Positions 1-64,000 of a stretch of 64,000 nucleotides of DNA are shown here, in pieces (positions within the stretch are counted from its first letter, which is position 1; every line of letters starts with the position of its first letter). Location of the stretch: positions 310,001-374,000 of the forward strand of contig NZ_PDJF01000001.1 of assembly GCF_002563965.1 (NCBI RefSeq), written 5' to 3'. The stretch comes from Corynebacterium renale (lineage in GTDB: Bacteria > Actinomycetota > Actinomycetes > Mycobacteriales > Mycobacteriaceae). The translations under genes were made by a program, and so were the position numbers. Under the pieces are notes generated by a model. The model made no database searches. It had not been told where the DNA came from and saw only the letters and a program-made list of their open reading frames with translations.

Positions 1-2522
1 TATTCACCACGCGAGTTCACGACCATGCCCTTCATACCGGCCAGGGTCCAAATCTGACGCATGTTACCGGCAGCACCGGACTTCACGATCATCGGAATTG
101 GGTTGTCGTCTGGGTACAGCTTCTCGACGGCCTCGCCAACCTCGTCGGTCGCGGTCTTCCACAGCTCCACGAGACGGTCGTAACGCTCACGCTCGGTCAG
201 CGCACCCTGCTGCCAGTACTTACGCTCAATCTGGCGAGCATCTGCCTCGTAGCGCTCCAAGATTTCTTCCTTGTTTGGAAGAACCAGAACGTCAGACATT
301 GCGATGGTCACACCGGAACGCGTAGCCCAGTAGAAGCCGGCATCCTTCATCTTGTCCATCGTCTGCGCAACGGTGATCATCGGGTACTTGGCTGCGAGGT
401 CGTTGATGACGTCGCCAAGCATGATGGTGTCACCGCCACCCTTACGGGCCATAACGCCCTCAAGGTATGGGTAGTCCCATGGAAGCAGCTCGTTGAACAT
501 GACGCGCCCCAAGGTGGTGTGCGCCATCCAGGTCTGGCCCTTTTCCCAACCGTCGGGGAACTGCTCAGCCTCGATGTCAGCTGGCGGGCGCAGGTGGCTG
601 ATGCGCACGTGGATCGGAGCCTGTAGGCCCAGAACGCCACGGTCGCGGGCCATGATGGCCTCAGCCATGGAGCTGTACACACCGGTTGCTGGGTGCTCGT
701 CGGTTGCCTCGGAGTATGCGCCCTGGCCGCCGAACTCGTCCTCACCCTTAGCCATGGTCAGGTAGTAAAGACCGGTGACCATGTCCAGACGTGGCATAGC
801 CAGTGGCTTACCGGATGCTGGGGAAAGAATGTTGTTCGATGCCAGCATCAGGATGCGGGCCTCAGCCTGAGCCTCGGCGGACAGCGGCAGGTGGACTGCC
901 ATCTGGTCGCCGTCGAAGTCAGCGTTGAACGCCTCACAGGCCAGTGGGTGCAGCTGGATAGCCTTGCCCTCGACCAGCTTCGGTTCGAACGCCTGAATAC
1001 CCAGGCGGTGCAGCGTAGGTGCACGGTTCAGCATCACAGGGTGCTCGGAAATAGCCTCTTCGAGGACGTCCCACACCTCTGGACGCTGGCGTTCCACCAT
1101 GCGCTTTGCGCTCTTGATGTTCTGTGCGTAATCGTGCTCCACCAGACGCTTCATGACGAACGGCTTGAACAGCTCGAGCGCCATGAGCTTCGGCAGACCA
1201 CACTCGTGCAGCTTGAGCTGCGGGCCGACGATAATAACCGAACGGCCAGAGTAGTCAACACGCTTACCCAGCAAGTTCTGGCGGAAGCGACCCTGCTTAC
1301 CCTTAAGCAGATCAGACAGGGACTTCAGCGGACGGTTGCCCGGACCAGAAACCGGACGACCACGACGGCCGTTGTCGAACAGCGCGTCCACAGATTCCTG
1401 CAGCATGCGCTTCTCGTTGTTCACGATGATCTCTGGTGCGCCCAGTTCGATCATGCGCTTCAGACGATTGTTGCGGTTGATGACGCGGCGGTACAGGTCA
1501 TTCAGGTCGGAGGTCGCGAAGCGGCCACCGTCGAGCTGGACCATGGGGCGCAGCTCTGGCGGGATAACCGGGATCGCGTCCAGGACCATACCGGCTGGGT
1601 CGTTGCCGGAACGCTGGAACGCGGCAACAACCTTCAGGCGCTTCAGGGCGCGCAGCTTGCGCTGGCCCTTGCCGTTGTTGATGATCTCGCGGAGTTCTTC
1701 AGCCTCAGCGTCGAGGTCGAAGTTGCGGATGAGGGTCTGGATGGCTTCTGCACCCATGCCGCCCTCGAAGTAGTCCTCGTAGCGGTCGATGAGCTCGTCG
1801 TAGATGGTCTCATCGATGATCATCTGCTTTGGAGCAAGCTTAATGAAGGTCTGCCAGATTTCCTCGAGGCGGTCGACTTCACGCTCAGCGCGCTCGCGGA
1901 TGTGCTGCATTTCCTTTTCAGCGGCACGCTGGACCTTGCGACGAGCATCAGCTGCTGCGCCTTCAGCCTCGAGGGCTGCGAGGTCTTCTTCCAGCTTCTG
2001 GGCGCGCTCGTTGATCTCAACTTCTGCGTCCTGCTGGACTTCCTTCTTCTCCAGGAGCATTTCTGCTTCCAGAGTCGACTGGTCGTCGTGGCGTGCTTCT
2101 TCGTCGACGGACGTGATGATGTACGCCGCGAAGTAGATGATGCGCTCCAGGTCTTTTGGCGCCAGGTCAAGCAGGTAACCCAGGCGGGATGGAACACCCT
2201 TGAAGTACCAGATGTGGGTCACTGGTGCGGCGAGCTCGATATGGCCCATGCGCTCACGACGCACCTTGGACTTGGTCACCTCGACGCCACAGCGTTCACA
2301 GATGATGCCCTTGTAGCGGACGCGCTTGTACTTGCCGCACTGGCACTCCCAGTCGCGGGTAGGGCCGAAAATGCGCTCGCAGAACAGGCCGTCCTTCTCA
2401 GGCTTGAGGGTACGGTAGTTGATTGTCTCCGGCTTCTTGACCTCGCCCTTTGACCAACGGCGGATGTCTTCAGCGGTAGCCAGGCCAATGCGAAGCTCGT
2501 CGAAGAGGTTTACGTCAAACAC
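1..2522 (-). CDS. rpoC: DNA-directed RNA polymerase subunit beta' (3' end outside window)
   Basis: The N-terminal ~840 residues of the largest RNA polymerase subunit, which with RpoB forms the catalytic cleft. The GTG start at 2520-2522 gives [20 protein letters not shown] and is preceded by a GGGAG ribosome site. The first zinc site is visible as Cys60, Cys62, Cys75 and Cys78. The Mg2+-binding core NADFDGD lies at about residue 535 (plus-strand positions ~900-925). It follows rpoB by 80 bp on the same strand, and a CCCTCCC/GGGAGGG hairpin (2536-2558) sits just before its ribosome site. The rest of the gene lies left of position 1. Confidence 0.98.
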
Positions 2523-2602
2523 GTAACTCCCTTTCCCCTCCCTTGTTGTACGGGAGGGCTAGTGATGGCGGTTGATTCTTACTTCTTGTACGTGGGATTC
2601 GC

Positions 2603-5600
2603 TTAGGCGATGTCGGCGTCGGAACGCTCATCACGGGACAGGTTGATGCCCAGTGAGGAACCTTCCATGTCGTCATCGTCGGAGCCGGAGAGTTCCATCG
2701 GCGTGCCGTCTGCGGAAAGGACTTCCACGTTAAGGCACAGCGACTGGAGTTCCTTGAGCAACACCTTGAAGGACTCAGGGATGCCTGGGTCTGGGATGTT
2801 GTCGCCCTTCACGATCGCTTCGTAGACCTTGACGCGGCCGACCACGTCGTCCGACTTGATGGTCAGGAGTTCCTGCAGGGTGTAGGCAGCGCCGTAAGCC
2901 TGCATTGCCCACACCTCCATCTCGCCGAAGCGCTGGCCACCGAACTGTGCCTTACCACCCAGTGGCTGCTGGGTAATCATGGAGTACGGGCCGGTGGAAC
3001 GAGCGTGGATCTTCTCATCAACCAGGTGGTGCAGCTTGAGCATGTACATGTAGCCGACCGAGACTGGGTATGGGAACGGTTCGCCGGAGCGGCCGTCGAG
3101 AAGCATTGCCTTGCCGTCCTCGTCGACCATGACGTCGCCGTCGCGGTTCGGGCGGGAGGAGCGCAGGAGGCCTGCGATTTCTTCGTTGGTGGCGCCGTCG
3201 AAGACTGGGGTTGCGGTCAGCGAACCGGCTGGGACGCTGTGCAGTTCCTCTGGCAGGGTCTTGAGTAGTTCGGCGTTGCGCTCGTCGTTTTCGTCGAGCT
3301 GCCAACCTGCGGAAGCCAACCAACCAAGGTGGGTTTCCAGGACCTGGCCGATGTTCATACGACGTGGCACACCGTGGGTGTTCAGGATGATGTCCACTGG
3401 GGTGCCATCTTCCATGAACGGCATGTCCTCAGGAGGCAAGATCTTACCGACGACACCCTTGTTGCCGTGGCGACCGGCGAGCTTGTCGCCGTCCTGGATC
3501 TTGCGCTTCTGTGCGACGTAGACGCGGATCATCTCGTTGACACCAGCGGGCAGGTCGTCGTCATCATCGCGGGAGAAACGCTGGACGCCGATGACCTTGC
3601 CGGTCTCGCCGTGTGGAACCTTCAGGGAGGTGTCGCGAACTTCGCGGGCCTTCTCGCCGAAGATTGCGCGCAGGAGACGCTCTTCCGGGGTGAGCTCGGT
3701 TTCACCCTTCGGGGTGACCTTACCGACGAGGATGTCGCCGGCGCGGACGTCGGCACCGATGCGGACGATGCCGCGCTCGTCGAGGTCCGCGAGGACCTCG
3801 TCGCCAACGTTCGGGATTTCACGGGTGATTTCCTCGGCACCAAGCTTGGTGTCGCGGGCATCGATCTCGTGCTCTTCGATGTGGATGGAGGTCAGGATGT
3901 CCTCTTCCACGATCCGCTGGTTGAGGATGATTGCGTCCTCGTAGTTGTGGCCTTCCCACGGCATGAAGGCGACGAGCAGGTTACGGCCCAGCGCCATTTC
4001 GCCGTTGTGGGTGCCCGGACCGTCAGCGAGTGGCTGGCCGGCCTCGACCCGGTCGCCGGTGTTGACCAGCGGGGTCTGGTTGTAGCAGGTGCCCTGGTTG
4101 GTGCGCTCAAATTTACGCAGCAGGTAGGTGTCACGCTGACCGTTGTCATCCATGATGGTGATGTAGTCAGCGGACATGTCTTCGACGACGCCGGCCTTCT
4201 TGGAAATGACCAGGTCGCCAGCGTCGTATGCTGCGCGCTGCTCCATACCGGTGCCCACGTATGGGGATTCCGGACGCAGCAGTGGCACAGCCTGACGCTG
4301 CATGTTCGCACCCATGAGGGCACGGTTAGCGTCGTCGTGTTCGAGGAATGGAATCATTGCGGTTGCAACGGAAACCATCTGACGTGGGGAAACGTCCAGG
4401 TAGTCGACGCCCTGTGGGCCGGTGACCTGAATGTCGCCGTCCTTCACGCGGACCTCGATGCGCTCCTGGATGATGTCACCGTCAGCGTTGACCTCGGTGG
4501 TTGCCTCTGCAATCGCGTAGCGGTCTTCTTCATCCGCGGTCAGGTACTCGACAATGTCGGTGACGTGGCCGTTGTCTACCTTGCGGTATGGGGTCTCGAT
4601 GAAGCCGAAGGAGTTCACGCGAGCGTAGGTGGACAGCGAACCGATCAGGCCAATGTTCGGGCCTTCAGGGGTCTCAATCGGGCACATGCGGCCGTAGTGC
4701 GATGGGTGCACGTCACGGACTTCGATGCCGGCGCGTTCACGGGACAGACCACCTGGGCCCAGTGCGGACAGACGACGCTTGTGCGTCAGGCCGGACAGGG
4801 AGTTGTTCTGGTCCATGAACTGGGACAGCTGGGAAGTACCGAAGAACTCGCGGATAGCTGCCGAAACTGGGCGGACGTTAATCAGCGAGGTCGGGGTGAT
4901 GGACTCCGCGTCCTGCGTGGTCATGCGCTCACGAACGACGCGCTCCATGCGGGACAGGCCAACGCGGACCTGGTTCTGAATCAGTTCGCCAACGGTGCGC
5001 AGGCGACGGTTACCGAAGTGGTCAATGTCGTCAGTCTCGACCGGAATCTCAACGCCGTCTGGGGAGGTCATGGTGCGCTCACCAGCATGGAGACGAACCA
5101 AGTATTCCAGGGTGGTTGCGATGTCTTCTTCGGTCAGGGTCTGCAGGCCGTCGTGATCGCCACCGAGGCCCAGCTTGCGGTTGATCTTGTAACGACCAAC
5201 GCGTGCCAGGTCGTAGCGCTTCGAGCTGAAGAAAGAGTTGTTCAGCAGCGACTGTGCGAGCTCGCGGGTGGGCTGCTCGCCTGGGCGCTGCTTGCGGTAG
5301 ATCACCAGCAGAGCCTGGTCGGTGCTTTCCACACCGTCGGACTCGAGGGTGGACATCATGATTTCGGAGAAACCGAAGCGGTCCACGATCTGCTGGGTGG
5401 TCCAACCCAGGGCCTTGAGCAGCACGGTGACAGGCTGACGACGCTTACGGTCGATACGCACGCCGACGGTGTCACGCTTATCGACGTCAAACTCGAGCCA
5501 CGCACCGCGCGAAGGGATAACCTTCACCGCGTGCAGCGGACGCTCGGTGGACTTGTCGATGGACTGGTCGAAGTAGACGCCTGGTGAGCGGACCAGCTGG

Positions 5601-6097
5601 GAGACAACGACACGCTCGGTGCCGTTCACAATGAAGGTGCCCTTTTCCGTCATCATCGGGAAGTCACCGATGAACACGGTCTGAGACTTGATCTCTTGGG
5701 TCTCATTGTTGATGAACTCTGCGGTCACATACAGTGGCGCCGAGTAGTTGATGTCCTTTTCCTTCGCCTCTTCGATGGTGTTCTTCACCGGCTCGAAACG
5801 GGGTTCAGACAAGGACAGGGACATGTTTCCGGAGTAGTCCTCAATCGGGGACAACTCTTCGAGGATCTCCTCAAGACCAGAAACTACGCGCGCGTCTTCG
5901 CCGCGGAGTTCCTGTTGTTCTGCACGCCACTCAGGCGCACCGATGAGCCACGAGAAAGAATCTCGTTGCACGTCAAGGAGACCCGGGATTTCGATTGGCT
6001 CCTGGTACTTAGCAAATGAGTACCGCTTTGGAGCACCGGGGATTTCAGCCACTGACTTGGTCTGGCGGGAGACTGCCAAGATGGGTCCTTCCAGCAC
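2603..6097 (-). CDS. rpoB: DNA-directed RNA polymerase subunit beta
   Basis: Beta subunit of RNA polymerase, 1164 residues from the GTG at 6097, the usual actinobacterial length. The rifampicin pocket near residue 430-460 reads [14 protein letters not shown] and then [13 protein letters not shown], so the positions most often altered in resistant strains (E. coli D516, H526, S531) are wild type. A TTG six codons downstream (6077-6079) has a better placed GGAAGG seven bases before it and would give [13 protein letters not shown]; the same ambiguity is known for mycobacterial rpoB. The C-terminus has an acidic DDDD stretch. Confidence 0.98.
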
Positions 6098-6206
6098 CTC
6101 ACGCGGTGAGCACGGACACCGTGGGCTGGGGCCGCCTCTACCGCTGGATAAATTTGAGCAATTAACCTGCTGTGGATACCCGCCCCTAGAATGCAGAAAA
6201 CGACCT

Positions 6207-6212
6207 TGTCAA
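6207..6212 (-). promoter_or_regulatory. possible rpoB promoter -35 element
   Basis: A perfect TTGACA on the minus strand, 110 bp upstream of the rpoB start in the 193-bp gap. The matching -10 about 17 bp downstream (near 6184-6190) is poor (CTAGGG/TCTAGG), so the call is tentative. The gap also has a short inverted repeat around TCCAA/TTGGA at 6213-6236. Confidence 0.3.
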
Positions 6213-6290
6213 GTCCAACTTTTTATAATTGGACCTTCAAGGTTTCTACGCACGCTAGAGACGGATTCCAGCGCAACGTCGTAGCTTACT

Positions 6291-7256
6291 CTACTTTTCA
6301 TCCTCACGCAAGGGCTCCATACCACTTTTGCGGTCACGCCCAAAACCGGAGAATACCCCCACCGCTCCGACCACGGCGATCAGTGCACCGAGCCCGAGAA
6401 GAATCCACGAAATGACGGTGACAGCGCCTCCGTGGCTCATATTTTCAGCGACCTCCGTCAGGCGCTGTTGTGAGTCTTCGGTAGTGCTACCGGCATACGC
6501 TAACACAGGTTCACGGAAAGTACCGTCACGCTCGCCGTAGTACTGCTCCACATCTTCGTTGATGTGGAGGACCAAACCGCTGTCTTTATCAATAAAGATC
6601 TCCCGCTCAGCGGAGTAGAACAGGTATCCCTGCTGGGGCGATCCATCATCTTGCGTCAGCATGGTGGTGTTGCCCAAGCCTGCGTACTTGGTTGCCACGT
6701 TGGTGGGCGCGATGTTTTGGGTGTACCGGTAGGTTTCCCGGCCTGCTACTTCAGCGACTCCCGCGAAGGTGACAGGTTCCGCGCTGCGCAGGTATGGGTC
6801 GAATAGTTGCGTCAGGTTGTCTGCTGCCCCGGCGGGGGTCATCCACCACGGGCCGTCGATAGGCACAGTGCGCGTTGGGGTGGCCAGGACTTCGCTGACC
6901 TCGGCGTGGTGGACTGCTTCGCCGGTTTCGCGGTCCATCGGATAGTTCCAGACGGTTGCTGTGATGAGGTTTTCGGGCTCCGGGCGGTCGGCGCGGTTGA
7001 TGGTTTCGCCGAGGCGGACCATGACATTTTCTGTGCTCGAGGGTTCTTCGAGGGTGACGTGCCACTGCCGGGTGAGGTCTGTGGTTTCTTCGCCGACTTT
7101 CGCGTCCTTGGCGTGGATTGTCCAGGTCAGCCCTGTTGTGTCGAGTGGCAGCGTAGCGGCGGTGGGCAGCATGCGTGGTGCGAGGATGCCTGCCACAGCG
7201 AGCGCTACACCCAGGCCGAGCAACAGGGTTGAAAGGACGCGGGACTTCGGAAGCAT
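6291..7256 (-). CDS. DUF3068 (PorA-family) membrane-anchored exported protein
   Basis: 321 residues with an N-terminal transmembrane or signal segment (about residues 8-32, LSTLLLGLGVALAVAGILAP), a ~240-residue extracytoplasmic part, and a C-terminal transmembrane helix (about 280-303) ending in a basic tail. This matches DUF3068, a family confined to mycolic-acid actinobacteria and named after PorA in some databases. No catalytic motif is seen and the function is not established. It is co-directional with the transporter operon upstream (stop 21 bp away) and with rpoB downstream, so it may be the last gene of the 7.3-14.8 kb unit. Confidence 0.75.
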   Translation of the reverse strand: MLPKSRVLSTLLLGLGVALAVAGILAPRMLPTAATLPLDTTGLTWTIHAKDAKVGEETTDLTRQWHVTLEEPSSTENVMVRLGETINRADRPEPENLITATVWNYPMDRETGEAVHHAEVSEVLATPTRTVPIDGPWWMTPAGAADNLTQLFDPYLRSAEPVTFAGVAEVAGRETYRYTQNIAPTNVATKYAGLGNTTMLTQDDGSPQQGYLFYSAEREIFIDKDSGLVLHINEDVEQYYGERDGTFREPVLAYAGSTTEDSQQRLTEVAENMSHGGAVTVISWILLGLGALIAVVGAVGVFSGFGRDRKSGMEPLREDEK

Positions 7257-7277
7257 GGGGGCTAGTCTACCGACTTC

Positions 7278-9311
7278 CTAGCTCCCGGCGTTTTCTCGGC
7301 CTGAAGTTCTCCGCGCGGTGGCAGCTTGTTTAAGCAGGCTGCGTGCGGAAAGCCACATGATCAGCCCGCCGAGCAGCCCCATCGACCCCATCCCGACGGC
7401 CAGGCCGGCCCACCATCCGCCCACGGTCATTCCGGTGGGGCTAGGTTGTGCTTCCACGCGGCGTATTCCGCCCTGGTTCGGGGCCACTCCCCCAGGTTGT
7501 TCGCTTATCGACGCCCCTCCGGCCAGTTCCTCTGACCCCGGAGGAAGCGTCGCTTCCTCCGGCGTCGCTTCCTCCGGCGTCGCTTCCTGCGGCGTCGCTT
7601 CCTGCGGTGCTGCGGGCGCCGGTGCAGAGGCTGGCCGCGCAGCCGGTGCCGACGGCGCGGCGGCAACGTGTTGTGCCGGTGCCGTAGCCGCAGTCGCGTT
7701 CTGCGCAGGGGCCTGCGCCGGCACCTGAGCCACCGGCTTCTTGTGAGCTGACGTCTCGGAGAGAACTGAAGCGGCGAGTTTGTCGGCGCTGCGCAGCATG
7801 GTGGTCAGGTCAGTGACTATGCCGCGTACTTCGTGGGGGTTCACGTGGCGCGTACTACCTGCCTGCTGGGTGTGGCCCGGCTGACCCTCGACCGCAAAGT
7901 GCGCGGTCAGAGGCACCCGGTAGGGTTCGCCATAAATATCTGTTCCGGAGTATTCGAAGGTCACGGTGTATGTTCCCGGCGCGCTGAAGAAGAATGCTTG
8001 GTGGTCGTGGGCGCCGGGAGCGTAGGTAACGGTTGTGGTGAGGTCGTCGGAATCGAGCGCCGTGGTGAAGTTGGTCAAGCCCACGTGTCCACTGACCATG
8101 CGCCCGGGGCCGGTGAACTCTGCGATCCGGAGAGTGATGGGCCCTTCCCCAAACATGTCTGCCCCGTCTTCGGCAGAGAATCCAACCCAGGGGACGTTCG
8201 GGTTTTCATTCTGTGTTTGGGGCAGGACCCAGACGCGCTGCGGCATTCCGGGGATGGTGAGGTCGGGGGTGGCTTGGGCGTGCTCTCCGACGACGAAAAC
8301 GAATTGGCCCGATTCGTAGCGGTGTACCTCTTTGTTTTCGGTGGCTTTGAGGTAAGCGCTCATTTCGCCCAGATAGTTTGCCCCGAGCGACAGGTCCATG
8401 TGGCCACGTTCGATGCGGCGCTTGGTCGAATCTAGTTCAGGGGCGGGCACGCCGGGACGCCCGGGTTGCGGTGCCGGGCGTGTTCCAGAGGTGGCGCCGG
8501 TGGTTGTGCCCTCGGGTAGGCCGACCTGGGTGTCGTCGCCGACGAGCCAGATGAGTTCGCGGGGGGCGGATTCGACCGGGCGGCCGTCGTGAAGCGATCC
8601 GGTGACTTTCCACGTGGTCTTATATATTCCGGGTTTGGTGAAGGCCCAGGAGTTGTGGCCGTGGCTGCCTACGTAGACGGGGAATTTTTGTGGTCCGTCC
8701 GGGATGGAGAAGAGCCGTTCCGGTGCGGGGTCGGAGGCGACGGACGCGAATGCGTGCATGGCAGCGCCGGCGGGGATGGAGTAGTCGACGAGTTCGAAGG
8801 TGAGCTCGTCGCCGTACTGGGTGGGCACGTCCCATTCGTGCGCCGGGTCGAAGGCTCCGGTGCCGGCCCAGATGGGCTTGTTGCCTTGGCTAAACGGCAT
8901 GTTCTGTGGCGCTAGCCAGATGGTGTGGCCTGGTTGTCCGAGGAATTCTAGGTGGTTTTTCGTGCCGGCGGGCTCGGGGAGGACGACACGGGAGAGGTCA
9001 TTGCCCTGGGCGTCGGATTCAGGTGCCAGGCGTAGGCATACTGTGTCCATCGGCTGGACGTGCTGGCCATTAACCACCTGAATGTCCAGGTCGCCGGCCT
9101 GGTTGTGGGTGGCGTAGAGGGCGTCGACGTGCGAGTTGAAAAGGAGGTCGCGTCCGGCACACGGGTGGTCGAGTTGCTTATCGACGCCCACCGAATGCCC
9201 CACCATTCCGGGCTTGTGCAGGGATTCCTCCGCGTGGACCATGGGGCTGCTGGCAAGCGTGAGAGTAAGTGCGGCGGTCAGTGCTGCAAGGGGTGCTTTT
9301 AGTGGGCGCAT
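7278..9311 (-). CDS. ABC transporter-associated surface repeat protein (anchored-repeat wall type)
   Basis: A 677-residue exported protein from the ATG at 9309-9311, chosen because AAGGAG stands 6 bases upstream. It has a signal peptide (about 1-27), two copies of the actinobacterial surface-anchored repeat domain (about 30-235 and 270-480) with His-rich motifs such as GSHGHNSWAF and GAHDHQAFFF, an Ala/Pro-rich stalk with EATPQ/EATPE repeats, and a C-terminal membrane helix (about 630-654) with a basic tail. It matches the putative ABC transporter-associated repeat protein class. It overlaps the permease gene by 13 bp, so translation is probably coupled. Likely role: surface capture or relay of the metal for the transporter. 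Confidence 0.8.
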   Translation of the reverse strand: MRPLKAPLAALTAALTLTLASSPMVHAEESLHKPGMVGHSVGVDKQLDHPCAGRDLLFNSHVDALYATHNQAGDLDIQVVNGQHVQPMDTVCLRLAPESDAQGNDLSRVVLPEPAGTKNHLEFLGQPGHTIWLAPQNMPFSQGNKPIWAGTGAFDPAHEWDVPTQYGDELTFELVDYSIPAGAAMHAFASVASDPAPERLFSIPDGPQKFPVYVGSHGHNSWAFTKPGIYKTTWKVTGSLHDGRPVESAPRELIWLVGDDTQVGLPEGTTTGATSGTRPAPQPGRPGVPAPELDSTKRRIERGHMDLSLGANYLGEMSAYLKATENKEVHRYESGQFVFVVGEHAQATPDLTIPGMPQRVWVLPQTQNENPNVPWVGFSAEDGADMFGEGPITLRIAEFTGPGRMVSGHVGLTNFTTALDSDDLTTTVTYAPGAHDHQAFFFSAPGTYTVTFEYSGTDIYGEPYRVPLTAHFAVEGQPGHTQQAGSTRHVNPHEVRGIVTDLTTMLRSADKLAASVLSETSAHKKPVAQVPAQAPAQNATAATAPAQHVAAAPSAPAARPASAPAPAAPQEATPQEATPEEATPEEATLPPGSEELAGGASISEQPGGVAPNQGGIRRVEAQPSPTGMTVGGWWAGLAVGMGSMGLLGGLIMWLSARSLLKQAATARRTSGRENAGS
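7546..7605. repeat. 15-bp in-frame tandem repeat, 4 units
   Basis: Four consecutive near-identical 15-bp units of the form GGCGTCGCTTCCTSC (plus strand), encoding EATPQ/EATPE in the stalk of the surface protein on the minus strand. The unit is a multiple of three, so copy-number change would alter stalk length without breaking the frame. Confidence 0.9.
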
Positions 9312-10183
9312 TCTTTCTCCTTCACGTGCGGTACTGGGTAGGTTCGCTGGCCGGCGATGGTGGTGAGGATCCAGACCACGATGAACAGGGCGGTCAGGGT
9401 GAGAACAATCGTGGCGCCGGTGGGCAGGTCGATGGACCACGAGAGGTACAGCCCTACCACCGCGCCGATAACTCCGACGGTGACGGAGACGGCCATCATG
9501 GTGCTTAAACGTGTGGTCAGCAGGCGCGCCGTCGCAGCGGGCGTAATCAGCAGCGCGAGCACCAGGATTGTGCCGACCGCGCGCACGGAAATCACCACGG
9601 CCGCCGTGACGGCGAGGTAGATGATCAAGTCCATGGCGAAGACGCGGATGTTCATCACCTGCGCGGTCTCCCTATCCAGGGCCACCGCAACCAGCCGCGA
9701 CGTGCACACAGTAATCACTGCGATCACCGCCGCGCCCACAACCGTGGAGACCACAATGTCTGTGGCAGAGATACCGGTTATCGAGCCAAAGAGAATAGAG
9801 GTCAGCGAGGTGGTGTAGCCCTGAATCCGGGACATAATAACCAGGCCCAGCGCGAACGCTGCGGCGAAGAATATTCCAATCGCGGAATCTTCGCGGACCT
9901 GCCGGCGTTGGGAGGTCACCGCGATGAGCACGGCGACTATGGCACCCGCGACCGCCCCGCCCAGCAGCACTGATCCTTGGAGTGCGAAGGCCACTGCGAT
10001 GCCCGGGAAGATGGCGTGCGAGACCGCATCGCCAATAAACGCCATGCCACGCAGCACAACGTGCACGCCCACGACCGCGCACACGATGGCAGTAACCACG
10101 GCGATGCACAGCGCTTTCGGGAGGAAGCCGAGCGCAGGGTTGGTCAGGTCCTGGATGAATTCCAGCGGGCTGATCTCAAGCAT
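9299..10183 (-). CDS. anchored-repeat-type metal ABC transporter, permease
   Basis: 294 residues with about eight hydrophobic helices, of the ABC-3 family that includes ZnuB, TroC and MntB. The N-terminal motif GVHVVLRGMAFIGDAVSHAI is typical of this family. Its start lies inside the ATPase gene (8-bp overlap) and its stop lies inside the surface-protein gene, so the three are probably translationally coupled. The substrate is inferred to be zinc or manganese from the family and from the TroA-type binding protein in the same operon. Confidence 0.9.
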   Translation of the reverse strand: MLEISPLEFIQDLTNPALGFLPKALCIAVVTAIVCAVVGVHVVLRGMAFIGDAVSHAIFPGIAVAFALQGSVLLGGAVAGAIVAVLIAVTSQRRQVREDSAIGIFFAAAFALGLVIMSRIQGYTTSLTSILFGSITGISATDIVVSTVVGAAVIAVITVCTSRLVAVALDRETAQVMNIRVFAMDLIIYLAVTAAVVISVRAVGTILVLALLITPAATARLLTTRLSTMMAVSVTVGVIGAVVGLYLSWSIDLPTGATIVLTLTALFIVVWILTTIAGQRTYPVPHVKEKECAH

Positions 10184-10952
10184 TGCGCACCTCCGGTGCC
10201 GCCACGTTGATGGCGCGCAGGAGCGGTGAATCGGAACGCACCTGAAAAGTTTCCTGCCACAGTTCCGGGCTATCGACGTCCGCGAAGGTGCCGTAGGCGG
10301 TCACGCCACCGCGGAAGAGCATGAGGTGGCCGCACGCGTCGACAGCTTCGGGCAGGTTGTGCGTACTCATCATGAGCGCGGTCCCCTCCCCCGCCAACTG
10401 CGCGAACAGGTCAAGCAAAGCTTCCACCGACGGGTAATCCAGGCCGGTAAACGGCTCATCCAGGAAGAGCACCCGCGGTTCGGTGACCAAGGCACGCGCG
10501 ATAAGCACGCGCTGACGTTGCCCACCCGAGAGCTCCGCGATGGGACGCGCAGACAAATCGTGCAGGCCCACATACGACAAAGACTTATCGACGGCCACCT
10601 GATCCTTCTTCCCCGGCAACTGCCACCACGGACGCCGGGCCACCAGCGCGTTGCGCACGGTTTGCGCGACGGTGATGGGGAAATCCCAGGCGACGTCGTG
10701 ACGCTGGGGCACGTAGCCCAGGTGACGCCGGGCCGCCTTGCCGGTGTCACCACAGATGGTTGCGGTGCCGCGGTGCGGGATAAGTCCCATCATGGCGCGC
10801 ATGAGTGTGGTTTTACCAGCGCCGTTGGGCCCGAGGAGGCCCACGAACTGGCCCGGGTAGAGCTGAAAGGAGACGTCGTCGAAGACGGCGCCTGTCCCGT
10901 AACTGACGGCGAGGTCTTCTACCTCAACGACCGGTTTCTGCGGTGCCGTCAT
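10176..10952 (-). CDS. anchored-repeat-type metal ABC transporter, ATP-binding subunit
   Basis: 258-residue ABC ATPase with Walker A GPNGAGKTT (about residue 40), signature LSGGQRQR, Walker B RVLFLDEPF and an H-loop MMSTHNLPEA. Its similarity is to ZnuC/MntA-type importers. It overlaps the upstream surface-protein gene by 4 bp (ATGA) and the downstream permease gene by 8 bp. It energises the permease encoded at 9299-10183. Confidence 0.92.
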   Translation of the reverse strand: MTAPQKPVVEVEDLAVSYGTGAVFDDVSFQLYPGQFVGLLGPNGAGKTTLMRAMMGLIPHRGTATICGDTGKAARRHLGYVPQRHDVAWDFPITVAQTVRNALVARRPWWQLPGKKDQVAVDKSLSYVGLHDLSARPIAELSGGQRQRVLIARALVTEPRVLFLDEPFTGLDYPSVEALLDLFAQLAGEGTALMMSTHNLPEAVDACGHLMLFRGGVTAYGTFADVDSPELWQETFQVRSDSPLLRAINVAAPEVRNA

Positions 10953-11809
10953 GCGCGCTCACCGCCTGCGCTGCGCCGGCGGCGCACTGCCACCGCTGCG
11001 CCGACGAGCACTGCGATGATCACGGCCGCTGCCACGATATACAGCCACGTGGTGGAAGACGCGGGCGTGTATTCGGCGCGCGCTTGTTCGGAACCGACTT
11101 CGAAGCGCAGGGGCGCGGTGGCGCTGTACTCGGTGCCGTCGGCACCAGTAGCGGTGGCAGTGACGGTGAGTTCATAGGTACCCGGCGCGCTGAACACCCA
11201 GTTCGCGTGGGTGTGCGTGTTCATATCCACCCACAGGTCCTGCGGGAGGTTCTCCGCGGAGTTCCACAGCACCTGCGGTGCCTCAAAGCCACCGTTTTGG
11301 AGGAATAAGGAGAACTGCCCGGGGCCTTCCACCTGGGTCAAGGAGAGTGTCACACCCTGCGCCCCGGACTCAATCAGGCCGGGGTGTTGGGTGTTCCATC
11401 CCAACCAGGGGACGTCCGTGGCCTCGGTTTGGGGAAGCACCCACACCGGTTTACCTGCTTCCCCGCCGGTGAAGTCGTAGGCGCGGTCGTCGGGAAGCGT
11501 GATGGCCGCGTGATCGGGAACGTTGACTGTGACGTCGGAAAGTTCGCGCCACACTGGTGGTTGGGCGTGGTCGTCGCGGACTTTCAGGCTCATGGTGCGG
11601 GCGCCGCCGTCGTCTGTGATTGTGGGGCCGATGTCCGCGTGCCCTGCCGTTAACGTTGCGGATTCACCAGCCGGGGCGTGGCGTTCGTTGGCGTCCACGT
11701 GTTGTTGTAATGCGGGGTCGACGTGCCCGTGTGCGGGGGCTATAAGCGCGGACGGGATAAGCGCCGCGATAAGGCTAACGGTTGCGATGCGCGTGGCGCG
11801 AGTAGTCAT
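10949..11809 (-). CDS. surface-anchored repeat-domain protein (choice-of-anchor type)
   Basis: 286 residues: signal peptide (about 1-28, ending PAHG), one surface-anchored repeat domain carrying GHVD, GHADI and NTHTHANWVF histidine motifs, then a C-terminal transmembrane helix (about 252-272) followed by VRRRRS. It shares the His-x-His-plus-aromatic signature with the other surface proteins of the operon. The ATG overlaps the stop of the binding-protein gene (ATGA at 11806-11809). Function is inferred to be metal binding at the cell surface; no enzyme motif is visible. Confidence 0.8.
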   Translation of the reverse strand: MTTRATRIATVSLIAALIPSALIAPAHGHVDPALQQHVDANERHAPAGESATLTAGHADIGPTITDDGGARTMSLKVRDDHAQPPVWRELSDVTVNVPDHAAITLPDDRAYDFTGGEAGKPVWVLPQTEATDVPWLGWNTQHPGLIESGAQGVTLSLTQVEGPGQFSLFLQNGGFEAPQVLWNSAENLPQDLWVDMNTHTHANWVFSAPGTYELTVTATATGADGTEYSATAPLRFEVGSEQARAEYTPASSTTWLYIVAAAVIIAVLVGAAVAVRRRRSAGGERA

Positions 11810-13299
11810 TGTGGTCTCTTTTCTTCAGTTGTGTGCTGCCCCAGGCAGCGGGAAAGTTCTTCAGCGTTGGCGTCCATAAGCTCGATGTAGGAATTCACGT
11901 GTGGGGTGAAGGTATCGCCGTGGATCTGGCAGATCCCGACCCCGGCGCCGCGCGCGATCTCACTCAACGGAGTGCTTCGACCCGCTAGCTCCGGCTCAAT
12001 GAACACGGCCGGGACGCGCAGGTTATCCAGCGCCGCGCGCACGGTGATGAGGTCCTGCGGCGAAGGCTCAATGGCCGGGTTCGGCGAGATCACCGCACCA
12101 ATCTTCAGCCCGTAGGCTTCGGCGAGGTAGTTGTAACCGTCGTGCGTGGTCACCAGGGTCCGCTGCGCCGGTGGGATGGAGTCCACAGCTGCCTGCATTC
12201 GCTTATCGACGCCTTTCAGCCTGCCCACGTACTTCCGCGCATTGTGCGCGTACTCGGCTGCGCCTTCTGGGTCGATGGCGGCCAGCTGGTTTTCGATGAC
12301 CTGCACGTACGCGATGACGTTGTCGGCGTCATGCCAGAGGTGTGGGTCAATTTCACCGTGGACATGCTTACCCAGAACCGCTTGCGGGAGGAGGTAGGTC
12401 TGCTCGCCAGGTTTTCCCAGGAACCGGTAGGTGGGGTCGGCAGGGATTTCTTGTAAGACGGATGCAGGCACCGCGATGACCGCATCTTCCGAGCGCACGG
12501 TTTCGGTCTCGGCGCCGTCGCCGACCAACAGCGTGGGCCGGCCTTGCCCCACGGAAATGTCTACGTGCCCATGATCTACGACGCGCTCTTTGGCCGCGTC
12601 CTGCGGAGGAACCCCGACTGCGACAGTGACCGTAGCGGGCTCCTCATCTGGGGCACCCACGTCGAGGGCATACACGCCCGGCTGACTAAACGCCCAGCTC
12701 ACGTGCGTGTGCGCGCCGGCAGGCAGGACGATGGAATCGCGCTTATTTATCCCATCCGCAGAATCGAAGACCACCTCCGGGGTACCGAACGTCCCTGTGA
12801 TGAAGGCGGCCACATCGCCGGGGCCGTGGACGTCGTGAAGCATGAGAGCCGTAGGGTCTTCTCCGGGTTCCACGCCAGAACGCATTCCCAGCCACACGGC
12901 GTCGAGGTTCACGTTTTCTACCAGCGGAATCTGGCGCGCGCCATAGGCCGTGGACTCTTCAGCGAGCGGGACGACGGGCGTGTCCGGCGCAGCGGATTCG
13001 TGGAGCGTTGAGGTCAGTGCGTCCGGCTCGAGGAGCAGTCCGTTGTAGAAAATGGCGTCCGCGTATGCGACCGAGCGCACCGTGCGCAGCGACGGCTCCG
13101 CGACGTGCGGGTCCATCCCCACGGGAATCAGTGAGGTGACGTCGGCGCGCTCACCTGCCACATTGCCCACAATGTCCGCGATAAGCGGGGTGCTGGCCAC
13201 CACCTGTAGCGCGTCGTGGGTGGCTGGCGTGGGCGCAGAACAGCCGGTGAGCGCAGCCGCACCCACCGCCGCCAACGCCGCAGCAAGTTTAGAGGCCAC
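11806..13299 (-). CDS. anchored-repeat ABC transporter substrate-binding lipoprotein with inserted surface domain
   Basis: A 497-residue lipoprotein from the GTG at 13297-13299 (lipobox LTGC near residue 20). The N-lobe of a TroA/ZnuA-type cluster-9 binding protein is clear (VVASTPLIADIVGNVAG and VGMDPHVAEPS). The TroA C-lobe resumes with EIDPHLWHDADNVIAYVQ and continues through a TTHDGYNYLAEAYG motif. Between them, at about residues 125-305, lies a whole surface-anchored repeat domain with GAHTHVSWAF and DHGHVDIS, so the fold is interrupted. Metal-ligand histidines of the TroA family (DPH, WHD, THD) are present. Zinc or manganese is the likely ligand. Its 5' end overlaps the upstream surface gene by 11 bp. 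Confidence 0.88.
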   Translation of the reverse strand: MASKLAAALAAVGAAALTGCSAPTPATHDALQVVASTPLIADIVGNVAGERADVTSLIPVGMDPHVAEPSLRTVRSVAYADAIFYNGLLLEPDALTSTLHESAAPDTPVVPLAEESTAYGARQIPLVENVNLDAVWLGMRSGVEPGEDPTALMLHDVHGPGDVAAFITGTFGTPEVVFDSADGINKRDSIVLPAGAHTHVSWAFSQPGVYALDVGAPDEEPATVTVAVGVPPQDAAKERVVDHGHVDISVGQGRPTLLVGDGAETETVRSEDAVIAVPASVLQEIPADPTYRFLGKPGEQTYLLPQAVLGKHVHGEIDPHLWHDADNVIAYVQVIENQLAAIDPEGAAEYAHNARKYVGRLKGVDKRMQAAVDSIPPAQRTLVTTHDGYNYLAEAYGLKIGAVISPNPAIEPSPQDLITVRAALDNLRVPAVFIEPELAGRSTPLSEIARGAGVGICQIHGDTFTPHVNSYIELMDANAEELSRCLGQHTTEEKRPQ

Positions 13300-14773
13300 G
13301 CCGGACCACCCGGGACACGTACAGCACAGCGGCACCGAAGATTAAGGCACCAAGCCCGAAGATCGCGCCCGGCACGGTGAACACCGTGGTCCCCGTGTCC
13401 GCAAGCTTCCCCGACCCCGCTGCGGGGGCGGCGCAATGGTCCTGGCCGTTCGGGTCGACGGCCGGACCGAAGTCGTAGTGGCCGTCGTTCGCGTTACCGG
13501 CACCCCCGACGACGAACGTGAGCGTGCCCGCCCCCGTAACAGTGCGCCCATCCTTGAGTTTCAACGACTGCTCCACATTCACCTGGTAGGTGCCCTCGGC
13601 GCCGAAGAGCCACGAAGGATGCACGTGAGTATTCAGGGGCAGGCGGACCTCGCCGCGCGCACCGCTCCCGTCGAACGTAAACCATTCTTCGCCCACGACC
13701 TGCCCCAGGCTGCCCTGCGTATACACGTACATCGGGCCCGGGCCAGTCACGGACTTCAGGCGCATCGTCACCTCCCCTGTGCCATGCTCCAGCACACTGG
13801 GGTGCTGCGTGTTCGCACCCAGCCACGGGACACCGGCCTGCTGCGTAGAACCAATCATCCACACTTGCCCCTTAAGCGGTCCGACCTGCTCCGGCAGAGT
13901 GATCTTGGCTGCCTCGCCGAGCCCAAAACGCAACGAATCCGCCGCCACCCACCCCTGCGGCCCCTTGACCATGGGGGTTAGAGCGGGCGTGCACTTTTCT
14001 TGGTTGCTTTGCGACGCCCCTCCGGCCCCCTGCGCCTGCTTAGCAGCAGGCGCAGCGGATGGTGCCGGCGCCGGTTTCTGCTTTGCGGGCGCAGCTGGAG
14101 CGGGGGCCGCGGGTGCTTGTGCCGGAGCTGCGGGCGCTGCGTAGGCGCTGGCACCTCCGACCTGCCAGGTGTAGCGGGCCGTATTGCTGCGCTGACCTCC
14201 CCCTTCAGCGACGACGTCCATCGTGTACATGCCAGGCTGGGTGAACGCCCAGTTAGCGTGGGTATGCCCAGGCTGTGACTGCACGATCTGCGAACCGGTG
14301 CGCAACGCGATGGAACCGTCCGCCGTCACGGCCTGAGCCCCACCGAAGGAAGCCGTCTGCCACACGTACACCTCGCCCGGGCCTGCAACCTGCGTGAAGT
14401 TCAAGGTAATTGAGTCCATACCTGCATCCGCGACCCCGAAGGTGTCCCAGCCGGGCCACAGGAGTCCGGCTTGCTGGGTTTGCGGAAGGAAATAGGACCC
14501 GGTGCCTATCGCGTCCACTTGGGCGGTGTCTTCTGTCCATGCGTTGTCCCCTACCTCGAGGAGGACGTCGCTAGCCTCGTGCTCCACGTGGGAGCCGGTG
14601 ACGTCCTCTTTGAGGTTGAGGTGTAGTTGTCCGCCAGGGGCAGTGACGTTGAAGGCGTCGACATGCCCCTGGTTGAGTGTGACTGATTGCGCTGCCGCCG
14701 GCGTGGTTGTGATGACGGTCAGCGCGAACGCACTGATGAGTGCGCCGACGCGTGCTGATAGTCGTGTTAGCAC
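13289..14773 (-). CDS. two-domain surface-anchored protein with LADTG sorting-type signal
   Basis: 494 residues from the GTG at 14771-14773, with GGAGG eight bases upstream. Order: signal peptide (about 1-29, ending AAAQS), repeat domain 1 (about 30-205, GHTHANWAF), an Ala/Pro/Lys-rich linker (about 208-255), repeat domain 2 (about 260-425, NTHVHPSWLF), then LADTG near residue 462, a hydrophobic helix and RVVRRGL. That C-terminal arrangement is a sortase-type sorting signal with A in place of P. It is the first gene of the six-gene metal uptake operon, directly after the two candidate operators. Confidence 0.85.
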   Translation of the reverse strand: MLTRLSARVGALISAFALTVITTTPAAAQSVTLNQGHVDAFNVTAPGGQLHLNLKEDVTGSHVEHEASDVLLEVGDNAWTEDTAQVDAIGTGSYFLPQTQQAGLLWPGWDTFGVADAGMDSITLNFTQVAGPGEVYVWQTASFGGAQAVTADGSIALRTGSQIVQSQPGHTHANWAFTQPGMYTMDVVAEGGGQRSNTARYTWQVGGASAYAAPAAPAQAPAAPAPAAPAKQKPAPAPSAAPAAKQAQGAGGASQSNQEKCTPALTPMVKGPQGWVAADSLRFGLGEAAKITLPEQVGPLKGQVWMIGSTQQAGVPWLGANTQHPSVLEHGTGEVTMRLKSVTGPGPMYVYTQGSLGQVVGEEWFTFDGSGARGEVRLPLNTHVHPSWLFGAEGTYQVNVEQSLKLKDGRTVTGAGTLTFVVGGAGNANDGHYDFGPAVDPNGQDHCAAPAAGSGKLADTGTTVFTVPGAIFGLGALIFGAAVLYVSRVVRRGL

Positions 14774-14819
14774 CCGTTAAACCTCCTGCATACAGGTATT
14801 TTGCGGAACCCAAGCCCGC

Positions 14820-14840
14820 TATTGGTAACATTTCCCATTA
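14820..14840 (-). promoter_or_regulatory. candidate Zur-like operator 1
   Basis: On the minus strand the site reads TAATGGGAAATGTTACCAAT plus A, a partial inverted repeat (TGG-AA...TT-CCA). It shares 14 of 21 positions with the second copy 40 bp upstream. Both resemble the AT-rich TGAAAA...TTTTCA palindromes bound by actinobacterial Zur (FurB). It lies 47-67 bp before the start of the surface-protein operon. Confidence 0.45.
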
Positions 14841-14859
14841 ACTCGTGCCGACTCTACAC

Positions 14860-14880
14860 TATTGGGAATGCTTTTCGTTA
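14860..14880 (-). promoter_or_regulatory. candidate Zur-like operator 2
   Basis: On the minus strand: TAACGAAAAGCATTCCCAAT plus A. It has the same TAAyG..AA...TT.CCAATA pattern as the copy at 14820-14840 with centres exactly 40 bp apart, so both would lie on the same face of the helix. The GAAAA half matches Zur-type half-sites better than the first copy does. Confidence 0.45.
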
Positions 14881-14983
14881 ACGGGTTACAGTGTCGAGCT
14901 GTTCGCGCACCCCGGACACCGGATTGTGGACTACCAACCACCCGCACCGAACACACTCAAGGGTCTTTCGCTGCCCATTTTTC

Positions 14984-15016
14984 TAGATTTGTAACACCCT
15001 GAGTGATACAAATCTA
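14984..15016. repeat. 10-bp perfect inverted repeat
   Basis: TAGATTTGTA (14984-14993) and TACAAATCTA (15007-15016) flank a 13-bp spacer. The site lies in the 845-bp non-coding stretch 14,774-15,618. AT-rich arms and lack of a T-run argue against a strong terminator; an operator is possible. Confidence 0.6.
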
Positions 15017-15094
15017 TAAATTCTTGGCCCAGAAAGCTTGCACCATACAAAGACAGGCTCGACGCTGCCCCGAAAATTAGGAGCCGAACCACGA

Positions 15095-15183
15095 TGTCGC
15101 GAAGCCTCCATTCTGCCGGTCGGTGCGGGACGAAATCGCAGGTCAGATTTTTGAAAAAGTTACAGAATGGAGGCCTTGCGACA
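15095..15183. repeat. 89-bp fold-back element (21-bp arms, 19 of 21 matching)
   Basis: Left arm 15095-15115 (TGTCGCGAAGCCTCCATTCT plus G) and right arm 15163-15183 are inverted copies with two mismatches. The inner 47 bp is bounded by CATTCTG and CAGAATG, exactly as in the 87-bp elements at 15353 and 28713. It therefore looks like a diverged member of the same family. No believable gene overlaps it. Confidence 0.7.
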
Positions 15184-15352
15184 ACGATAACGAAAGCGGG
15201 ATTGCCAATCTCCTGTTTCGGCGCCTTAGCGCGAGTTAAATAAAGAAAAGTAGGTCTCAAATCCGGAATAGCCGCGACTCACGGGCCTAGAACAGGTAAC
15301 TGTAAACAGATCACATACTGCAGACTCTCGATCGGCGCATGTACTCAGCAAC

Positions 15353-15439
15353 GATACTAAAAAGACATTCTGTAGCCGTCCGGGAAAATTCACCTTGGCG
15401 TTTAACGTGGATTAACTGCCAGAATGTCTTTTTTGTATC
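15353..15439. repeat. 87-bp fold-back (MITE-like) element, copy A
   Basis: Arms GATACTAAAAAGACATTCTG (15353-15372) and its near-perfect inverse at 15420-15439 (19 of 20) enclose 47 bp containing GGGAAAATTCACCTTGG. A second copy of the same length and layout lies at 28713-28799, and similarity continues for about 25 bp beyond the right arm. Neither copy encodes a transposase. Confidence 0.85.
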
Positions 15440-15547
15440 GCGCGCTGCCACCCGCACATAGCCGAGACACACCGGCGTGGCCATGGCGCAACCTCCACCA
15501 CGACCGGCCACGCTTTTCCTTAACCCGAATCTGCCCCACGCATAGCA

Positions 15548-15578
15548 AAAGGCTCCAACCACATGGGTTGGAGCCTTT
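15548..15578 (-). terminator. rho-independent terminator after rplL
   Basis: A 13-bp stem AAAGGCTCCAACC/GGTTGGAGCCTTT with a 5-base loop, 40 bp beyond the rplL stop, followed on the minus strand by TTTTGC. It closes the rplJL unit. Confidence 0.85.
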
Positions 15579-15618
15579 CGAAAGCTTTAGGTCGCGCGTT
15601 ATGCGCAATCCGGAAGTC

Positions 15619-16005
15619 TTACTTCAGGGTGACCTTTGCGCCGGCCTCTTCGAGCTTAGCCTTTGCAGCCTCAGCGTCGTCCTTGTTTGCGCCCTCGAGG
15701 ATAGCCTTAGGAGCGGACTCTACGAGCTCCTTAGCTTCCTTCAGACCCAGGCCGGAGACGATCTCGCGGACAGCCTTGATGACGCCGATCTTCTTAGCGC
15801 CTGCGTCCTCGATGACAACGTCGAACTCGGTCTTCTCTTCAGCTGCGCCAGCGTCGCCGCCAGCTGCACCTGCTGCTGCGACTGCAACTGGAGCTGCAGC
15901 CTCAACGTCGAATACCTCTTCGAATTCCTTAACGAACTCGGACAGTTCGATGAGGGTCATTTCCTTGAAAGCCTCGATGAGCTCATCCTTGGAAAGCTTA
16001 GCCAT
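15619..16005 (-). CDS. rplL: 50S ribosomal protein L7/L12
   Basis: 128 residues, the normal length. An N-terminal dimerisation helix (about 1-35, rich in Glu and Leu), an Ala/Gly hinge (about 40-55) and the C-terminal factor-binding domain with [20 protein letters not shown] are all visible. It forms the flexible stalk that recruits EF-Tu and EF-G. It lies 67 bp downstream of rplJ, and a terminator follows. Confidence 0.98.
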
Positions 16006-16072
16006 GGTGGCGTTCCTTTCTGTTGTGGTGCTGCCGGTTTAGGCGGGCACCGGAATGGTTTGGGGGGTTTGT

Positions 16073-16591
16073 TTACTCTGCCTGCTTCTTTTCCTCGAGG
16101 GCCGCTGCGAGGCGGACCATCTTGGAAGCCGGTGCGTTGAACACCGCTGCAGCCTTGGCCAAGCTGCCCTTCATTGCGCCAGCCAGCTTTGCCAGCGTGG
16201 TCTCGCGGTTGTCGAGGTCTGCGATAGCCTTTACCTGGTCGGCGGTCAGAGCCTTGCCGTCCATGTAGCCACCCTTGACGATGAAGGCGTCGTTGCCCTT
16301 GGCAAAGTCCTTCATGACCTTTGCAGCGTCAACAGCCTCGCCCTTGATGAAGGCGATAGCGGTTGGGCCGGTCAGGTGCTCGTCAAGTCCCTCGATGCCT
16401 GCGTCAGCAGCTGCGAGCTTCAGAAGGGTGTTCTTGGCGACGGAGTACTCGACATCCAGGCCGAGGTTGGTGCGCAGCTCAGTGATCTGAGCAACGGTCA
16501 GACCGCGGTACTCGGTGAGCACGACGGAGTCAGCCTCTGCGAAACGGTTCTTCAGCTCTGCGAGCTGTTCGACGTTCTTCGGGTTTGCCAT
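16073..16591 (-). CDS. rplJ: 50S ribosomal protein L10
   Basis: 172 residues from the ATG at 16589-16591, chosen because AAGGAGG is correctly spaced and because MANPKNVEQLAELK matches corynebacterial L10. L10 anchors the L7/L12 stalk dimers to 23S rRNA. The motif VVLTEYRGLTVAQITELR is typical. It is preceded by a long structured leader with an attenuator, consistent with autoregulation by the L10-L12 complex. Confidence 0.98.
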   Translation of the reverse strand: MANPKNVEQLAELKNRFAEADSVVLTEYRGLTVAQITELRTNLGLDVEYSVAKNTLLKLAAADAGIEGLDEHLTGPTAIAFIKGEAVDAAKVMKDFAKGNDAFIVKGGYMDGKALTADQVKAIADLDNRETTLAKLAGAMKGSLAKAAAVFNAPASKMVRLAAALEEKKQAE

Positions 16592-16667
16592 GTACTTCGC
16601 CTCCTTCCTGACGTTCATATTTGTATTGTCCGCCGGAACTTCCCTGCCGCCACCAGAAGGTAGCCAA

Positions 16668-16840
16668 CAAAAAAGCCCCGTGCAGGGAGCACAGGGCCTT
16701 AAATACTTTAAGGGCTCTAAAGTGTCTCCTGCGTGGGCCGCCTACTAGCGTAGGACCTTCGATCCGGCTAGCCGGATGACCGACGGTCTTCGGTGAAACT
16801 TGAGCTCAGCCCCACCGCAGCGGGACTGTTCAAACTTCGG
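16668..16840 (-). promoter_or_regulatory. ribosomal L10 leader with attenuator hairpin
   Basis: The leader upstream of rplJ contains several stems, a CGCAGGAGACACTTTAG segment typical of actinobacterial L10-binding leaders, and a terminator-like hairpin (GCCCTGTGC/GCACGGGGC, 16673-16697) running into TTTTTT. It lies between the promoter at 16847-16875 and the gene, as expected for L10-L12 feedback control. The exact ends are estimates. Confidence 0.65.
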
Positions 16841-16846
16841 GAGACA

Positions 16847-16875
16847 ACCCTACTACGCGGCGTCGAGAAGCGCAA
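16847..16875 (-). promoter_or_regulatory. rplJL promoter
   Basis: A -35 TTGCGC (16870-16875) and a -10 TAGGGT (16847-16852) are separated by exactly 17 bp on the minus strand. The predicted transcript start is near 16840, about 250 bp before rplJ, at the beginning of the leader. It lies just 6-34 bp beyond the rtcB stop. Confidence 0.55.
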
Positions 16876-16880
16876 ATCCC

Positions 16881-18029
16881 TTACGTTCCCTTGACGTTGA
16901 GCACCTGCCGCAAGGTGTGCGTGACGCGCACCAGCCCGCGGGCATCCTCCATGACCTGGTCGATGTCCTTGTATGCGTCGGGAATCTCGTCGATCCACGC
17001 TTCGCCCGGCCGGTACACGATGCCTTCCATGCGCGCGGCGAGGTCCTCAGCGGTGAACGCTTCGCGCGCTTTGCGACGACTCATCCTCCGGCCCGCACCG
17101 TGAGGTGCAGAATGAAGCCCCTTCGGATTGCCCAGCCCTTCGACAACGTAGGAAGACGTGCCCATTGAGCCCGGAATGAGCGCGGGGACGCCAGCGTCGG
17201 CCAGAACAGCGCCCTTGCGGGTCAACCACACCTGTTCACCATAGTGTTCCTCCCGCACCGTGTAGTTGTGGTGGCAGTTGATACGCTGCTCCTCCTCCAC
17301 GGGGCGGCCCACAAAATCTCCGAGAGCCCGGGCGAAACGGTCCATCATCTCTTCCCTGTTGAGCCACGCAAAACGCTGCGCCCAGTGCAGGTCGGCCAGG
17401 TAAGCGTCGAATTCCGGGGTACCCTCCTCCAGGTACGCCAAGTCCTTGTGGGGCACGCGGTCTGCGGTCAGGCGCTGGGCAATTTTGATGTGCCGCTGCG
17501 CAATTTTGTTGCCCACGCCCCGAGAACCGGAGTGCAGGAACATCCAGACGCGGTCCTCCTCATCGAGGCATAGTTCGATGAAGTGGTTACCGCCGCCAAG
17601 CGAACCCAACTGCTGGCGCCAATTCTTCGAGTGCCGCAGATCTACCCCATCGCGGCGGGCCTGCGCGTCAAGCTCTCGGCACCGCTGTTCAGCGGATTCT
17701 GTGAGATTCCAGGAGTTGTAGTTCCCCGGGGAAAGGGGAATATCTGCTTCCAGGCGGTCGCGGAGCTCAACCAGATCACGGCCTTCCAAATCGGTGGCCG
17801 TGAATCTGGTTCTCACCCCGATCATCCCGCAGCCTATATCCACCCCGACCGCGGCGGGGATCACAGCACCTTTCGTCCCGAATACGGTGCCCACCGAGGA
17901 GCCCATCCCGAAGTGGGCGTCCGGCATGAGTGCCACGTGCGGGTAGATGAAGTCCAGTGTTGCCAGTTGGCCAACCTGCTCGAGGACCTCTGGTTCCAGA
18001 TGTGATGCAAAGTTTTTAATGTCAGCCAC
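16881..18029 (-). CDS. rtcB: RtcB-type RNA ligase
   Basis: 382 residues from the GTG at 18027-18029, which has AAAGGG seven bases upstream; an upstream in-frame GTG at 18095 lacks a ribosome site. RtcB joins 2',3'-cyclic phosphate or 3'-phosphate RNA ends to 5'-OH ends using GTP and Mn2+. The metal and guanylation motifs are present: VGVDIGCGM (Asp64, Cys67), GGGNHFIEL, LHSGSRGVG, NCHHNY, and SAPHGAGR carrying the guanylated His. It stands alone, between the L10 leader and the exporter genes. A bipartite inverted repeat lies upstream. Confidence 0.93.
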   Translation of the reverse strand: MADIKNFASHLEPEVLEQVGQLATLDFIYPHVALMPDAHFGMGSSVGTVFGTKGAVIPAAVGVDIGCGMIGVRTRFTATDLEGRDLVELRDRLEADIPLSPGNYNSWNLTESAEQRCRELDAQARRDGVDLRHSKNWRQQLGSLGGGNHFIELCLDEEDRVWMFLHSGSRGVGNKIAQRHIKIAQRLTADRVPHKDLAYLEEGTPEFDAYLADLHWAQRFAWLNREEMMDRFARALGDFVGRPVEEEQRINCHHNYTVREEHYGEQVWLTRKGAVLADAGVPALIPGSMGTSSYVVEGLGNPKGLHSAPHGAGRRMSRRKAREAFTAEDLAARMEGIVYRPGEAWIDEIPDAYKDIDQVMEDARGLVRVTHTLRQVLNVKGT

Positions 18030-18085
18030 AGTGTGACCCTTTCTGAAGTGTAAGGGCGCTACGGTTACGGCTGGTGGATACAAAA

Positions 18086-18133
18086 ATTCCTCCACCTCAA
18101 GGCGTGTAATCGTAACGCCTGAAGCGGAGGAAT
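18086..18133. repeat. bipartite inverted repeat upstream of rtcB
   Basis: Outer arms ATTCCTCC (18086-18093) and GGAGGAAT (18126-18133) and inner arms AGGCGT (18100-18105) and ACGCCT (18115-18120) are concentric. They could form a 5'-UTR stem or a protein-binding site 57-104 bp before the rtcB start. The remaining part of the gap up to 18,292 shows no other clear signal. Confidence 0.55.
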
Positions 18134-18292
18134 AGCTGTCAGATTCTTACTCTAACAATCACCAGGGCAGGCGCATGCGCAACGTTGCCGATCGTGCTTT
18201 ACGCCTATACACAGCATGTGCCTACTCTTTCTTTCCTGCGGTGATATTCCTAGCTGTACATTTTTAATACAGGAACTGCGCCCGCGCAAGCC

Positions 18293-18949
18293 CTAGGCGC
18301 TCGCAACGGGCTCTTTGAGCACGCCCGCGTGCAGTTCGAAGACCCGGTCGGCGATACCTAGCTGGGAATGGTCGTGGGTGATGATTAGTGTCGCAAGTCC
18401 GCGTTCACGGGTAAACCGTGCAATAAGTTCCATGATTTCTCCACTGAGGCTGGGATCAAGGGCGGACGTTGGTTCGTCGGCAAGCACTGCAACGGGGTCT
18501 CCCATCATGGCCCGTGCAATGTTGACGCGCTGCTGCTGGCCGCCGGAAAGCTTCTGGACCTGCTTATTAGCCATCGCTTCCATGCCCACTTCGTGGAGGA
18601 CAGCGTCGGCGCGTTTTTCATCGAGCGCTTCGCCGCGGATGTGGTTGGTGATGAGTAGCTGCTCGCGCACGGTCAGGGAGGCCAGCAGGTTAGGGCGCTG
18701 GAACACCAGGCCGATCTTATCGCGGCGGACCGTCTCGTTGATTGGTTCTCCGTCGAGTGTTGCGGTGCCACTGGTTGGTTCGAGTAGCCCCGCCGCAACG
18801 GAGAGCAGCGTGGATTTTCCGGAACCGGATTCTCCGGTTACGACGGTGACGGTACCGGGCTCGAGGGTCAGGTTCACGCCGTCGAGCGGAGTGATAGTGG
18901 ATTCTCCGTCTGGGAAGGTGACGGTGATGTCGCGTAGTTCAAGGCTCAT
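18293..18949 (-). CDS. ABC transporter ATP-binding protein, HrtA-like
   Basis: 218-residue ATPase with Walker A GESGSGKST (about residue 40), signature LSGGQQQR, Walker [13 protein letters not shown] and the H-loop IITHDHSQL. It is of the MacB/LolD-type exporter class. Its start follows the permease stop by 2 bp. With the divergent two-component genes at 20,103-21,780 the set resembles corynebacterial hrtBA-chrSA, which exports excess heme. The heme link is inferred from gene arrangement and subunit type only. Confidence 0.85.
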   Translation of the reverse strand: MSLELRDITVTFPDGESTITPLDGVNLTLEPGTVTVVTGESGSGKSTLLSVAAGLLEPTSGTATLDGEPINETVRRDKIGLVFQRPNLLASLTVREQLLITNHIRGEALDEKRADAVLHEVGMEAMANKQVQKLSGGQQQRVNIARAMMGDPVAVLADEPTSALDPSLSGEIMELIARFTRERGLATLIITHDHSQLGIADRVFELHAGVLKEPVASA

Positions 18950-18951
18950 TT

Positions 18952-19944
18952 TTAAGCTCCTAGGGCTAGTTCTGGATCAACGGATGCAACTTTTCGGGTG
19001 GCGATAACCGACCCGGCGATGCCCAGGATTCCCACGCCAACCATCGGGATTACGACGGACAACTCGAAGGGCAGCACATTGGCGGCGAGCAGGCCTAGGC
19101 CTGTTCCGGCAAGGCCACCGACGAGCACGCCTGCGATGACCACGATCGCGGCCTGGGATACAGCGTCTTTAAGCACGTACCCGGTGGAGGCACCGAGTGC
19201 ACGCAGGACTGCGATGTCGCGAATGCGCTGCAGCGTCCATACGGATAGGAAAGCCACGATGATCAGCGCCGAGATGCCGTAGAGCAGGACCTGCATCGCT
19301 ACCAGCGAACCGCGCTCGGAGGAGTACGCGGGAAGCGCGTCGAAGGAATCCTTGACTTTCAGCGCCTGGGTTCCGGCGACGGGTCCGTCTTCGCCCAGCA
19401 TCTCGCTTTCTACGCCCCAGGCCATGAGGGCAGTTGGTTCGTCGGAATGCGCCAGCTTCTTCCACGTATCCAAACCCACATAGGCGGTTGGGGTGTGGCT
19501 GTAGTAGTAGGTATCGGTGGTATCCGCAACCTTCAGGTCCTGGCCGCCGACAGTGACGGTGTCGCCTACCTGTGCGTTTACTTCATCGGGGAGGACTAAG
19601 CCTTCAATATCGGGGAGCCCAAATAACGCGATGGAGGAAGTGGAGTCCGCGGTCTCAAGTCGGGTTTGGGTGATACCTAGTGGCACGACCTTGTCCGCAT
19701 GCTGGGACCATGCTGCCCGCTGCTCGTTGTCGATGCGCGACTGGGTGAAGGTGACGCCGTCGTCAGCCTCAGAGAGGATATACGCATCAGGGTCTAAGTT
19801 CTCTACCGCCGACGTGTTCTGCGAGCTCAAGCCGTTGGTGAGCCCGGAAAGCATGACAAGCAGGAACGTCATCAGTGCGATCACAGCCGTAATGAGGCTG
19901 AAGCGGCCTTTCGCCCGCCGGATGTCGCGTAATGCCAGGTACAT
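18952..19944 (-). CDS. FtsX/MacB-type ABC transporter permease, HrtB-like
   Basis: 330 residues from the ATG at 19942-19944, which has AAGGAG six bases upstream (MYLALRDIRRAKGRFSLITA). One N-terminal membrane helix (about 18-40), a ~180-residue extracytoplasmic domain and three C-terminal helices (about 228-322) give the MacB/FtsX topology of efflux-type permeases. Same transcript as the ATPase gene. The start is 158 bp from the divergent sensor-kinase start, so both promoters lie in that gap. Confidence 0.83.
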   Translation of the reverse strand: MYLALRDIRRAKGRFSLITAVIALMTFLLVMLSGLTNGLSSQNTSAVENLDPDAYILSEADDGVTFTQSRIDNEQRAAWSQHADKVVPLGITQTRLETADSTSSIALFGLPDIEGLVLPDEVNAQVGDTVTVGGQDLKVADTTDTYYYSHTPTAYVGLDTWKKLAHSDEPTALMAWGVESEMLGEDGPVAGTQALKVKDSFDALPAYSSERGSLVAMQVLLYGISALIIVAFLSVWTLQRIRDIAVLRALGASTGYVLKDAVSQAAIVVIAGVLVGGLAGTGLGLLAANVLPFELSVVIPMVGVGILGIAGSVIATRKVASVDPELALGA

Positions 19945-20102
19945 GGTGTCTCCTTCTGGTACCCAGGTGTCTGCCCGGGTCTCGTGTTCAGTGCTTTCAG
20001 TGTCCGTCACGCACGGGGTGCAGTACATCGGCCGGCGAGCCGGTTCTTCCCTCCACCACCTGGTTGATGCCAGGTCATCCAGGTTCTGCCTAGAGTGGTG
20101 GG

Positions 20103-21191
20103 GTGACCTCACCTGCTGCTTCCCCGCTTCACGACGACCCCTCCGGCCCCTTCCCGTCTCTTCCCCAAATCTTGCGGATTAGTCGTGGTTTGGTGCATGC
20201 GATGTTCATCGTGCTGTTTTTCATCGCGGTGGTGACTGACCCGCAGTGGCCTGCACTATTCCTTGGCGCTTGGTATTGCTTGGTGTGTGTGCAGCGGCGC
20301 GTGTACCCGCCCGGTGTGCGCTGGGCCTGGTGGGCCGTGTTGGCTGCGTTGTGGGCGTGGTGTGTGGCGTTAAGTAGTCAGTATTTGTGGCTGCTCTTCC
20401 CCATCGTCATTTATGCCATGGGCGTGGGTAGGTGTTGGTGGTCGCGGCTGGTTGCCGCGGCGGCGTCGTGGGCCGTGGTGCTCATACCGGCCACTACGCC
20501 GGCGCAAGTGATAGGGCCTGCTATCGGTACGGTTGTCGCCATCCTGGGTTTCGGCGCGTACGAAGCCCTACGCCGCGAGGCCGAGTACTACTCTGACCTT
20601 GCCCGCCGCCTCCAAGCCACGCAGCACCAACTTATCCGCGCAGAAACGGAAGCCGCCCGCGAAGCGGAACGTTCCCGCTGGTCCCGCGAAGTCCACGACA
20701 CCCTCGCCCAGGGTTTCAACTCCATCGTCTTATTCGCCCAAGCCGAGCAGGCCCAGCCGGGTACCCAGGCACAGCGCATCGAAGCGATTGCCAGGGAGAA
20801 CCTGAAGCAGGCCCGCGCGCTGGTCCAGGGCAAGATTCGGACCTCCAAACTCGAGGAGCTGGCCCGGGGCGCCGGGGATCACGGCGTCGAGGTCACCATT
20901 TCTGGGGAAGCGCCGCAGGAGTTGCAGGAACCGATTGAGCGGATCGTCCGTGAGGCTCTGAATAACGTCGTGAAGCATTCTGGGGCAACGCACGCCCAGG
21001 TCACGATCACCCCGTGGCCCGAAGCCGTGAGCGTGGACATCCACGACAATGGCCGCGGCTGGGACGGTTCCGAGGGCACCGGCATCACCGGCATGCGGGC
21101 GCGCGTGGCGGAGGTTGGTGGTAGGTTTTCCATCGAATCCACAGACGGAACCACGGTATCCGCGTACATCCCAAGGAGGGCCCATGATTAA
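20103..21191 (+). CDS. two-component sensor histidine kinase (HisKA_3 type), ChrS-like
   Basis: 362 residues from a GTG start with only a weak ribosome site. Several N-terminal membrane helices (about residues 25-155) are followed by a linker helix, the HisKA_3 phosphoacceptor REVHDTLAQG (His at about 198), and an HATPase domain with EALNNVVKHSG, DNGRGW and GTGITGMRAR. The sensing part is membrane-embedded with no large extracellular loop, as in heme-sensing kinases such as ChrS and HrrS. Its stop overlaps the regulator start by 8 bp. Confidence 0.9.
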   Translation: MTSPAASPLHDDPSGPFPSLPQILRISRGLVHAMFIVLFFIAVVTDPQWPALFLGAWYCLVCVQRRVYPPGVRWAWWAVLAALWAWCVALSSQYLWLLFPIVIYAMGVGRCWWSRLVAAAASWAVVLIPATTPAQVIGPAIGTVVAILGFGAYEALRREAEYYSDLARRLQATQHQLIRAETEAAREAERSRWSREVHDTLAQGFNSIVLFAQAEQAQPGTQAQRIEAIARENLKQARALVQGKIRTSKLEELARGAGDHGVEVTISGEAPQELQEPIERIVREALNNVVKHSGATHAQVTITPWPEAVSVDIHDNGRGWDGSEGTGITGMRARVAEVGGRFSIESTDGTTVSAYIPRRAHD

Positions 21192-21780
21192 TGTCATGCT
21201 TATCGACGACCATCCGGTAGTCCGCGCCGGCCTCCAAACAATCCTGGAATCCCACCCCGACATCCACGTTATCGCCACGGGATCAAACGGAGCTGACGCT
21301 ATCAATTCCGATTTGAGCGACGTCGACGTGGTAGTCATGGACATCCAGATGCCCGGAGTCGACGGCATTGAGGCTACCCGCGCCATCGATACCCCAGTAC
21401 TAATCTTGACTACCTACGACACCCAAGCAAACATCCTCGCTGCTTTAGAGGCGGGCGCTTTGGGATACCTCCTCAAAGATGCCCCGGTAGAGGAATTGCA
21501 CCGCGCTGTCGTCGCGACAGCCGCGGGCAAGCGTACCCTCTCCCCTGAAGTCGCCACCGTCCTTGCGGCGCGCGTGGCCTCCCCCGAAATGTCGCTCACG
21601 CCGCGCGAAATTGAGATCGTCCGGGCGCTGGAAACCGGCGCCACCAACGGGCAGCTGGCCAAACAGCTGTTTATTTCCGTGGCGACGGTAAAGACGCACT
21701 TGCTGCACATTTACCAAAAACTAGGTGTGGAATCACGAACAGCCGCCGTGACAGAGGCACGACGGCTGAAACTGATCTAG
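21184..21780 (+). CDS. NarL/LuxR-family response regulator, ChrA-like
   Basis: 198 residues from the ATG at 21184 with AAGGAGGG upstream. Receiver domain with phospho-Asp at about 53 ([10 protein letters not shown]), the acidic pair IDDH near the N-terminus, and Lys in YLLKDAP. C-terminal LuxR-type helix-turn-helix (about 135-195) includes [15 protein letters not shown] and SVATVKTHL. The partner is the kinase at 20,103-21,191, and a likely target is the divergent exporter promoter. The stop shares a CTAG with the convergent gluD stop. Confidence 0.92.
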
Positions 21781-22721
21781 GAACCTTCGTCCGGGTTTCT
21801 GATTTCCTTGTAGTCCGGATCGCGCCAGTCCACGTTCGCGTTGTCCTTGGTGTCCAAACCTTGGCTCTTCGCCTCAGGAACGAGGGCAAAAATATTCCGG
21901 CGGGCACGCCCGGCACGCAGCTGACGTTCCACGCGGCCGGCCAACGCCGTGAGACTGTAATTAATCAGAATCATGATTGCCGCTACCACGATGAGCGACG
22001 GCAGGTAGTTGCGGTTGACTGCCGAAGATTGGATGCCCTGGCGCACAATCTCCACGTAACCAATCTGGTAGCCAAGCGCAGAGTCCTTTAGCGCAATGAC
22101 CAGCTGCGCGATGAGTGCCGGCAGCATCGCTGCGACAGCCTGCGGGAGCAGAATCTTCCACTGAATCTGACTATGCGAAAGGCCTAACGCCGCAGCCGCC
22201 TCGGACTGACCCTTCGGCAGGGATTTGATGCCCGAACGCAAAATCTCGGCAATCACCGACCCGTTATACATTGTCAGCGCGAAGACCACTGCTACGAGCG
22301 CCAATTCCTTAGGCGGCACCACCTTGTACAGCGCCAGCGCTTGGTAGCTGAAGATGATCAGCAAGAGGACTGGGATCGCGCGGAAAAACTCGATGATAAC
22401 TGCGCATACCCAGCGCACCGGGGCGTGCTGGGACAAACGGCCGAGGCCCAGAATTGTTCCCATAGCGCACGCCAAGATGATGGAGAAGAACGCCGCTTTA
22501 AGGGTGCCGATCAGACCTGGAATCAGATACGTTTTCCACGTATTGGAGTTAAGGAAAGGTGTCCATTTCTCCGCCTCCAGCTGGCCTGCTTCCCCCAACG
22601 TGGAGAGCACCCACCAGGCTGCGACGACCAGAATTACCAGCGTTATTCCCGTGTATACCCGGTTGCGGGCACGGGCCCTGGGGCCGGGCTGATCATAGAG
22701 GACAGTTGCACGTACGCTCAT
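21777..22721 (-). CDS. gluD: glutamate ABC transporter permease GluD
   Basis: 314 residues from the ATG at 22719-22721, which overlaps the gluC stop (TAATG). It is a HisM-type amino-acid permease with about five helices and the EAA loop ([20 protein letters not shown]). N-terminal and C-terminal cytoplasmic tails are longer than in GluC. It is the last gene of the gluABCD operon and ends tail-to-tail with the response regulator, with no room for a terminator. Confidence 0.93.
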
Positions 22722-23407
22722 TAGCTCTTCACCGCCATCTTGTCTGCAAGTCTTCCAATTCCCAGCCCCATCGGCAGGGTCAAGATCATGAAGCCGATGG
22801 CGAAGCATGCGAAGATGACCCACAGCTGGCTTGCGTGATTTTCGATGACTTCTTTCATCAGCAGGGAGGCTTCCGCAACGCCAATGACCGAGGCAATCGT
22901 GGTGTTTTTCGTCAGCGCGATGAGAGTGTTACCCAAGGGAACAATCGCCGCACGCAGGGCCTGTGGAAACACGATTGTGGTGAACGTTTGCCCGAAACTC
23001 AATCCCAGGGAGCGGGCGGCTTCTGCCTGCCCAAAGCTCACCGTATTGATTCCTGCGCGCAAGCATTCAGCAACAAACGCGGACGTGTACAAAATGAACC
23101 CGAGCACAGCCAGCCGGAAATTATTGTCGGCCAGGAAAGTGCTACTGTCGCGATCTGCTAACGCCAGTCCGAGCGTCTGATACAAACCGAAGGAGCAGAA
23201 CAGAACAACCAAGGTCAGCGGGGTATTACGCACCGTGTTGATGTAGGCAGATGCCAGCGTTCGCAGGATACCTACCGGTGAGACCCGCATCGCGGTCAAC
23301 ATCGTTCCCAGCACAAGGGAACCCAAAGCCGAGTACACGGTTAGTTTGATAGTGAGCCAGAAGGCCGACAAAATCGCCGGCCACAGCTGTTGCCACATGG
23401 CTTCCAT
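22721..23407 (-). CDS. gluC: glutamate ABC transporter permease GluC
   Basis: 228 residues, a HisM/HisQ-type permease with five predicted helices and the EAA motif ([21 protein letters not shown]). It pairs with GluD to form the transmembrane channel for glutamate uptake. It starts 6 bp after the gluB stop. Confidence 0.94.
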
Positions 23408-23413
23408 CGCGAA

Positions 23414-24292
23414 CTACTTTACAAAGCTGAGGTCGCCGACCTTACCCGCCTGAACACCTTCAGCGGAACCCAGGTTCTTAGACAGCAAGGTTTCAAACTC
23501 ACCGGAATCGATGAGCGCCGTGAGCGCATCGTTGATAGCTTGGGTAGCCTCGGCGTCATCTTTCTTCAGACCCACGCCGTAGTATTCGTCGGTGAACGGC
23601 TTGCCATCCTTTTCCAGCTCGACGACCTTAAACTTGCCCGGATCCTGCTCGGAGTACCCGTTAAGAATCGTTGCATCCGTGGTCATGGCGTCGACGTTGC
23701 CTTGGCGGAGCGCCTCTACGCAGGACGAGTAGGTGTCGTACTCCTGCAGCTGCACGCCCGGAAGCACATCCTTAATCTTCTGCGCTGGGGTGGAGCCGGT
23801 AACCGAGCACAGGATCTTCCCTGATTCCAGGTCCTCCAACTTGGTGATGTCACTGTTGTCCTGATTCACCAGCAGCGCCTGGTGCGTCACCAGGTAGGGG
23901 CCGCCGAAGTTTACGGATTCTGCGCGCGAGGCATTGATGGAATACGTCGCAGCGATGAGGTCAACTTCACCGTTTTGGATCAGCGTTTCACGCTGTGCCG
24001 ACGGGGTTTCACGCCAGGTAATCTGCGGTTCAGCAACACCGCGCTCTTTCGCAATGTGATTCACCACGTAGGTTGCGACATCAACGTCAAAGCCCGACAT
24101 AGAACCATCAGCGTTCTGCAGGCCTAGACCCGGCTGGTCGTACTTGGTGCCCAGGGTGACCTGGCCGGCGTCGATAGCCTCCAGAAGGCTCGCAGAGCCT
24201 GCGTCCCCGGAGCAAGCGACAAGCCCGGTTGCGCCGAGAGCGGCGACGGCGGACAAGGAAGCGATTTTGATTGCGTTGGTGCGGTTGAACAT
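23414..24292 (-). CDS. gluB: glutamate ABC transporter substrate-binding lipoprotein GluB
   Basis: 292 residues with a lipobox (GLVACSGD, Cys at about 27) and a type-3 solute-binding domain including GFDVDVATYVV and ESVNFGGPYLVTHQAL. High similarity in order and sequence to C. glutamicum GluB is recognisable. The lipid-anchored protein presents glutamate to GluC/GluD. Confidence 0.95.
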   Translation of the reverse strand: MFNRTNAIKIASLSAVAALGATGLVACSGDAGSASLLEAIDAGQVTLGTKYDQPGLGLQNADGSMSGFDVDVATYVVNHIAKERGVAEPQITWRETPSAQRETLIQNGEVDLIAATYSINASRAESVNFGGPYLVTHQALLVNQDNSDITKLEDLESGKILCSVTGSTPAQKIKDVLPGVQLQEYDTYSSCVEALRQGNVDAMTTDATILNGYSEQDPGKFKVVELEKDGKPFTDEYYGVGLKKDDAEATQAINDALTALIDSGEFETLLSKNLGSAEGVQAGKVGDLSFVK

Positions 24293-24316
24293 GGGATTCT
24301 CCTTGTGTGAAGTGGT

Positions 24317-25102
24317 TTAGTGGGACAAGATCTTGCCGAGGAAGTCCTTGGCACGATCACTGCGCGGATTGTCAAAGAAAGACTCCGGATCGGTGTCTTC
24401 AATGATGTGCCCGTCTGCCATGAATAGGATGCGGTCTGCTGCCTTGCGGGCGAATCCCATTTCGTGGGTGACACACACCATGGTCATTCCTTCCTCGGCC
24501 AGGTTGGTCATGACGTCAAGGACTTCGTTGACCATCTCGGGATCAAGGGCGGAGGTTGGCTCGTCGAAAAGCATGACCTTCGGCTTCATCGCGAGCGCCC
24601 GGGCGATAGCGACGCGCTGCTGCTGACCGCCCGAAAGCTGTGCCGGATATTTGTCCGCCTGGTTGCCGATCCCAACACGGTCCAAGAGTTTGTCTGCTAG
24701 TGCTGTGGCGTCAGCTTTGTCCATCTTGCGCACCTTGATAGGGCCAAGAGTGACGTTGTCGCGAATTGTCATGTGGGGGAAGAGATTGAACTGCTGGAAC
24801 ACCATGCCGATGTCGGCCCGCAGGTTCGCTAACTCTTTCCCCTCCTCGGGGAGCGGTGCGCCGTCAATGGTGATGGTGCCTTCTTCGATTGTCTCGAGCC
24901 GATTGATGGTGCGGCACAGAGTCGATTTACCGCTTCCCGACGGCCCTAGCACCACAACGACTTGCCCGCGAGGAATTGCTAGGTTGATATCCGTCAGCGC
25001 GTGGAAGTCGCCGAAGTACTTATTTACTCCGTCCAGTTTAACCATGGGAGCACCCGAATCGTTGATGTGATTCGAATCATCCCATTGCGTGATGTGCGTC
25101 AT
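24317..25102 (-). CDS. gluA: glutamate ABC transporter ATP-binding protein GluA
   Basis: ABC ATPase with Walker [10 protein letters not shown], signature LSGGQQQR, Walker [13 protein letters not shown] and [11 protein letters not shown]. The ATG at 25100-25102 gives 261 residues and has no ribosome site but a TAGTGT -10-like element ending 7 bases before it, which would make the message leaderless. An internal ATG at 25043-25045 gives 242 residues, the length of C. glutamicum GluA, but also has no ribosome site. First gene of gluABCD. Confidence 0.92.
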
Positions 25103-25135
25103 AGCAAGAACACTAGACTGCGACCTCCATTAAAT

Positions 25136-25183
25136 ACACCTGCATTTGTGCCCTGTAACACCTTTATAGCCCTCAGCAGGTGT
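25136..25183. repeat. 8-bp inverted repeat upstream of gluA
   Basis: ACACCTGC (25136-25143) and GCAGGTGT (25176-25183) are separated by 32 bp and lie 34-81 bp upstream of the gluA start, where an operator could be. A T-run follows on the plus strand, which is the wrong direction for a terminator of gluA. Function unknown. Confidence 0.35.
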
Positions 25184-25256
25184 TTTTAGGACTAATCTTT
25201 TAAAGGGAGTATCTAATTTGCCCCCGAAATCACACCCACACCCCGTATCTAACCAA

Positions 25257-25288
25257 TAAAAAATCCCCTCGAGCGTGTGCTCGAGGGG
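25257..25288 (-). terminator. rho-independent terminator after rplA
   Basis: Perfect 10-bp stem CCCCTCGAGC/GCTCGAGGGG with a 4-base loop, followed on the minus strand by ATTTTTTATT. It lies 14 bp beyond the rplA stop and ends the rplKA unit. Confidence 0.92.
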
Positions 25289-25301
25289 TACTAGGGAAAT
25301 C

Positions 25302-26012
25302 TTATGCGATCTCCGAGTAGTTCTTCTGAACCGACGGGTCAACTGGAACGCCAGGACCGGTGGTGGAAGACAGGGTGATCTTCTTCAGGTAGATACCCTT
25401 GGAGGAGGAAGGCTTGATACGGATCAGCTCGTCGAGGAGTGCGCCGTAGTTTTCAGCCAGCTGCTCAGCGGTGAAGGATGCCTTACCGATTGCAGCGTGC
25501 AGGTTGGAAGCCTTGTCCACGCGGAAGGAGATCTTGCCGCCCTTGACCTCGGCAACAGCCTTTGCAACGTCAGGGGTGACGGTGCCGGTCTTAGGGTTAG
25601 GCATCAGACCACGTGGGCCCAGGACGCGAGCGACGCGGCCAACCTTAGCCATCTGGTCTGGGGTTGCGATTGCAACGTCGAAGTCGATGGGGCCGGCGTT
25701 GATCTGCTCGATCAGTTCGTCGGTGCCAACGATGTCTGCGCCAGCTTCCTGAGCTGCGGTTGCGTTCGGGCCTTCTGCGAAGACAGCGACGCGGACGGTC
25801 TTACCGGTGCCGTGTGGCAGGGAGACGGTGCCACGGACCAGCTGGTCTGCCTTACGTGGGTCAACGCCCAGGCGGACAGCGACGTCGACGGTTGCGTCGA
25901 AGTTCTTGGAGGAGGTGTCCTTGACCAGCTTCGCTGCGTTCAGCGGGTGGTATTCCTTGGAGCGGTCAATCTTTGCTGCCTGCTCCTTGTAAGCCTTAGA
26001 AGTCTTGCTCAT
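25302..26012 (-). CDS. rplA: 50S ribosomal protein L1
   Basis: 236 residues, the usual length. L1 forms the mobile stalk near the tRNA exit site and represses its own operon in other bacteria. The C-terminal region shows the conserved motif [13 protein letters not shown]. It lies 99 bp downstream of rplK, and the gap contains a strong GC hairpin. Confidence 0.98.
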
Positions 26013-26071
26013 TGAAAATCCTTAAATCTCTTTAGGGGTTGTGGTGTGCGGGCCGAAGCTGGCCCTGCCAC

Positions 26072-26102
26072 GCGCCACCGTCACACTTCAGCGCGGTGGC
26101 GC
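26072..26102 (-). promoter_or_regulatory. GC-rich hairpin in the rplK-rplA gap
   Basis: GCGCCACCG (26072-26080) and CGGTGGCGC (26094-26102) form a perfect 9-bp stem with a 13-base loop directly behind the rplK stop. No T-run follows on the minus strand, so it is more likely an RNA-processing, stability or L1-binding structure than a terminator. Confidence 0.45.
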
Positions 26103-26111
26103 TTGACCAAA

Positions 26112-26543
26112 TTAGTCGTTGACAACAATGCCCATGGAACGAGCAGTACCAGCGATGATCTTCGCTGCTGCGTCGATGTCACGAGCGTTGAGGTCTGGCT
26201 TCTTCTGCTCAGCGATCTCACGAACCTGTGCCATGGTGACGGAGCCAACCTTGTCGGTGTGAGGAACGCCGGAACCCTTTGCCAGGCCAGCTGCCTTGAG
26301 CAGGAGCTTGGCTGCTGGTGGGGTCTTGAGCTTGAAGTCGAAGGAGCGGTCTTCGTAGACGGTGATCTCAACTGGGATCACGTTGCCGCGCTGGCTTTCA
26401 GTTGCTGCGTTGTAAGCCTTGCAGAACTCCATGATGTTCACGCCGTGAGCACCCAGAGCAGGACCGACTGGAGGAGCTGGGTTTGCAGCGCCTGCCTCGA
26501 TCTGCAGCTTGATGAAGCCAGTAACCTTCTTCTTTGGAGCCAT
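26112..26543 (-). CDS. rplK: 50S ribosomal protein L11
   Basis: 143 residues from the ATG at 26541-26543 (GGAAAGGAAATCGAA upstream, [18 protein letters not shown]). L11 binds the GTPase centre of 23S rRNA; the N-terminal motif [20 protein letters not shown] is intact. The gene precedes rplA and follows nusG by 242 bp. Confidence 0.98.
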
Positions 26544-26732
26544 TTCGATTTCCTTTCCGTGGTATCGCACGCGGGGCTCATCGAAAATAACCCTGCGCAC
26601 TACCGGATGCTAGGCCCCGCTACCAGGCAAAACCTGGATCTTCACGTAACCCGGCCACCGGGGATTCAAAGTTCAATGCGTGCAAAAACACGCGAGGAAA
26701 TATCTTACGCTTTTACCAGCAGAAATGCTAAT

Positions 26733-26767
26733 CGACGCCCTCCCGGTTTCACACCGGATGGACGTCG
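26733..26767. repeat. concentric inverted repeat between nusG and rplK
   Basis: CGACG ... CCGGT ... ACCGG ... CGTCG forms two stacked 5-bp stems in the 242-bp gap, just after the nusG stop (26786). Its right edge overlaps the only minus-strand copy of CTTATCGACG. There is no strong T-run. The rest of the gap up to 26,544 shows nothing distinct apart from the ribosome site of rplK. Confidence 0.45.
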
Positions 26768-26785
26768 ATAAGCAGCGGGAAAAGA

Positions 26786-27670
26786 TTACATAATCTTCTC
26801 AACCTGATCGGCAGTCAACTCCACTGGAGTCTCGCGGCCAAAGATGGAAACGAGCGCCTGCATCTTGCCGGTCTCCGGGTCGATGGAAGAAATCGTCGCG
26901 GAGACAGAAGCCAGTGGGCCGGTGAGAATGGTGACGGACTCCCCGACCTCGAAGTCGAGCTGGGCCTTCGGAGCGGAATGATCCTCCGGCATTGCCACAA
27001 CCTGGTCGCCCTCGGCGTCGGTCTTCGGCTTATCCTCGCTGGCCTCCTGCGGCATGAGGAACTTCGCGACGTCCCGGTGCTTGACCGGCGTAGCGTTGCC
27101 CTCATTACCCACGAACGAAGTCACGCCCGGGGTCTCACGGACGACAGACCAGGAACGATCGTTGATGTCCATGCGGACCAGAACGTAGCCCGGCAGCAGC
27201 TTGCGCTTCACCAGCTTGCGCTTGCCGTCCTTGATTTCAGTGACCTGCTCGACTGGGACGACAACCTCGAAGATGGAGTCCTCGACCTCGAGGGTCTGGG
27301 CACGCATGTCCAGGTTCGTCTTCACCTTGTTTTCGTAACCGGAGTAGCACTGAATGATGTACCACTGGCCGTCCTGCTTCTTCAGCTCACGAGTGAACTT
27401 GCGCAGACGAGCCTTGTATTCGGCGTCGCCGTCCTCGGCGGGAGCCTCCGGCGATTCTGGGCTGCCTGCAGCGTCGGCCTGGGCGGCAACTGCTGCGTCG
27501 ACTTCCTGGGTGGTAGCGGACTCTTCAGGCAGGGTGCCATCCTCAGCGGGGGCAGACTCTGCTTCATTGTCAGCCTCTGCGGCTGCGTCCTGCGTAGCTT
27601 TGAGGGCCTTGTTGACGGCTTCGTCGAAGGATTCTTCCTCAATTACTGGGTTGTCTGGGGTGTTGTCCAT
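26786..27670 (-). CDS. nusG: transcription termination/antitermination protein NusG
   Basis: 294 residues: an acidic, Ala/Glu-rich N-terminal extension of about 110 residues (typical of actinobacteria, unlike the 181-residue E. coli protein), the NGN domain ([18 protein letters not shown] onward, about 112-215) and a C-terminal KOW domain with [16 protein letters not shown]. It binds RNA polymerase and links it to Rho or the ribosome. Downstream of secE by 95 bp. Confidence 0.97.
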
Positions 27671-27765
27671 GTGTGTCTCTCCACTCCGAAAGGGCTGGTG
27701 GTTTAAAGATTAATCCCGCCTCCCCAGCGGCGCTGAGGGGCGGGAACATTCCTACCGGAATCCTA

Positions 27766-28080
27766 CTACGGGACGAGAACCTGTTCAACTCCCCAACCCG
27801 CTGCGGCATCCACGCCGAAAACCAAGGCAGTAAGGATAATCAGGAATCCGAATACCACGAGGGTGTAGGTGACCATTTCGCGTGCAGTCGGCCAAATGAC
27901 CTTGCGCATTTCCTGAACGACCTCAGGAAGGAAAGAGACAACCCCATTGCCCTTGTTATCTTCCCCGTCAGGAGTATCAACCTTCTTGGCTTCATACGAA
28001 GCAGTGGTCGTCGTTGCAGCACCGGTACGCTGGCGCTTACCCGTTGGTGTGCGCTTCTGCGGATCGACTGGTTCGCTCAC
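27766..28080 (-). CDS. secE: preprotein translocase subunit SecE
   Basis: 104 residues from the GTG at 28078-28080 (AGGAGG eight bases upstream). The conserved amphipathic helix EVVQEMRKVIWPTAREM is followed by a single membrane helix (about 72-93). The long polar N-terminus is common in actinobacteria. It stabilises SecY. Located just downstream of tRNA-Trp, the usual actinobacterial order. Confidence 0.97.
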   Translation of the reverse strand: MSEPVDPQKRTPTGKRQRTGAATTTTASYEAKKVDTPDGEDNKGNGVVSFLPEVVQEMRKVIWPTAREMVTYTLVVFGFLIILTALVFGVDAAAGWGVEQVLVP

Positions 28081-28104
28081 TGCCCGTGCCTCCTGCTAAA
28101 TACT

Positions 28105-28180
28105 TGGCAGGGATGACAGGACTCGAACCTGCAACCTACGGTTTTGGAGACCGTTGCGCTACCAATTGCGCCACATCCCT
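28105..28180 (-). tRNA. trpT: tRNA-Trp (anticodon CCA)
   Basis: A complete cloverleaf on the minus strand begins AGGGATGTGGCGCAATTGGT and pairs with CATCCCT at the 3' end. The anticodon loop CTCCAAA gives CCA. The 3' CCA is encoded (28105-28107); the body without it is 28108-28180. Confidence 0.96.
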
Positions 28181-28232
28181 ATCGCCACAAACGTGGCAAC
28201 ACGGCAACCCTACCAAAGGTGAGGGTAAAAAT

Positions 28233-28260
28233 AAAGCACACGCGCGAGCACGTGTGCTTT
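28233..28260 (-). terminator. terminator between tRNA-Met and tRNA-Trp
   Basis: A 10-bp stem AAAGCACACG/CGTGTGCTTT with an 8-base loop, followed on the minus strand by ATTTTT. It lies just beyond tRNA-Met, so the upstream tRNAs would be cut off from the Trp-secE-nusG message. Confidence 0.75.
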
Positions 28261-28266
28261 ACGCCG

Positions 28267-28340
28267 TAGCGGTGGAGAGACTCGAACTCTCGACCTCACG
28301 ATTATGAGTCGTGCGCTCTCACCAACTGAGCTACACCGCC
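28267..28340 (-). tRNA. tRNA-Met (anticodon CAT, elongator type)
   Basis: Starts GGCGGTGTAGCTCAGTTGGT on the minus strand; the anticodon loop is CTCATAA (CAT). The acceptor stem has a G1-U72 pair and lacks initiator features (no C1-A72, no three G-C pairs at the anticodon stem), so elongator Met is preferred; a lysidine-modified Ile tRNA is less likely. No encoded CCA. Confidence 0.92.
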
Positions 28341-28381
28341 ATGTGTTCCGCACAAATCAATTAACCCATGAGAAACAACAG

Positions 28382-28454
28382 AGCCCCCTGTCAGAATCGA
28401 ACTGACGACCTTTTCCTTACCATGGAAACGCTCTGCCGACTGAGCTAAGGGGGC
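28382..28454 (-). tRNA. tRNA-Thr (anticodon GGT)
   Basis: Starts GCCCCCTTAGCTCAGTCGGC on the minus strand and closes with AGGGGGC plus U73. The anticodon loop ATGGTAA gives GGT. No CCA is encoded. Confidence 0.94.
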
Positions 28455-28712
28455 ACACTTCACACTTCACATCACAATTTCTTGCGCTGCTCTGCGCTGA
28501 AGCTGTTAAAGAGATTAACCGACAGCGCTATACAACACAAATCCGCAGGCCAACGTTAATTTTGAGCAGTTATGTAGCAGGCATAGCGTGCGAATTATGA
28601 GGGTCAGGTACCTACCGTTCCCCGTGAGCCATAAGCGATCAGATTTCTCACATGACGTCCGTAGCCCCTCCCCCCACGCTGCGCCCTCCCGGAAGACGCA
28701 TGAGCCGGCAGT
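28455..28712. other. intergenic stretch between tRNA-Thr and the fold-back element
   Basis: About 260 bp with no convincing gene, ribosome site or hairpin. Together with the fold-back element at 28713-28799 and the terminator at 28836-28874 it forms the 428-bp gap between tRNA-Tyr and tRNA-Thr, and would hold the promoter for tRNA-Thr and tRNA-Met. Confidence 0.6.
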
Positions 28713-28799
28713 GATACGAAAAAGACATTCTGCGACCTTCTGGGAAAATTCACCTTGGGGTTTAATGCGCACTAACTGGCAGAATGTCTTTTTCGTATC
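28713..28799. repeat. 87-bp fold-back (MITE-like) element, copy B
   Basis: Left arm GATACGAAAAAGACATTCTG (28713-28732) and its exact inverse at 28780-28799 enclose 47 bp containing GGGAAAATTCACCTTGG. Same length, arms and core as the copy at 15353-15439; similarity extends on the right into CGCGCTGC..CCGC.CAT. No coding capacity of its own. Confidence 0.87.
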
Positions 28800-28835
28800 A
28801 CGCGCTGCAATCCGCGCATGCCCCACCCCGCACAT

Positions 28836-28874
28836 GAAAAATCTCCCCCTCACGAATACCCGTGAGGAGGAGAT
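28836..28874 (-). terminator. terminator after tRNA-Tyr
   Basis: Stem ATCTCC.CCTCACG/CGTGAGG.GGAGAT (28841-28874) followed on the minus strand by TTTTTC, 9 bp beyond the tRNA-Tyr 3' end. Confidence 0.8.
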
Positions 28875-28882
28875 AACACGCG

Positions 28883-28965
28883 TGCCAGGTAGAAGATTCG
28901 AACTTCTGAAGGCATACGCCGGCGGATTTACAGTCCGCTTCCTTTGGCCGCTCGGACAACCTGGC
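28883..28965 (-). tRNA. tRNA-Tyr (anticodon GTA)
   Basis: 83-nt class II tRNA on the minus strand. Acceptor GCCAGGT pairs with ACCTGGC, a long variable arm follows the anticodon stem, and the anticodon loop CTGTAAA gives GTA. No CCA is encoded. Confidence 0.95.
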
Positions 28966-29032
28966 GTGCAGGTGATAACACTAATGGATTACAGGCCCGC
29001 ACACAAATAAGCAGGTCACAGGCGTTAAAGCC

Positions 29033-30049
29033 TTAGCCGACCCGCTGCACCGTGAACTGTGCCAGGGAGCGCAGCGCTCGGGTTGTTGCGTTGTCTGGGA
29101 GCACGGAAATGTGGGATTCGGCGACCTTGATCCAGTGGTGGACGTCGTTAAGCGCAGCCTCGCGGCCACCTGACTGCTCGAGCAGTGCGAGGGCGCGGGC
29201 GACGTCTTCGTCGGCGGTCAGCGGGCCGGTGAGGAGGCCACGCAGTTCTTCGCCGACGGGCGTGCCCTCTGCCAGCGCGTGCAATACGGGCAGCGTGAAC
29301 ACGCCCTCGCGCAGGTCGGTGCCGCGTTCCTTGCCCGATTCCTCGTTGGTGGAATAGATGTCGATGATGTCGTCGACGATCTGGAACACCACGCCCACCG
29401 CGCGCCCGTAGCCGCGCAGCGCATCCACATATTCCGCAGGTGCTCCGGCGTGCAGGGACCCCAGGTAGCCAGCGGAGGCGATGAGCACGCCCGTCTTCTC
29501 CTGAATCACCTTGGTGTAATGCTCGATGGGATCCTTTCCCTCGGCGCCCACCGTTTCACGCATCTGGCCGGTGACCAGTTCGCCGAAGGTTTCAGAGAAG
29601 TGCCGGACAGTGGGAACGCCCAGGTCGGCCATCAGCCCGGATGCTTGCGCAAGGAGGTGATCGCCGGCAAGGATGGCCACCGAGTTCCCCCAGCGCGCAT
29701 TGGCGGATTCCACGCCGCGACGGCGAGGGGACTCGTCCATGACGTCATCGTGGTACAGGGTGGCCAGGTGGGTCATCTCGACCAGGGCGGCCGCTTTGAC
29801 TACGTCGTCGGACTCCGCGTCGGGCCCGTACTGCGCCGCAAGGAGCGCGAACATGGGCCGGAACCGCTTGCCACCAGCGTTAACAAGGTGCATGACCTTG
29901 TCGGTGATGACATCATCGCCGTGAGACAGCTCCGTGCGCAAAAGGTTCTCTACACGGGAAAGCCCTGCAAGGATGCGGGCTTCGAGTTCGTCGTCACCGA
30001 GATGCAGCGCACCGGTAACGACGCCGGGGGTGCCGGCAGGGTGTGTCAT
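29033..30049 (-). CDS. long-chain polyprenyl diphosphate synthase
   Basis: 338-residue trans-prenyltransferase with both aspartate-rich motifs, YHDDVMD (about 103-109) and VDDIID (about 230-235), and GGKRFRPMF near residue 57. It would extend FPP or GGPP to the C40-C45 chain used by MenA for the menaquinone tail. The position close to menJ and menG supports this over a GGPP-only role. C. glutamicum carries an ispB-like gene in the same place. Divergent from the menJ-like gene. Confidence 0.9.
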   Translation of the reverse strand: MTHPAGTPGVVTGALHLGDDELEARILAGLSRVENLLRTELSHGDDVITDKVMHLVNAGGKRFRPMFALLAAQYGPDAESDDVVKAAALVEMTHLATLYHDDVMDESPRRRGVESANARWGNSVAILAGDHLLAQASGLMADLGVPTVRHFSETFGELVTGQMRETVGAEGKDPIEHYTKVIQEKTGVLIASAGYLGSLHAGAPAEYVDALRGYGRAVGVVFQIVDDIIDIYSTNEESGKERGTDLREGVFTLPVLHALAEGTPVGEELRGLLTGPLTADEDVARALALLEQSGGREAALNDVHHWIKVAESHISVLPDNATTRALRSLAQFTVQRVG

Positions 30050-30144
30050 ATCTGTGATCCTTGCAAATATTTTCGTCGACGAGTTCTCCGTTCAACCGTA
30101 GTCCACCGGACCCCGCTTTCACACTCCGACCCCGGTAAGGGACA

Positions 30145-31350
30145 ATGGCAGGCATGACTGAACTTCTTATCGTGGGCGCAGGGCCATCCGGATCGACAGC
30201 GGCAATCTACGCAGCACGTGCCGGCTACGAGGTCACGCTTATCGACGCCTCCGGTTTCCCCCGCGATAAGACCTGCGGCGACGGGCTCACCCCCCGGGCC
30301 ATGCATCAACTCCGAACACTCGGTTTAGAAGACATCGTCGCCGGCTATCACAATAAAGGCCTCAAGCTGCACGGCTACGGCGGAAACGTCACCGCCCCGT
30401 GGACCGGCCACTACGGGAATACCGGCTCCGCGATGCCGCGCACCCAGTTCGATGCAGCACTTGTCCGCGCAGCCATCGCCGCCAGCGCGACATTCCATAA
30501 GGCTCGGGCAACCTCCGTAACCATCACAGACGGGCGCATCGTCCTAGTGGAAACAGATAATGGAGAATTCCGGCCCGACTCTGTGATTATCGCTGATGGG
30601 GTGCGTTCGCCCGTCGGCAAGCTTGTGGGCCGGCAGTGGCACCGCGGCGAGGTCTACGGCATCGCCGCCCGGTCTTATGCCTCCTCCCCCTTCCACGACG
30701 AACCGTGGATGCATTCCCACGTAGAACTGCGTGATTCCGCCGGCGAGATCCAACCCGGCTACGGCTGGATCTTCCCGCTTGGTAATGGGGACGTCAACAT
30801 CGGCTGCGGCGCCCTATCCACCAACGAGCGCCCCGCCAAAATCAACACCAAAAAACTGCTGCACGAATACGCGGCCCAGGTTCCCGAATGGCAATTGGGC
30901 GAAATCCGCGACGTCACCTCTGCCATGCTGCCCATGGGCGGGGCCGTCTCCGGGGTCGCCGGGTTGAATTGGATGCTTATCGGCGATGCCGCCGCCATGG
31001 TCAACCCGCTGAACGGTGAAGGCATCGACTACGGCATGGAAACCGCGGGTTTGGCCGTCGAGATGCTCTCTGAGCGTGACTACCTGGGCTGGCCGACCCT
31101 CCTGCGCGAGCACTACGGCCGCGCTTTCTCCCTGGCGCGCACCGCAGCCCGGCTGTTGACCTACCCGCAGTTCCTTCCGTTTGCCGGCCCGATTGCGCTG
31201 CGCGGCCCGCTCGGGGCGAAGCTCATGCCGGCTGCTGCGCGGCTCATGGGCAACCTCATCACTGAGGAGGACACGGATCTTATCGCGCGGGCGTGGCGCC
31301 TAGCAGGCGGTGCGACGCAGAAGTTTAGTCGCGCGCCACTGTGGGCGTAG
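30145..31350 (+). CDS. menJ: FAD-dependent geranylgeranyl reductase family (MenJ-like)
   Basis: 401 residues with an N-terminal Rossmann FAD motif LIVGAGPSGSTAAIYAARAG, the motif GDGLTPRAM, and the C-terminal GDAAAMVNPLNGEGIDYGME signature of the family. In mycobacteria MenJ saturates the beta-isoprene unit of menaquinone; here the neighbouring menG and prenyl synthase genes support that role. A second ATG at 30154 (MTELLIVG) is equally possible as start. The next gene converges, with a long inverted repeat in between. Confidence 0.87.
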   Translation: MAGMTELLIVGAGPSGSTAAIYAARAGYEVTLIDASGFPRDKTCGDGLTPRAMHQLRTLGLEDIVAGYHNKGLKLHGYGGNVTAPWTGHYGNTGSAMPRTQFDAALVRAAIAASATFHKARATSVTITDGRIVLVETDNGEFRPDSVIIADGVRSPVGKLVGRQWHRGEVYGIAARSYASSPFHDEPWMHSHVELRDSAGEIQPGYGWIFPLGNGDVNIGCGALSTNERPAKINTKKLLHEYAAQVPEWQLGEIRDVTSAMLPMGGAVSGVAGLNWMLIGDAAAMVNPLNGEGIDYGMETAGLAVEMLSERDYLGWPTLLREHYGRAFSLARTAARLLTYPQFLPFAGPIALRGPLGAKLMPAAARLMGNLITEEDTDLIARAWRLAGGATQKFSRAPLWA

Positions 31351-31380
31351 TTTTCTGTGGGGTCCCTGTGCGTTAGCTTG

Positions 31381-31446
31381 GCACGTTCGGGGTGCCAAAA
31401 AATTTATATTCATGGAAAACCGGGGATTTTGGCACCCCGAACGTGC
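31381..31446. repeat. 20-bp perfect inverted repeat between menJ and menG
   Basis: GCACGTTCGGGGTGCCAAAA (31381-31400) and its exact inverse (31427-31446) flank 26 AT-rich bases. The left arm with its two upstream bases also folds alone (TTGGCAC/GTGCCAA). The site fills the 101-bp convergent gap and could act as a bidirectional terminator, but the long loop and lack of T-runs make a mobile fold-back element possible. Confidence 0.8.
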
Positions 31447-31451
31447 AGCCC

Positions 31452-32138
31452 CTACGCCTTGACTGCGGAGTGCATCGCGACGATGCCACCGGTCAAGTTC
31501 TGCCAGCCGCACTCCGTCCAGCCACACTGGTTAATTTCGCGGGCCAGTTCCTCTTGCGACGGCCACGCGCGGATCGATTCGGCCAGGTAAATGTAGGCCT
31601 CCGGGTTGGAGGACACCACTTTTGCCACAGCCGGCAAGGCCCGCATCAGGTATTCCTTATACACAGTCTTAAATACGGGGATGACGGGGTCGGAGAACTC
31701 GTTGACCGTCAGCCGGCCGCCGGGCTTGGTCACGCGCGCCATCTCGCGCAGGCCGGCGCGGAAATCCTGGATGTTGCGCAGGCCGTAGGAGATGGTGACG
31801 GCGTCGAAGGATTCGTCAGCGAACGGCAGACGCATAGCATCACCACACACCTTCGGGACATCACGATGGGCACCAGCGCGCAGCATTCCCTGGGAGAAGT
31901 CGCAGGCCACAACCCACGCACCGGACTGGGACAGCTCGACAGTCGACACCGCGGTGCCGGCTGCCAAGTCCAGGACTTTCTCTCCGGGTTTGAGGTTCAG
32001 GCGGTCGCGCGTTTTACGTCGCCAATAGCGGTCCTGCCCGAAGGAAAGGACGGTGTTGGTGATGTCGTACTTCTTGCCCACGCCGTCAAACATGCGCGCA
32101 ACATCAAATGCCTGCTTATCTAGGTTCGCCTTAGCCAC
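31452..32138 (-). CDS. menG: demethylmenaquinone methyltransferase
   Basis: 228 residues with a class I SAM-binding motif [16 protein letters not shown] (about 56-71) and UbiE/MenG signature segments such as [20 protein letters not shown] and [16 protein letters not shown]. It performs the last methylation of menaquinone synthesis. GTG start at 32136-32138; mgtA ends 11 bp upstream, so both are likely on one transcript. Confidence 0.94.
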
Positions 32139-32149
32139 AAGGGACCAGT

Positions 32150-33202
32150 CTAGGCCACGACCGCCCGGTAATGCTCGAACAGGTCAGTGCACACCATGTC
32201 CCACGTGGGCACACCAGTTTCCGGGATCAGGGTTCGGGCTTGGGCAATTGCGGCCGGCAGGTGCTCACAAAACTTATCGACGTTCACAAGTACCCCACCG
32301 GAACCCACCAAGTCCACGGGCCCACCGGCCCGCGGGGCCACGACGGGCAGCCCGCTGGCTTGGGCCTCCTGGATGGTTTGGCAAAACGTTTCGTGCTCGC
32401 CGGTGTGGACGAAGACATCGAAGCTGGCATACGCGCGGGCCAGGTCCTCTCCGTGGAGGGCGCCGGTAAAGATGGCGTCGGGAAGCTGACGTTGGAGCGC
32501 CTCACGCTCGGGCCCATCACCTACAATGACCACCTGCGTACCCGGACCGGCGTGGCGCAGACGCCAAATGTTTTTCTCCGCGGCGAGGCGGCCCACGAAC
32601 CCCACAACCGTATGCGTATCCGCGCGGAACCGCGCCCGGAGAGCGGGGTCGCGGCGCGTGGGGCTAAAAACCGGGTCCACTCCCCGGCCCCACCGTTGTA
32701 TCCGCTGGACTCCATGGGCGCGGAGGGCACGCCCGGCCTGCGAAGAAGGAACCAGCGTGCGGCTACAACGATTGTGCAGTTCGCGGGTCCACGCCCACGC
32801 AGCGCGAGTGGTCCAGCCCAGGCCGTATTCTGTGGCGAAGCCGGCGACGTCGGTCTGGTAGACGGCGACCGTCGGCACGCGCAGGCGGTTGGCCGCGAGC
32901 ACCCCGCCGAGCCCGAGCAGGAACGGGGAGGCCAGGTGCACCACGTCGGGACGGAATTCCCGCAAGATCTTGTAGAGCCTGGGCACGGGTAACCCCAGGG
33001 GCAAGGAATTGACCTTGGGCAGGAAAAACTGCGGCACGCGAACTACGGGTACCTCTTTGTACGAGGTAGTCTCATTCTCACCCGGCGCGATAATCAGCAC
33101 CGTGTGCCCGCGGGCGGTCAAGTAATCTACTGCTTTGAGAACCGTGTTCGTCACGCCGTTGACGTGCGGTAGGAACGATTCCGCAACAATAGCTACGCGC
33201 AT
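32150..33202 (-). CDS. mgtA: GT4 alpha-mannosyltransferase, MgtA-like
   Basis: 350 residues from the ATG at 33200-33202 (AGAAGG close upstream). GT-B fold with N-lobe [20 protein letters not shown] and C-lobe [19 protein letters not shown] and the E-x7-E motif in [16 protein letters not shown]. MgtA (MgtA/GlcAGroAc2 mannosyltransferase) acts in corynebacterial lipomannan/glycolipid synthesis and lies in the same neighbourhood next to menG in C. glutamicum. The specific acceptor is inferred. Confidence 0.83.
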
Positions 33203-33213
33203 AGACCTTCTGC

Positions 33214-33618
33214 TTACCTTCTTATCCGGCCGACCAGCCACCACGCGCCCGCGGCAACGAGCGTTGACACCGCGAACACGGACAGTGCTGGGATGATAGA
33301 CAGCGTCCACTCGCGGCCCTGAACCTTGACCAGATCCGGATCATCTTTGGCGTAGTTCACCCACACCCGTTGTCCTTCTCTTAACCCTGGAGGATAGAGC
33401 ACCCCGGAGTCCGGCGCATGGTAAATGCCCTCGTGATCCTGGTATTCAACCAATGTTCGCGTCCACGTCACCGCCGTGACATGCGCCAGTGCGCGCCCGG
33501 GGTTCTTGGCGATGGTGGCGTCGTTGACCGCCGGCCCCACCACCATGGCCACGCACCCCAGCACGGCGGCCGCGTATAAGGCCATGACCAGCTGGCGTAA
33601 TCTGCGCGATAACATCAC
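33214..33618 (-). CDS. DUF3592-type membrane protein
   Basis: 134 residues, with a membrane helix near each end (about 8-30 and 107-128) and a small soluble domain between containing ALAHVTAVTWTRTLVEYQD and YPPGLREGQRVWVNYAKDDPD, a pattern of DUF3592 proteins. The role is unknown. It sits between menD (6 bp after the menD stop) and mgtA in one minus-strand run. Confidence 0.7.
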   Translation of the reverse strand: MMLSRRLRQLVMALYAAAVLGCVAMVVGPAVNDATIAKNPGRALAHVTAVTWTRTLVEYQDHEGIYHAPDSGVLYPPGLREGQRVWVNYAKDDPDLVKVQGREWTLSIIPALSVFAVSTLVAAGAWWLVGRIRR

Positions 33619-33624
33619 GGGCTC

Positions 33625-35199
33625 TTATCCTGCAGCGTCCTCGGCGACGCCGCGCAGCCGGGTGTTCAGCGCCTCATGCATCGCCCGGCGCGTATCGCGG
33701 CGACACGGGACCTCGATGACCTGGTAGCCGCCGGTTTCTGCGGCGTTTTCTAGCGCCAAAAGCAGGTCCTGGAGGTTTTCTACGCGCTGGTAGTCCACAC
33801 CGTAGGCAGCGCAGAGCGGTGCGATGTCCACGCCGGTTGGGGTGCCAAAGCCGCGTTCGAAGACGTCGCGGTAAGAAGCACCGCCAATTTCTAGGGTTTC
33901 GAAGATGCCGCCGCCGTCGTCGTTAGCTACCACGATGGTGAGGTTTTCCGGGCGCTTCTCGTGCGGGCCGATGAGGAGTCCGCCGACATCGTGGAGGAAG
34001 GAAAGATCGCCGGTCAGGGCAACCGTCCGCGGTGCGCGCATCTGATCTGGCTGCGCAGCTTGGTGCGCTAGGGCGACGCCGATGGCTTGGGAGATCGTGC
34101 CGTCGATGCCGGCGGCGCCGCGCGGGGAAATGGTGGTCACGCCACCCAGCGGGAAGCCCACGAAGGACGCGTCACGGATCGGGTTCGACGCCGAAATAAA
34201 CACCGCGTCCCCCACCGCGACCGTGTCCGCCACCGCCGCGGCCACGTGCAGGCCCGTCAACCCGTACTGGGGATCCTCAAGCACCTCGCGCACGGCTTGC
34301 GCACCGACGTCGCCAGCTGCCGCACACACGTCGCGCCACTGCTGCGTCGGCTCGCCGGTGGTACGAACTCGCGTTGCGACGGTCGCCTTCCCACTCGGAT
34401 TCGTGGCCGTCTCAGTGCGCGTCAGGGTAATCGCGTTGTCTACCAGGCCCATGACCGGACGGTGCAGCGTCGGGTGCCCCACCACAATGACCTGCTCCAC
34501 CAGGGGCGCAAGAATCTGCGCGGCCAACGGGTGCACCGGATAATACGGAGTAGGTGCCGTCGGCTCAGCGATCGTGGGAACCTCTTCGAGATCCGGAACT
34601 TCCCAGGCCTCATCGCCGGCAATAACCAGCGTGTTCTTGGACAAGTCCACGGTGACTTCACCGTGGTCGACCCAGTGCGTGACCGGCTTCGGGAACCGCG
34701 GGCCTGGAGTTCCTACAGGTTCTGGCAGTTCGCCAAGAAGTGGGACATCCAGCGGCACGTTGATGTGCGCCCGCGCGGGAAGGCCGTCTGCGAAGTCGTC
34801 GATAGTGATCGTCTTGGCCCACGGCTCAAAGAGGCCGGGCTGTTCAATCGTCTGCGAGACCCCGCGGCCGACCAAGTGCGCCGGGCGGTCCGCCGACAAC
34901 ACTACGAACGGCACGTGCGCATGCGCCGCCTCCACCATCGCGGGAAGGCAGTTCGCCACAGCAGTCCCGGAGGTCATCACGACCGGAACCGGGCGGAGCT
35001 GCACCCGCCCCATTCCGAGTGCGAGGAAGGAGGCGGAGCGTTCGTCGATACGCATATGCACCCGAAGATCCCGGCGCGCCAACAACTCCATGGTCAGCGG
35101 CGAATTCCGCGAGCCCGGGCAAATAACAACATCCGTGCAGTGCTGCGCCACAACCTCTGCGACGTGGCGTGCAATCTGGGGCGAAGAAAGAACAGACAC
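33625..35199 (-). CDS. menD: 2-succinyl-5-enolpyruvyl-6-hydroxy-3-cyclohexene-1-carboxylate synthase
   Basis: 524 residues, a ThDP enzyme that joins isochorismate and 2-oxoglutarate in menaquinone synthesis. N-terminal [13 protein letters not shown] matches MenD, and the ThDP/Mg site is visible as GDLSFLHD with a downstream [14 protein letters not shown] start at 35197-35199 with AGGG upstream. Shorter than the ~550-residue E. coli form, as usual for actinobacteria. Confidence 0.95.
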
Positions 35200-35214
35200 A
35201 AGTACCCTGACTAG

Positions 35215-35652
35215 CTAGTTCGTGTCGTTGGAATTGGGGGAAACAAACTGGTCCAGCAGCGAATCGAGCGTGTTCTGGCCAGTTGTCGGTGCCTCACGTT
35301 GGTCCGTCGAGAAGCGATCACGGACCGCGTCCGGGATGGACTGGCGGGACGTCGTGGTGACCGTGGTGGTCTCCGTCGTGGTGGACAACTCCGTGGACGT
35401 GGTGGTGTGCGTGACCGGCTCCACCGTGGTCTCGCCCACGTACTTGCCGCCGAAGTATGCGATACCGCCAACAATCAAAGCAGTAGCCAGACCAGTAACC
35501 GTAGCCACCAGCGCGGTATTGCGCTTCTGTGGGGGCTGCTCGTAGTACTCGTAACCGTAATCATTCTGGTACGGCTGGCCATAGTCCTGGTTGTAGTCCT
35601 GGCCGTAGTTTTGGCCACCGCCCTGACTATTATCCGGAAAATACTGGGTCAT
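35215..35652 (-). CDS. small membrane protein with Tyr/Gln-rich N-terminus and Thr-rich exterior
   Basis: 145 residues from the ATG at 35650-35652, which overlaps the menC stop (ATGA). A Gln/Tyr/Gly/Asn-rich cytoplasmic part (about 1-42), one membrane helix (about 48-70) and an external Thr/Ser-rich stretch with a polar C-terminus are seen. No family is recognised. It sits between menC and menD in the same transcript, but nothing ties it to quinone synthesis. Confidence 0.7.
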   Translation of the reverse strand: MTQYFPDNSQGGGQNYGQDYNQDYGQPYQNDYGYEYYEQPPQKRNTALVATVTGLATALIVGGIAYFGGKYVGETTVEPVTHTTTSTELSTTTETTTVTTTSRQSIPDAVRDRFSTDQREAPTTGQNTLDSLLDQFVSPNSNDTN

Positions 35653-36590
35653 AGAAGATAACCGTACGCGGTTGCAATGCGTTTTTGCCACCAGGCCACC
35701 CGGTCTGGCGCGGCCTCCAGTTCGTCGATGCGCGTCGGCACGACCCGAGCCGTGGAAATCTTCCCATCCACTATGGGCACATCTGCCACATCCTGCTCAA
35801 ACAGGGTGGTCGTGGCAAGACCCGCCGCCAACGAACCGTAACTAGCAGCCACTACACCGCTATACAGCCCGACGGCCGTGTCCAAAGCACTCGCCACAGT
35901 AATAGGAAGGCCCAACTTTTCCTCCAACGCGAGCACATTGCGCACGCCACCCAGCGGGGCCACCTTCACCACCCCGTAATCCACGCGGCCTTTCACCTGC
36001 AGCGGGTCGGCGGCTTTGCGGATGGATTCGTCGGCCGCCACCGGCGCATACTCACGCACCCGCTCCAACTCCGCGACCGTGCGGCACGGCTGCTCCATGT
36101 ATTCAATTGGGCCGAGGCGCCGGGCAGCTTCAATCGCCTGATCTGCGGTCCAGCCCATGTTCGCGTCCACGCGGATCACAGCATCCGGGTTCACTTCACG
36201 GACTGCGTTGACGCGCCGGAGGTCGTCGTCAAGCGACTGGCCGGGCTCGGCCACCTTCACTTTGAACGTGTGGCACCCCGGGTAGCGGGCCATGAGTTCG
36301 GGCACCTGGGCTGCGTCGACGGCCGGGATTGTGGCGTTGACCTCGACGAAGTCCGACTGGGGTTCGGGTAAGCCAGCGAACGCCGCCTCCAGCCCGGAGG
36401 CCAGCCAGCGCGACGACTCCTCCGGCCCGTACTCGAGGAACGGCGAAAACTCACCCCACCCGGCCGGCCCTTCGATGAGGGCGGCCTCCCGGACCGTGAT
36501 ACCGCGGAATTTCACGCGCATCGGCAGGCTGACCACGCGGGTACGGTCCAGGATGTCGTCGATAGTGGGCTTCGGGAAAGACAACTGCAT
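35649..36590 (-). CDS. menC: o-succinylbenzoate synthase
   Basis: 313-residue enolase-superfamily enzyme that dehydrates SHCHC to OSB. The KxK motif (FKVKVAEPG), and the three metal ligands in RVDANMGW, YMEQPC and AADESI, are all present, and VVKVAPLGG supplies the second catalytic Lys. Together with menD downstream it forms a menCD block transcribed leftward. Confidence 0.94.
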   Translation of the reverse strand: MQLSFPKPTIDDILDRTRVVSLPMRVKFRGITVREAALIEGPAGWGEFSPFLEYGPEESSRWLASGLEAAFAGLPEPQSDFVEVNATIPAVDAAQVPELMARYPGCHTFKVKVAEPGQSLDDDLRRVNAVREVNPDAVIRVDANMGWTADQAIEAARRLGPIEYMEQPCRTVAELERVREYAPVAADESIRKAADPLQVKGRVDYGVVKVAPLGGVRNVLALEEKLGLPITVASALDTAVGLYSGVVAASYGSLAAGLATTTLFEQDVADVPIVDGKISTARVVPTRIDELEAAPDRVAWWQKRIATAYGYLL

Positions 36591-36637
36591 GACCCCACCC
36601 TATAGACATCCACCGGCTAGCCCCCTAGGTTGTAAGT

Positions 36638-37663
36638 ATGAAGAAACGATTTCTCGCCCTCACCGCAGCAGTGGCCGTCGCCTGCGGACTAGCGGCACCC
36701 GCCCACGCAGCCACCGCCCCCACCACCGGAGTCGAACTTAACGACGGCATCCGCGTCACCAGCACCCTGGAACTCAACCAGAAAACGTCCCGCGACGCAG
36801 CCCTCAAAGCAGTGCGCGAGGCCCGAGCACACTACTACGACGACAACATCGTTTTCGAAGGCATCTCACTGCAAAACGCAGTCATGAGCGCCGGGCTTAC
36901 CCGCGACGACTACGTCAACATTTCCTGGGACCCAGCACTCGAACGCATCGCCATCCAACGCACAGCCGAGGAACTGTACTCCGGGAGCATCGACCACCGA
37001 CGCCCCGACGGCAGCGAAATCTGGAGTGCCACATACAAGGGAACCCAGAGTTGGGGTGAAAACCTGTGCCAGAACAGTTCCGCCACCGAATGCGTCGCTA
37101 GCCTCATCAAACCCGAAGAAGACGCCCTGAAAGCCGCCAACGGGTACTCGGCAGAAGGAAACGGACACCTACACAGCATCCTCAACCCGCGTTTCCGGGC
37201 CGTAGGCTTTTCCTACATTCACAAGTTCGGAGCCATGCAGCTTGGCGACACGCACTCCGGCGAAACCGCAGCCGCACCTACAGGTACCCAAACGGTCTCC
37301 GTCGCTGTGCCCGAATCTGACATCGAAGAATTCAGGACCCAACTGGGCACATCCACGCTGCGCGTCGGACGCACAACGACCTACGGAATGAGCCACAACG
37401 GCTACACCATTCCGGGCACGATTACCGTCGATGACCCCAGCATTGCCTCCGTCACCGGCAACCGGATCCAAGCCCTCAGCGAAGGAACCACCACCGTGCG
37501 CTACACCTCCGAAGACGGGAAATACACCGGCAGCGCCAAGCTCACAGTGGATAACTCAGCCCCAACGGGTTCGTCGAGTTCCCAGCTCAGCGGCGGAGCA
37601 ATCGGAGGCATCATCGTTGCCATCCTGGCCCTGATCACCGCAGCTGCTTCCACACTGGTCTAA
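36638..37663 (+). CDS. exported CAP-domain protein with Ig-like module and C-terminal anchor
   Basis: 341 residues: signal peptide (about 1-24, cleavage after AHA), CAP/SCP-like domain (about 45-200) with SWGENLCQ and GHLHSILNPRFRAVGFSYI, a Big-2-like module (about 230-305, ITVDDPSIASVTGNRIQALSEG...), a Ser-rich linker and a C-terminal membrane helix. Divergent from menC. Bacterial CAP proteins are extracytoplasmic; the substrate is unknown. A second CAP protein is encoded at 61,395-62,435. Confidence 0.82.
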   Translation: MKKRFLALTAAVAVACGLAAPAHAATAPTTGVELNDGIRVTSTLELNQKTSRDAALKAVREARAHYYDDNIVFEGISLQNAVMSAGLTRDDYVNISWDPALERIAIQRTAEELYSGSIDHRRPDGSEIWSATYKGTQSWGENLCQNSSATECVASLIKPEEDALKAANGYSAEGNGHLHSILNPRFRAVGFSYIHKFGAMQLGDTHSGETAAAPTGTQTVSVAVPESDIEEFRTQLGTSTLRVGRTTTYGMSHNGYTIPGTITVDDPSIASVTGNRIQALSEGTTTVRYTSEDGKYTGSAKLTVDNSAPTGSSSSQLSGGAIGGIIVAILALITAAASTLV

Positions 37664-37707
37664 GCGCTTCATTTCCGGCCCGGGTTGCTCGGCTAGGGTG
37701 AAAAGCT

Positions 37708-38667
37708 ATGAAGAGCTATTCCACCGAGCAACCCTTTAAACCCGAACTCTGGGAACCGGTCCCCGGCTTCGAAGACTTCACCGACGTCACTTACCACCGG
37801 CTCAAAGGCGACAAGCGTAACGACGGCATCGTCCGCATCGCCTTCGACCGCCCGGAAGTACGCAACGCCTTCCGCCCCCACACTGTCGACGAACTTTACC
37901 GCGCGCTCGACCACGCGCGCATGACCCCCGACGTGGGCACGGTCCTCCTTACCGGCAACGGCCCCTCCACCAAAGACGGTGGCTGGGCGTTCTGCTCTGG
38001 CGGCGACCAACGCATCCGCGGGCGTTCCGGCTACCAATACGCCACCGCGCACGAACACGACGACGCCACCGCCGACGCCTCCACCGTGGACGCCGCCCGC
38101 ACCAAAGCCGAAGGCGGGCGCCTCCACATCCTCGAAGTCCAGCGCCTCATCCGCACCATGCCCAAGGTGGTTATCGCTGTAGTCAACGGCTGGGCTGCCG
38201 GCGGCGGGCACTCGCTGCACGTGGTCTGCGATATGACTATCGCCTCCCGCCAAGAGGCCCGCTTCAAGCAAACCGACGCCGACGTGGGCTCTTTCGACGC
38301 CGGTTACGGCTCCGCCTACCTAGCCAAGATGGTCGGCCAAAAATTTGCCCGCGAGATCTTCTTCCTTGGCCGCACCTACGACGCTGAGGAAATGCAGCGC
38401 ATGGGCGCCGTGAACATTGTGGCTGACCACGCAGACCTTGAGGACGAGGCCATCCAGGCCGGCCGAGAAATCAATGGCAAATCTCCGACAGCACAGCGCA
38501 TGCTCAAGTTCGCATTCAACCTCACCGACGACGGGCTCATGGGCCAGCAGGTCTTCGCCGGCGAAGCCACCCGCCTGGCCTACATGACCGACGAAGCCGT
38601 CGAAGGCCGCGATTCCTTCCTAGAAAAGCGCGACCCGGATTGGTCAGAGTTCCCGTATTACTACTAG
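37708..38667 (+). CDS. menB: 1,4-dihydroxy-2-naphthoyl-CoA synthase
   Basis: 319-residue crotonase-fold enzyme that closes the ring of OSB-CoA. Oxyanion-hole motifs WAFCSGGDQRIRG and GWAAGGGHSLHVVCDMT are present, as is QTDADVGSFDAGYGS, and the C-terminus ends in FPYYY as in other MenB proteins. It begins 44 bp after the CAP gene. Confidence 0.96.
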   Translation: MKSYSTEQPFKPELWEPVPGFEDFTDVTYHRLKGDKRNDGIVRIAFDRPEVRNAFRPHTVDELYRALDHARMTPDVGTVLLTGNGPSTKDGGWAFCSGGDQRIRGRSGYQYATAHEHDDATADASTVDAARTKAEGGRLHILEVQRLIRTMPKVVIAVVNGWAAGGGHSLHVVCDMTIASRQEARFKQTDADVGSFDAGYGSAYLAKMVGQKFAREIFFLGRTYDAEEMQRMGAVNIVADHADLEDEAIQAGREINGKSPTAQRMLKFAFNLTDDGLMGQQVFAGEATRLAYMTDEAVEGRDSFLEKRDPDWSEFPYYY

Positions 38668-39343
38668 GTAAAGAGGGCGGGGCATTTAATCGGTAGCAAG
38701 CTAATCACCCCATTTCTTGTGGTCATTCTCAACCAACAGGATGTGGTACTTGATTTTCATTCCGTGCCGCATACACTGGTTTTCGATAGCTAGGGCTGAA
38801 ATAGTGCCCCGAGCGTCAACCGCTCTGAGGGCCTTGCCAATTGGCAAGGCCCTTATTCGTTTATCAACGCAATCTTCCAGGCAATTCGCCTGGCCTATAC
38901 AGCTGAGATTGGCGAGCCTGGCACCTCTGTCCCACGAGCAACGAAGCCGACGTGCAATCTCGCCTTTCTCGCATCACGCAGGATTACGCTGCCACACCAT
39001 GCAAGTTAAAGATGTGTCCCACAGTGGTATCCCCACAATCGCGCCACCCCGCCCGGGCGACCGCGTGCGCGCTCCACACGAACACAGACGCTACCGATGA
39101 AGCCCCACGGTTGTTAACCTAAAGTTCACTTCCCTATTACCTGTTGGATTTTTAAGTATCTTCCAGAAGAATTCCCCCTTAACACCCCCGTCGAAAGCTG
39201 CGAATCCGCTGGACATTACTTGACGGCGTCCCATCATTGGCCACAACCCCGTACATCAAACCACCCCTTAACGGGGTTAGACTCAAAAATTTGAAGACGG
39301 AAACGATTTCGTTTTTTACCCCTGGCCTGCGAAACTAGCCGCT
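38668..39343. other. 676-bp intergenic region between menB and the Pit gene
   Basis: No convincing gene is seen. It contains the palindromic hairpin at 38828-38853, and upstream of the Pit gene an AT-rich stretch (39110-39160) with GTTAACCTAAAGTTCACTT that could hold promoter or phosphate-control sequences, though no consensus box can be confirmed by eye. Confidence 0.6.
38828..38853. terminator. 26-bp perfect palindrome, likely bidirectional terminator
   Basis: AGGGCCTTGCCAA and its exact complement are adjacent. As RNA this folds into a stem with an AATT loop, followed on the plus strand by TTATTCGTTT. It lies 160 bp after menB. Confidence 0.6.
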
Positions 39344-40504
39344 GTGACGGAACTGCTCATCCTATTCATCGTGATCGCCACCGCGTTGGTGTTCGACTTC
39401 ACGAACGGTTTCCATGACACCGGCAACGCGATGGCTACCTCCATCGCCACAGGCGCCCTCAAACCCCGAGTGGCGGTCGGCTTGTCAGCAATCTTGAACC
39501 TCGTCGGCGCATTTTTGTCGGTGGAGGTGGCAACCACAGTGGCCAAAGGCATCGTTGACCTCGATCAATTCGACCTCACCGATGCGTACGATTCCCACAA
39601 ACTTCTCCTCGTCGTTTTTGCAGGCCTCATAGGCGCAATTGTGTGGAATGTCCTGACCTGGCTTTTCGGTATGCCAAGCTCCTCCTCGCACGCGCTGTTC
39701 GGTGGCCTGATCGGTGCGGCGCTGTGCTCCCTGGGCCTCGACGGCGTGGTCTGGGGCGGAGTTATTTCCAAGGTTGTGATCCCCGCAGTCGCTGCCCCGG
39801 TGGTCGCCGGCCTCGTCGCTGCGCTGGGCACATTCTTGGTGTACGCCCTCACCCAGGCGCTGCCTCACAAGCGCACGGAGGAGAAATTCCGCTGGGGCCA
39901 GATTTGTTCGGCGTCCCTGGTTTCGCTCGCGCACGGTACTAACGATGCACAGAAGACCATGGGCGTGATTTTCTTGTCGCTGGTTGCAACGGGCCACCTG
40001 CACCCGGAGGATCATATTCCGTTCTGGGTGAAGGCAGCATGTGCCATCGCGATCGCCTTGGGCACGTACACGGGCGGCTGGCGTGTGATTCGCACGCTGG
40101 GCAAGGGCCTGGTGGAAATTTCTGCACCGCAGGGTATGGCGGCGGAGGCGTCGTCGGCAGCCATCATTTTGACCTCGTCTCACTTCGGCATGGCGCTATC
40201 CACCACCCACGTCGCGACGGGTTCGATCATGGGTTCCGGTGTAGGCCACCCAGGCGCGAAGGTCCGTTGGTCACTGGCTGGACGCATGGCTATCGCCTGG
40301 ATCGTGACACTCCCAGCTGCGGCGGCCGTCGGAGCTGCTCTGTGGTGGCTTTCCCACGAGGTTGGCCTGGTCACGAATGAGATGACGGGCGTCCTCGTAG
40401 CCTTCGCGGTGCTGTTGATTCTGCTGGCATGGATTTTCATCCGTTCCCTGCGCGCGCCGGTCAACCCGGACAATGTCAATGATGAGTGGCAGGAGGCCAA
40501 ATAA
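39344..40504 (+). CDS. Pit-family inorganic phosphate transporter
   Basis: 386 residues from a GTG start. The PHO4/Pit signature repeats GFHDTGNAMATSIATGAL (about 22-40) and GTNDAQKTMG (about 200) are intact, with about ten membrane helices. Low-affinity uptake of metal-phosphate by proton symport is the family function. The stop overlaps the next start (TAATG), so the small membrane protein is co-expressed. Confidence 0.94.
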   Translation: MTELLILFIVIATALVFDFTNGFHDTGNAMATSIATGALKPRVAVGLSAILNLVGAFLSVEVATTVAKGIVDLDQFDLTDAYDSHKLLLVVFAGLIGAIVWNVLTWLFGMPSSSSHALFGGLIGAALCSLGLDGVVWGGVISKVVIPAVAAPVVAGLVAALGTFLVYALTQALPHKRTEEKFRWGQICSASLVSLAHGTNDAQKTMGVIFLSLVATGHLHPEDHIPFWVKAACAIAIALGTYTGGWRVIRTLGKGLVEISAPQGMAAEASSAAIILTSSHFGMALSTTHVATGSIMGSGVGHPGAKVRWSLAGRMAIAWIVTLPAAAAVGAALWWLSHEVGLVTNEMTGVLVAFAVLLILLAWIFIRSLRAPVNPDNVNDEWQEAK

Positions 40505-40791
40505 TGGATTTCTGGGCAATGGGTAAATCGCTTCTCGACGTCCTCATCGTCGGCCTCATCCTCGGCACCGGCCTGCCCGCCCTCTTTGCCTTGGGCATCC
40601 GGTGGACCACCCCGTCGGGACCGGAGCACGCTGCCCCGGGTGAAGATCCTGGCCGACGCCACTTCACCAACAAGCCGTTGGGCTACCTGTGCTTTGCCAT
40701 CATCGCGGCGGCCGTGCTCTTTGGCATCCTGTGGATTACAAAGTCCACGATCCACCAGTACTTTGGATGGGACATCTTCGGTACTCACTAA
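40504..40791 (+). CDS. small membrane protein co-translated with the Pit transporter
   Basis: 95 residues from the ATG overlapping the Pit stop. Two hydrophobic helices (about 8-30 and 58-82) flank a polar loop with TPSGPEHAAPGEDPG. The coupling to the Pit gene suggests a partner or stability role; no family function is known. Confidence 0.8.
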   Translation: MDFWAMGKSLLDVLIVGLILGTGLPALFALGIRWTTPSGPEHAAPGEDPGRRHFTNKPLGYLCFAIIAAAVLFGILWITKSTIHQYFGWDIFGTH

Positions 40792-40801
40792 GCTAAGCAG
40801 T

Positions 40802-41893
40802 ATGCGCACTTTGGAAGTACTGCTTATCGACGACCCCCTGTCGGCCCTCCCCCACATCGAGGAGGCCCTGGAGGGTCGTCGTTCTTTTCTGCCCGTTCCC
40901 GCCCACGACCCCAACCGGGCGGGACTTCTGCGTACCACCCAACGGGCCGGCGAACCAATTGAAGAAGACGTTGCACTTGTCATGTGCACGTCCGGTTCGA
41001 CGGGCACCCCAAAAGGCGCGCTGCTCTCTGCACAAAATCTGCGCGCCTCGGTGCAGGCCACCGCTGAAATCATCGGGCAAGGCTCCTGGGTGTTGGCTAT
41101 GCCGGCGCACTACATCGCCGGGATGCAGGTTCTGGTGCGCTCAGTTTTAGCCGGCACGACCCCGCAGGTCCTCGATGTGCGTGGCGGATTTTCTATCCCG
41201 GACTTCGCTCGCTTGCGCGGCGACTACGTCTCGCTGACCCCTATGCAATTGCTCAAGGCCATGGACTACCTCGACGGTATCGAAGCACTGCGCGAATACA
41301 AGGCCGTGCTCGTCGGCGGGGCGGGTATCCCCGATGACGCGCTGCGCGCGGCCAAGGAGCTGGGCATTACCGTGGTGACTACCTACGGAGCCTCCGAAAC
41401 CGCAGGCGGATGCGTGTACAACGGATACCCGATTCCCGGCGCGCATGTAGCTTTGGACGGGCAGCGCGTGGTCCTATCCGGGCCGATGGTCGCACGCGGT
41501 TACCGCACCCCCGACCCCGCGCTCCAAGACGGCACGTTCTACACCTCGGATGCTGGCCAGCTTATCGACGGCCGCCTGGAAATCTTGGGCCGCATGGACA
41601 CCATCATTGATTCAGGCGGGGTGAAGGTCCATCCGGAGGTCGTCGAGAAGCATCTTTTGAACGTGGATGGGGTCAGTGCCGCAGCTGTTGTGGGCATCCC
41701 AGATCCACGCCTGGGCACGGCCGTGGCCTGCGGTTATGAGGGCACGGCGTCCCCGCTGGAGGTTATTGCCGCGCTCAACGATGCCGAGCTGCCGGCCTGG
41801 GAGATTCCGCGCGAGATTCGGCAGATGGAGTTACCGAAGTTGTCGTCCGGGAAGGTGGACCGGCTGAAATTGCAGCAGGTGTTAGCAGGCTAA
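40802..41893 (+). CDS. menE: o-succinylbenzoate-CoA ligase
   Basis: 363 residues from the ATG at 40802. AMP-forming acyl-CoA synthetase with CTSGSTGTPKGALLS (about 62-77), TTYGASETAGG, YTSDAGQLIDGRLEILGRMD and the C-terminal catalytic Lys in LSSGKVDRLK. The N-terminal ~80 residues of longer ligases are absent, as in other actinobacterial MenE proteins. The ribosome site is weak. It activates OSB for MenB. Confidence 0.93.
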   Translation: MRTLEVLLIDDPLSALPHIEEALEGRRSFLPVPAHDPNRAGLLRTTQRAGEPIEEDVALVMCTSGSTGTPKGALLSAQNLRASVQATAEIIGQGSWVLAMPAHYIAGMQVLVRSVLAGTTPQVLDVRGGFSIPDFARLRGDYVSLTPMQLLKAMDYLDGIEALREYKAVLVGGAGIPDDALRAAKELGITVVTTYGASETAGGCVYNGYPIPGAHVALDGQRVVLSGPMVARGYRTPDPALQDGTFYTSDAGQLIDGRLEILGRMDTIIDSGGVKVHPEVVEKHLLNVDGVSAAAVVGIPDPRLGTAVACGYEGTASPLEVIAALNDAELPAWEIPREIRQMELPKLSSGKVDRLKLQQVLAG

Positions 41894-41985
41894 ATCTTCT
41901 TCAGTCTTGTCTCCCCCCCTCTTCCATGTAACGTGGCTCATATCTCGACTGTGGTTGTACCCCTTAGTGAAAATGAGGTCACGGC

Positions 41986-42444
41986 ATGCCGGAACACATG
42001 AAAAAGCCTCTATTCGGAACTATCGCTATCACTTGTTTACTTGCAACCGCGGGGTGTGGGACACAAGTTACCCCGCTGACGCAGGCGGCCCTCGACGGTG
42101 AACCTTTTACCGTCGAGCAGGCCCTAGGCGATTCCGTTGTTAGCGCGTACGCGTTCTGCCCCTATACTTCCAAAGAACTCGGCGAACAGCTTGGCTTCAA
42201 CGCTGACGATTTTTATGGCATCGATGACAATCCACAGGCTTGGGAAACCGAAACGGGCATCGGCGTCCTTTTCGAAGACGGCTCCTCACAGGTGGAGTGG
42301 TTTGACCCGCGTGAGGTCAGCGCCTGCGAGGACAGAATGCAAACAGGTACGGAGATTGATGCGGGGTCCCCAATTACTGTGCATAAAGAATCCAGAGAAT
42401 TCGCTAATGGGACGACCAGCGAAGTGGCTGTCCTGAAATACTAG
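41986..42444 (+). CDS. small lipoprotein of unknown function
   Basis: 152 residues with the lipobox LLATAGC (Cys at about 24). GAGG seven bases upstream favours the first ATG over a second at 41998. The acidic mature part contains two further Cys (AFCPYTSK and EVSACEDR) that could form a disulfide. No family recognised. It stands between menE and menA but is not clearly linked to them. Confidence 0.75.
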   Translation: MPEHMKKPLFGTIAITCLLATAGCGTQVTPLTQAALDGEPFTVEQALGDSVVSAYAFCPYTSKELGEQLGFNADDFYGIDDNPQAWETETGIGVLFEDGSSQVEWFDPREVSACEDRMQTGTEIDAGSPITVHKESREFANGTTSEVAVLKY

Positions 42445-42547
42445 TACCCCACACTGGGCCCTTTAGGGTGCCCGAAAGCCACTTCCATGCTCCGCATCTG
42501 GCACAGTAGATAGGTTGGAACTACAGCAGATTGTGGAGGCATAACTG

Positions 42548-43417
42548 GTGGCAACATTCGCTCAGTGGAAAGAGGGCGCACGCCCGCATACGTGGGCTAA
42601 CGCGTGGGCACCCGTCATCGTTGGTTCAGCAGCCGCATACTACAACGGGGAATTCTCCTGGTGGCGTGGCCTGCTGGCACTGATCGTGTCGTGGGCGCTC
42701 ATCATCGGGGTGAATTTCTCCAACGACTATTCCGACGGCATCCGCGGCACCGATGAAGACCGCACCGGCCCACTCCGCCTTACGGGCTCGGGGCTCGCCG
42801 CACCAGAAACAGTGAAGCGTGCTGCATTCATCTGCTTCGGCGTGGCAGCACTCGCCGGAATTGTGCTGGCTATCGACGTCGCATGGTGGCTGATCCTGGT
42901 GGGCATGTTCTGCATCGCTGGCGCCTGGTTCTACACCGGCGGTAAAAATCCCTACGGTTACCGGGGCTTCGGCGAAGTGGCGGTCTTCATTTTCTTCGGG
43001 CTCATCGCTGTTCTGGGCACCGAGTTCATCCACCGCGGAAAACTGTCGTGGGTAGGCCTGGCCTGCGCCGTGGGCGTCGGCGCGATCTCGGCGGGAGTGA
43101 ACCTGGCGAACAATCTGCGCGACATCCCCACCGACCAGGCAAGTGGCAAGATTACGCTCGCCGTCACGCTTGGCGACGCCCGCACCCGCCTGGTCTACTG
43201 CCTCCTGGTAGCAACGCCGTTTATCATGTCCATCCTGTTAGCTTTCGCCAGCCCGTGGACGTTGCTCAGTTTCGCCGCGCTGGCCCTGGTACTGCCCGCT
43301 GCGCGTCCGGTTGTCCGGGGCGTAACCGGCAAAGCTTTGATCCCCGTCATCGGAGCGACGGGCAAAGCCATGCTCGCCTGGGCTGTACTCACCGCCCTAG
43401 GCCTGGTCTTGGGCTAG
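42548..43417 (+). CDS. menA: 1,4-dihydroxy-2-naphthoate polyprenyltransferase
   Basis: 289-residue UbiA-superfamily membrane enzyme from a GTG start with GGAGG eight bases upstream. The two Asp-rich motifs are present (NFSNDYSDGIRGTDEDR near 58-75 and NNLRDIPTDQASGK near 185-198), with about eight membrane helices. It attaches the polyprenyl tail to DHNA to make demethylmenaquinone. A strong terminator follows. Confidence 0.95.
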   Translation: MATFAQWKEGARPHTWANAWAPVIVGSAAAYYNGEFSWWRGLLALIVSWALIIGVNFSNDYSDGIRGTDEDRTGPLRLTGSGLAAPETVKRAAFICFGVAALAGIVLAIDVAWWLILVGMFCIAGAWFYTGGKNPYGYRGFGEVAVFIFFGLIAVLGTEFIHRGKLSWVGLACAVGVGAISAGVNLANNLRDIPTDQASGKITLAVTLGDARTRLVYCLLVATPFIMSILLAFASPWTLLSFAALALVLPAARPVVRGVTGKALIPVIGATGKAMLAWAVLTALGLVLG

Positions 43418-43507
43418 TTTCCGGGACCGAAGGCGGCTCCGAAGGAATTCTGGAATACCTCTCTACGAAGTACATCGCACGCCCGTAGCGGTGAAGCGCT
43501 GTCCGTT

Positions 43508-43546
43508 GGCCCCCGTTTCCCCTGTTCGGCAGGAAGAGCGGGGGCC
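43508..43546 (+). terminator. terminator after menA
   Basis: GGCCCCCG (43508-43515) and CGGGGGCC (43539-43546) with additional pairing inside (CCT/AGG), followed by GATTTCTATT. It lies 91 bp beyond menA. Confidence 0.7.
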
Positions 43547-43555
43547 GATTTCTAT

Positions 43556-43607
43556 TACACTGTAAATTTCTCCTGAATATAGAAATATTTCTAGTACACT
43601 GTAAATT
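43556..43607 (+). promoter_or_regulatory. direct-repeat promoter region of the DUF4143 ATPase gene
   Basis: The 13-mer TACACTGTAAATT occurs at 43556-43568 and again at 43595-43607, directly touching the ATG at 43608. Each copy holds a -10-like TACACT; the second would start the transcript at the ATG, making it leaderless, and no ribosome site is present. Between them lies the perfect palindrome TAGAAATATTTCTA (43580-43593), a likely operator. Confidence 0.6.
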
Positions 43608-44816
43608 ATGAAAGATTTGGTCCCGCGTAAGCGCTATCTCGACGAACTGACGACACACGTCGATGCTGACATCGTCAGAATCATCACTGGCGTTCGGCGT
43701 TGTGGCAAATCTTCATTGCTAGAAATGTATCGGCGACATCTTTTGGCTCACGGCGCCACACATGAGCAGATAGTCAGCATTAATTTCGAAGACTTTGCTA
43801 ACGACACTCTCCGGGATCCCCACACCTTTCACGACTATGTGAAGCAACGAGTTGCAGAGGGCGCCACGTATCTCCACGTGGATGAAGTTCAGGAACTGAG
43901 CGAATGGCCCCGGGTTATCAATTCACTACGCACCACCACTGACTTGGAAATTATCGTTACCGGTTCTAACGCTTCAATTTTCGCCAGCAAAGACGCTACC
44001 TATATGGCAGGGCGATACCTCCAGCTCGATATGTTTCCTTTGTCGCTCGCAGAATTTCGCGACTTCACCGGAACAGCAGGTAGCCTGGCGGAGTCATATG
44101 TGGAGCTCCTGAAAAACGGGTCACTGCCTGGCGTCGTTACGCTTTCCGACGACCGACTTACCCGCCAGTTCAACTCCGCAGTTTTCGACTCAATCTTCAC
44201 ACGCGACATCACCATCGCCGGCGACGTCCGCGATACCGAAATCTTTCTCCGCATCGCCCGCTACATCTTTGACAACGCAGGGTCACCCGTAGCCGTTTCC
44301 AAGATTGCCGGCACACTGACCTCCAGCGGGCACAAAGTAAACCATGGGACCGTTGACCGTTACCTCAGTCTGATGCGTAACGCCCACCTCATTTATCCCT
44401 GCTACAGGTACGACATTCGTGGTCGAGAGTGGCTGCGCACGAATCCAAAGTTCTACTGGGTTGATCCCGGGCTACGCAACGCGCTCCTCGGCTCCTCGTT
44501 TACATCAAACCGTGGCCACGACTTAGAGAATATGGTTTATCTAGAGTTACTACGTCGCGGGTGGGAGGTATCCACCGGAAAGACAGCAACAGGGGAAATT
44601 GATTTCGTCGCGCAACAAGGTGAAGACACCAGATACATCCAGGTGGCGCTGCACACCATGGACGACGCAACTCTCAGCCGTGAAGTAAACGCCTTCAACG
44701 GGCTACCGGCCGGCGCACGGTGCTACCTCATCACCACCGATACCGTGCCACCTTCGGTAGAACATATCGAACACGTCGACGCCTTCGCGTTCCTGGCCGG
44801 AGCAGAACTGAAGTAA
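43608..44816 (+). CDS. AAA-type ATPase with DUF4143 domain
   Basis: 402 residues. N-terminal ATPase with Walker A TGVRRCGKSSLLEMY (about 27-41), Walker B YLHVDEVQE and sensor VTGSNASIFA, a winged-helix middle part, and a C-terminal DUF4143 domain with a PDDEXK-like core (EIDFVAQQ...YIQVAL). The substrate is unknown; the family is widespread, often as single genes that come and go between strains. Base composition is more AT-rich than its neighbours and it has its own leaderless promoter, which suggests acquisition. It is placed between menA and an AEC carrier. Confidence 0.85.
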   Translation: MKDLVPRKRYLDELTTHVDADIVRIITGVRRCGKSSLLEMYRRHLLAHGATHEQIVSINFEDFANDTLRDPHTFHDYVKQRVAEGATYLHVDEVQELSEWPRVINSLRTTTDLEIIVTGSNASIFASKDATYMAGRYLQLDMFPLSLAEFRDFTGTAGSLAESYVELLKNGSLPGVVTLSDDRLTRQFNSAVFDSIFTRDITIAGDVRDTEIFLRIARYIFDNAGSPVAVSKIAGTLTSSGHKVNHGTVDRYLSLMRNAHLIYPCYRYDIRGREWLRTNPKFYWVDPGLRNALLGSSFTSNRGHDLENMVYLELLRRGWEVSTGKTATGEIDFVAQQGEDTRYIQVALHTMDDATLSREVNAFNGLPAGARCYLITTDTVPPSVEHIEHVDAFAFLAGAELK

Positions 44817-44847
44817 CCACGCTACCCCTGGACTACAGTTCTTCTCT

Positions 44848-45756
44848 GTGCTTGGTGTCATAACTGGTTTTGCAATTATCCTGTCGGTCATTTTCGTGGG
44901 CTACCTGCTGGGTAAAGCCCGCGTCTTCGCCGGCGATCAGGAGCGCCTGGCACTGAACCGGGTGGCGTTCTTCGCCGCGACCCCGGCGCTGATTTTCACG
45001 GTCGTGGCGGAATCGAACCCGGAGGAACTCTTCTCCCCCGTTATCGGCGTAAGCGTTGTGGCGATCGCGGGCACCGCGGCCATCTACGTTGCGCTCAGTC
45101 GCATTTTCTTCCCCCGCGACCTTGCGACAACAGCCACGGGGGCGGCGTCGGCAAGCTACGTGAACTCCAACAACATTGGCCTGCCGGTGAGCATGTACGT
45201 CATCGGCACTGGCGCATACGTGGCCCCGATTCTTGTGATCCAGATGGTGATTCTCACCCCAATCCTGCTGGCGATGCTCGACCGTGGCAAAACGTGGCAG
45301 GCCATCCGCAACGCGCTATTCAGCCCACTCGTTGTCATGAGCGCCCTCGGCCTCGTGGTCTGCCTGACCGGGTGGACCGTCCCCGAACCAGTCATGGCGC
45401 CGCTGAAAATCCTGGGTGGTGCGTCCATCCCCATGATTTTGATGAGTTTCGGCGCATCACTGACCACCCAAAAAATGCTGGACACCCCCTCTGAACGGCC
45501 GGTTATTGTGACATCGACCGTCGTGAAGCTGGTTGTCATGCCTGCACTGGCTGCAGCGATCGGCTGGGCGGTCGGTTTGCGTGACGACGCCCTCTACGCC
45601 GCAGTCATCCTCGCAGCACTACCCACCGCACAGAACGTGTACAACTACGCCGCCACCTACCAGCGGGGAACGATCGTGGCGCGCGACACCGTCTTCCTCA
45701 CAACATTCCTAGCACTGCCGATCATGCTGGTCATCGCACTATTGTTCGGGCGTTAA
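44848..45756 (+). CDS. AEC-family (auxin efflux carrier-like) transporter
   Basis: 302 residues from a GTG start, with ten predicted membrane helices in two sets of five and a central loop, as in the AEC family. Bacterial members export small organic acids such as malate or malonate; the substrate here is unknown. Its TAA overlaps the convergent DUF4229 stop by four bases. Confidence 0.87.
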   Translation: MLGVITGFAIILSVIFVGYLLGKARVFAGDQERLALNRVAFFAATPALIFTVVAESNPEELFSPVIGVSVVAIAGTAAIYVALSRIFFPRDLATTATGAASASYVNSNNIGLPVSMYVIGTGAYVAPILVIQMVILTPILLAMLDRGKTWQAIRNALFSPLVVMSALGLVVCLTGWTVPEPVMAPLKILGGASIPMILMSFGASLTTQKMLDTPSERPVIVTSTVVKLVVMPALAAAIGWAVGLRDDALYAAVILAALPTAQNVYNYAATYQRGTIVARDTVFLTTFLALPIMLVIALLFGR

Positions 45757-46088
45757 CGCTCCGAGAGCTCCTGGGCGATCCACTCCTTGCGGTCCTTACG
45801 GCGCTGATTCCACGCCGCCACCGCGGCGTTGGCTTCCAGACGCATCGTCGGGAAAGTGAGCATCGACAGTGGGAACGCCACGATAAGTGCCAGCAGGGCG
45901 CTCATCACCAATGGCACCGGCGCGCCGATGAGGACAGCCGCCACCTGAATGATGACCGTCAGCACGATAAACAGGCCGAGGCGGGCCAAGCCGTACTTAG
46001 CCAGGGCCTTGTTCGCCTGGCTGCGCAACTCCTTATCGGAGGACTCATCCGGGTGCTGGGACTCTAGGTTTTCGGTATTCTCGGACAC
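45753..46088 (-). CDS. DUF4229 membrane protein
   Basis: 111 residues: an acidic N-terminus (about 1-25), two membrane helices (about 35-75) and a basic C-terminus with NQRRKDRKEW. The helix pair and the motif KYGLARLGLF fit DUF4229, common in corynebacteria and mycobacteria. Function unknown. It is divergent from the next gene across a 62-bp gap. Confidence 0.75.
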   Translation of the reverse strand: MSENTENLESQHPDESSDKELRSQANKALAKYGLARLGLFIVLTVIIQVAAVLIGAPVPLVMSALLALIVAFPLSMLTFPTMRLEANAAVAAWNQRRKDRKEWIAQELSER

Positions 46089-46150
46089 CCCACCTACCGT
46101 AGTCGAACCGCGTATCCTTAACTATTAGGACTTTTCACAAGGAGGAATTC

Positions 46151-46516
46151 ATGGGCCGCCTGGTTTTATTACTGCTGATCATCGTCGCCGCCGTACTGGT
46201 GTGGAAAGCATTCGGCCCAGGTTCACGCAACCGTAACCAGATGGGCGCGCAGCAACCGCAACGTCAGATCAAGGGCCCTGACGACGATGAAGAATTCCTC
46301 TGGAACCTAGAAAAGAACCAGTTCAAGCAGCGGCGCGCCGCCGAAGAAGCCGCAAAAGAAGAAGAGGAGCGCATCCGCCGGGCCCGGAAGCGCTACGGCA
46401 CAGACGGCACAGACGGCACAGACGGCTCCCGCGGCCCAGGCGGCTCAGGCAGCGAGGGCGGTGAGGGCCCCGATGCCACCGGCGGCGCCGACCCGACCCT
46501 GCCACCCAAGCATTAA
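46151..46516 (+). CDS. small membrane-anchored protein with charged tail and GTD repeats
   Basis: 121 residues with a strong AAGGAGGA ribosome site. One N-terminal helix (about 3-18), a long charged helix rich in Glu, Lys and Arg (about 40-80) and a Gly/Asp-rich tail containing GTDGTDGTDG. The tail is coded by three 9-bp tandem units. No family recognised. Confidence 0.7.
   Translation: MGRLVLLLLIIVAAVLVWKAFGPGSRNRNQMGAQQPQRQIKGPDDDEEFLWNLEKNQFKQRRAAEEAAKEEEERIRRARKRYGTDGTDGTDGSRGPGGSGSEGGEGPDATGGADPTLPPKH
46397..46423. repeat. 9-bp tandem repeat, 3 units
   Basis: Three exact GGCACAGAC units inside the gene at 46151-46516, coding GTD x3 in frame. Confidence 0.9.
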
Positions 46517-46522
46517 CAGCTG

Positions 46523-47389
46523 CTAGTCCCCACGCTCCAGCGTTTCTAGCAGGTACTCCCCGTACCCTGATTTCTCCAGCTTCTGCGCCAACACGCGCAA
46601 CTCGTCCGAAGAGATGTAGCCCATCCTCCAGGCCACTTCTTCGGGCGAACCAATCTTCAGGCCCTGACGCTGCTCGATGGTCCGCACGAAGTCCCCGGCA
46701 GCCATGAGCAGGTCCACGGTCCCGGTATCCAACCATGCGGTCCCCCGGGGCAAGACCTCTACGTGCAGTTTGCCACGCCGCAGGTATTCATTATTGATGT
46801 CGGTGATTTCCAGTTCCCCGCGGGCGGAAGGCTCCAGGCCAGCAGCAATGTCGACGACCGAGTTGTCGTAGAAGTACAAGCCCGGGACCGCGTAGTTCGA
46901 GGCCGGGTGGGCTGGTTTTTCCTCCAACGCGGTGGCCAGACCGTCGGTAAAAGACACCACCCCGTAGGCCTCCGGGTTGGACACCCAGTACGCGAACACG
47001 GCTGCACCATCCACATCCGTGAACCGGCGCAGCTGAGTCCCCAGGCCGGCGCCGTAGAAAATATTGTCGCCAAGGACCAGAGCCACGGAATCATTGCCGA
47101 TGTGGTCGGCACCGATCCGGAAGGCGTCGGCAAGCCCCCGCGGGGCGTCCTGCTGCGCGTACGTGATGTGTACTCCCCACTGGGAGCCGTCGCCGAGCAA
47201 GCGCTCGAATTGGGCGCGGTCTTCCGGAGTGGTGATCACGAGGATGTCGCGGATACCCGCCAGCATGAGGGTGGTCAGCGGGTAGTAGACCATCGGTTTG
47301 TCGTAGACCGGGACCAACTGTTTGGACACGCCAAAAGTAATGGGCCATAGCCTGGACCCGGTGCCACCTGCGAGGATGATGCCCTTCAT
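46523..47389 (-). CDS. rmlA: glucose-1-phosphate thymidylyltransferase
   Basis: 288 residues, the first enzyme of dTDP-L-rhamnose synthesis. Nucleotide-binding motif [21 protein letters not shown], substrate residues in [12 protein letters not shown] and VLGDNIFYG are present. Its ATG overlaps the rmlC stop (TAATG). rmlB lies 3.6 kb away in the same orientation; rmlD is not in the window. Confidence 0.96.
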
Positions 47390-47991
47390 TAGTCCTCCTG
47401 GTTCGCCAGGACCCAGAAATCTTTGAGTTCCGCGTAGTGGCGGCGAGCGTCGTCGTGAGTTGGCACAGTGACCTCGGCGAGTGCGGGGGCAGTGCGATCC
47501 TTCTCAGAGAGGATATATTCCGCATCCGGCCACGGGACGGCGATCTGCTCGTCGAACGGGTTAATCGCGTGCTCGATCTCCGGCTGGTATTCGTGGGTGG
47601 TCAGGTAGACCACGGTGGAATCCTCCAGCGCCAGGAAACCGTGCGCGAAGCCGGATTCCAGGTACAACCCCTCCCGGTTTTCAGCGGACAACTCGACGGC
47701 GAAATGCTGCAGGTACGTCGGCGAGCCTTCGCGGATATCCACCGCTACGTCCCAGATCCGGCCCGCAACGCAGGTCACGTACTTGGCTTGCCCGGGCGGG
47801 ACGTCTGCGAAGTGCAGGCCCCGGATGGTGCCGCTTTTCGACGTCGACAAGTTCGCCTGCTGCAGGTCAAAAGGATAACCGGTGGCGTTTTCAAAGTCGC
47901 TGGCCTTGAACCATTCCAGGAAAGTGCCTCGGGAATCCTCGTGGACTGTGGGCTGGAAATGCAACAAACCATCAAGCGGTGCGGTAAACAT
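47389..47991 (-). CDS. rmlC: dTDP-4-dehydrorhamnose 3,5-epimerase
   Basis: 200 residues from the ATG at 47989-47991. Cupin fold with RmlC motifs [20 protein letters not shown] (catalytic His) and [12 protein letters not shown]. The C-terminus is longer than average but no RmlD (reductase) domain is attached, unlike the RmlCD fusions found in some corynebacteria. Rhamnose made here supplies the linker between peptidoglycan and arabinogalactan. Confidence 0.92.
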
Positions 47992-48039
47992 GACCCCAAT
48001 CGTAGCGCGTGCCCCCGACACCACTGTTCTAGAAGTGTT

Positions 48040-48783
48040 TTAGAGCGGGAATCCTTGGGCGCGCGCTGCTGCAATGGAGCCGTCTTGTGGCTTCGGTTCA
48101 GGGCCGAGCTGTTTCAGGATTTGGTTCGTGTAACTGTCCACGCGATTGTTCGCATCGCGCAGGTCGTAGTAGGTGGTCATGTCGGCGTCGTAATCCTTGA
48201 GCGCCTCCGTCCACGATTCGGGGCGCTGGTAACCGTTTTCCATGACGCGGAACTTCTTGGGCATCCGGGGCTTCAGTTGGGGGTCCTGGTTCGGCCAGCC
48301 GACGGTCAGGCCAACAACGGGGAACGTCAACTCGGGCAGGTCGAGCGCCTCGATGACCGCAGCGGTGTCATTGTGGATATTGCCCAGGTAATTCGCGCCC
48401 ATACCCAAAGATTCTGCAGCAACTACCACGTTTTGGGCCATGAGGCAGGCGTCGGTGAAACCTTCGACGAATACCTGCGGGCGCGCCACCCCGGCGCGGT
48501 CCCCGCCACGTTCCTCCAAGATCGCCGCGTGGCGGGCGCCGTCAATAATAAAGAGCAGGTATACGGGTGCGCGGCCCACGTATTCTTGCTTCCCGATTTC
48601 TGCGAGCCGGGCGCGTAGGCCGGGGTCGGTGACCCGAATAATGCTCGCATGCTGCAGGCCGCGCGAGGATGCGGTGTGCATGGCGACGTCGAAAAGCACC
48701 CCTAGCTGTTCGTCCGTGACCGGTTGGTCGGTGAACTCGCGGATGGTGCGGTGGCCTAGTTGCGTTTCAATGGTCTGATTCAT
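48040..48783 (-). CDS. NADPH-dependent FMN oxidoreductase, nitroreductase family
   Basis: 247 residues from the ATG at 48781-48783. NfsA/FRP-like: N-terminal HRTIREFTDQPVTDEQL, ASSRGLQHASIIRV, and GLTVGWPNQDPQLKPRMPK near the C-terminus. FMN binding and NADPH-driven two-electron reduction of nitro compounds, quinones or flavin are typical. Single gene; physiological substrate unknown. Confidence 0.88.
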   Translation of the reverse strand: MNQTIETQLGHRTIREFTDQPVTDEQLGVLFDVAMHTASSRGLQHASIIRVTDPGLRARLAEIGKQEYVGRAPVYLLFIIDGARHAAILEERGGDRAGVARPQVFVEGFTDACLMAQNVVVAAESLGMGANYLGNIHNDTAAVIEALDLPELTFPVVGLTVGWPNQDPQLKPRMPKKFRVMENGYQRPESWTEALKDYDADMTTYYDLRDANNRVDSYTNQILKQLGPEPKPQDGSIAAARAQGFPL

Positions 48784-48851
48784 GCCCGCAAGTGTACAGA
48801 CGTTCGAACACTTTGTCGCGCGTGTCTGCCCCCTGTGCCACACTGCCCTCC

Positions 48852-49697
48852 ATGACACACACAATCGCTGTAATTCGCCATACAACCGTCCTGGACAATC
48901 ACCACATCATCGTCACCGCCATCGATGGCGATCTGGCTGGTGTCGTGGTTTTTGAAAGTGAATTGTCCACCCAGGAACTGCTTATCGACGCCTTCCTGAG
49001 CTTCTGGAGCACCGCCCACCAGAACGGGGCCACGGTCTATATCAACGATGCAACCGTGCGCCACGTTTTAGCCACCTCATCCCTGGAGAATTTATGCGTG
49101 CGCGACGTAGTCACCGGGGACATGCTGCGGGAAACCGACTACGTTGCGCACTCCGCGCTTGCGGCCGTCCGCGAAGATATGCAGACGGCTACCGCGCACC
49201 ACGAACCACGGCGGGATTCGTTGGTGGTCGCTACCGATGCTTCGCGTGGTAACCGCCGCAGCACGGGCATAGCGCTGGCGACCGATCACGGCGTAGTCCA
49301 AGCACACGTTATTGAGGCTTCATCGAGCCACGAAGGCGAATTCGCAGCTGTTGCGATGGCCGTGCGCCGATACGCCGGCAAGCTTTCTCACCTGGAAATT
49401 CTTACTGACTCCCGTGTCGTGGCGCGCGCCCTGTCCGGTGAGGATGACCGCTGCCACGGCCCACGCCGCTTGGAGTGTATGGAACTGGTCCGCCTTGCGC
49501 GCGAACACACAACAATCACGGTCCGGTGGGTACGCGGGCATAACGGTCACGTACTCAACGAAGTAGCTAACCGGGCCGCAATTGCTGCGCGCCGGTGCCA
49601 CGAATTCGGCACCGGGAACCTGGGATACTTCCTCGAAGGCTTGCGTGCAGAACTGCGCGCCTGCCTAGCCGGTGCGGAATACGTGCTCGCAGCCTAA
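48852..49697 (+). CDS. RNase H-fold protein with extra N-terminal domain
   Basis: 281 residues from the ATG at 48852 (no clear ribosome site). The C-terminal half (about 118-255) is an RNase HI-type fold with VVATDASRG (first Asp), HEGEFAAV (Glu), ILTDSRVVAR (second Asp) and WVRGHNGHVLNEVANRAA. The fourth acidic residue of RNase HI, usually Asp in the last motif, is Asn here. The N-terminal ~115 residues match no domain I know. Could act on RNA:DNA hybrids; activity uncertain. Confidence 0.8.
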   Translation: MTHTIAVIRHTTVLDNHHIIVTAIDGDLAGVVVFESELSTQELLIDAFLSFWSTAHQNGATVYINDATVRHVLATSSLENLCVRDVVTGDMLRETDYVAHSALAAVREDMQTATAHHEPRRDSLVVATDASRGNRRSTGIALATDHGVVQAHVIEASSSHEGEFAAVAMAVRRYAGKLSHLEILTDSRVVARALSGEDDRCHGPRRLECMELVRLAREHTTITVRWVRGHNGHVLNEVANRAAIAARRCHEFGTGNLGYFLEGLRAELRACLAGAEYVLAA

Positions 49698-49720
49698 ACG
49701 GATGTGCCACGATGGTTGCT

Positions 49721-50536
49721 ATGAATTCCCCGCTACAGTTCTTCGAAGTCGATGTCTTTTCCACCGGCCCGTTCACCGGGAACCCGCTGGCTGTCATCGT
49801 GGGTGCCGACGCCCTCTCCACCGAGGAGATGCACCGCATCGCCGCGTGGACGAACTTCTCCGAAACCACGTTCCTGCTTAAGCCAACAGACCCCGCCGCC
49901 GACTACCGGGTACGCATCTTCACCCCGGTGGAAGAATTCCCCTTCGCCGGCCACCCGACCTTAGGCTCGGCGCGGGCGTGGCTTGCCGCCGGTGGCGTGC
50001 CAGCCCGCGACGATATCCTGGTCCAGGAATGCGGAGTGGGCCTTGTCAACGTCTCCCGGCAGGGCGATACCCTCGCCTTCGCCACTCCCCCACTGCAGAA
50101 AAGTGGCCCACTGCCAGAGGAAGAAGTCCAGGCGATCGCCTCTGAATTCCAGTTGGAACCCGAGGAGATCATCGACGCCGCCTGGGGCGACAACGGCCCC
50201 GGATGGCGGCTAATCCAGGTACGCGACCAAGACACCCTGCGCCGACTACGCGGGCCACGGGACCACAAGGTCGGGTTCGTAGCCCTTACCCCAGACCAAC
50301 CACATACCTACGAAGTCCGCGCCTTCACCACCACCTTCGAAGACCCCGTCACCGGAAGCCTCAACGGCTCTATGGCCCAATGGTTACGCGAACGGGGCCT
50401 CGTCCCCGACACGTACACCGTCGCCCAAGGTCACAACGTAGGCCGCGCCGGAGAAGTGCACATCACCGACGACGGCCACGACATCTGGGTCGGCGGCCAA
50501 GCCAACATACAGGTCAGGGGTGAAATCCAGGTTTAG
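49721..50536 (+). CDS. PhzF-family isomerase-like protein
   Basis: 271 residues from the ATG at 49721 (an ATG at 49712 is also possible). Diaminopimelate-epimerase-like two-domain fold of the PhzF family: FFEVDVFSTGPFTGNPLAVI, NFSETTFLL with the catalytic Glu, FPFAGHPTLGSA and EDPVTGSLNGSMAQWL. Substrate unknown. It overlaps the convergent 2H phosphoesterase gene at the stop codons. Confidence 0.9.
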   Translation: MNSPLQFFEVDVFSTGPFTGNPLAVIVGADALSTEEMHRIAAWTNFSETTFLLKPTDPAADYRVRIFTPVEEFPFAGHPTLGSARAWLAAGGVPARDDILVQECGVGLVNVSRQGDTLAFATPPLQKSGPLPEEEVQAIASEFQLEPEEIIDAAWGDNGPGWRLIQVRDQDTLRRLRGPRDHKVGFVALTPDQPHTYEVRAFTTTFEDPVTGSLNGSMAQWLRERGLVPDTYTVAQGHNVGRAGEVHITDDGHDIWVGGQANIQVRGEIQV

Positions 50537-51030
50537 TTCAGCTCACGCAACGTATCCGTGCGGGAACTCCACACCACCGCACGCGCAACGTGTAGGTCGC
50601 GAAAATGCCCACTAGTCACCTCATCCAACGCGGCCACATACTCGCCTACCATCGCGCGCGGTAAGCGCAGGCCTACCGTGATGTGCGGAATCCAATCCGT
50701 CACATGCGTATCTGGGTTCGCGGCCGCAAGTTCCCTGGCGGCGGCGTGGAGGGCCGGAGGGGCGTCGAGAAGCCAGGACACCGTCTGCTTCGATTTCGTG
50801 CCAAAGATTGCCACCCCACTGCGCCGCACCGTTAACGGCAGCAACGGCGGCAGGAGTTCCTGCGCCAACCGCACCACGGATTCGGGCATGACCGTCGCGA
50901 ACGTCATCGTGATGTGCGGGGTCTGCTGCTGCGGTGGGAAACCGCGTTCGGCCAGCTCAGCGAATACCTCGCGGACATAATCCTCCTGCTCCGGAACGAG
51001 GCGCAACAGAATATTGTCCGGAGAGACCAC
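50533..51030 (-). CDS. 2'-5' RNA ligase-like 2H phosphoesterase
   Basis: 165 residues with the two HxTx motifs of the 2H superfamily (HITMTF near residue 39 and HITVGL near 117). Members open 2',3'-cyclic phosphates or join 2'-5' bonds. The GTG start overlaps the rmlB stop (TAGTG), so the two are translationally coupled. An RtcB ligase, which uses cyclic-phosphate ends, lies elsewhere in the window, but no direct link is shown. Confidence 0.87.
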   Translation of the reverse strand: MVSPDNILLRLVPEQEDYVREVFAELAERGFPPQQQTPHITMTFATVMPESVVRLAQELLPPLLPLTVRRSGVAIFGTKSKQTVSWLLDAPPALHAAARELAAANPDTHVTDWIPHITVGLRLPRAMVGEYVAALDEVTSGHFRDLHVARAVVWSSRTDTLRELN

Positions 51031-52055
51031 TACAGCGGCCTTTCACCCTTGGTGTAAAACGCCTCCGAGGCGGCGAAGGACGCCTCCCACCACTGCTGAT
51101 TTTCCCGGTACCAATCGATCGTGGCAGCCAGCCCAGAGGCAAAGTCGTGGCGTGGGCGCCACCCCAGCTCCCGGGTCGACGCCGGGTCGATAGCGTAGCG
51201 ACGGTCGTGGCCTGGGCGGTCAGTCACGTGCACAAAATCTTCAGCGTCGCGCCCAAACGCCCGGTTAAGATCGCGGACTACGTCAATGTTAGAACGCTCC
51301 CCATCAGCACCGATGAGGTACGTGTGGCCGATCTCGCCACGCTCAATGATTGTCCAGACGGCATCGTTGTGGTCATCAACGTGGATCCAGTCGCGCACAT
51401 TATCGCCCGCCCCGTACAGGCGCGGCGCCTCCCCCGCAAGCAGCAGCAGAATCTGGCGCGGTATGAACTTCTCCGGGTGCTGGAACGGCCCATAGTTGTT
51501 AGAACAGTTACTGATTGTGGCGCGCACCCCGAAACTACGCACGTAGGCGCGCACGAAGTGGTCGCTGGAGGCCTTCGAAGCCGAATACGGTGAGGACGGC
51601 CGGTACGGGGTCTCCGGGGTGAACCGTTCCGGCGAATCTACAGCGAGGTCGCCGAAGACTTCGTCGGTGGAGATGTGGTGGAAGCGCACGTCGTGGGTCC
51701 GGCAGGCGTCGAGAAGCGCAACAGTGCCGTCGACGTTGGTGCGGACGAATGCCAGCGGGTCGGCCAGCGATCGGTCATTGTGGGACTCGGCGGCGAAGTG
51801 CACAACCAGGTCCGCAGCCCCGACCAGCTTATCGACGACCTCCCGGTCACACACGTCCCCCGTGACCACAGTGAGCCGGGCCTGCTGGTCGGCGGGTAGC
51901 CCCTGCAGGGACGCCGGGTTCGCCGCGTACGTGAACGCGTCCAAGACCGTGACGTGGACGCCCGGGCGGGTGGCCAGGGTGCGGCGGACAAAGTTGGCCC
52001 CAATAAAACCAGCGCCCCCTGTGACCAGGACGCGCTGTACTTCGGTGTGCTGCAT
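51030..52055 (-). CDS. rmlB: dTDP-glucose 4,6-dehydratase
   Basis: 341 residues. Short-chain dehydrogenase with VLVTGGAGFIGANFVRR, ISTDEVFGDL (catalytic Asp-Glu), and YSASKASSDHFVRAY (YxxxK). It makes dTDP-4-keto-6-deoxyglucose, which RmlC then epimerises. It starts 11 bp after the ccsB stop and overlaps the 2H phosphoesterase gene. Confidence 0.96.
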   Translation of the reverse strand: MQHTEVQRVLVTGGAGFIGANFVRRTLATRPGVHVTVLDAFTYAANPASLQGLPADQQARLTVVTGDVCDREVVDKLVGAADLVVHFAAESHNDRSLADPLAFVRTNVDGTVALLDACRTHDVRFHHISTDEVFGDLAVDSPERFTPETPYRPSSPYSASKASSDHFVRAYVRSFGVRATISNCSNNYGPFQHPEKFIPRQILLLLAGEAPRLYGAGDNVRDWIHVDDHNDAVWTIIERGEIGHTYLIGADGERSNIDVVRDLNRAFGRDAEDFVHVTDRPGHDRRYAIDPASTRELGWRPRHDFASGLAATIDWYRENQQWWEASFAASEAFYTKGERPL

Positions 52056-52066
52056 AGTGCCTAAGA

Positions 52067-53068
52067 CTAGTTCAATCCGGCGTAGGAGTGCAGACCAGAG
52101 ACCACCATGTTGATGAAGAAGAGGTTAAAAATCATCGTCGCTAACGCGATCACATTGATCCAGGCGGCGCCAACCTTCCAACCGGCAGTCGCGCGGGCGT
52201 GCAGGTAGGCAGCGTAGAGAACCCAGGTGATGAAGGAGACGGTTTCCTTCGGGTCCCACCCCCACGGGCGGCCCCACGCGGCCTCCGCCCAAATGGCGCC
52301 CAGGATGATGCCCACGCCGAGTGTCGGCAAGGTGATGACGGCCAGCTTGTAGGCAATATTGTCCAATTTCGTCGCGGTAGGAAGCGGACGGGCAACTGAC
52401 CCGAAGAAGCCATGCTCCTTGCCCTTGGGCTGCCATACACGCAGCAGGAAGAGGAGGGAGAAGACGCCAGACACCAGGCCCACGGCCGCGCCGATGGACA
52501 CGGTGGAAACGTGGATGGGGAGCCAGTAGGAGCGTAGCGCCGGCACGGTCGGAGCGGATTCCGCGTACAAAACGGTTCCGCCCAAGAACATGAGGATCAA
52601 GACGGGAACCAGGACCCACGGCCACATGACGCGCTGGTGGCGACGCTGCAGGACAATCGCCGCAGTAATCATGGTGACCGCGGTAATGCCCATGACATAT
52701 TCGTACATGTTGCCCAGCGGGAAACGGCCAGCAGACAAACCACGGCCCGCAAACGCAGTGACGTGCAAGATGATGCCCAGCCACGCGAGCGACTGCGTGG
52801 CCCCCATCCACTTGTCAGCCTTGGCCTCATCGACCGCGATACTTTCTGCGGTGACCGGGGCCGCGTCATCTTCATCACGCTCCAGGACCGCGACACCACC
52901 ACCCGCAGACACGGAGACGGATTCTTTCAGCCGTGCGCGGTCGCGGATAACGGTTTGCGCCTTGACGTACGCGTACAAGGAAATAAGCAACGCGACGAGG
53001 TACACCAGCACAGCACCCTGGAAGGCGATGTCAGAGATGTTGGCCCAATCTTGATTTACCGGCATCAT
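52067..53068 (-). CDS. ccsB: cytochrome c biogenesis protein CcsB (CcsA/CcsB heme-handling family)
   Basis: 333 residues with about eight membrane helices and the tryptophan-rich heme motif WGRPWGWDPKETVSF. With ResB it forms the system II cytochrome c synthase that moves heme across the membrane and attaches it to CxxCH. In related genomes it follows resB directly; here 2.7 kb with two other genes separates them. Confidence 0.94.
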   Translation of the reverse strand: MMPVNQDWANISDIAFQGAVLVYLVALLISLYAYVKAQTVIRDRARLKESVSVSAGGGVAVLERDEDDAAPVTAESIAVDEAKADKWMGATQSLAWLGIILHVTAFAGRGLSAGRFPLGNMYEYVMGITAVTMITAAIVLQRRHQRVMWPWVLVPVLILMFLGGTVLYAESAPTVPALRSYWLPIHVSTVSIGAAVGLVSGVFSLLFLLRVWQPKGKEHGFFGSVARPLPTATKLDNIAYKLAVITLPTLGVGIILGAIWAEAAWGRPWGWDPKETVSFITWVLYAAYLHARATAGWKVGAAWINVIALATMIFNLFFINMVVSGLHSYAGLN

Positions 53069-53183
53069 AAGCGCTTACCTTACCTGTTTTTGCCACGTGC
53101 GTGAACCTACCCCTACCCACATCAACCACCTGGCCGACCCCACGTCCTCCCCTGTTGTCGGGGGTGTATGGAAGAATTCAACC

Positions 53184-53936
53184 ATGACTACTCATTTCTG
53201 GCAGTCCCTGGGTTGGCTTCCTGACTTCGACGACAACGCCGCGCTCCTCGACACGGTGGATGTACTCGCTTTCGATCGCGTGGAGGACCCGGTGGCGGGT
53301 ATCGCGCGGTGGGCTATCTACCCGGACCCGAGTGGGGCGAACATGGGCTACTTCATCACTGCCGACGGCACCCCGGCGTCCACGTTTTCACTGCGCTCCC
53401 CATATGCGGTCACAGCGATGGCCACCCCATTAGGTGTAGGCATCGTAGAGGCCGAGCTTCTTGACAACGAAGGGGAAACGATCACCAAGATCCTGGTCGG
53501 AGTAGACGACCCCATGTACTTCAGCACTGCCGGAATCGCGGAGCTTCGTATCGGGGCGCTAGCCGACGAGGTACGCGTCTTCGACACTGTCGACGAATGG
53601 CGCGCCACCCAGAAGCCAGCGGTCCTCGATGATGGGCAGGAGGTCTACATCGGCCCAGGTTTCATCGCGAGCCCGTGGCTGTTTGAACTCGCCGGCAACT
53701 CTTCGGCTATCGACGACGCCAACCCCATCGCCGTCCTCAACGGTGAATGCAGCGCAGTAGAACTGCGCACCAATAAACTCACTGGCAAGTCGTGGTACTA
53801 CGTGGAAATCGACTGCGGTTTCCCACTGTCCGTTGCGCTGCCGGGGAATGTGTCCCCGGCACCGCACGTGGGCAGCGTCATTGACGGTTCTGCGTTTCTC
53901 ACCGCGAGCACCGGCGCCTGGTACCACTCTATATAA
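53184..53936 (+). CDS. conserved-looking soluble protein of unknown function
   Basis: 250 residues from the ATG at 53184 (GGAAG nine bases upstream). No signal peptide or membrane helix; acidic, rich in Asp and Ala. No family is recognised. Divergent from ccsB and facing the Schlafen-like gene, 11 bp before the first 77-bp direct repeat. It may belong to the same inserted segment or be a resident gene. Confidence 0.65.
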   Translation: MTTHFWQSLGWLPDFDDNAALLDTVDVLAFDRVEDPVAGIARWAIYPDPSGANMGYFITADGTPASTFSLRSPYAVTAMATPLGVGIVEAELLDNEGETITKILVGVDDPMYFSTAGIAELRIGALADEVRVFDTVDEWRATQKPAVLDDGQEVYIGPGFIASPWLFELAGNSSAIDDANPIAVLNGECSAVELRTNKLTGKSWYYVEIDCGFPLSVALPGNVSPAPHVGSVIDGSAFLTASTGAWYHSI

Positions 53937-53947
53937 ACAGTCCTGAA

Positions 53948-54024
53948 CTGCACTTTGTTAGATTAGACACTGCTAATCTAACACGGTTGCGTCAAAAGTG
54001 GAGATGCGTGACAGATTAGCGGAG
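53948..54024. repeat. 77-bp direct repeat, copy 1 (3' side of the Schlafen-like gene)
   Basis: Begins CTGCACTTTGTTAGATTAGA and ends AGATTAGCGGAG. 74 of 77 bases equal the copy at 55742-55818; all three differences fall in the loop of an internal hairpin (TTAGATTAG/CTAATCTAA). The last two codons and the stop of the gene at 54016-55737 lie inside this copy. Confidence 0.92.
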
Positions 54025-55737
54025 ACGGTATTGGGTGGAGCGCCCTGCTCCTACTTTCTCAATGATGCCGTCGTCGAGAAGCATGTCAATCCCCTTGGTG
54101 GCGGTTCCTCGCGACACTCCGCATAACTCCATAATGTCGCTGGTCGCAAGATTACCGACCTGCTGCAGCCACTCCAGTGCGACTTTTCGCATTTCCTCAG
54201 TATCCGTCGACCGGTACGGAAGTTGCCCGGCTTCTCCAAGAAGCTCGCGCGCCGCCGCGCCAAATCGCCACACCGAGTTGTACCGTTCGACAAGCGGAAT
54301 GCCTTCTACCGTGGTCTGCTCGGCAGCCTCCAGCGCATTCCGGGCGGAAACGACACTATCTACCTGGAGGCCCCGCGCAACCGCCATTTCCGTCACGAAG
54401 GCGCGTGACAAGAGCAGGTACACAATGATCGCAATGCGATAATCGCGCTGCCGGGGCTCAGGGACAATCCGCGCCATTAAGTCGATGACCGGTAAGACAG
54501 GCAGTCCACCGACCAGTTCCGTTTCCACGAAAGGTCCCGCGACCTCGGTGATAGTTGGCGGTCGGTGCCCCAGCGCAATCATTGACTGGTACATGCGATC
54601 CACCCCGACGCCTTGTTTATCCACTAGGCCGATGGCTCGGTACAAATCAGCAAGCGCTGGATAGCGCGCGGCGCGATTGCTTAAAACATTGTCGGCGGTA
54701 ATAGCCGCCGGGAAACCTCCGGGACTACGCACAATGAGTGTGCTGTCGAGATCAACCCAGCGCACGTCGACAGGCTCACTCCGGTTCCAGTCACGGTGGA
54801 TCATCGCATTAAGCAGAGCTTCACGCACCGCACTGTGAGGGATCTGCGGGATGTGTCGATGTACAAACCCTTTTTCCACAGTGGTGTTTTTGTTTACTAC
54901 CCCAAGTGCCTGATCGATGCGGTCGAGCTGCTCTAATGCTGATGTTCCAGGGTCCCCTACCACTCGATTTATGATCTGGCCTCCGAACACATCGAACACA
55001 GTAAGTTCGATCACCGTAGCGGGAAGTGCGGTAAAAAGTAATGCTCCCGCTTCGGTAAGTGTCTTCTGCGAACCCAGCGCACCGATGCGGATCAAAACCT
55101 CTTCGGCGGTCAGCTCCGCTGCATCAGGCAAAGACCGTCTCACTACCTCGATTGCTCCGGCTCGAACCTCGCCGAGGCCGATGTCGGTGGGTTGCGCCAT
55201 CTCGTCGTAAACGCGCTGTTCACGGCGATATTCCCACCACTGCGAACGATCAACCGCGGTGCATGCATCACCGACTCGCCACCGCAACCGGCCATGAGTA
55301 TCCTCAACCGGCTCCGCTGCGGGGGCTACATAAATGACAAGAAGACGCTGGCCTTCGACGTGCTTTACGACGATATCCGGTGCCACATCAACGGCTTCAT
55401 AAATTCTGCGACGCAGCCAATCACGATCCAGCTCCGTACCGATGAGTAGACCCGTTTTATCTTCTACCCCCAGGATGAGCGCCCCACCCTCTGGCGAGTT
55501 CGCCATGCACGCGACTTCATCGGCAAGTTTTGTCGCCGCAACAGGATTTTCTGGACGGCCGGGCTCAATCGTCGAGCCGTTGCGCCGGCCAGCCTCCTCC
55601 TTGAAATCTACGCGTTGCGTTTCAGTGGTTTTCTGCAAGCGGCCACCCGCAGCAGAAGCGAGGATTTCTTCAACCTCGTCCTGCAGCACGGTTTTGTTCC
55701 ATTTTCCACCGAACATCGCAGCACTCATGACATGCAC
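54016..55737 (-). CDS. Schlafen AlbA_2-domain ATP-binding regulator-like protein
   Basis: 573 residues. The AlbA_2/Schlafen domain lies at about 35-150 (ETQRVDFKEEAG, CMANSPEGGALILGVED), a HATPase-like region at about 310-420 (HSAVREALLNAMIHRDWN, RSPGGFPAAITADN, KQGVGVDRMYQSM), and a C-terminal winged helix at about 515-573 (TSDIMELCGVSRGTATKGID). This is the RecG-related/putative DNA-binding family found in many mobile regions and some defence loci. It lies between 77-bp direct repeats, one in its 5' region and one over its stop, and its presence interrupts the resB-ccsB order. Confidence 0.85.
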   Translation of the reverse strand: MHVMSAAMFGGKWNKTVLQDEVEEILASAAGGRLQKTTETQRVDFKEEAGRRNGSTIEPGRPENPVAATKLADEVACMANSPEGGALILGVEDKTGLLIGTELDRDWLRRRIYEAVDVAPDIVVKHVEGQRLLVIYVAPAAEPVEDTHGRLRWRVGDACTAVDRSQWWEYRREQRVYDEMAQPTDIGLGEVRAGAIEVVRRSLPDAAELTAEEVLIRIGALGSQKTLTEAGALLFTALPATVIELTVFDVFGGQIINRVVGDPGTSALEQLDRIDQALGVVNKNTTVEKGFVHRHIPQIPHSAVREALLNAMIHRDWNRSEPVDVRWVDLDSTLIVRSPGGFPAAITADNVLSNRAARYPALADLYRAIGLVDKQGVGVDRMYQSMIALGHRPPTITEVAGPFVETELVGGLPVLPVIDLMARIVPEPRQRDYRIAIIVYLLLSRAFVTEMAVARGLQVDSVVSARNALEAAEQTTVEGIPLVERYNSVWRFGAAARELLGEAGQLPYRSTDTEEMRKVALEWLQQVGNLATSDIMELCGVSRGTATKGIDMLLDDGIIEKVGAGRSTQYRLR

Positions 55738-55741
55738 CTAC

Positions 55742-55818
55742 CTGCACTTTGTTAGATTAGACCCCTCTAATCTAACACGGTTGCGTCAAAAGTGGAGATG
55801 CGTGACAGATTAGCGGAG
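55742..55818. repeat. 77-bp direct repeat, copy 2 (promoter side)
   Basis: Starts 5 bp upstream of the Schlafen-like ATG and ends 5 bp before the resB stop. Contains TTAGATTAGA/TCTAATCTAA (10-bp arms, 4-base loop) and, on the minus strand, a TTGACG that could be a -35. Acts as the likely promoter/operator region of the gene. Confidence 0.92.
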
Positions 55819-55823
55819 GTCCG

Positions 55824-57455
55824 CTACTCCACGACGACAGGATCGTCCTCATCGTCGTCCGGTAGTCCCAAGACCTCGCGGGAGATTTCATCGAATTCGC
55901 TACCCCACCCGGCGCGGTCGGTACGCGCCAGGCCGGCAACCTCTACGCGGGTGCCGCCTTCGACGGGTTCGAACCGGAACCAGACGCGGCGGCGTTTAAT
56001 CATGAGGGATGCCATGAGTGAGGCCAGCATGGTAACCGCGAAGACTAGCATCCACACCTGGAAGGGGTCGCGGGAGATCTGATAGTTGGCGTATTCGGAG
56101 GCCCCGTCGAAGGTCAGCACGGTGCCGTCGTCAAGCGTGACTGATTCACCTTGGGTGAGGTTGACGCGCTCGATCTTCTGCAGCTGGCCGGAGTGGACCA
56201 ACGAGGTGTCCAGCGAGAAGATGGACTGGCCCACACCGGTATCCAAGCCGTTGTCGCCGCGGTAAATATCGATCGCCACCGCCGGGTCACGCATCTCGGG
56301 GAAGGCGGACTGCAGGAGTTCGCCGTTCTCGCCGGACCACGCGGCGGTCGGCGCGAAGAGGCCTTGGATAGCTAACTGGTTCTGGCGGCGTTCGTACAGG
56401 TCCGGGTACATGCCGGCAGGCGGGTCGAAGCGCATCACGCCCGAGGAGAGGAAGTAGGTCAGATCATCGGGGCGGAACTGGATGGTCTGGGTGCGGATCT
56501 CACCGTTGGGCCACTTCACCGTAAAGGTTGGCGCGAAGCCGTGTCCCTGCAGGTAGACGCGGTCCCCGTTGCCCAGGCGCAGCGGGTGGTTGACCTGGAG
56601 TTTGTAGTCTTCCCAGGTGTCCTGGTCGCTGAAAATGTCTTCGCCGGTGGCGTAGGAGATGTTCGATGTGAACATTTCGGCCTGCCCATTGGGCAGGTAA
56701 TCGGCGATGAAGTCGTGAGCTACGAAGCAGAAGGGGGTCAGACCTGTGCCGTCGAAAAGCGGCCCTGCCTGGAAGGAGTCAAAGTTGGACACCGACGTGT
56801 TACAGAATTCCGTGGACTGATCCAGCGCGACCGCATTGTTCGAGCCCGATTCGGTGACCACGATGACCTGGCCTTCGTAGTGGACCAAGCGTCCCAGTCC
56901 CGCCATGACCAGCACACCCACGATCGACAGGTGGAACACCAGGTTGAAAAATTCGCGCGCGTAACCCTTCTCCGCGGAGATGGAGCGCTTGCCGGCGCGG
57001 TCCTCGTCGGCGCTGAATTCGGAGACGTGCCAGCCCTTCAACCGGGTGCGCACCGTGGCCGCGAAGTCTTCTGGTTGCTTCTCGACGACCCCTTCGGTGA
57101 AATGCGGCATCCGCTTCAAGATGCGCGGCGCGCGCACCGGCGGGGTTTTCATCGCCTTGTAGTGATCCCACGACCGCGGAATGATGCAGCCGATGAGTGA
57201 AATCATGAGCAGCACATAGATGGCGGTAAACCAGGAGGACTCGAAGACGTCGAAAAGCTGCAGCTTATCGTAGATTTCTGCGAGCTTTCCGTTGTTTTCG
57301 ATGTACTCGATAACGTTGCCTTCGTTCAGGCTACGCTGCGGCAACAACGCTCCCGGGATAGCAGCGACGGCGAGCAGGAACAGCAGCACCAAAGCGGTGC
57401 GCATACTGGTCAACCAGTTCCACGCCTTGCGCAGGTATTTTTTGACTACCTTCAC
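55824..57455 (-). CDS. resB: cytochrome c biogenesis protein ResB
   Basis: 543 residues from the GTG at 57453-57455 (GGAAAGGG upstream; the reading frame is open further but overlaps ccdA). Three N-terminal membrane helices (about 18-40, 74-98, 165-185), a large exterior domain and a fourth helix near 455-475, as in ResB/Ccs1. It binds heme and apocytochrome c with CcsB. It lies 22 bp after ccdA in the hemL-resA-ccdA-resB run. Confidence 0.93.
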   Translation of the reverse strand: MKVVKKYLRKAWNWLTSMRTALVLLFLLAVAAIPGALLPQRSLNEGNVIEYIENNGKLAEIYDKLQLFDVFESSWFTAIYVLLMISLIGCIIPRSWDHYKAMKTPPVRAPRILKRMPHFTEGVVEKQPEDFAATVRTRLKGWHVSEFSADEDRAGKRSISAEKGYAREFFNLVFHLSIVGVLVMAGLGRLVHYEGQVIVVTESGSNNAVALDQSTEFCNTSVSNFDSFQAGPLFDGTGLTPFCFVAHDFIADYLPNGQAEMFTSNISYATGEDIFSDQDTWEDYKLQVNHPLRLGNGDRVYLQGHGFAPTFTVKWPNGEIRTQTIQFRPDDLTYFLSSGVMRFDPPAGMYPDLYERRQNQLAIQGLFAPTAAWSGENGELLQSAFPEMRDPAVAIDIYRGDNGLDTGVGQSIFSLDTSLVHSGQLQKIERVNLTQGESVTLDDGTVLTFDGASEYANYQISRDPFQVWMLVFAVTMLASLMASLMIKRRRVWFRFEPVEGGTRVEVAGLARTDRAGWGSEFDEISREVLGLPDDDEDDPVVVE

Positions 57456-57477
57456 GGCTGGGACAACCCTTTCCGCG

Positions 57478-58251
57478 TTAAATGAGTGTGGCCCCGTACT
57501 CCACCGTCCATTGGCGTACCCAGGTGATGAATACGTCCCACAGACCGGTAAGCAACGCCACGCCAACGAGAATCATGCACACCCCGCCAATAATTTGGAT
57601 GGTGCGCGAGTGCTTGCGCAAGAAGTCTACCCCGCGGACCGCGGCATTCGAACCCCACGCCAAAAGCAGGAACGGCAAGCCCAAGCCCAAGCAGTACCCG
57701 ATGATCAAGATGATGCCACGTACTGCCGTCATCCCCTGCGTACCTGCAGAAACGGAGATTATCGACGCCAACGTCGGACCCAAGCACGGCGTCCACCCCA
57801 GAGCGAAAACGCCCCCGAGCAGCGGTGCCCCAATCCAGCTGGCGACCCTTTTCGGGGCCATGCGGGTGTCACGCTGTAGGCCAGGAATCCACCCCAAGAA
57901 CACCAAGCCCATGAGGATTGTGATGATCCCGCCGATGCGCATAAGCGTGTCGTGGTTCAGGGTAAGTAGGCTAATCGCGCCGAACACCGTGACGGTAGCC
58001 AGGACGAAGACCACGGAAAACCCGAGGATGAACAGCAGCGCTGCACCCACCACGCCGGCGCGCTGTTTCTTCGCCGGCGTCTCGCCTGCATTGCTGTGCC
58101 CACCGACAATGCCGGCCAAGTAGCTTAAGTATCCGGGGACCAGGGGCACCACGCACGGTGAGGCGAAGGATACAAGACCTGCCAGTGCCGCGGCGAGAAT
58201 GCCAAGCAGCAACGGACCGGAGGCGACTGCCTCTGCGAATGCGTTACCCAT
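57478..58251 (-). CDS. ccdA: CcdA-type membrane thiol reductant carrier
   Basis: 257 residues, six membrane helices. The two redox cysteines are in FASPCVVPLVPGYLSYLAG and GWTPCLGPTLASI. It passes electrons from cytoplasmic thioredoxin to ResA outside. The start follows the ResA stop by 2 bp. Confidence 0.95.
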   Translation of the reverse strand: MGNAFAEAVASGPLLLGILAAALAGLVSFASPCVVPLVPGYLSYLAGIVGGHSNAGETPAKKQRAGVVGAALLFILGFSVVFVLATVTVFGAISLLTLNHDTLMRIGGIITILMGLVFLGWIPGLQRDTRMAPKRVASWIGAPLLGGVFALGWTPCLGPTLASIISVSAGTQGMTAVRGIILIIGYCLGLGLPFLLLAWGSNAAVRGVDFLRKHSRTIQIIGGVCMILVGVALLTGLWDVFITWVRQWTVEYGATLI

Positions 58252-58253
58252 AG

Positions 58254-58859
58254 TTAGCTTTCGGCCGCGATGCGGTCGACTTCTTCCTTGAGCTCATCGT
58301 GGGTGATGCTGCGCAAGAATACGGTAGCCGGACGGTGCTGTTTATCCAGGATCACCGTGGTCGGTACCACGGAGGATGGGATTCCGCCCAAGGCAGCGGC
58401 GGTGCGGAAGGGTGGGTCGTACAGAGATGGGTACGTCACCCCATTGTCGTGGACGAAGTCCCGCGAGATTTCGGGGTTATAGTCACGCACGTTAATACCC
58501 AAGACGGTGCCGATACCGTTTTCCTGCATGTATTCGTGCACAATCTGTAGGTCGTCGACCTCCGCGCGGCACGGCGCGCACCACTGGCCCCACGAATTTA
58601 AGACCACGACCTCGCCTGCAAAATCGCTGAGCTGAATCTCCTGTTCAGGCTCAGTGAGGGATTCACCGGAGAAGTTCATGATCTGTTTACGCTCCTCGAC
58701 GGGGTACCGAATATCGGTCTGGCCGCCGGGGGCCACGAATTCGAACTGGCCGCCCACCGCCACCGCATTGTGGCGCGAGTCTTCATCGGAACCGCATGCC
58801 ACCAGGGTGGTTGCAATTGCTACGACGCAGGCGGCTAAAGCAGTGGCGGGGCGACGCAT
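58254..58859 (-). CDS. ResA-like thioredoxin-fold lipoprotein
   Basis: 201 residues with a lipobox (LVACGSD, Cys at about 22) and the thioredoxin active site WCAPC (about 100) in VVLNSWGQWCAPCRAEV. It keeps apocytochrome c CxxCH cysteines reduced for heme attachment. Directly abuts the phosphatase stop; same transcript as ccdA and resB. Confidence 0.92.
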   Translation of the reverse strand: MRRPATALAACVVAIATTLVACGSDEDSRHNAVAVGGQFEFVAPGGQTDIRYPVEERKQIMNFSGESLTEPEQEIQLSDFAGEVVVLNSWGQWCAPCRAEVDDLQIVHEYMQENGIGTVLGINVRDYNPEISRDFVHDNGVTYPSLYDPPFRTAAALGGIPSSVVPTTVILDKQHRPATVFLRSITHDELKEEVDRIAAES

Positions 58860-59462
58860 TTAAATCTCCTGAGCAGGCTCGGCATACATGTGACTTGTCA
58901 ACGATTCCCCATTAAAAATCAAAGACGTCACCGATGCCAAATTGCACTGGCGCGACATGTGCGCCAGCCCCTTGCCCGCAGCAGAACGCTGAATCATGAC
59001 GATGGGAAGCTGGTGGCTGACCAGGATGGCCTCGTGGCCTTCCGCTGCGACGCGCGCACGCTCGACTGCGTCCCACATGCGGAGTGCAATATCTTCGTAG
59101 GATTCGCCCCACGACGGTTCCATCGGGTTAACCATCAACGGCCACCGGATGGGATTCCACAGTTGGGAACGCAGACCCTTGGTGCGCAGTCCTTCGAAAC
59201 GGTTGCCGGCCTCCAGCAGGTCGTCGTCAGTCTGAACCTCAAGCCCGGTGACTTCGGCGATCGGGGCTGCGGTTTCCTGTGCACGCTGCAACGGCGAGGC
59301 CGCAAGATAGGTGACGTCGTGGCCCGTAAACGCCTTCGCGGTGCGCGCCGCCTGGCTGATGCCGCGTGCCGACAGACCGAAACCGGGGATGCGTCCGTAC
59401 AGAATCTTCTCTGGGTTAAACACTTCCCCGTGGCGAACGAGGTGAACGATGGTAGTACTCAT
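58860..59462 (-). CDS. histidine phosphatase family protein
   Basis: 200 residues from the ATG at 59460-59462. Phosphoglycerate-mutase-like with the RHG motif VHLVRHGEVFNPE (His10), SPLQRAQETA, and the second His in VSHQLPIVM. The substrate is not known; it is the usual gene between hemL and resA in corynebacteria. Confidence 0.9.
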   Translation of the reverse strand: MSTTIVHLVRHGEVFNPEKILYGRIPGFGLSARGISQAARTAKAFTGHDVTYLAASPLQRAQETAAPIAEVTGLEVQTDDDLLEAGNRFEGLRTKGLRSQLWNPIRWPLMVNPMEPSWGESYEDIALRMWDAVERARVAAEGHEAILVSHQLPIVMIQRSAAGKGLAHMSRQCNLASVTSLIFNGESLTSHMYAEPAQEI

Positions 59463-59484
59463 GGTTCCTTTGTGGTTGCTTTCT

Positions 59485-60795
59485 TTAAGCCTCAGGTTGT
59501 GCCTGAGCTGCCTCGAACGCTGCTGCTGGCAACGCCTTTTCAATCTGTTCGAAATCCTTCTCTGTGAGAGCCGAAGATACAAACCAGGTCTCGAAGACAC
59601 TTGGTGGCGCAAAGATTCCGTTATCTAGCAGGGAGTGGAAGAACGGTGCGTAGCGGAATGTTTCTGCCGCCTGCATATCCTTGAAGTTGCGGCCTTCGCC
59701 TTCCGCAAAGCGGATGGAAAGCATGGATTCCGCGCGCTGGATGTGGTGCACGACGCCCGCCTTGCCCAAGGCTTCAGAAAGCATTGCCGCCAAGCGGTCA
59801 GCGTTGCGGTTCACGATTTCGTAGATTTCTGGGGTGGCTGCGTTGAGCGAAGCCTTGCCAGCTGCCACCGCTACCGGATTACCGGACAGCGTGCCCGCCT
59901 GGTACACGGGGCCCTGCGGCGCCAGGTACGCCATAATGTCGGCGCGTCCACCGAACGCAGCCGCCGGCAGGCCACCGGAGACGACCTTGCCGAAGGTGGT
60001 GAGGTCACCAGCGACGTGATCCACACCCCACCAACCGTTGTAGGAAGTGCGGAAACCTGTCATGACCTCGTCGAGGATGAGCAGGGCGCCGTCGGCATGC
60101 GCAATGTCCTTGAGTGCCTGGTTGAAGCCTTCCTCCGGGCGGACGGTGCCCATGTTGCCGGCCGACGCCTCCGCGATGATACAGGCGATCTCACCAGGGT
60201 GCTCGGCAAAGGCCTGGCGCACCGCGGCGAGGTCGTTGTACGGGACCACGATGGTGTCCGCAGCCTGCGCACCAGTGACACCCGGGGAATCTGGGAGGGC
60301 AAACGTTGCGACGCCCGAACCCGCGGAAGCCAGCAGCGCGTCAACGTGGCCGTGGTAGCAGCCCTCGAACTTGAGGATCTTGGAGCGGCCAGTAAAACCA
60401 CGGGCCAGGCGCACTGCTGACATGGTTGCCTCGGTACCCGAGTTGACCAGGCGGACCTCATCGACGGAGGTACGCGCCACGATCATTTCCGCCAGCTCCA
60501 CCTCACCGGTGGTCGGCGCGCCGAAGGATAGGCCGCGGGCAGCAGTCATCTGCACCGCTGCGACGACGTCCGGGTGGGCATGCCCCATGAGCATGGGGCC
60601 CCAGGAATTGACCAGGTCAATGTATTCGTTGCCGTCAATATCCTTAATCCGCGAGCCCTCACCGGAAGCGATGAATCGAGGCGTACCGCCGACAGATCCA
60701 AAAGCACGAACCGGGGAGTTCACGCCACCAGGGGTGAACTGGTTGGCCTTATCGAACCATTCTTGGGACTTCTTCACGTGCGCAGATGTATTCAT
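59485..60795 (-). CDS. hemL: glutamate-1-semialdehyde 2,1-aminomutase
   Basis: 436 residues. PLP-dependent class III aminotransferase that makes 5-aminolevulinate for heme. The PLP lysine is in [45 protein letters not shown] and [13 protein letters not shown] are intact. First gene of the run hemL-phosphatase-resA-ccdA-resB, so heme supply and cytochrome c assembly are co-transcribed. Confidence 0.96.
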
Positions 60796-60840
60796 AGTGA
60801 ACCACCCTAGTAGAACTGTCGGACATTACGCCGGCACTAC

Positions 60841-61263
60841 CTAGAACGTGGTGAAAGAGAACTGCACGTTCAGCACGGAAGTCAGGCCGAGCAGGGCCAG
60901 GATAGCTGCGAGAACACCTGCGATAATTCCACCGGTCTTCCCGGCGTCGCTTGAGGACCCGTCGGAAGAACCGTCGTTGGAGGACCCGTCCGACTTCTCA
61001 CAGTCCTGCTTGTAGGGGGCGTAATCCGCGCGGGCTTGGTCCGCGCGCACCTGTGCTGCTGCTACGGCTGACTCCGCTGTGTTCAACGCTTCGGTGGCCT
61101 CTGCTTGCTGGCGCTGCGCTGCAGTCAGCTCTTCTTGAGCTTTGCGCTGTCGGGATACTTGCTCGGCCCGAGCCTGCGACAGTTCCTGTTCACGCTGCTG
61201 AACCAGCTGCTCTGCCTGGTGCAGGGTCTGGGCCGCGTCGAGTGTGAGAAGTGCGTTGCCCAC
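60841..61263 (-). CDS. coiled-coil protein with C-terminal membrane helix, possibly frameshifted
   Basis: 140 residues from a GTG at 61261-61263 with no ribosome site. A Gln/Glu/Ala-rich coiled coil (about 12-80), a Ser/Asp/Gly linker with DGSSNDGSSDGSS, and a C-terminal helix (about 110-130). The frame is open upstream to a stop near 61,323 without another start. A different frame just before it (about 61,310-61,390, after AAGGAGGGG) encodes a signal-like SVLFTFVATVFFAIA. A single base change could join them; the N-terminus as called is therefore doubtful. Confidence 0.5.
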   Translation of the reverse strand: MGNALLTLDAAQTLHQAEQLVQQREQELSQARAEQVSRQRKAQEELTAAQRQQAEATEALNTAESAVAAAQVRADQARADYAPYKQDCEKSDGSSNDGSSDGSSSDAGKTGGIIAGVLAAILALLGLTSVLNVQFSFTTF

Positions 61264-61394
61264 GCGATGCCAATCTAGGCCAAAGGCTTTTCTCGGAGCT
61301 ACACAAGCGCTTGCGCCGGCACGCTATAGCGAAGAAAACGGTGGCGACGAACGTAAACAGAACTGAACCTTTCGGACGCAGGCACCCCTCCTTG

Positions 61395-62435
61395 TCACCA
61401 CAACATTTGGGCAGTAGCCCAGTAAGTATCCACGTAGACACCAGTCCTGGGATGGTAGTTACCACTGACTCTTGTTACAGCAATAGCACCACGATTTGCC
61501 CCTTTTTCTAGCATATTTCGATTATGCCCGGGAGAACTCTTCCATCCGGTGAATATTCCCCCATTCTTCTCAATAGGGGTGAAATTCGAATTAGGACCAT
61601 AGTCGATGCCAATATTTTCCCAAACATTATCCGGACTATGCTCAAATCCAGGAAGGCTATCAAAATCGATCACATTACCCATTCGAGCTTCATTCGCAGC
61701 AATCATCTGCTTGTTCCAACGCAGAGAATTCCGATAGAGGGTTTCATCCCATTTTAGAGGGCGAATTCCGTGATACTGACGATACATATTTTGAATATTG
61801 AACAAATTCTCACTGTATTGACGATCAGTAAGTCCCGAGGGCGCTTTTGGAATATTATACCCATCCCCAAAGCGAATGTCCTTGTAGTTATATCCAGAGG
61901 CGTCAAAAGGTAGTGGAATTCCCTCAGGACTGTACTTAGCACGAGTTGGAGATACGGTGTGAGAGGGTTGGGTTGTTTTTGCAGGAACCTCAGTCTCGAA
62001 AATCTCTGTAGGGGTAGTAGTTGTCACCCTCGGCCGTGGGGTGGTGGTTACATCAGTGGTTTGCTTTGCGCTTCCGGAGTTGCTGTCTCCACTAGAGGGA
62101 ATAGCAACGGAAGACCCGTTACCCAATCCCAAATCAGAAGAGCTAGTAGCGTCGGAAAGAAGTGCTACGATAGCACCAACAAGAGCGAGTCCACCCGCAC
62201 CAAGGAGAACGCCAAGCATAGGTTCGAGGCCATTGAACCGCAGACCAACAACCTTAACACCCACTGGCACAGTATCCTCTTCAACGACCTTTTGGACACC
62301 AGAACCGGATTCCGAGAAAGATTCAGCGAGGTACCCTCCTCGAGGTACAGCGAGAGAGACTCCTACCAGCCCTATCACAAGAGCACTGGCAATAGTCGAG
62401 TTCTTAATTCTCTTGAGCGCATTTGCACTTTTCAT
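61395..62435 (-). CDS. membrane-anchored CAP-domain protein in AT-rich segment
   Basis: 346 residues from the ATG at 62433-62435 (AAGGA seven bases upstream; earlier ATGs at 62462 and 62483 lack a site). Two N-terminal helices (about 12-33 and 70-95), a Thr/Pro-rich linker, then a CAP domain (about 200-346) with LFNIQNMYRQYHGIRPLKWD, PDNVWENIGIDYG and GWKSSPGHNRNML carrying the family His and Glu. Codon use is much more AT-rich than the neighbours, suggesting transfer. The substrate is unknown. Confidence 0.8.
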   Translation of the reverse strand: MKSANALKRIKNSTIASALVIGLVGVSLAVPRGGYLAESFSESGSGVQKVVEEDTVPVGVKVVGLRFNGLEPMLGVLLGAGGLALVGAIVALLSDATSSSDLGLGNGSSVAIPSSGDSNSGSAKQTTDVTTTPRPRVTTTTPTEIFETEVPAKTTQPSHTVSPTRAKYSPEGIPLPFDASGYNYKDIRFGDGYNIPKAPSGLTDRQYSENLFNIQNMYRQYHGIRPLKWDETLYRNSLRWNKQMIAANEARMGNVIDFDSLPGFEHSPDNVWENIGIDYGPNSNFTPIEKNGGIFTGWKSSPGHNRNMLEKGANRGAIAVTRVSGNYHPRTGVYVDTYWATAQMLW

Positions 62436-63168
62436 GACACAATCCTTGTCAATTTTTTGCATCGAAATATCGCCACATTTCAACTCTTGGACTATGTGAC
62501 CCCTACCAATATCGCACGATGCAGAGACAGTTCCTTATATAAGATACATTTCCCATCATACAACCAATTAATTTAACCTGCAGGTCGCCGACAGTCCGTC
62601 TTCCGCCACTGAACGACATCCAGGCCTCTAAAATCACCAAAATCACTTCGACGAAGTAGCCTCTGGCTACTGCGAGACCTTCGTGCACCGGCAAATTTGC
62701 AAAAACTTATGGGTTTTCCCGCACACCCCATAAGAACTTATCTCTGGATTAATTCGCATCGCACGTCCACCTGACATAAAGCCAAAAATAAGGTGATTAA
62801 TTTCGCGATAGATTACCGTAGCGGGACTTTCAAAAGTGTTTACTGAATCTATCTTAATATTATTAAAACAAATCAACTCTTCTACATGTTTGGCAAGCTA
62901 GTTCAAGCGAAGTGCCAAATAAAAGCTTTCGATGACTTTTATATATATCTCCTACTTCGCCATTGCCCAAAAACATCATGTTTTCAATACCTTGCGAGAT
63001 GCTCGAAAACTGTGTTCACTAGCTAAAACAAAACTCGCAGCACCGGGAAAATCACAAAATGTAGCCGACTCCTAAATCATGCAGATGTATCACATTTTGC
63101 GGGCGCCATTTGCCGACGGTATTACTCACCACACTCTAAATCACACGAGAAAGGATATCCTGGGGCGC
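62436..63168. other. 733-bp AT-rich intergenic region
   Basis: Clearly lower in GC than the rest of the window. Contains two small hairpins, AGTAGCC/GGCTACT (62655-62671) and CTTATGGG/CCCATAAG (62706-62734), and TATATATA near 62,941. No believable gene is seen; small open frames lack ribosome sites. Confidence 0.65.
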
Positions 63169-64000
63169 ATGAAGATTGCATTTTTAGGAACTGGACGCAT
63201 GGGCACCGAGCTTGCCCTGCATTTGTTGGACGAACACGAACTTGTGGTGTGGAACCGCACCAAGGAGAAGACCAAGACTCTCGCAGACAAGGGAGCCGCC
63301 GTCGCGGATTCCCCGCAAGAGGCTGTCGACGGCGCGGACGTCGTCATTACTAGCCTTTTCGGCCCGGACACGGTCCGCGAAGTTGTTCTTGACGCGAACC
63401 TGATTCCCGAAGGAACCCCATGGCTTGATGCGACCACGATTTCCCCTCAGGACGCCGATTCTTTCGCCGAGAAGGTTCCCACCTACGTGCACACCCCAGT
63501 CGTGGGAACGCTCACCCCGGCTCGTAATCAGAAGTTAGGCGTATACGTGGGCACTAAGGACGCGCAGCTGCGCGAGCTGGCTGCAAAGATTGTGCACCCG
63601 TGGGGTGCTGCGAACCCGGAGCGGATTAAGCAGGTGGATACGGCGGGTAAGGCGGCCGTCGGGAAGCTACTTGCAAACCTGGCACTGGCGGTGACTGCGC
63701 AGGGCTTCCGCGAGGCGCTCAAACTTGGTGAGGCTACCGGCACCTCGGCTGCGGAAGTCGTGGATATGTTGAACTCCACTGGCCTGGAATTCATTAAGAA
63801 TATGAAGTCGCCGTTCGTCCTCGGCGAGCGTGATACCGAGCCTGGTGACTTCACGGTCAACGCAATTGCTAAGGATGTCCGCCTCATGCTGGACACCGCA
63901 GGCGAACTGCCGGCAGCGCACACCGCTTTAGATTCCCTAGAGGCGCAGCAGGACAAGGACCGGGGTGAGCACGACTTTTCCGCCATTCTGGTGTACCGGA
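63169..64000 (+). CDS. NAD(P)-dependent oxidoreductase, beta-hydroxyacid dehydrogenase family (3' end outside window)
   Basis: 277 residues visible from the ATG at 63169, nearly the whole protein. N-terminal Rossmann motif IAFLGTGRMGTELALHLL, the family segment DATTISPQDADSF, the catalytic Lys region GKAAVGKLLANL, and a helical C-terminus with KDVRLMLD. Family members oxidise 3-hydroxyacids or reduce the matching aldehydes (GarR, HIBADH, GlyR types); the substrate is unknown. Confidence 0.9.
   Translation, partial: MKIAFLGTGRMGTELALHLLDEHELVVWNRTKEKTKTLADKGAAVADSPQEAVDGADVVITSLFGPDTVREVVLDANLIPEGTPWLDATTISPQDADSFAEKVPTYVHTPVVGTLTPARNQKLGVYVGTKDAQLRELAAKIVHPWGAANPERIKQVDTAGKAAVGKLLANLALAVTAQGFREALKLGEATGTSAAEVVDMLNSTGLEFIKNMKSPFVLGERDTEPGDFTVNAIAKDVRLMLDTAGELPAAHTALDSLEAQQDKDRGEHDFSAILVYR

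What the first reader, a model, noticed from the sequence alone, without database searches (positions are those of the whole stretch)
7278..14773. Six-gene anchored-repeat ABC metal transporter with four surface-domain proteins
The genes overlap at nearly every junction, and the only transporter parts are the binding protein, permease and ATPase. The other three genes are surface proteins carrying one or two copies of the same domain, each with a His-x-His-aromatic motif (THANWAF, THANWVF, HGHNSWAF, HDHQAFF, HVHPSWLF). This suggests a chain of metal-binding domains from the wall (LADTG) through membrane-anchored forms to the lipoprotein. The family layout is known from sequence models, but as far as I know its mechanism is not. 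It sits between rplL and rpoB, an unusual place.
Basis: partly seen in the sequence, partly recalled or inferred. Interest (0 to 1): 0.72.

Follow-up and report, generated by a model that had tools for sequence, protein, structure and literature searches.

The report
Zinc importer with reshuffled zinc-binding domains
This is a Corynebacterium zinc-uptake operon of an already studied kind whose surface proteins and binding protein share one domain; the unreported detail is that the domain occurs in rearranged (circularly permuted) forms, one of them built into the binding protein.

Summary
Six overlapping minus-strand genes (7278-14773, between rplL and rpoB) encode a wall protein, ZnuA, ZnuE, ZnuC, ZnuB and ZnuF. 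The system is known: it matches NCBI's anchored-repeat transporter models and the Corynebacterium diphtheriae znu cluster, where Zur/zinc regulation, zinc binding and a need for ZnuE are published (PMC6711530, PMC12445094). "Mechanism unknown" is thus out of date, but a wall-to-membrane relay remains unproven.

New here: (i) two Zur boxes before the wall gene are the best two sites of the 64 kb; 64 of 80 related loci have a site against 12 of 80 for a control matrix. (ii) The domain inside ZnuA is a circular permutant set into the TroA fold just before the second metal ligand, where AztC and AdcA carry transfer or His-rich loops; HxH precedes HxD, all invariant, in 81 of 81 sequences. (iii) The wall protein's second domain appears to be a different permutant, its HxD strand at the C-terminus.

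I read it as a Zur-controlled Zn(II) importer with surface zinc-capture domains: a new member of a known kind with an unreported domain architecture.

The parts
15546..15580 (-). Strong terminator-like hairpin after rplL
   Evidence: -26.8 kcal/mol, z -5.5; not listed by the pattern scan (T run lies within the stem)
14860..14880 (.). Zur box 1 (candidate)
   Evidence: 20.0 bits, second best of the window
14851..14856 (-). Possible -10 element TAGAGT between the two boxes
   Evidence: seen by eye; position; no promoter reported by the consensus scan
14820..14840 (.). Zur box 2 (candidate)
   Evidence: 24.5 bits, best of the window; one of two places in the genome that fit the strict pattern
13289..14773 (-). 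Wall protein, 494 aa, two domains, LADTG tail (TIGR03773)
13424..14005 (-). Wall domain 2, HxH at 383 and HxD strand at 432 on its C-terminal side (permuted)
11806..13335 (-). ZnuA, lipoprotein SBP of TroA type with a nested domain (start GTG 13335 or 13299)
12379..12930 (-). Nested, circularly permuted domain in ZnuA (profile 69-162 then 1-72)
10949..11809 (-). ZnuE, 286 aa, one domain and a C-terminal hydrophobic segment
10176..10952 (-). ZnuC, ATPase (TIGR03771)
9299..10183 (-). ZnuB, permease (TIGR03770, ABC-3)
7278..9311 (-). ZnuF, 677 aa, two domains, C-terminal hydrophobic segment, no LPxTG-like signal seen
6291..7256 (-). PgfA/DUF3068 gene; neighbour, membership of the operon open

Best explanation
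A single Zur-repressed operon encodes a high-affinity Zn(II) importer. When zinc is scarce, Zur leaves the two boxes before the wall gene and all six genes are made. The sortase-anchored wall protein, ZnuF and ZnuE carry all-beta domains whose HxD and HxH motifs together form one metal site; they capture zinc at wall and membrane. ZnuA carries a circularly permuted copy of the same domain where other zinc SBPs have their His-rich/D-loop, next to its TroA cleft (His77, His332, His398, Asp474). I propose that this copy receives zinc, most likely from membrane-bound ZnuE, and feeds the cleft; ZnuB/ZnuC then import it. Shown here by computation: anatomy, Zur boxes, permutation, ligand conservation, insert position. 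Shown by others in C. diphtheriae: Zur/zinc control, thermal shifts with zinc for ZnuE/F/G, need for ZnuE and its His residues. Inferred: one joint HxD/HxH site, and the hand-off from ZnuE to nested domain to cleft.
For: Family models over cut-off for the three transporter parts and the wall protein. Zur boxes are the top two of the window; 64 of 80 related loci have a site of 15 bits or more against 12 of 80 with the reversed matrix; sites also precede a second domain protein (1038 aa, two boxes) and a second ZnuA-type SBP in the same genome, with none over 10 bits at the third SBP locus; one Fur-family match in the genome. H77, H332 and the nested HxH and HxD are invariant in 81 of 81; H398 in 75, D474 in 79. 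The aligned Mn SBPs printed have Glu where H398 stands. Insert directly before H332: query 62|280 aligns to PsaA chain positions 63|98, the place of the AztC D-loop (residues 117-133, before H138; loop and its 3 His essential for zinc transfer, PMC7463823, passages) and of the AdcA His-rich loop (120-136, before H140; PMC7858048, passages). C. diphtheriae data: PMC6711530 (passages), PMC12445094. Order znuA-E-C-B in 75 of the 76 loci with enough downstream DNA; in the other one (L016) znuC and znuB share one frame (4 of 80 loci too short).
Against: No functional data for this species. In C. diphtheriae, znuF or znuG deletion did not affect growth while the transporter was present, znuA deletion had only a modest effect, and ZnuE with its His residues replaced still gave a zinc thermal shift (PMC12445094). 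The best sequence and fold neighbours of the SBP are Mn proteins (Listeria MntA 5hx7, PsaA 3ztt). Six of 81 ZnuA lack His at the third ligand. No coordinates were available, so no distance between nested site and cleft could be measured. The promoter consensus scan found nothing upstream. 16 of 80 related loci show no Zur-type site at this threshold.
Confidence: 0.6

Rival explanations
1. Zinc importer as above, but the wall protein, ZnuF and related surface proteins are a zinc buffer or store; there is no ordered hand-off, and zinc reaches ZnuA by diffusion. The nested domain only raises local zinc.
For: In C. diphtheriae ZnuF and ZnuG reduce growth when the transporter is absent, which the authors suggest may be sequestration on the surface, and storage is one of their proposals; single deletions do not affect growth when it is present (PMC12445094).
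Against: ZnuE is needed for growth in low zinc and lies directly after znuA in 75 of 76 loci; the nested domain keeps its motif in 81 of 81 and sits at the transfer-loop position.
Confidence: 0.27
2. The importer mainly serves manganese or several metals.
For: Best SBP neighbours by sequence and fold are Mn SBPs; C. glutamicum Zur also bound DNA with manganese in vitro (PMC2823685, passages).
Against: Zur boxes; His rather than Glu at the third ligand in 75 of 81; AztC is the best NCBIfam model after the family's own (172.8 bits against 153.5 for the Deinococcus MntC model); zinc phenotypes of the C. diphtheriae orthologues.
Confidence: 0.06
3. The nested domain in ZnuA is a structural or docking module (for the permease, ZnuE or the wall) and does not bind metal itself.
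For: Conserved motifs can serve folding; in C. diphtheriae the His mutants of ZnuE and ZnuG were less stable and binding to the motif was not proven (PMC12445094).
Against: HxH and HxD are kept in every chain order seen, including wall domains that have no transporter to dock to; that is indirect.
Confidence: 0.07

Closest known systems
C. diphtheriae znu cluster (znuAECB and znuF-znuG-dip0444-dip0445; DIP0438-0445)
   Same: Order znuA-E-C-B-F, between rplL/rplJ and rpoB, DUF3068 gene at the end, Zur control, HxD/HxH proteins, ZnuF without a sortase signal (PMC6711530, PMC12445094).
   Different: Here the sortase-anchored protein comes first, upstream of znuA, and has two domains; there is no room for a dip0444-like gene (21 nt between znuF and pgfA); no Zur-type site was found before znuF, whereas C. 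diphtheriae has a second zinc-regulated promoter there.
Anchored repeat-type ABC transporter (NCBIfam TIGR03769-TIGR03773, NF038134)
   Same: SBP, ATPase, permease and wall protein over the curated cut-offs.
   Different: The ZnuA copy scores just below the short-repeat cut-off (29.2, cut-off 30.9) and matches the domain model in two pieces in swapped order.
AztABCD (Paracoccus denitrificans zinc transporter with chaperone AztD)
   Same: Zinc SBP with an element before the second His ligand that is needed for protein-to-protein zinc transfer (PMC7463823, passages).
   Different: AztD is a beta-propeller and the D-loop is short; here a whole domain sits there and the neighbours carry the same domain.
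AdcA/AdcAII with Pht proteins (Streptococcus pneumoniae)
   Same: Surface His-motif proteins plus zinc SBP; AdcA has an extra zinc domain and a His-rich loop (PMC7858048, passages; Pht as discussed in PMC12445094).
   Different: The extra domain of AdcA is C-terminal and ZinT-like; Pht proteins use another His motif. No direct comparison was run.
Isd/NEAT and Hta heme relays (recalled, not tested here)
   Same: One domain repeated from wall to membrane lipoprotein.
   Different: Heme rather than zinc; other domains.

Membership tests
Anchored repeat-type ABC transporter (TIGR03770/71/72/73) | SBP, ATPase, permease and wall protein over the curated cut-offs | tested here: met
   567/350.45, 285.9/268.8, 399.8/296.8, 285.8/190.3 bits
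Anchored repeat-type ABC transporter (TIGR03770/71/72/73) | Surface proteins with the NF038134 domain beside the transporter | tested here: met
   wall 2, ZnuE 1, ZnuF 2 domains over the cut-off
C. diphtheriae-type znu cluster | Gene order znuA-E-C-B followed by znuF | tested here: met
C. diphtheriae-type znu cluster | Wall gene (znuG) downstream of znuF and a second Zur promoter before znuF | tested here: not met
   wall gene is first; best site between 7000 and 11800 is 1.2 bits
Zur regulon | 21-bp palindromic Zur box at the operon start | tested here: met
   24.5 and 20.0 bits; the four training sites score 25.6-31.2
Zur regulon | Zinc- and Zur-dependent expression | not testable with these tools
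   shown for the C. diphtheriae orthologues (PMC6711530, passages)
Cluster A-I zinc SBP (ZnuA/TroA/AztC) | TroA-type fold with three His and one acidic ligand | tested here: met
   target TM 0.77-0.89 in the 50 rows shown; H77, H332, H398, D474; ligand roles assigned by alignment, not by a bound metal
Choice-of-anchor M domain, usual order | HxD at the N-terminal end and HxH near the C-terminal end | tested here: inconclusive
   met in ZnuE, both ZnuF domains and wall domain 1; not met in ZnuA and wall domain 2, which are permuted

The most novel reading that the evidence does not exclude
One zinc-site domain is used in three chain orders within a single operon (usual order; cut near profile position 70 in ZnuA; cut near position 14 in the wall protein), and in a fourth (cut near 130) in relatives. 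The permutant in ZnuA replaces the zinc-transfer loop of ordinary zinc SBPs, making an internal hand-off station that takes zinc by domain-to-domain contact with ZnuE and passes it to the cleft.
Probability: 0.35. Interest if true: 0.6.

Novelty: new member of a known kind. Interest (0 to 1): 0.4.

Why it matters
The transporter kind is known, but how its surface domains work with ZnuA is open: the published mutants gave mixed hints and could not prove that the HxD/HxH motif binds zinc. That HxD and HxH survive every chain order seen is independent, evolutionary support for one joint site. A nested domain at the transfer-loop position turns a vague chain idea into a specific test: change only the nested HxH/HxD of ZnuA and measure zinc transfer from ZnuE.

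Tried and rejected
Second Zur promoter before znuF, as in C. diphtheriae: no site with this matrix. RNA families in 6000-17000: none. Consensus scan upstream of the wall gene: no promoter and no terminator listed, although the fold shows a strong hairpin. Scan of 6050-7400: two weak promoter-like sites and one terminator-like site, the latter within the shuffle range; not used. Solved relatives of the domain by sequence: none (two chance hits at E 0.99 and 1.5; with a 41-row profile, two hits at E 0.22 and 0.86). Fold search with the wall model gave only target TM-scores of 0.02-0.22 in the 50 rows shown, to adhesin, Ig-like and other proteins; I take no fold name from it. Pfam on 41 domains: only hits at E 0.035 and above.

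Tree of 46 ZnuA rows with wall-domain class as label: 6 changes for three classes, but the CP0 class mixes proteins without the second domain and proteins whose last domain has the usual order, the root is at the midpoint and several branches are long (window 1.01). I make no claim on the number of permutation events.

Limits of controls: the profile dom2 was built from 343 stretches that include wall-protein pieces, which favours scores of wall pieces (not their order); ZnuA was left out. Wall-type proteins were taken as frames whose best query was the window's wall protein with over 150 bits (48 frames in 47 of 80 loci); other domain proteins of these loci were not classified. The Zur matrix rests on four published C. 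glutamicum sites; and searches use different pseudocounts, so bits differ a little. One search used coordinates typed; it counted 15 rplL rows as not printed, one of which (G171) was printed on another contig, so 14 are undetermined.
Full report
WHAT IS THERE. The window lies in a genome of 2,348,927 bases in one contig. I take it for Corynebacterium by its relatives: its rpoB is 84.6-88.3% identical, over 667 to 1164 aligned residues, to the rpoB found in six loci recorded as Corynebacterium. On the minus strand the order is rplJ, rplL, wall protein, znuA, znuE, znuC, znuB, znuF, pgfA (DUF3068), rpoB (rplJ, rplL and rpoB named by reading the translations). All five junctions among the six genes overlap. 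rplL is followed by a strong terminator-like hairpin at 15546-15580, so the operon probably sits at a transcription boundary rather than inside one unit; that last step is inference.

FAMILY. The transporter parts and the wall protein exceed NCBI's cut-offs for the anchored-repeat ABC system. In a sample of 201 genus genomes, 94 carry the SBP over cut-off. Of those 94, by coordinates have the locus just downstream of rplL (this genome included), 27 just upstream of rplJL within 12 kb, 1 about 19 kb away, and the other 62 were far away, on another contig, or had no rplL row at hand. The neighbourhood therefore recurs. Among 80 loci, order znuA-E-C-B holds in 75 of the 76 with enough downstream DNA; in L016 znuC and znuB share one frame; 4 loci are too short.

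KNOWN WORK. In C. diphtheriae the corresponding cluster is zinc- and Zur-repressed, with a second zinc-regulated promoter inside the permease gene, and its place between ribosomal and RNA polymerase genes was remarked on (PMC6711530, passages). ZnuE, ZnuF and ZnuG give thermal shifts with zinc and share an HxD/HxH motif; ZnuE and its His residues are needed for growth in low zinc; ZnuF reaches the wall without a known sortase; the authors note that in ZnuA the motif is in reverse order with 45 residues between (PMC12445094: abstract, introduction, results parts 1-3 of 4 and discussion read). None of the papers listed in my searches was, by its listing, about circular permutation of this domain; the library holds open-licence PubMed Central papers only, and I read none of those others.

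REGULATION. A matrix from four C. glutamicum Zur sites (PMC2823685, passages) puts two sites, 14820-14840 (24.5 bits) and 14860-14880 (20.0 bits), first and second in the whole window; the third is 11.9 bits. The strict pattern WWNTGNNAANNNTTNNCANWW occurs at two places in the genome, one of them box 2. Of 80 related loci, 64 have a site of 15 bits or more in a stretch of up to 12 kb, against 12 of 80 with the reversed matrix; positions within the operons were not counted. In the same genome, sites precede a 1038-aa protein with three such domains (25.6 and 21.8 bits), a second ZnuA-type SBP (21.6) and a 466-aa lipoprotein (24.3), while the best site at a third SBP locus is 9.5 bits.

THE DOMAIN AND ITS PERMUTANTS. 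A 183-position profile was built from 343 stretches outside ZnuA. ZnuE, both ZnuF domains and wall domain 1 match it in the usual order. ZnuA matches positions 69-162 first and 1-72 afterwards; NF038134 gives the same picture, 70-167 then 1-73. Of 81 ZnuA (window plus 80 loci), both halves met my limits in 72, always in swapped order; in the other 9 the main pieces listed also come in swapped order but begin at other profile positions. Putting the halves back into usual order raised the best score in 72 of 72 (median 67.3 to 111.0 bits), with a near full-length match in 66; the same kind of rotation of 285 canonical domains raised none. The HxH and HxD residues of the nested domain are invariant in 81 of 81.

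In 49 wall-type proteins (48 frames from 47 loci plus the window) the last domain falls in three classes: 23 (window included) match from position 13-19 to 183 and then show an HxD segment at the C-terminal end; 9 match 119-131 to 183 and then 1 or 2 to 132-137; 17 end with a domain in usual order, some of these being single-domain proteins. Rotation raised the score in 23 of 23 and 9 of 9. Gains in the first class are small: median 160.4 to 172.9, with 162.1 for a shuffled-tail control; window 141.1 to 147.7, control 142.2. The structure model of the window's wall protein (pLDDT 82.7) places the C-terminal HYD in a confident strand (402-411 of the model; block pLDDT 95), as strand 7-15 carries HVD in domain 1; the remaining strands correspond broadly by order (my reading of the strand list). 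So permutation is strongly shown for ZnuA and for the 9, and well supported but by a short segment for the window's wall domain 2.

ZnuA MODEL. AlphaFold2 with 81 sequences: pLDDT 89.7, pTM 0.83; a mostly-strand insert of about residues 105-274 (add 42 for gene numbering) sits inside a TroA-type fold. Foldseek matches whole TroA-type SBPs over 459-473 alignment columns with target TM 0.77-0.89 in the 50 rows shown, so the SBP fold is intact around the insert. By sequence the gap opens after query residue 62 and closes at 276-280, just before GEIDPHLW. AztC has its D-loop there, which with its three His is essential for receiving zinc from AztD (PMC7463823, passages), and AdcA its His-rich loop (PMC7858048, passages). 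Two further His just before the ligand (KHVHGEIDPH, gene residues 324 and 326) are invariant in 81 of 81.

HOW IT LIKELY WORKS. Zur-controlled zinc capture at wall and membrane, hand-over to ZnuA through its nested domain, import by ZnuB/ZnuC. Anatomy, boxes and conservation are computed here; transfer is inferred. Against it stand the dispensability of ZnuF and ZnuG and the mild znuA phenotype in C. diphtheriae, and the retained zinc shift of the ZnuE His mutant. Zinc rather than manganese is favoured by the Zur boxes and by His398 (75 of 81) where the Mn SBPs printed have Glu, against the fact that the top SBP hits are Mn proteins.

VERDICT. Observation confirmed; interpretation partly supported; a new member of a known kind, with a domain architecture I found no report of and that is directly testable. 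Interest 0.4.

Noticed in passing
own genome G000:C1:1032261-1035374 (L094:3262-6375, minus strand): CmrA2-like 1038-aa frame with three domains in usual order and an LADTG tail; two Zur-type sites upstream (25.6 and 21.8 bits).
   Followed up: partly
own genome G000:C1:564280-564300 (L093:4281-4301): Zur-type site (24.3 bits) in front of a 466-aa lipoprotein with a HELVH motif and no NCBIfam match at E 0.01.
   Followed up: partly
own genome G000:C1:1135191-1135976 (L097): A second ZnuA-type SBP (323-aa frame) with a Zur-type site (21.6 bits), divergent from a frame that looks like a LacI-type regulator by eye.
   Followed up: no
window 6291-7256: PgfA/DUF3068 gene only 21 nt after znuF and 193 nt before rpoB; whether it is co-transcribed with the zinc operon is open.
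   Followed up: no
L057, L058, L066, L068, L075: Wall proteins of Actinomycetaceae, Micrococcaceae and Dermabacteraceae whose last domain is permuted near profile position 130; four of these five printed (not L057, L075 exactly) show a junction like VGG-GNA-SGHFD also seen in the corynebacterial form, suggesting descent from a tandem duplication (read by eye).
   Followed up: partly
L013, L015, L017, L020, L023, L031, L041, L042, L047: Corynebacterium loci with the operon directly upstream of rplJ instead of between rplL and rpoB; L019 (C. silvaticum) has it between, as here.
   Followed up: partly
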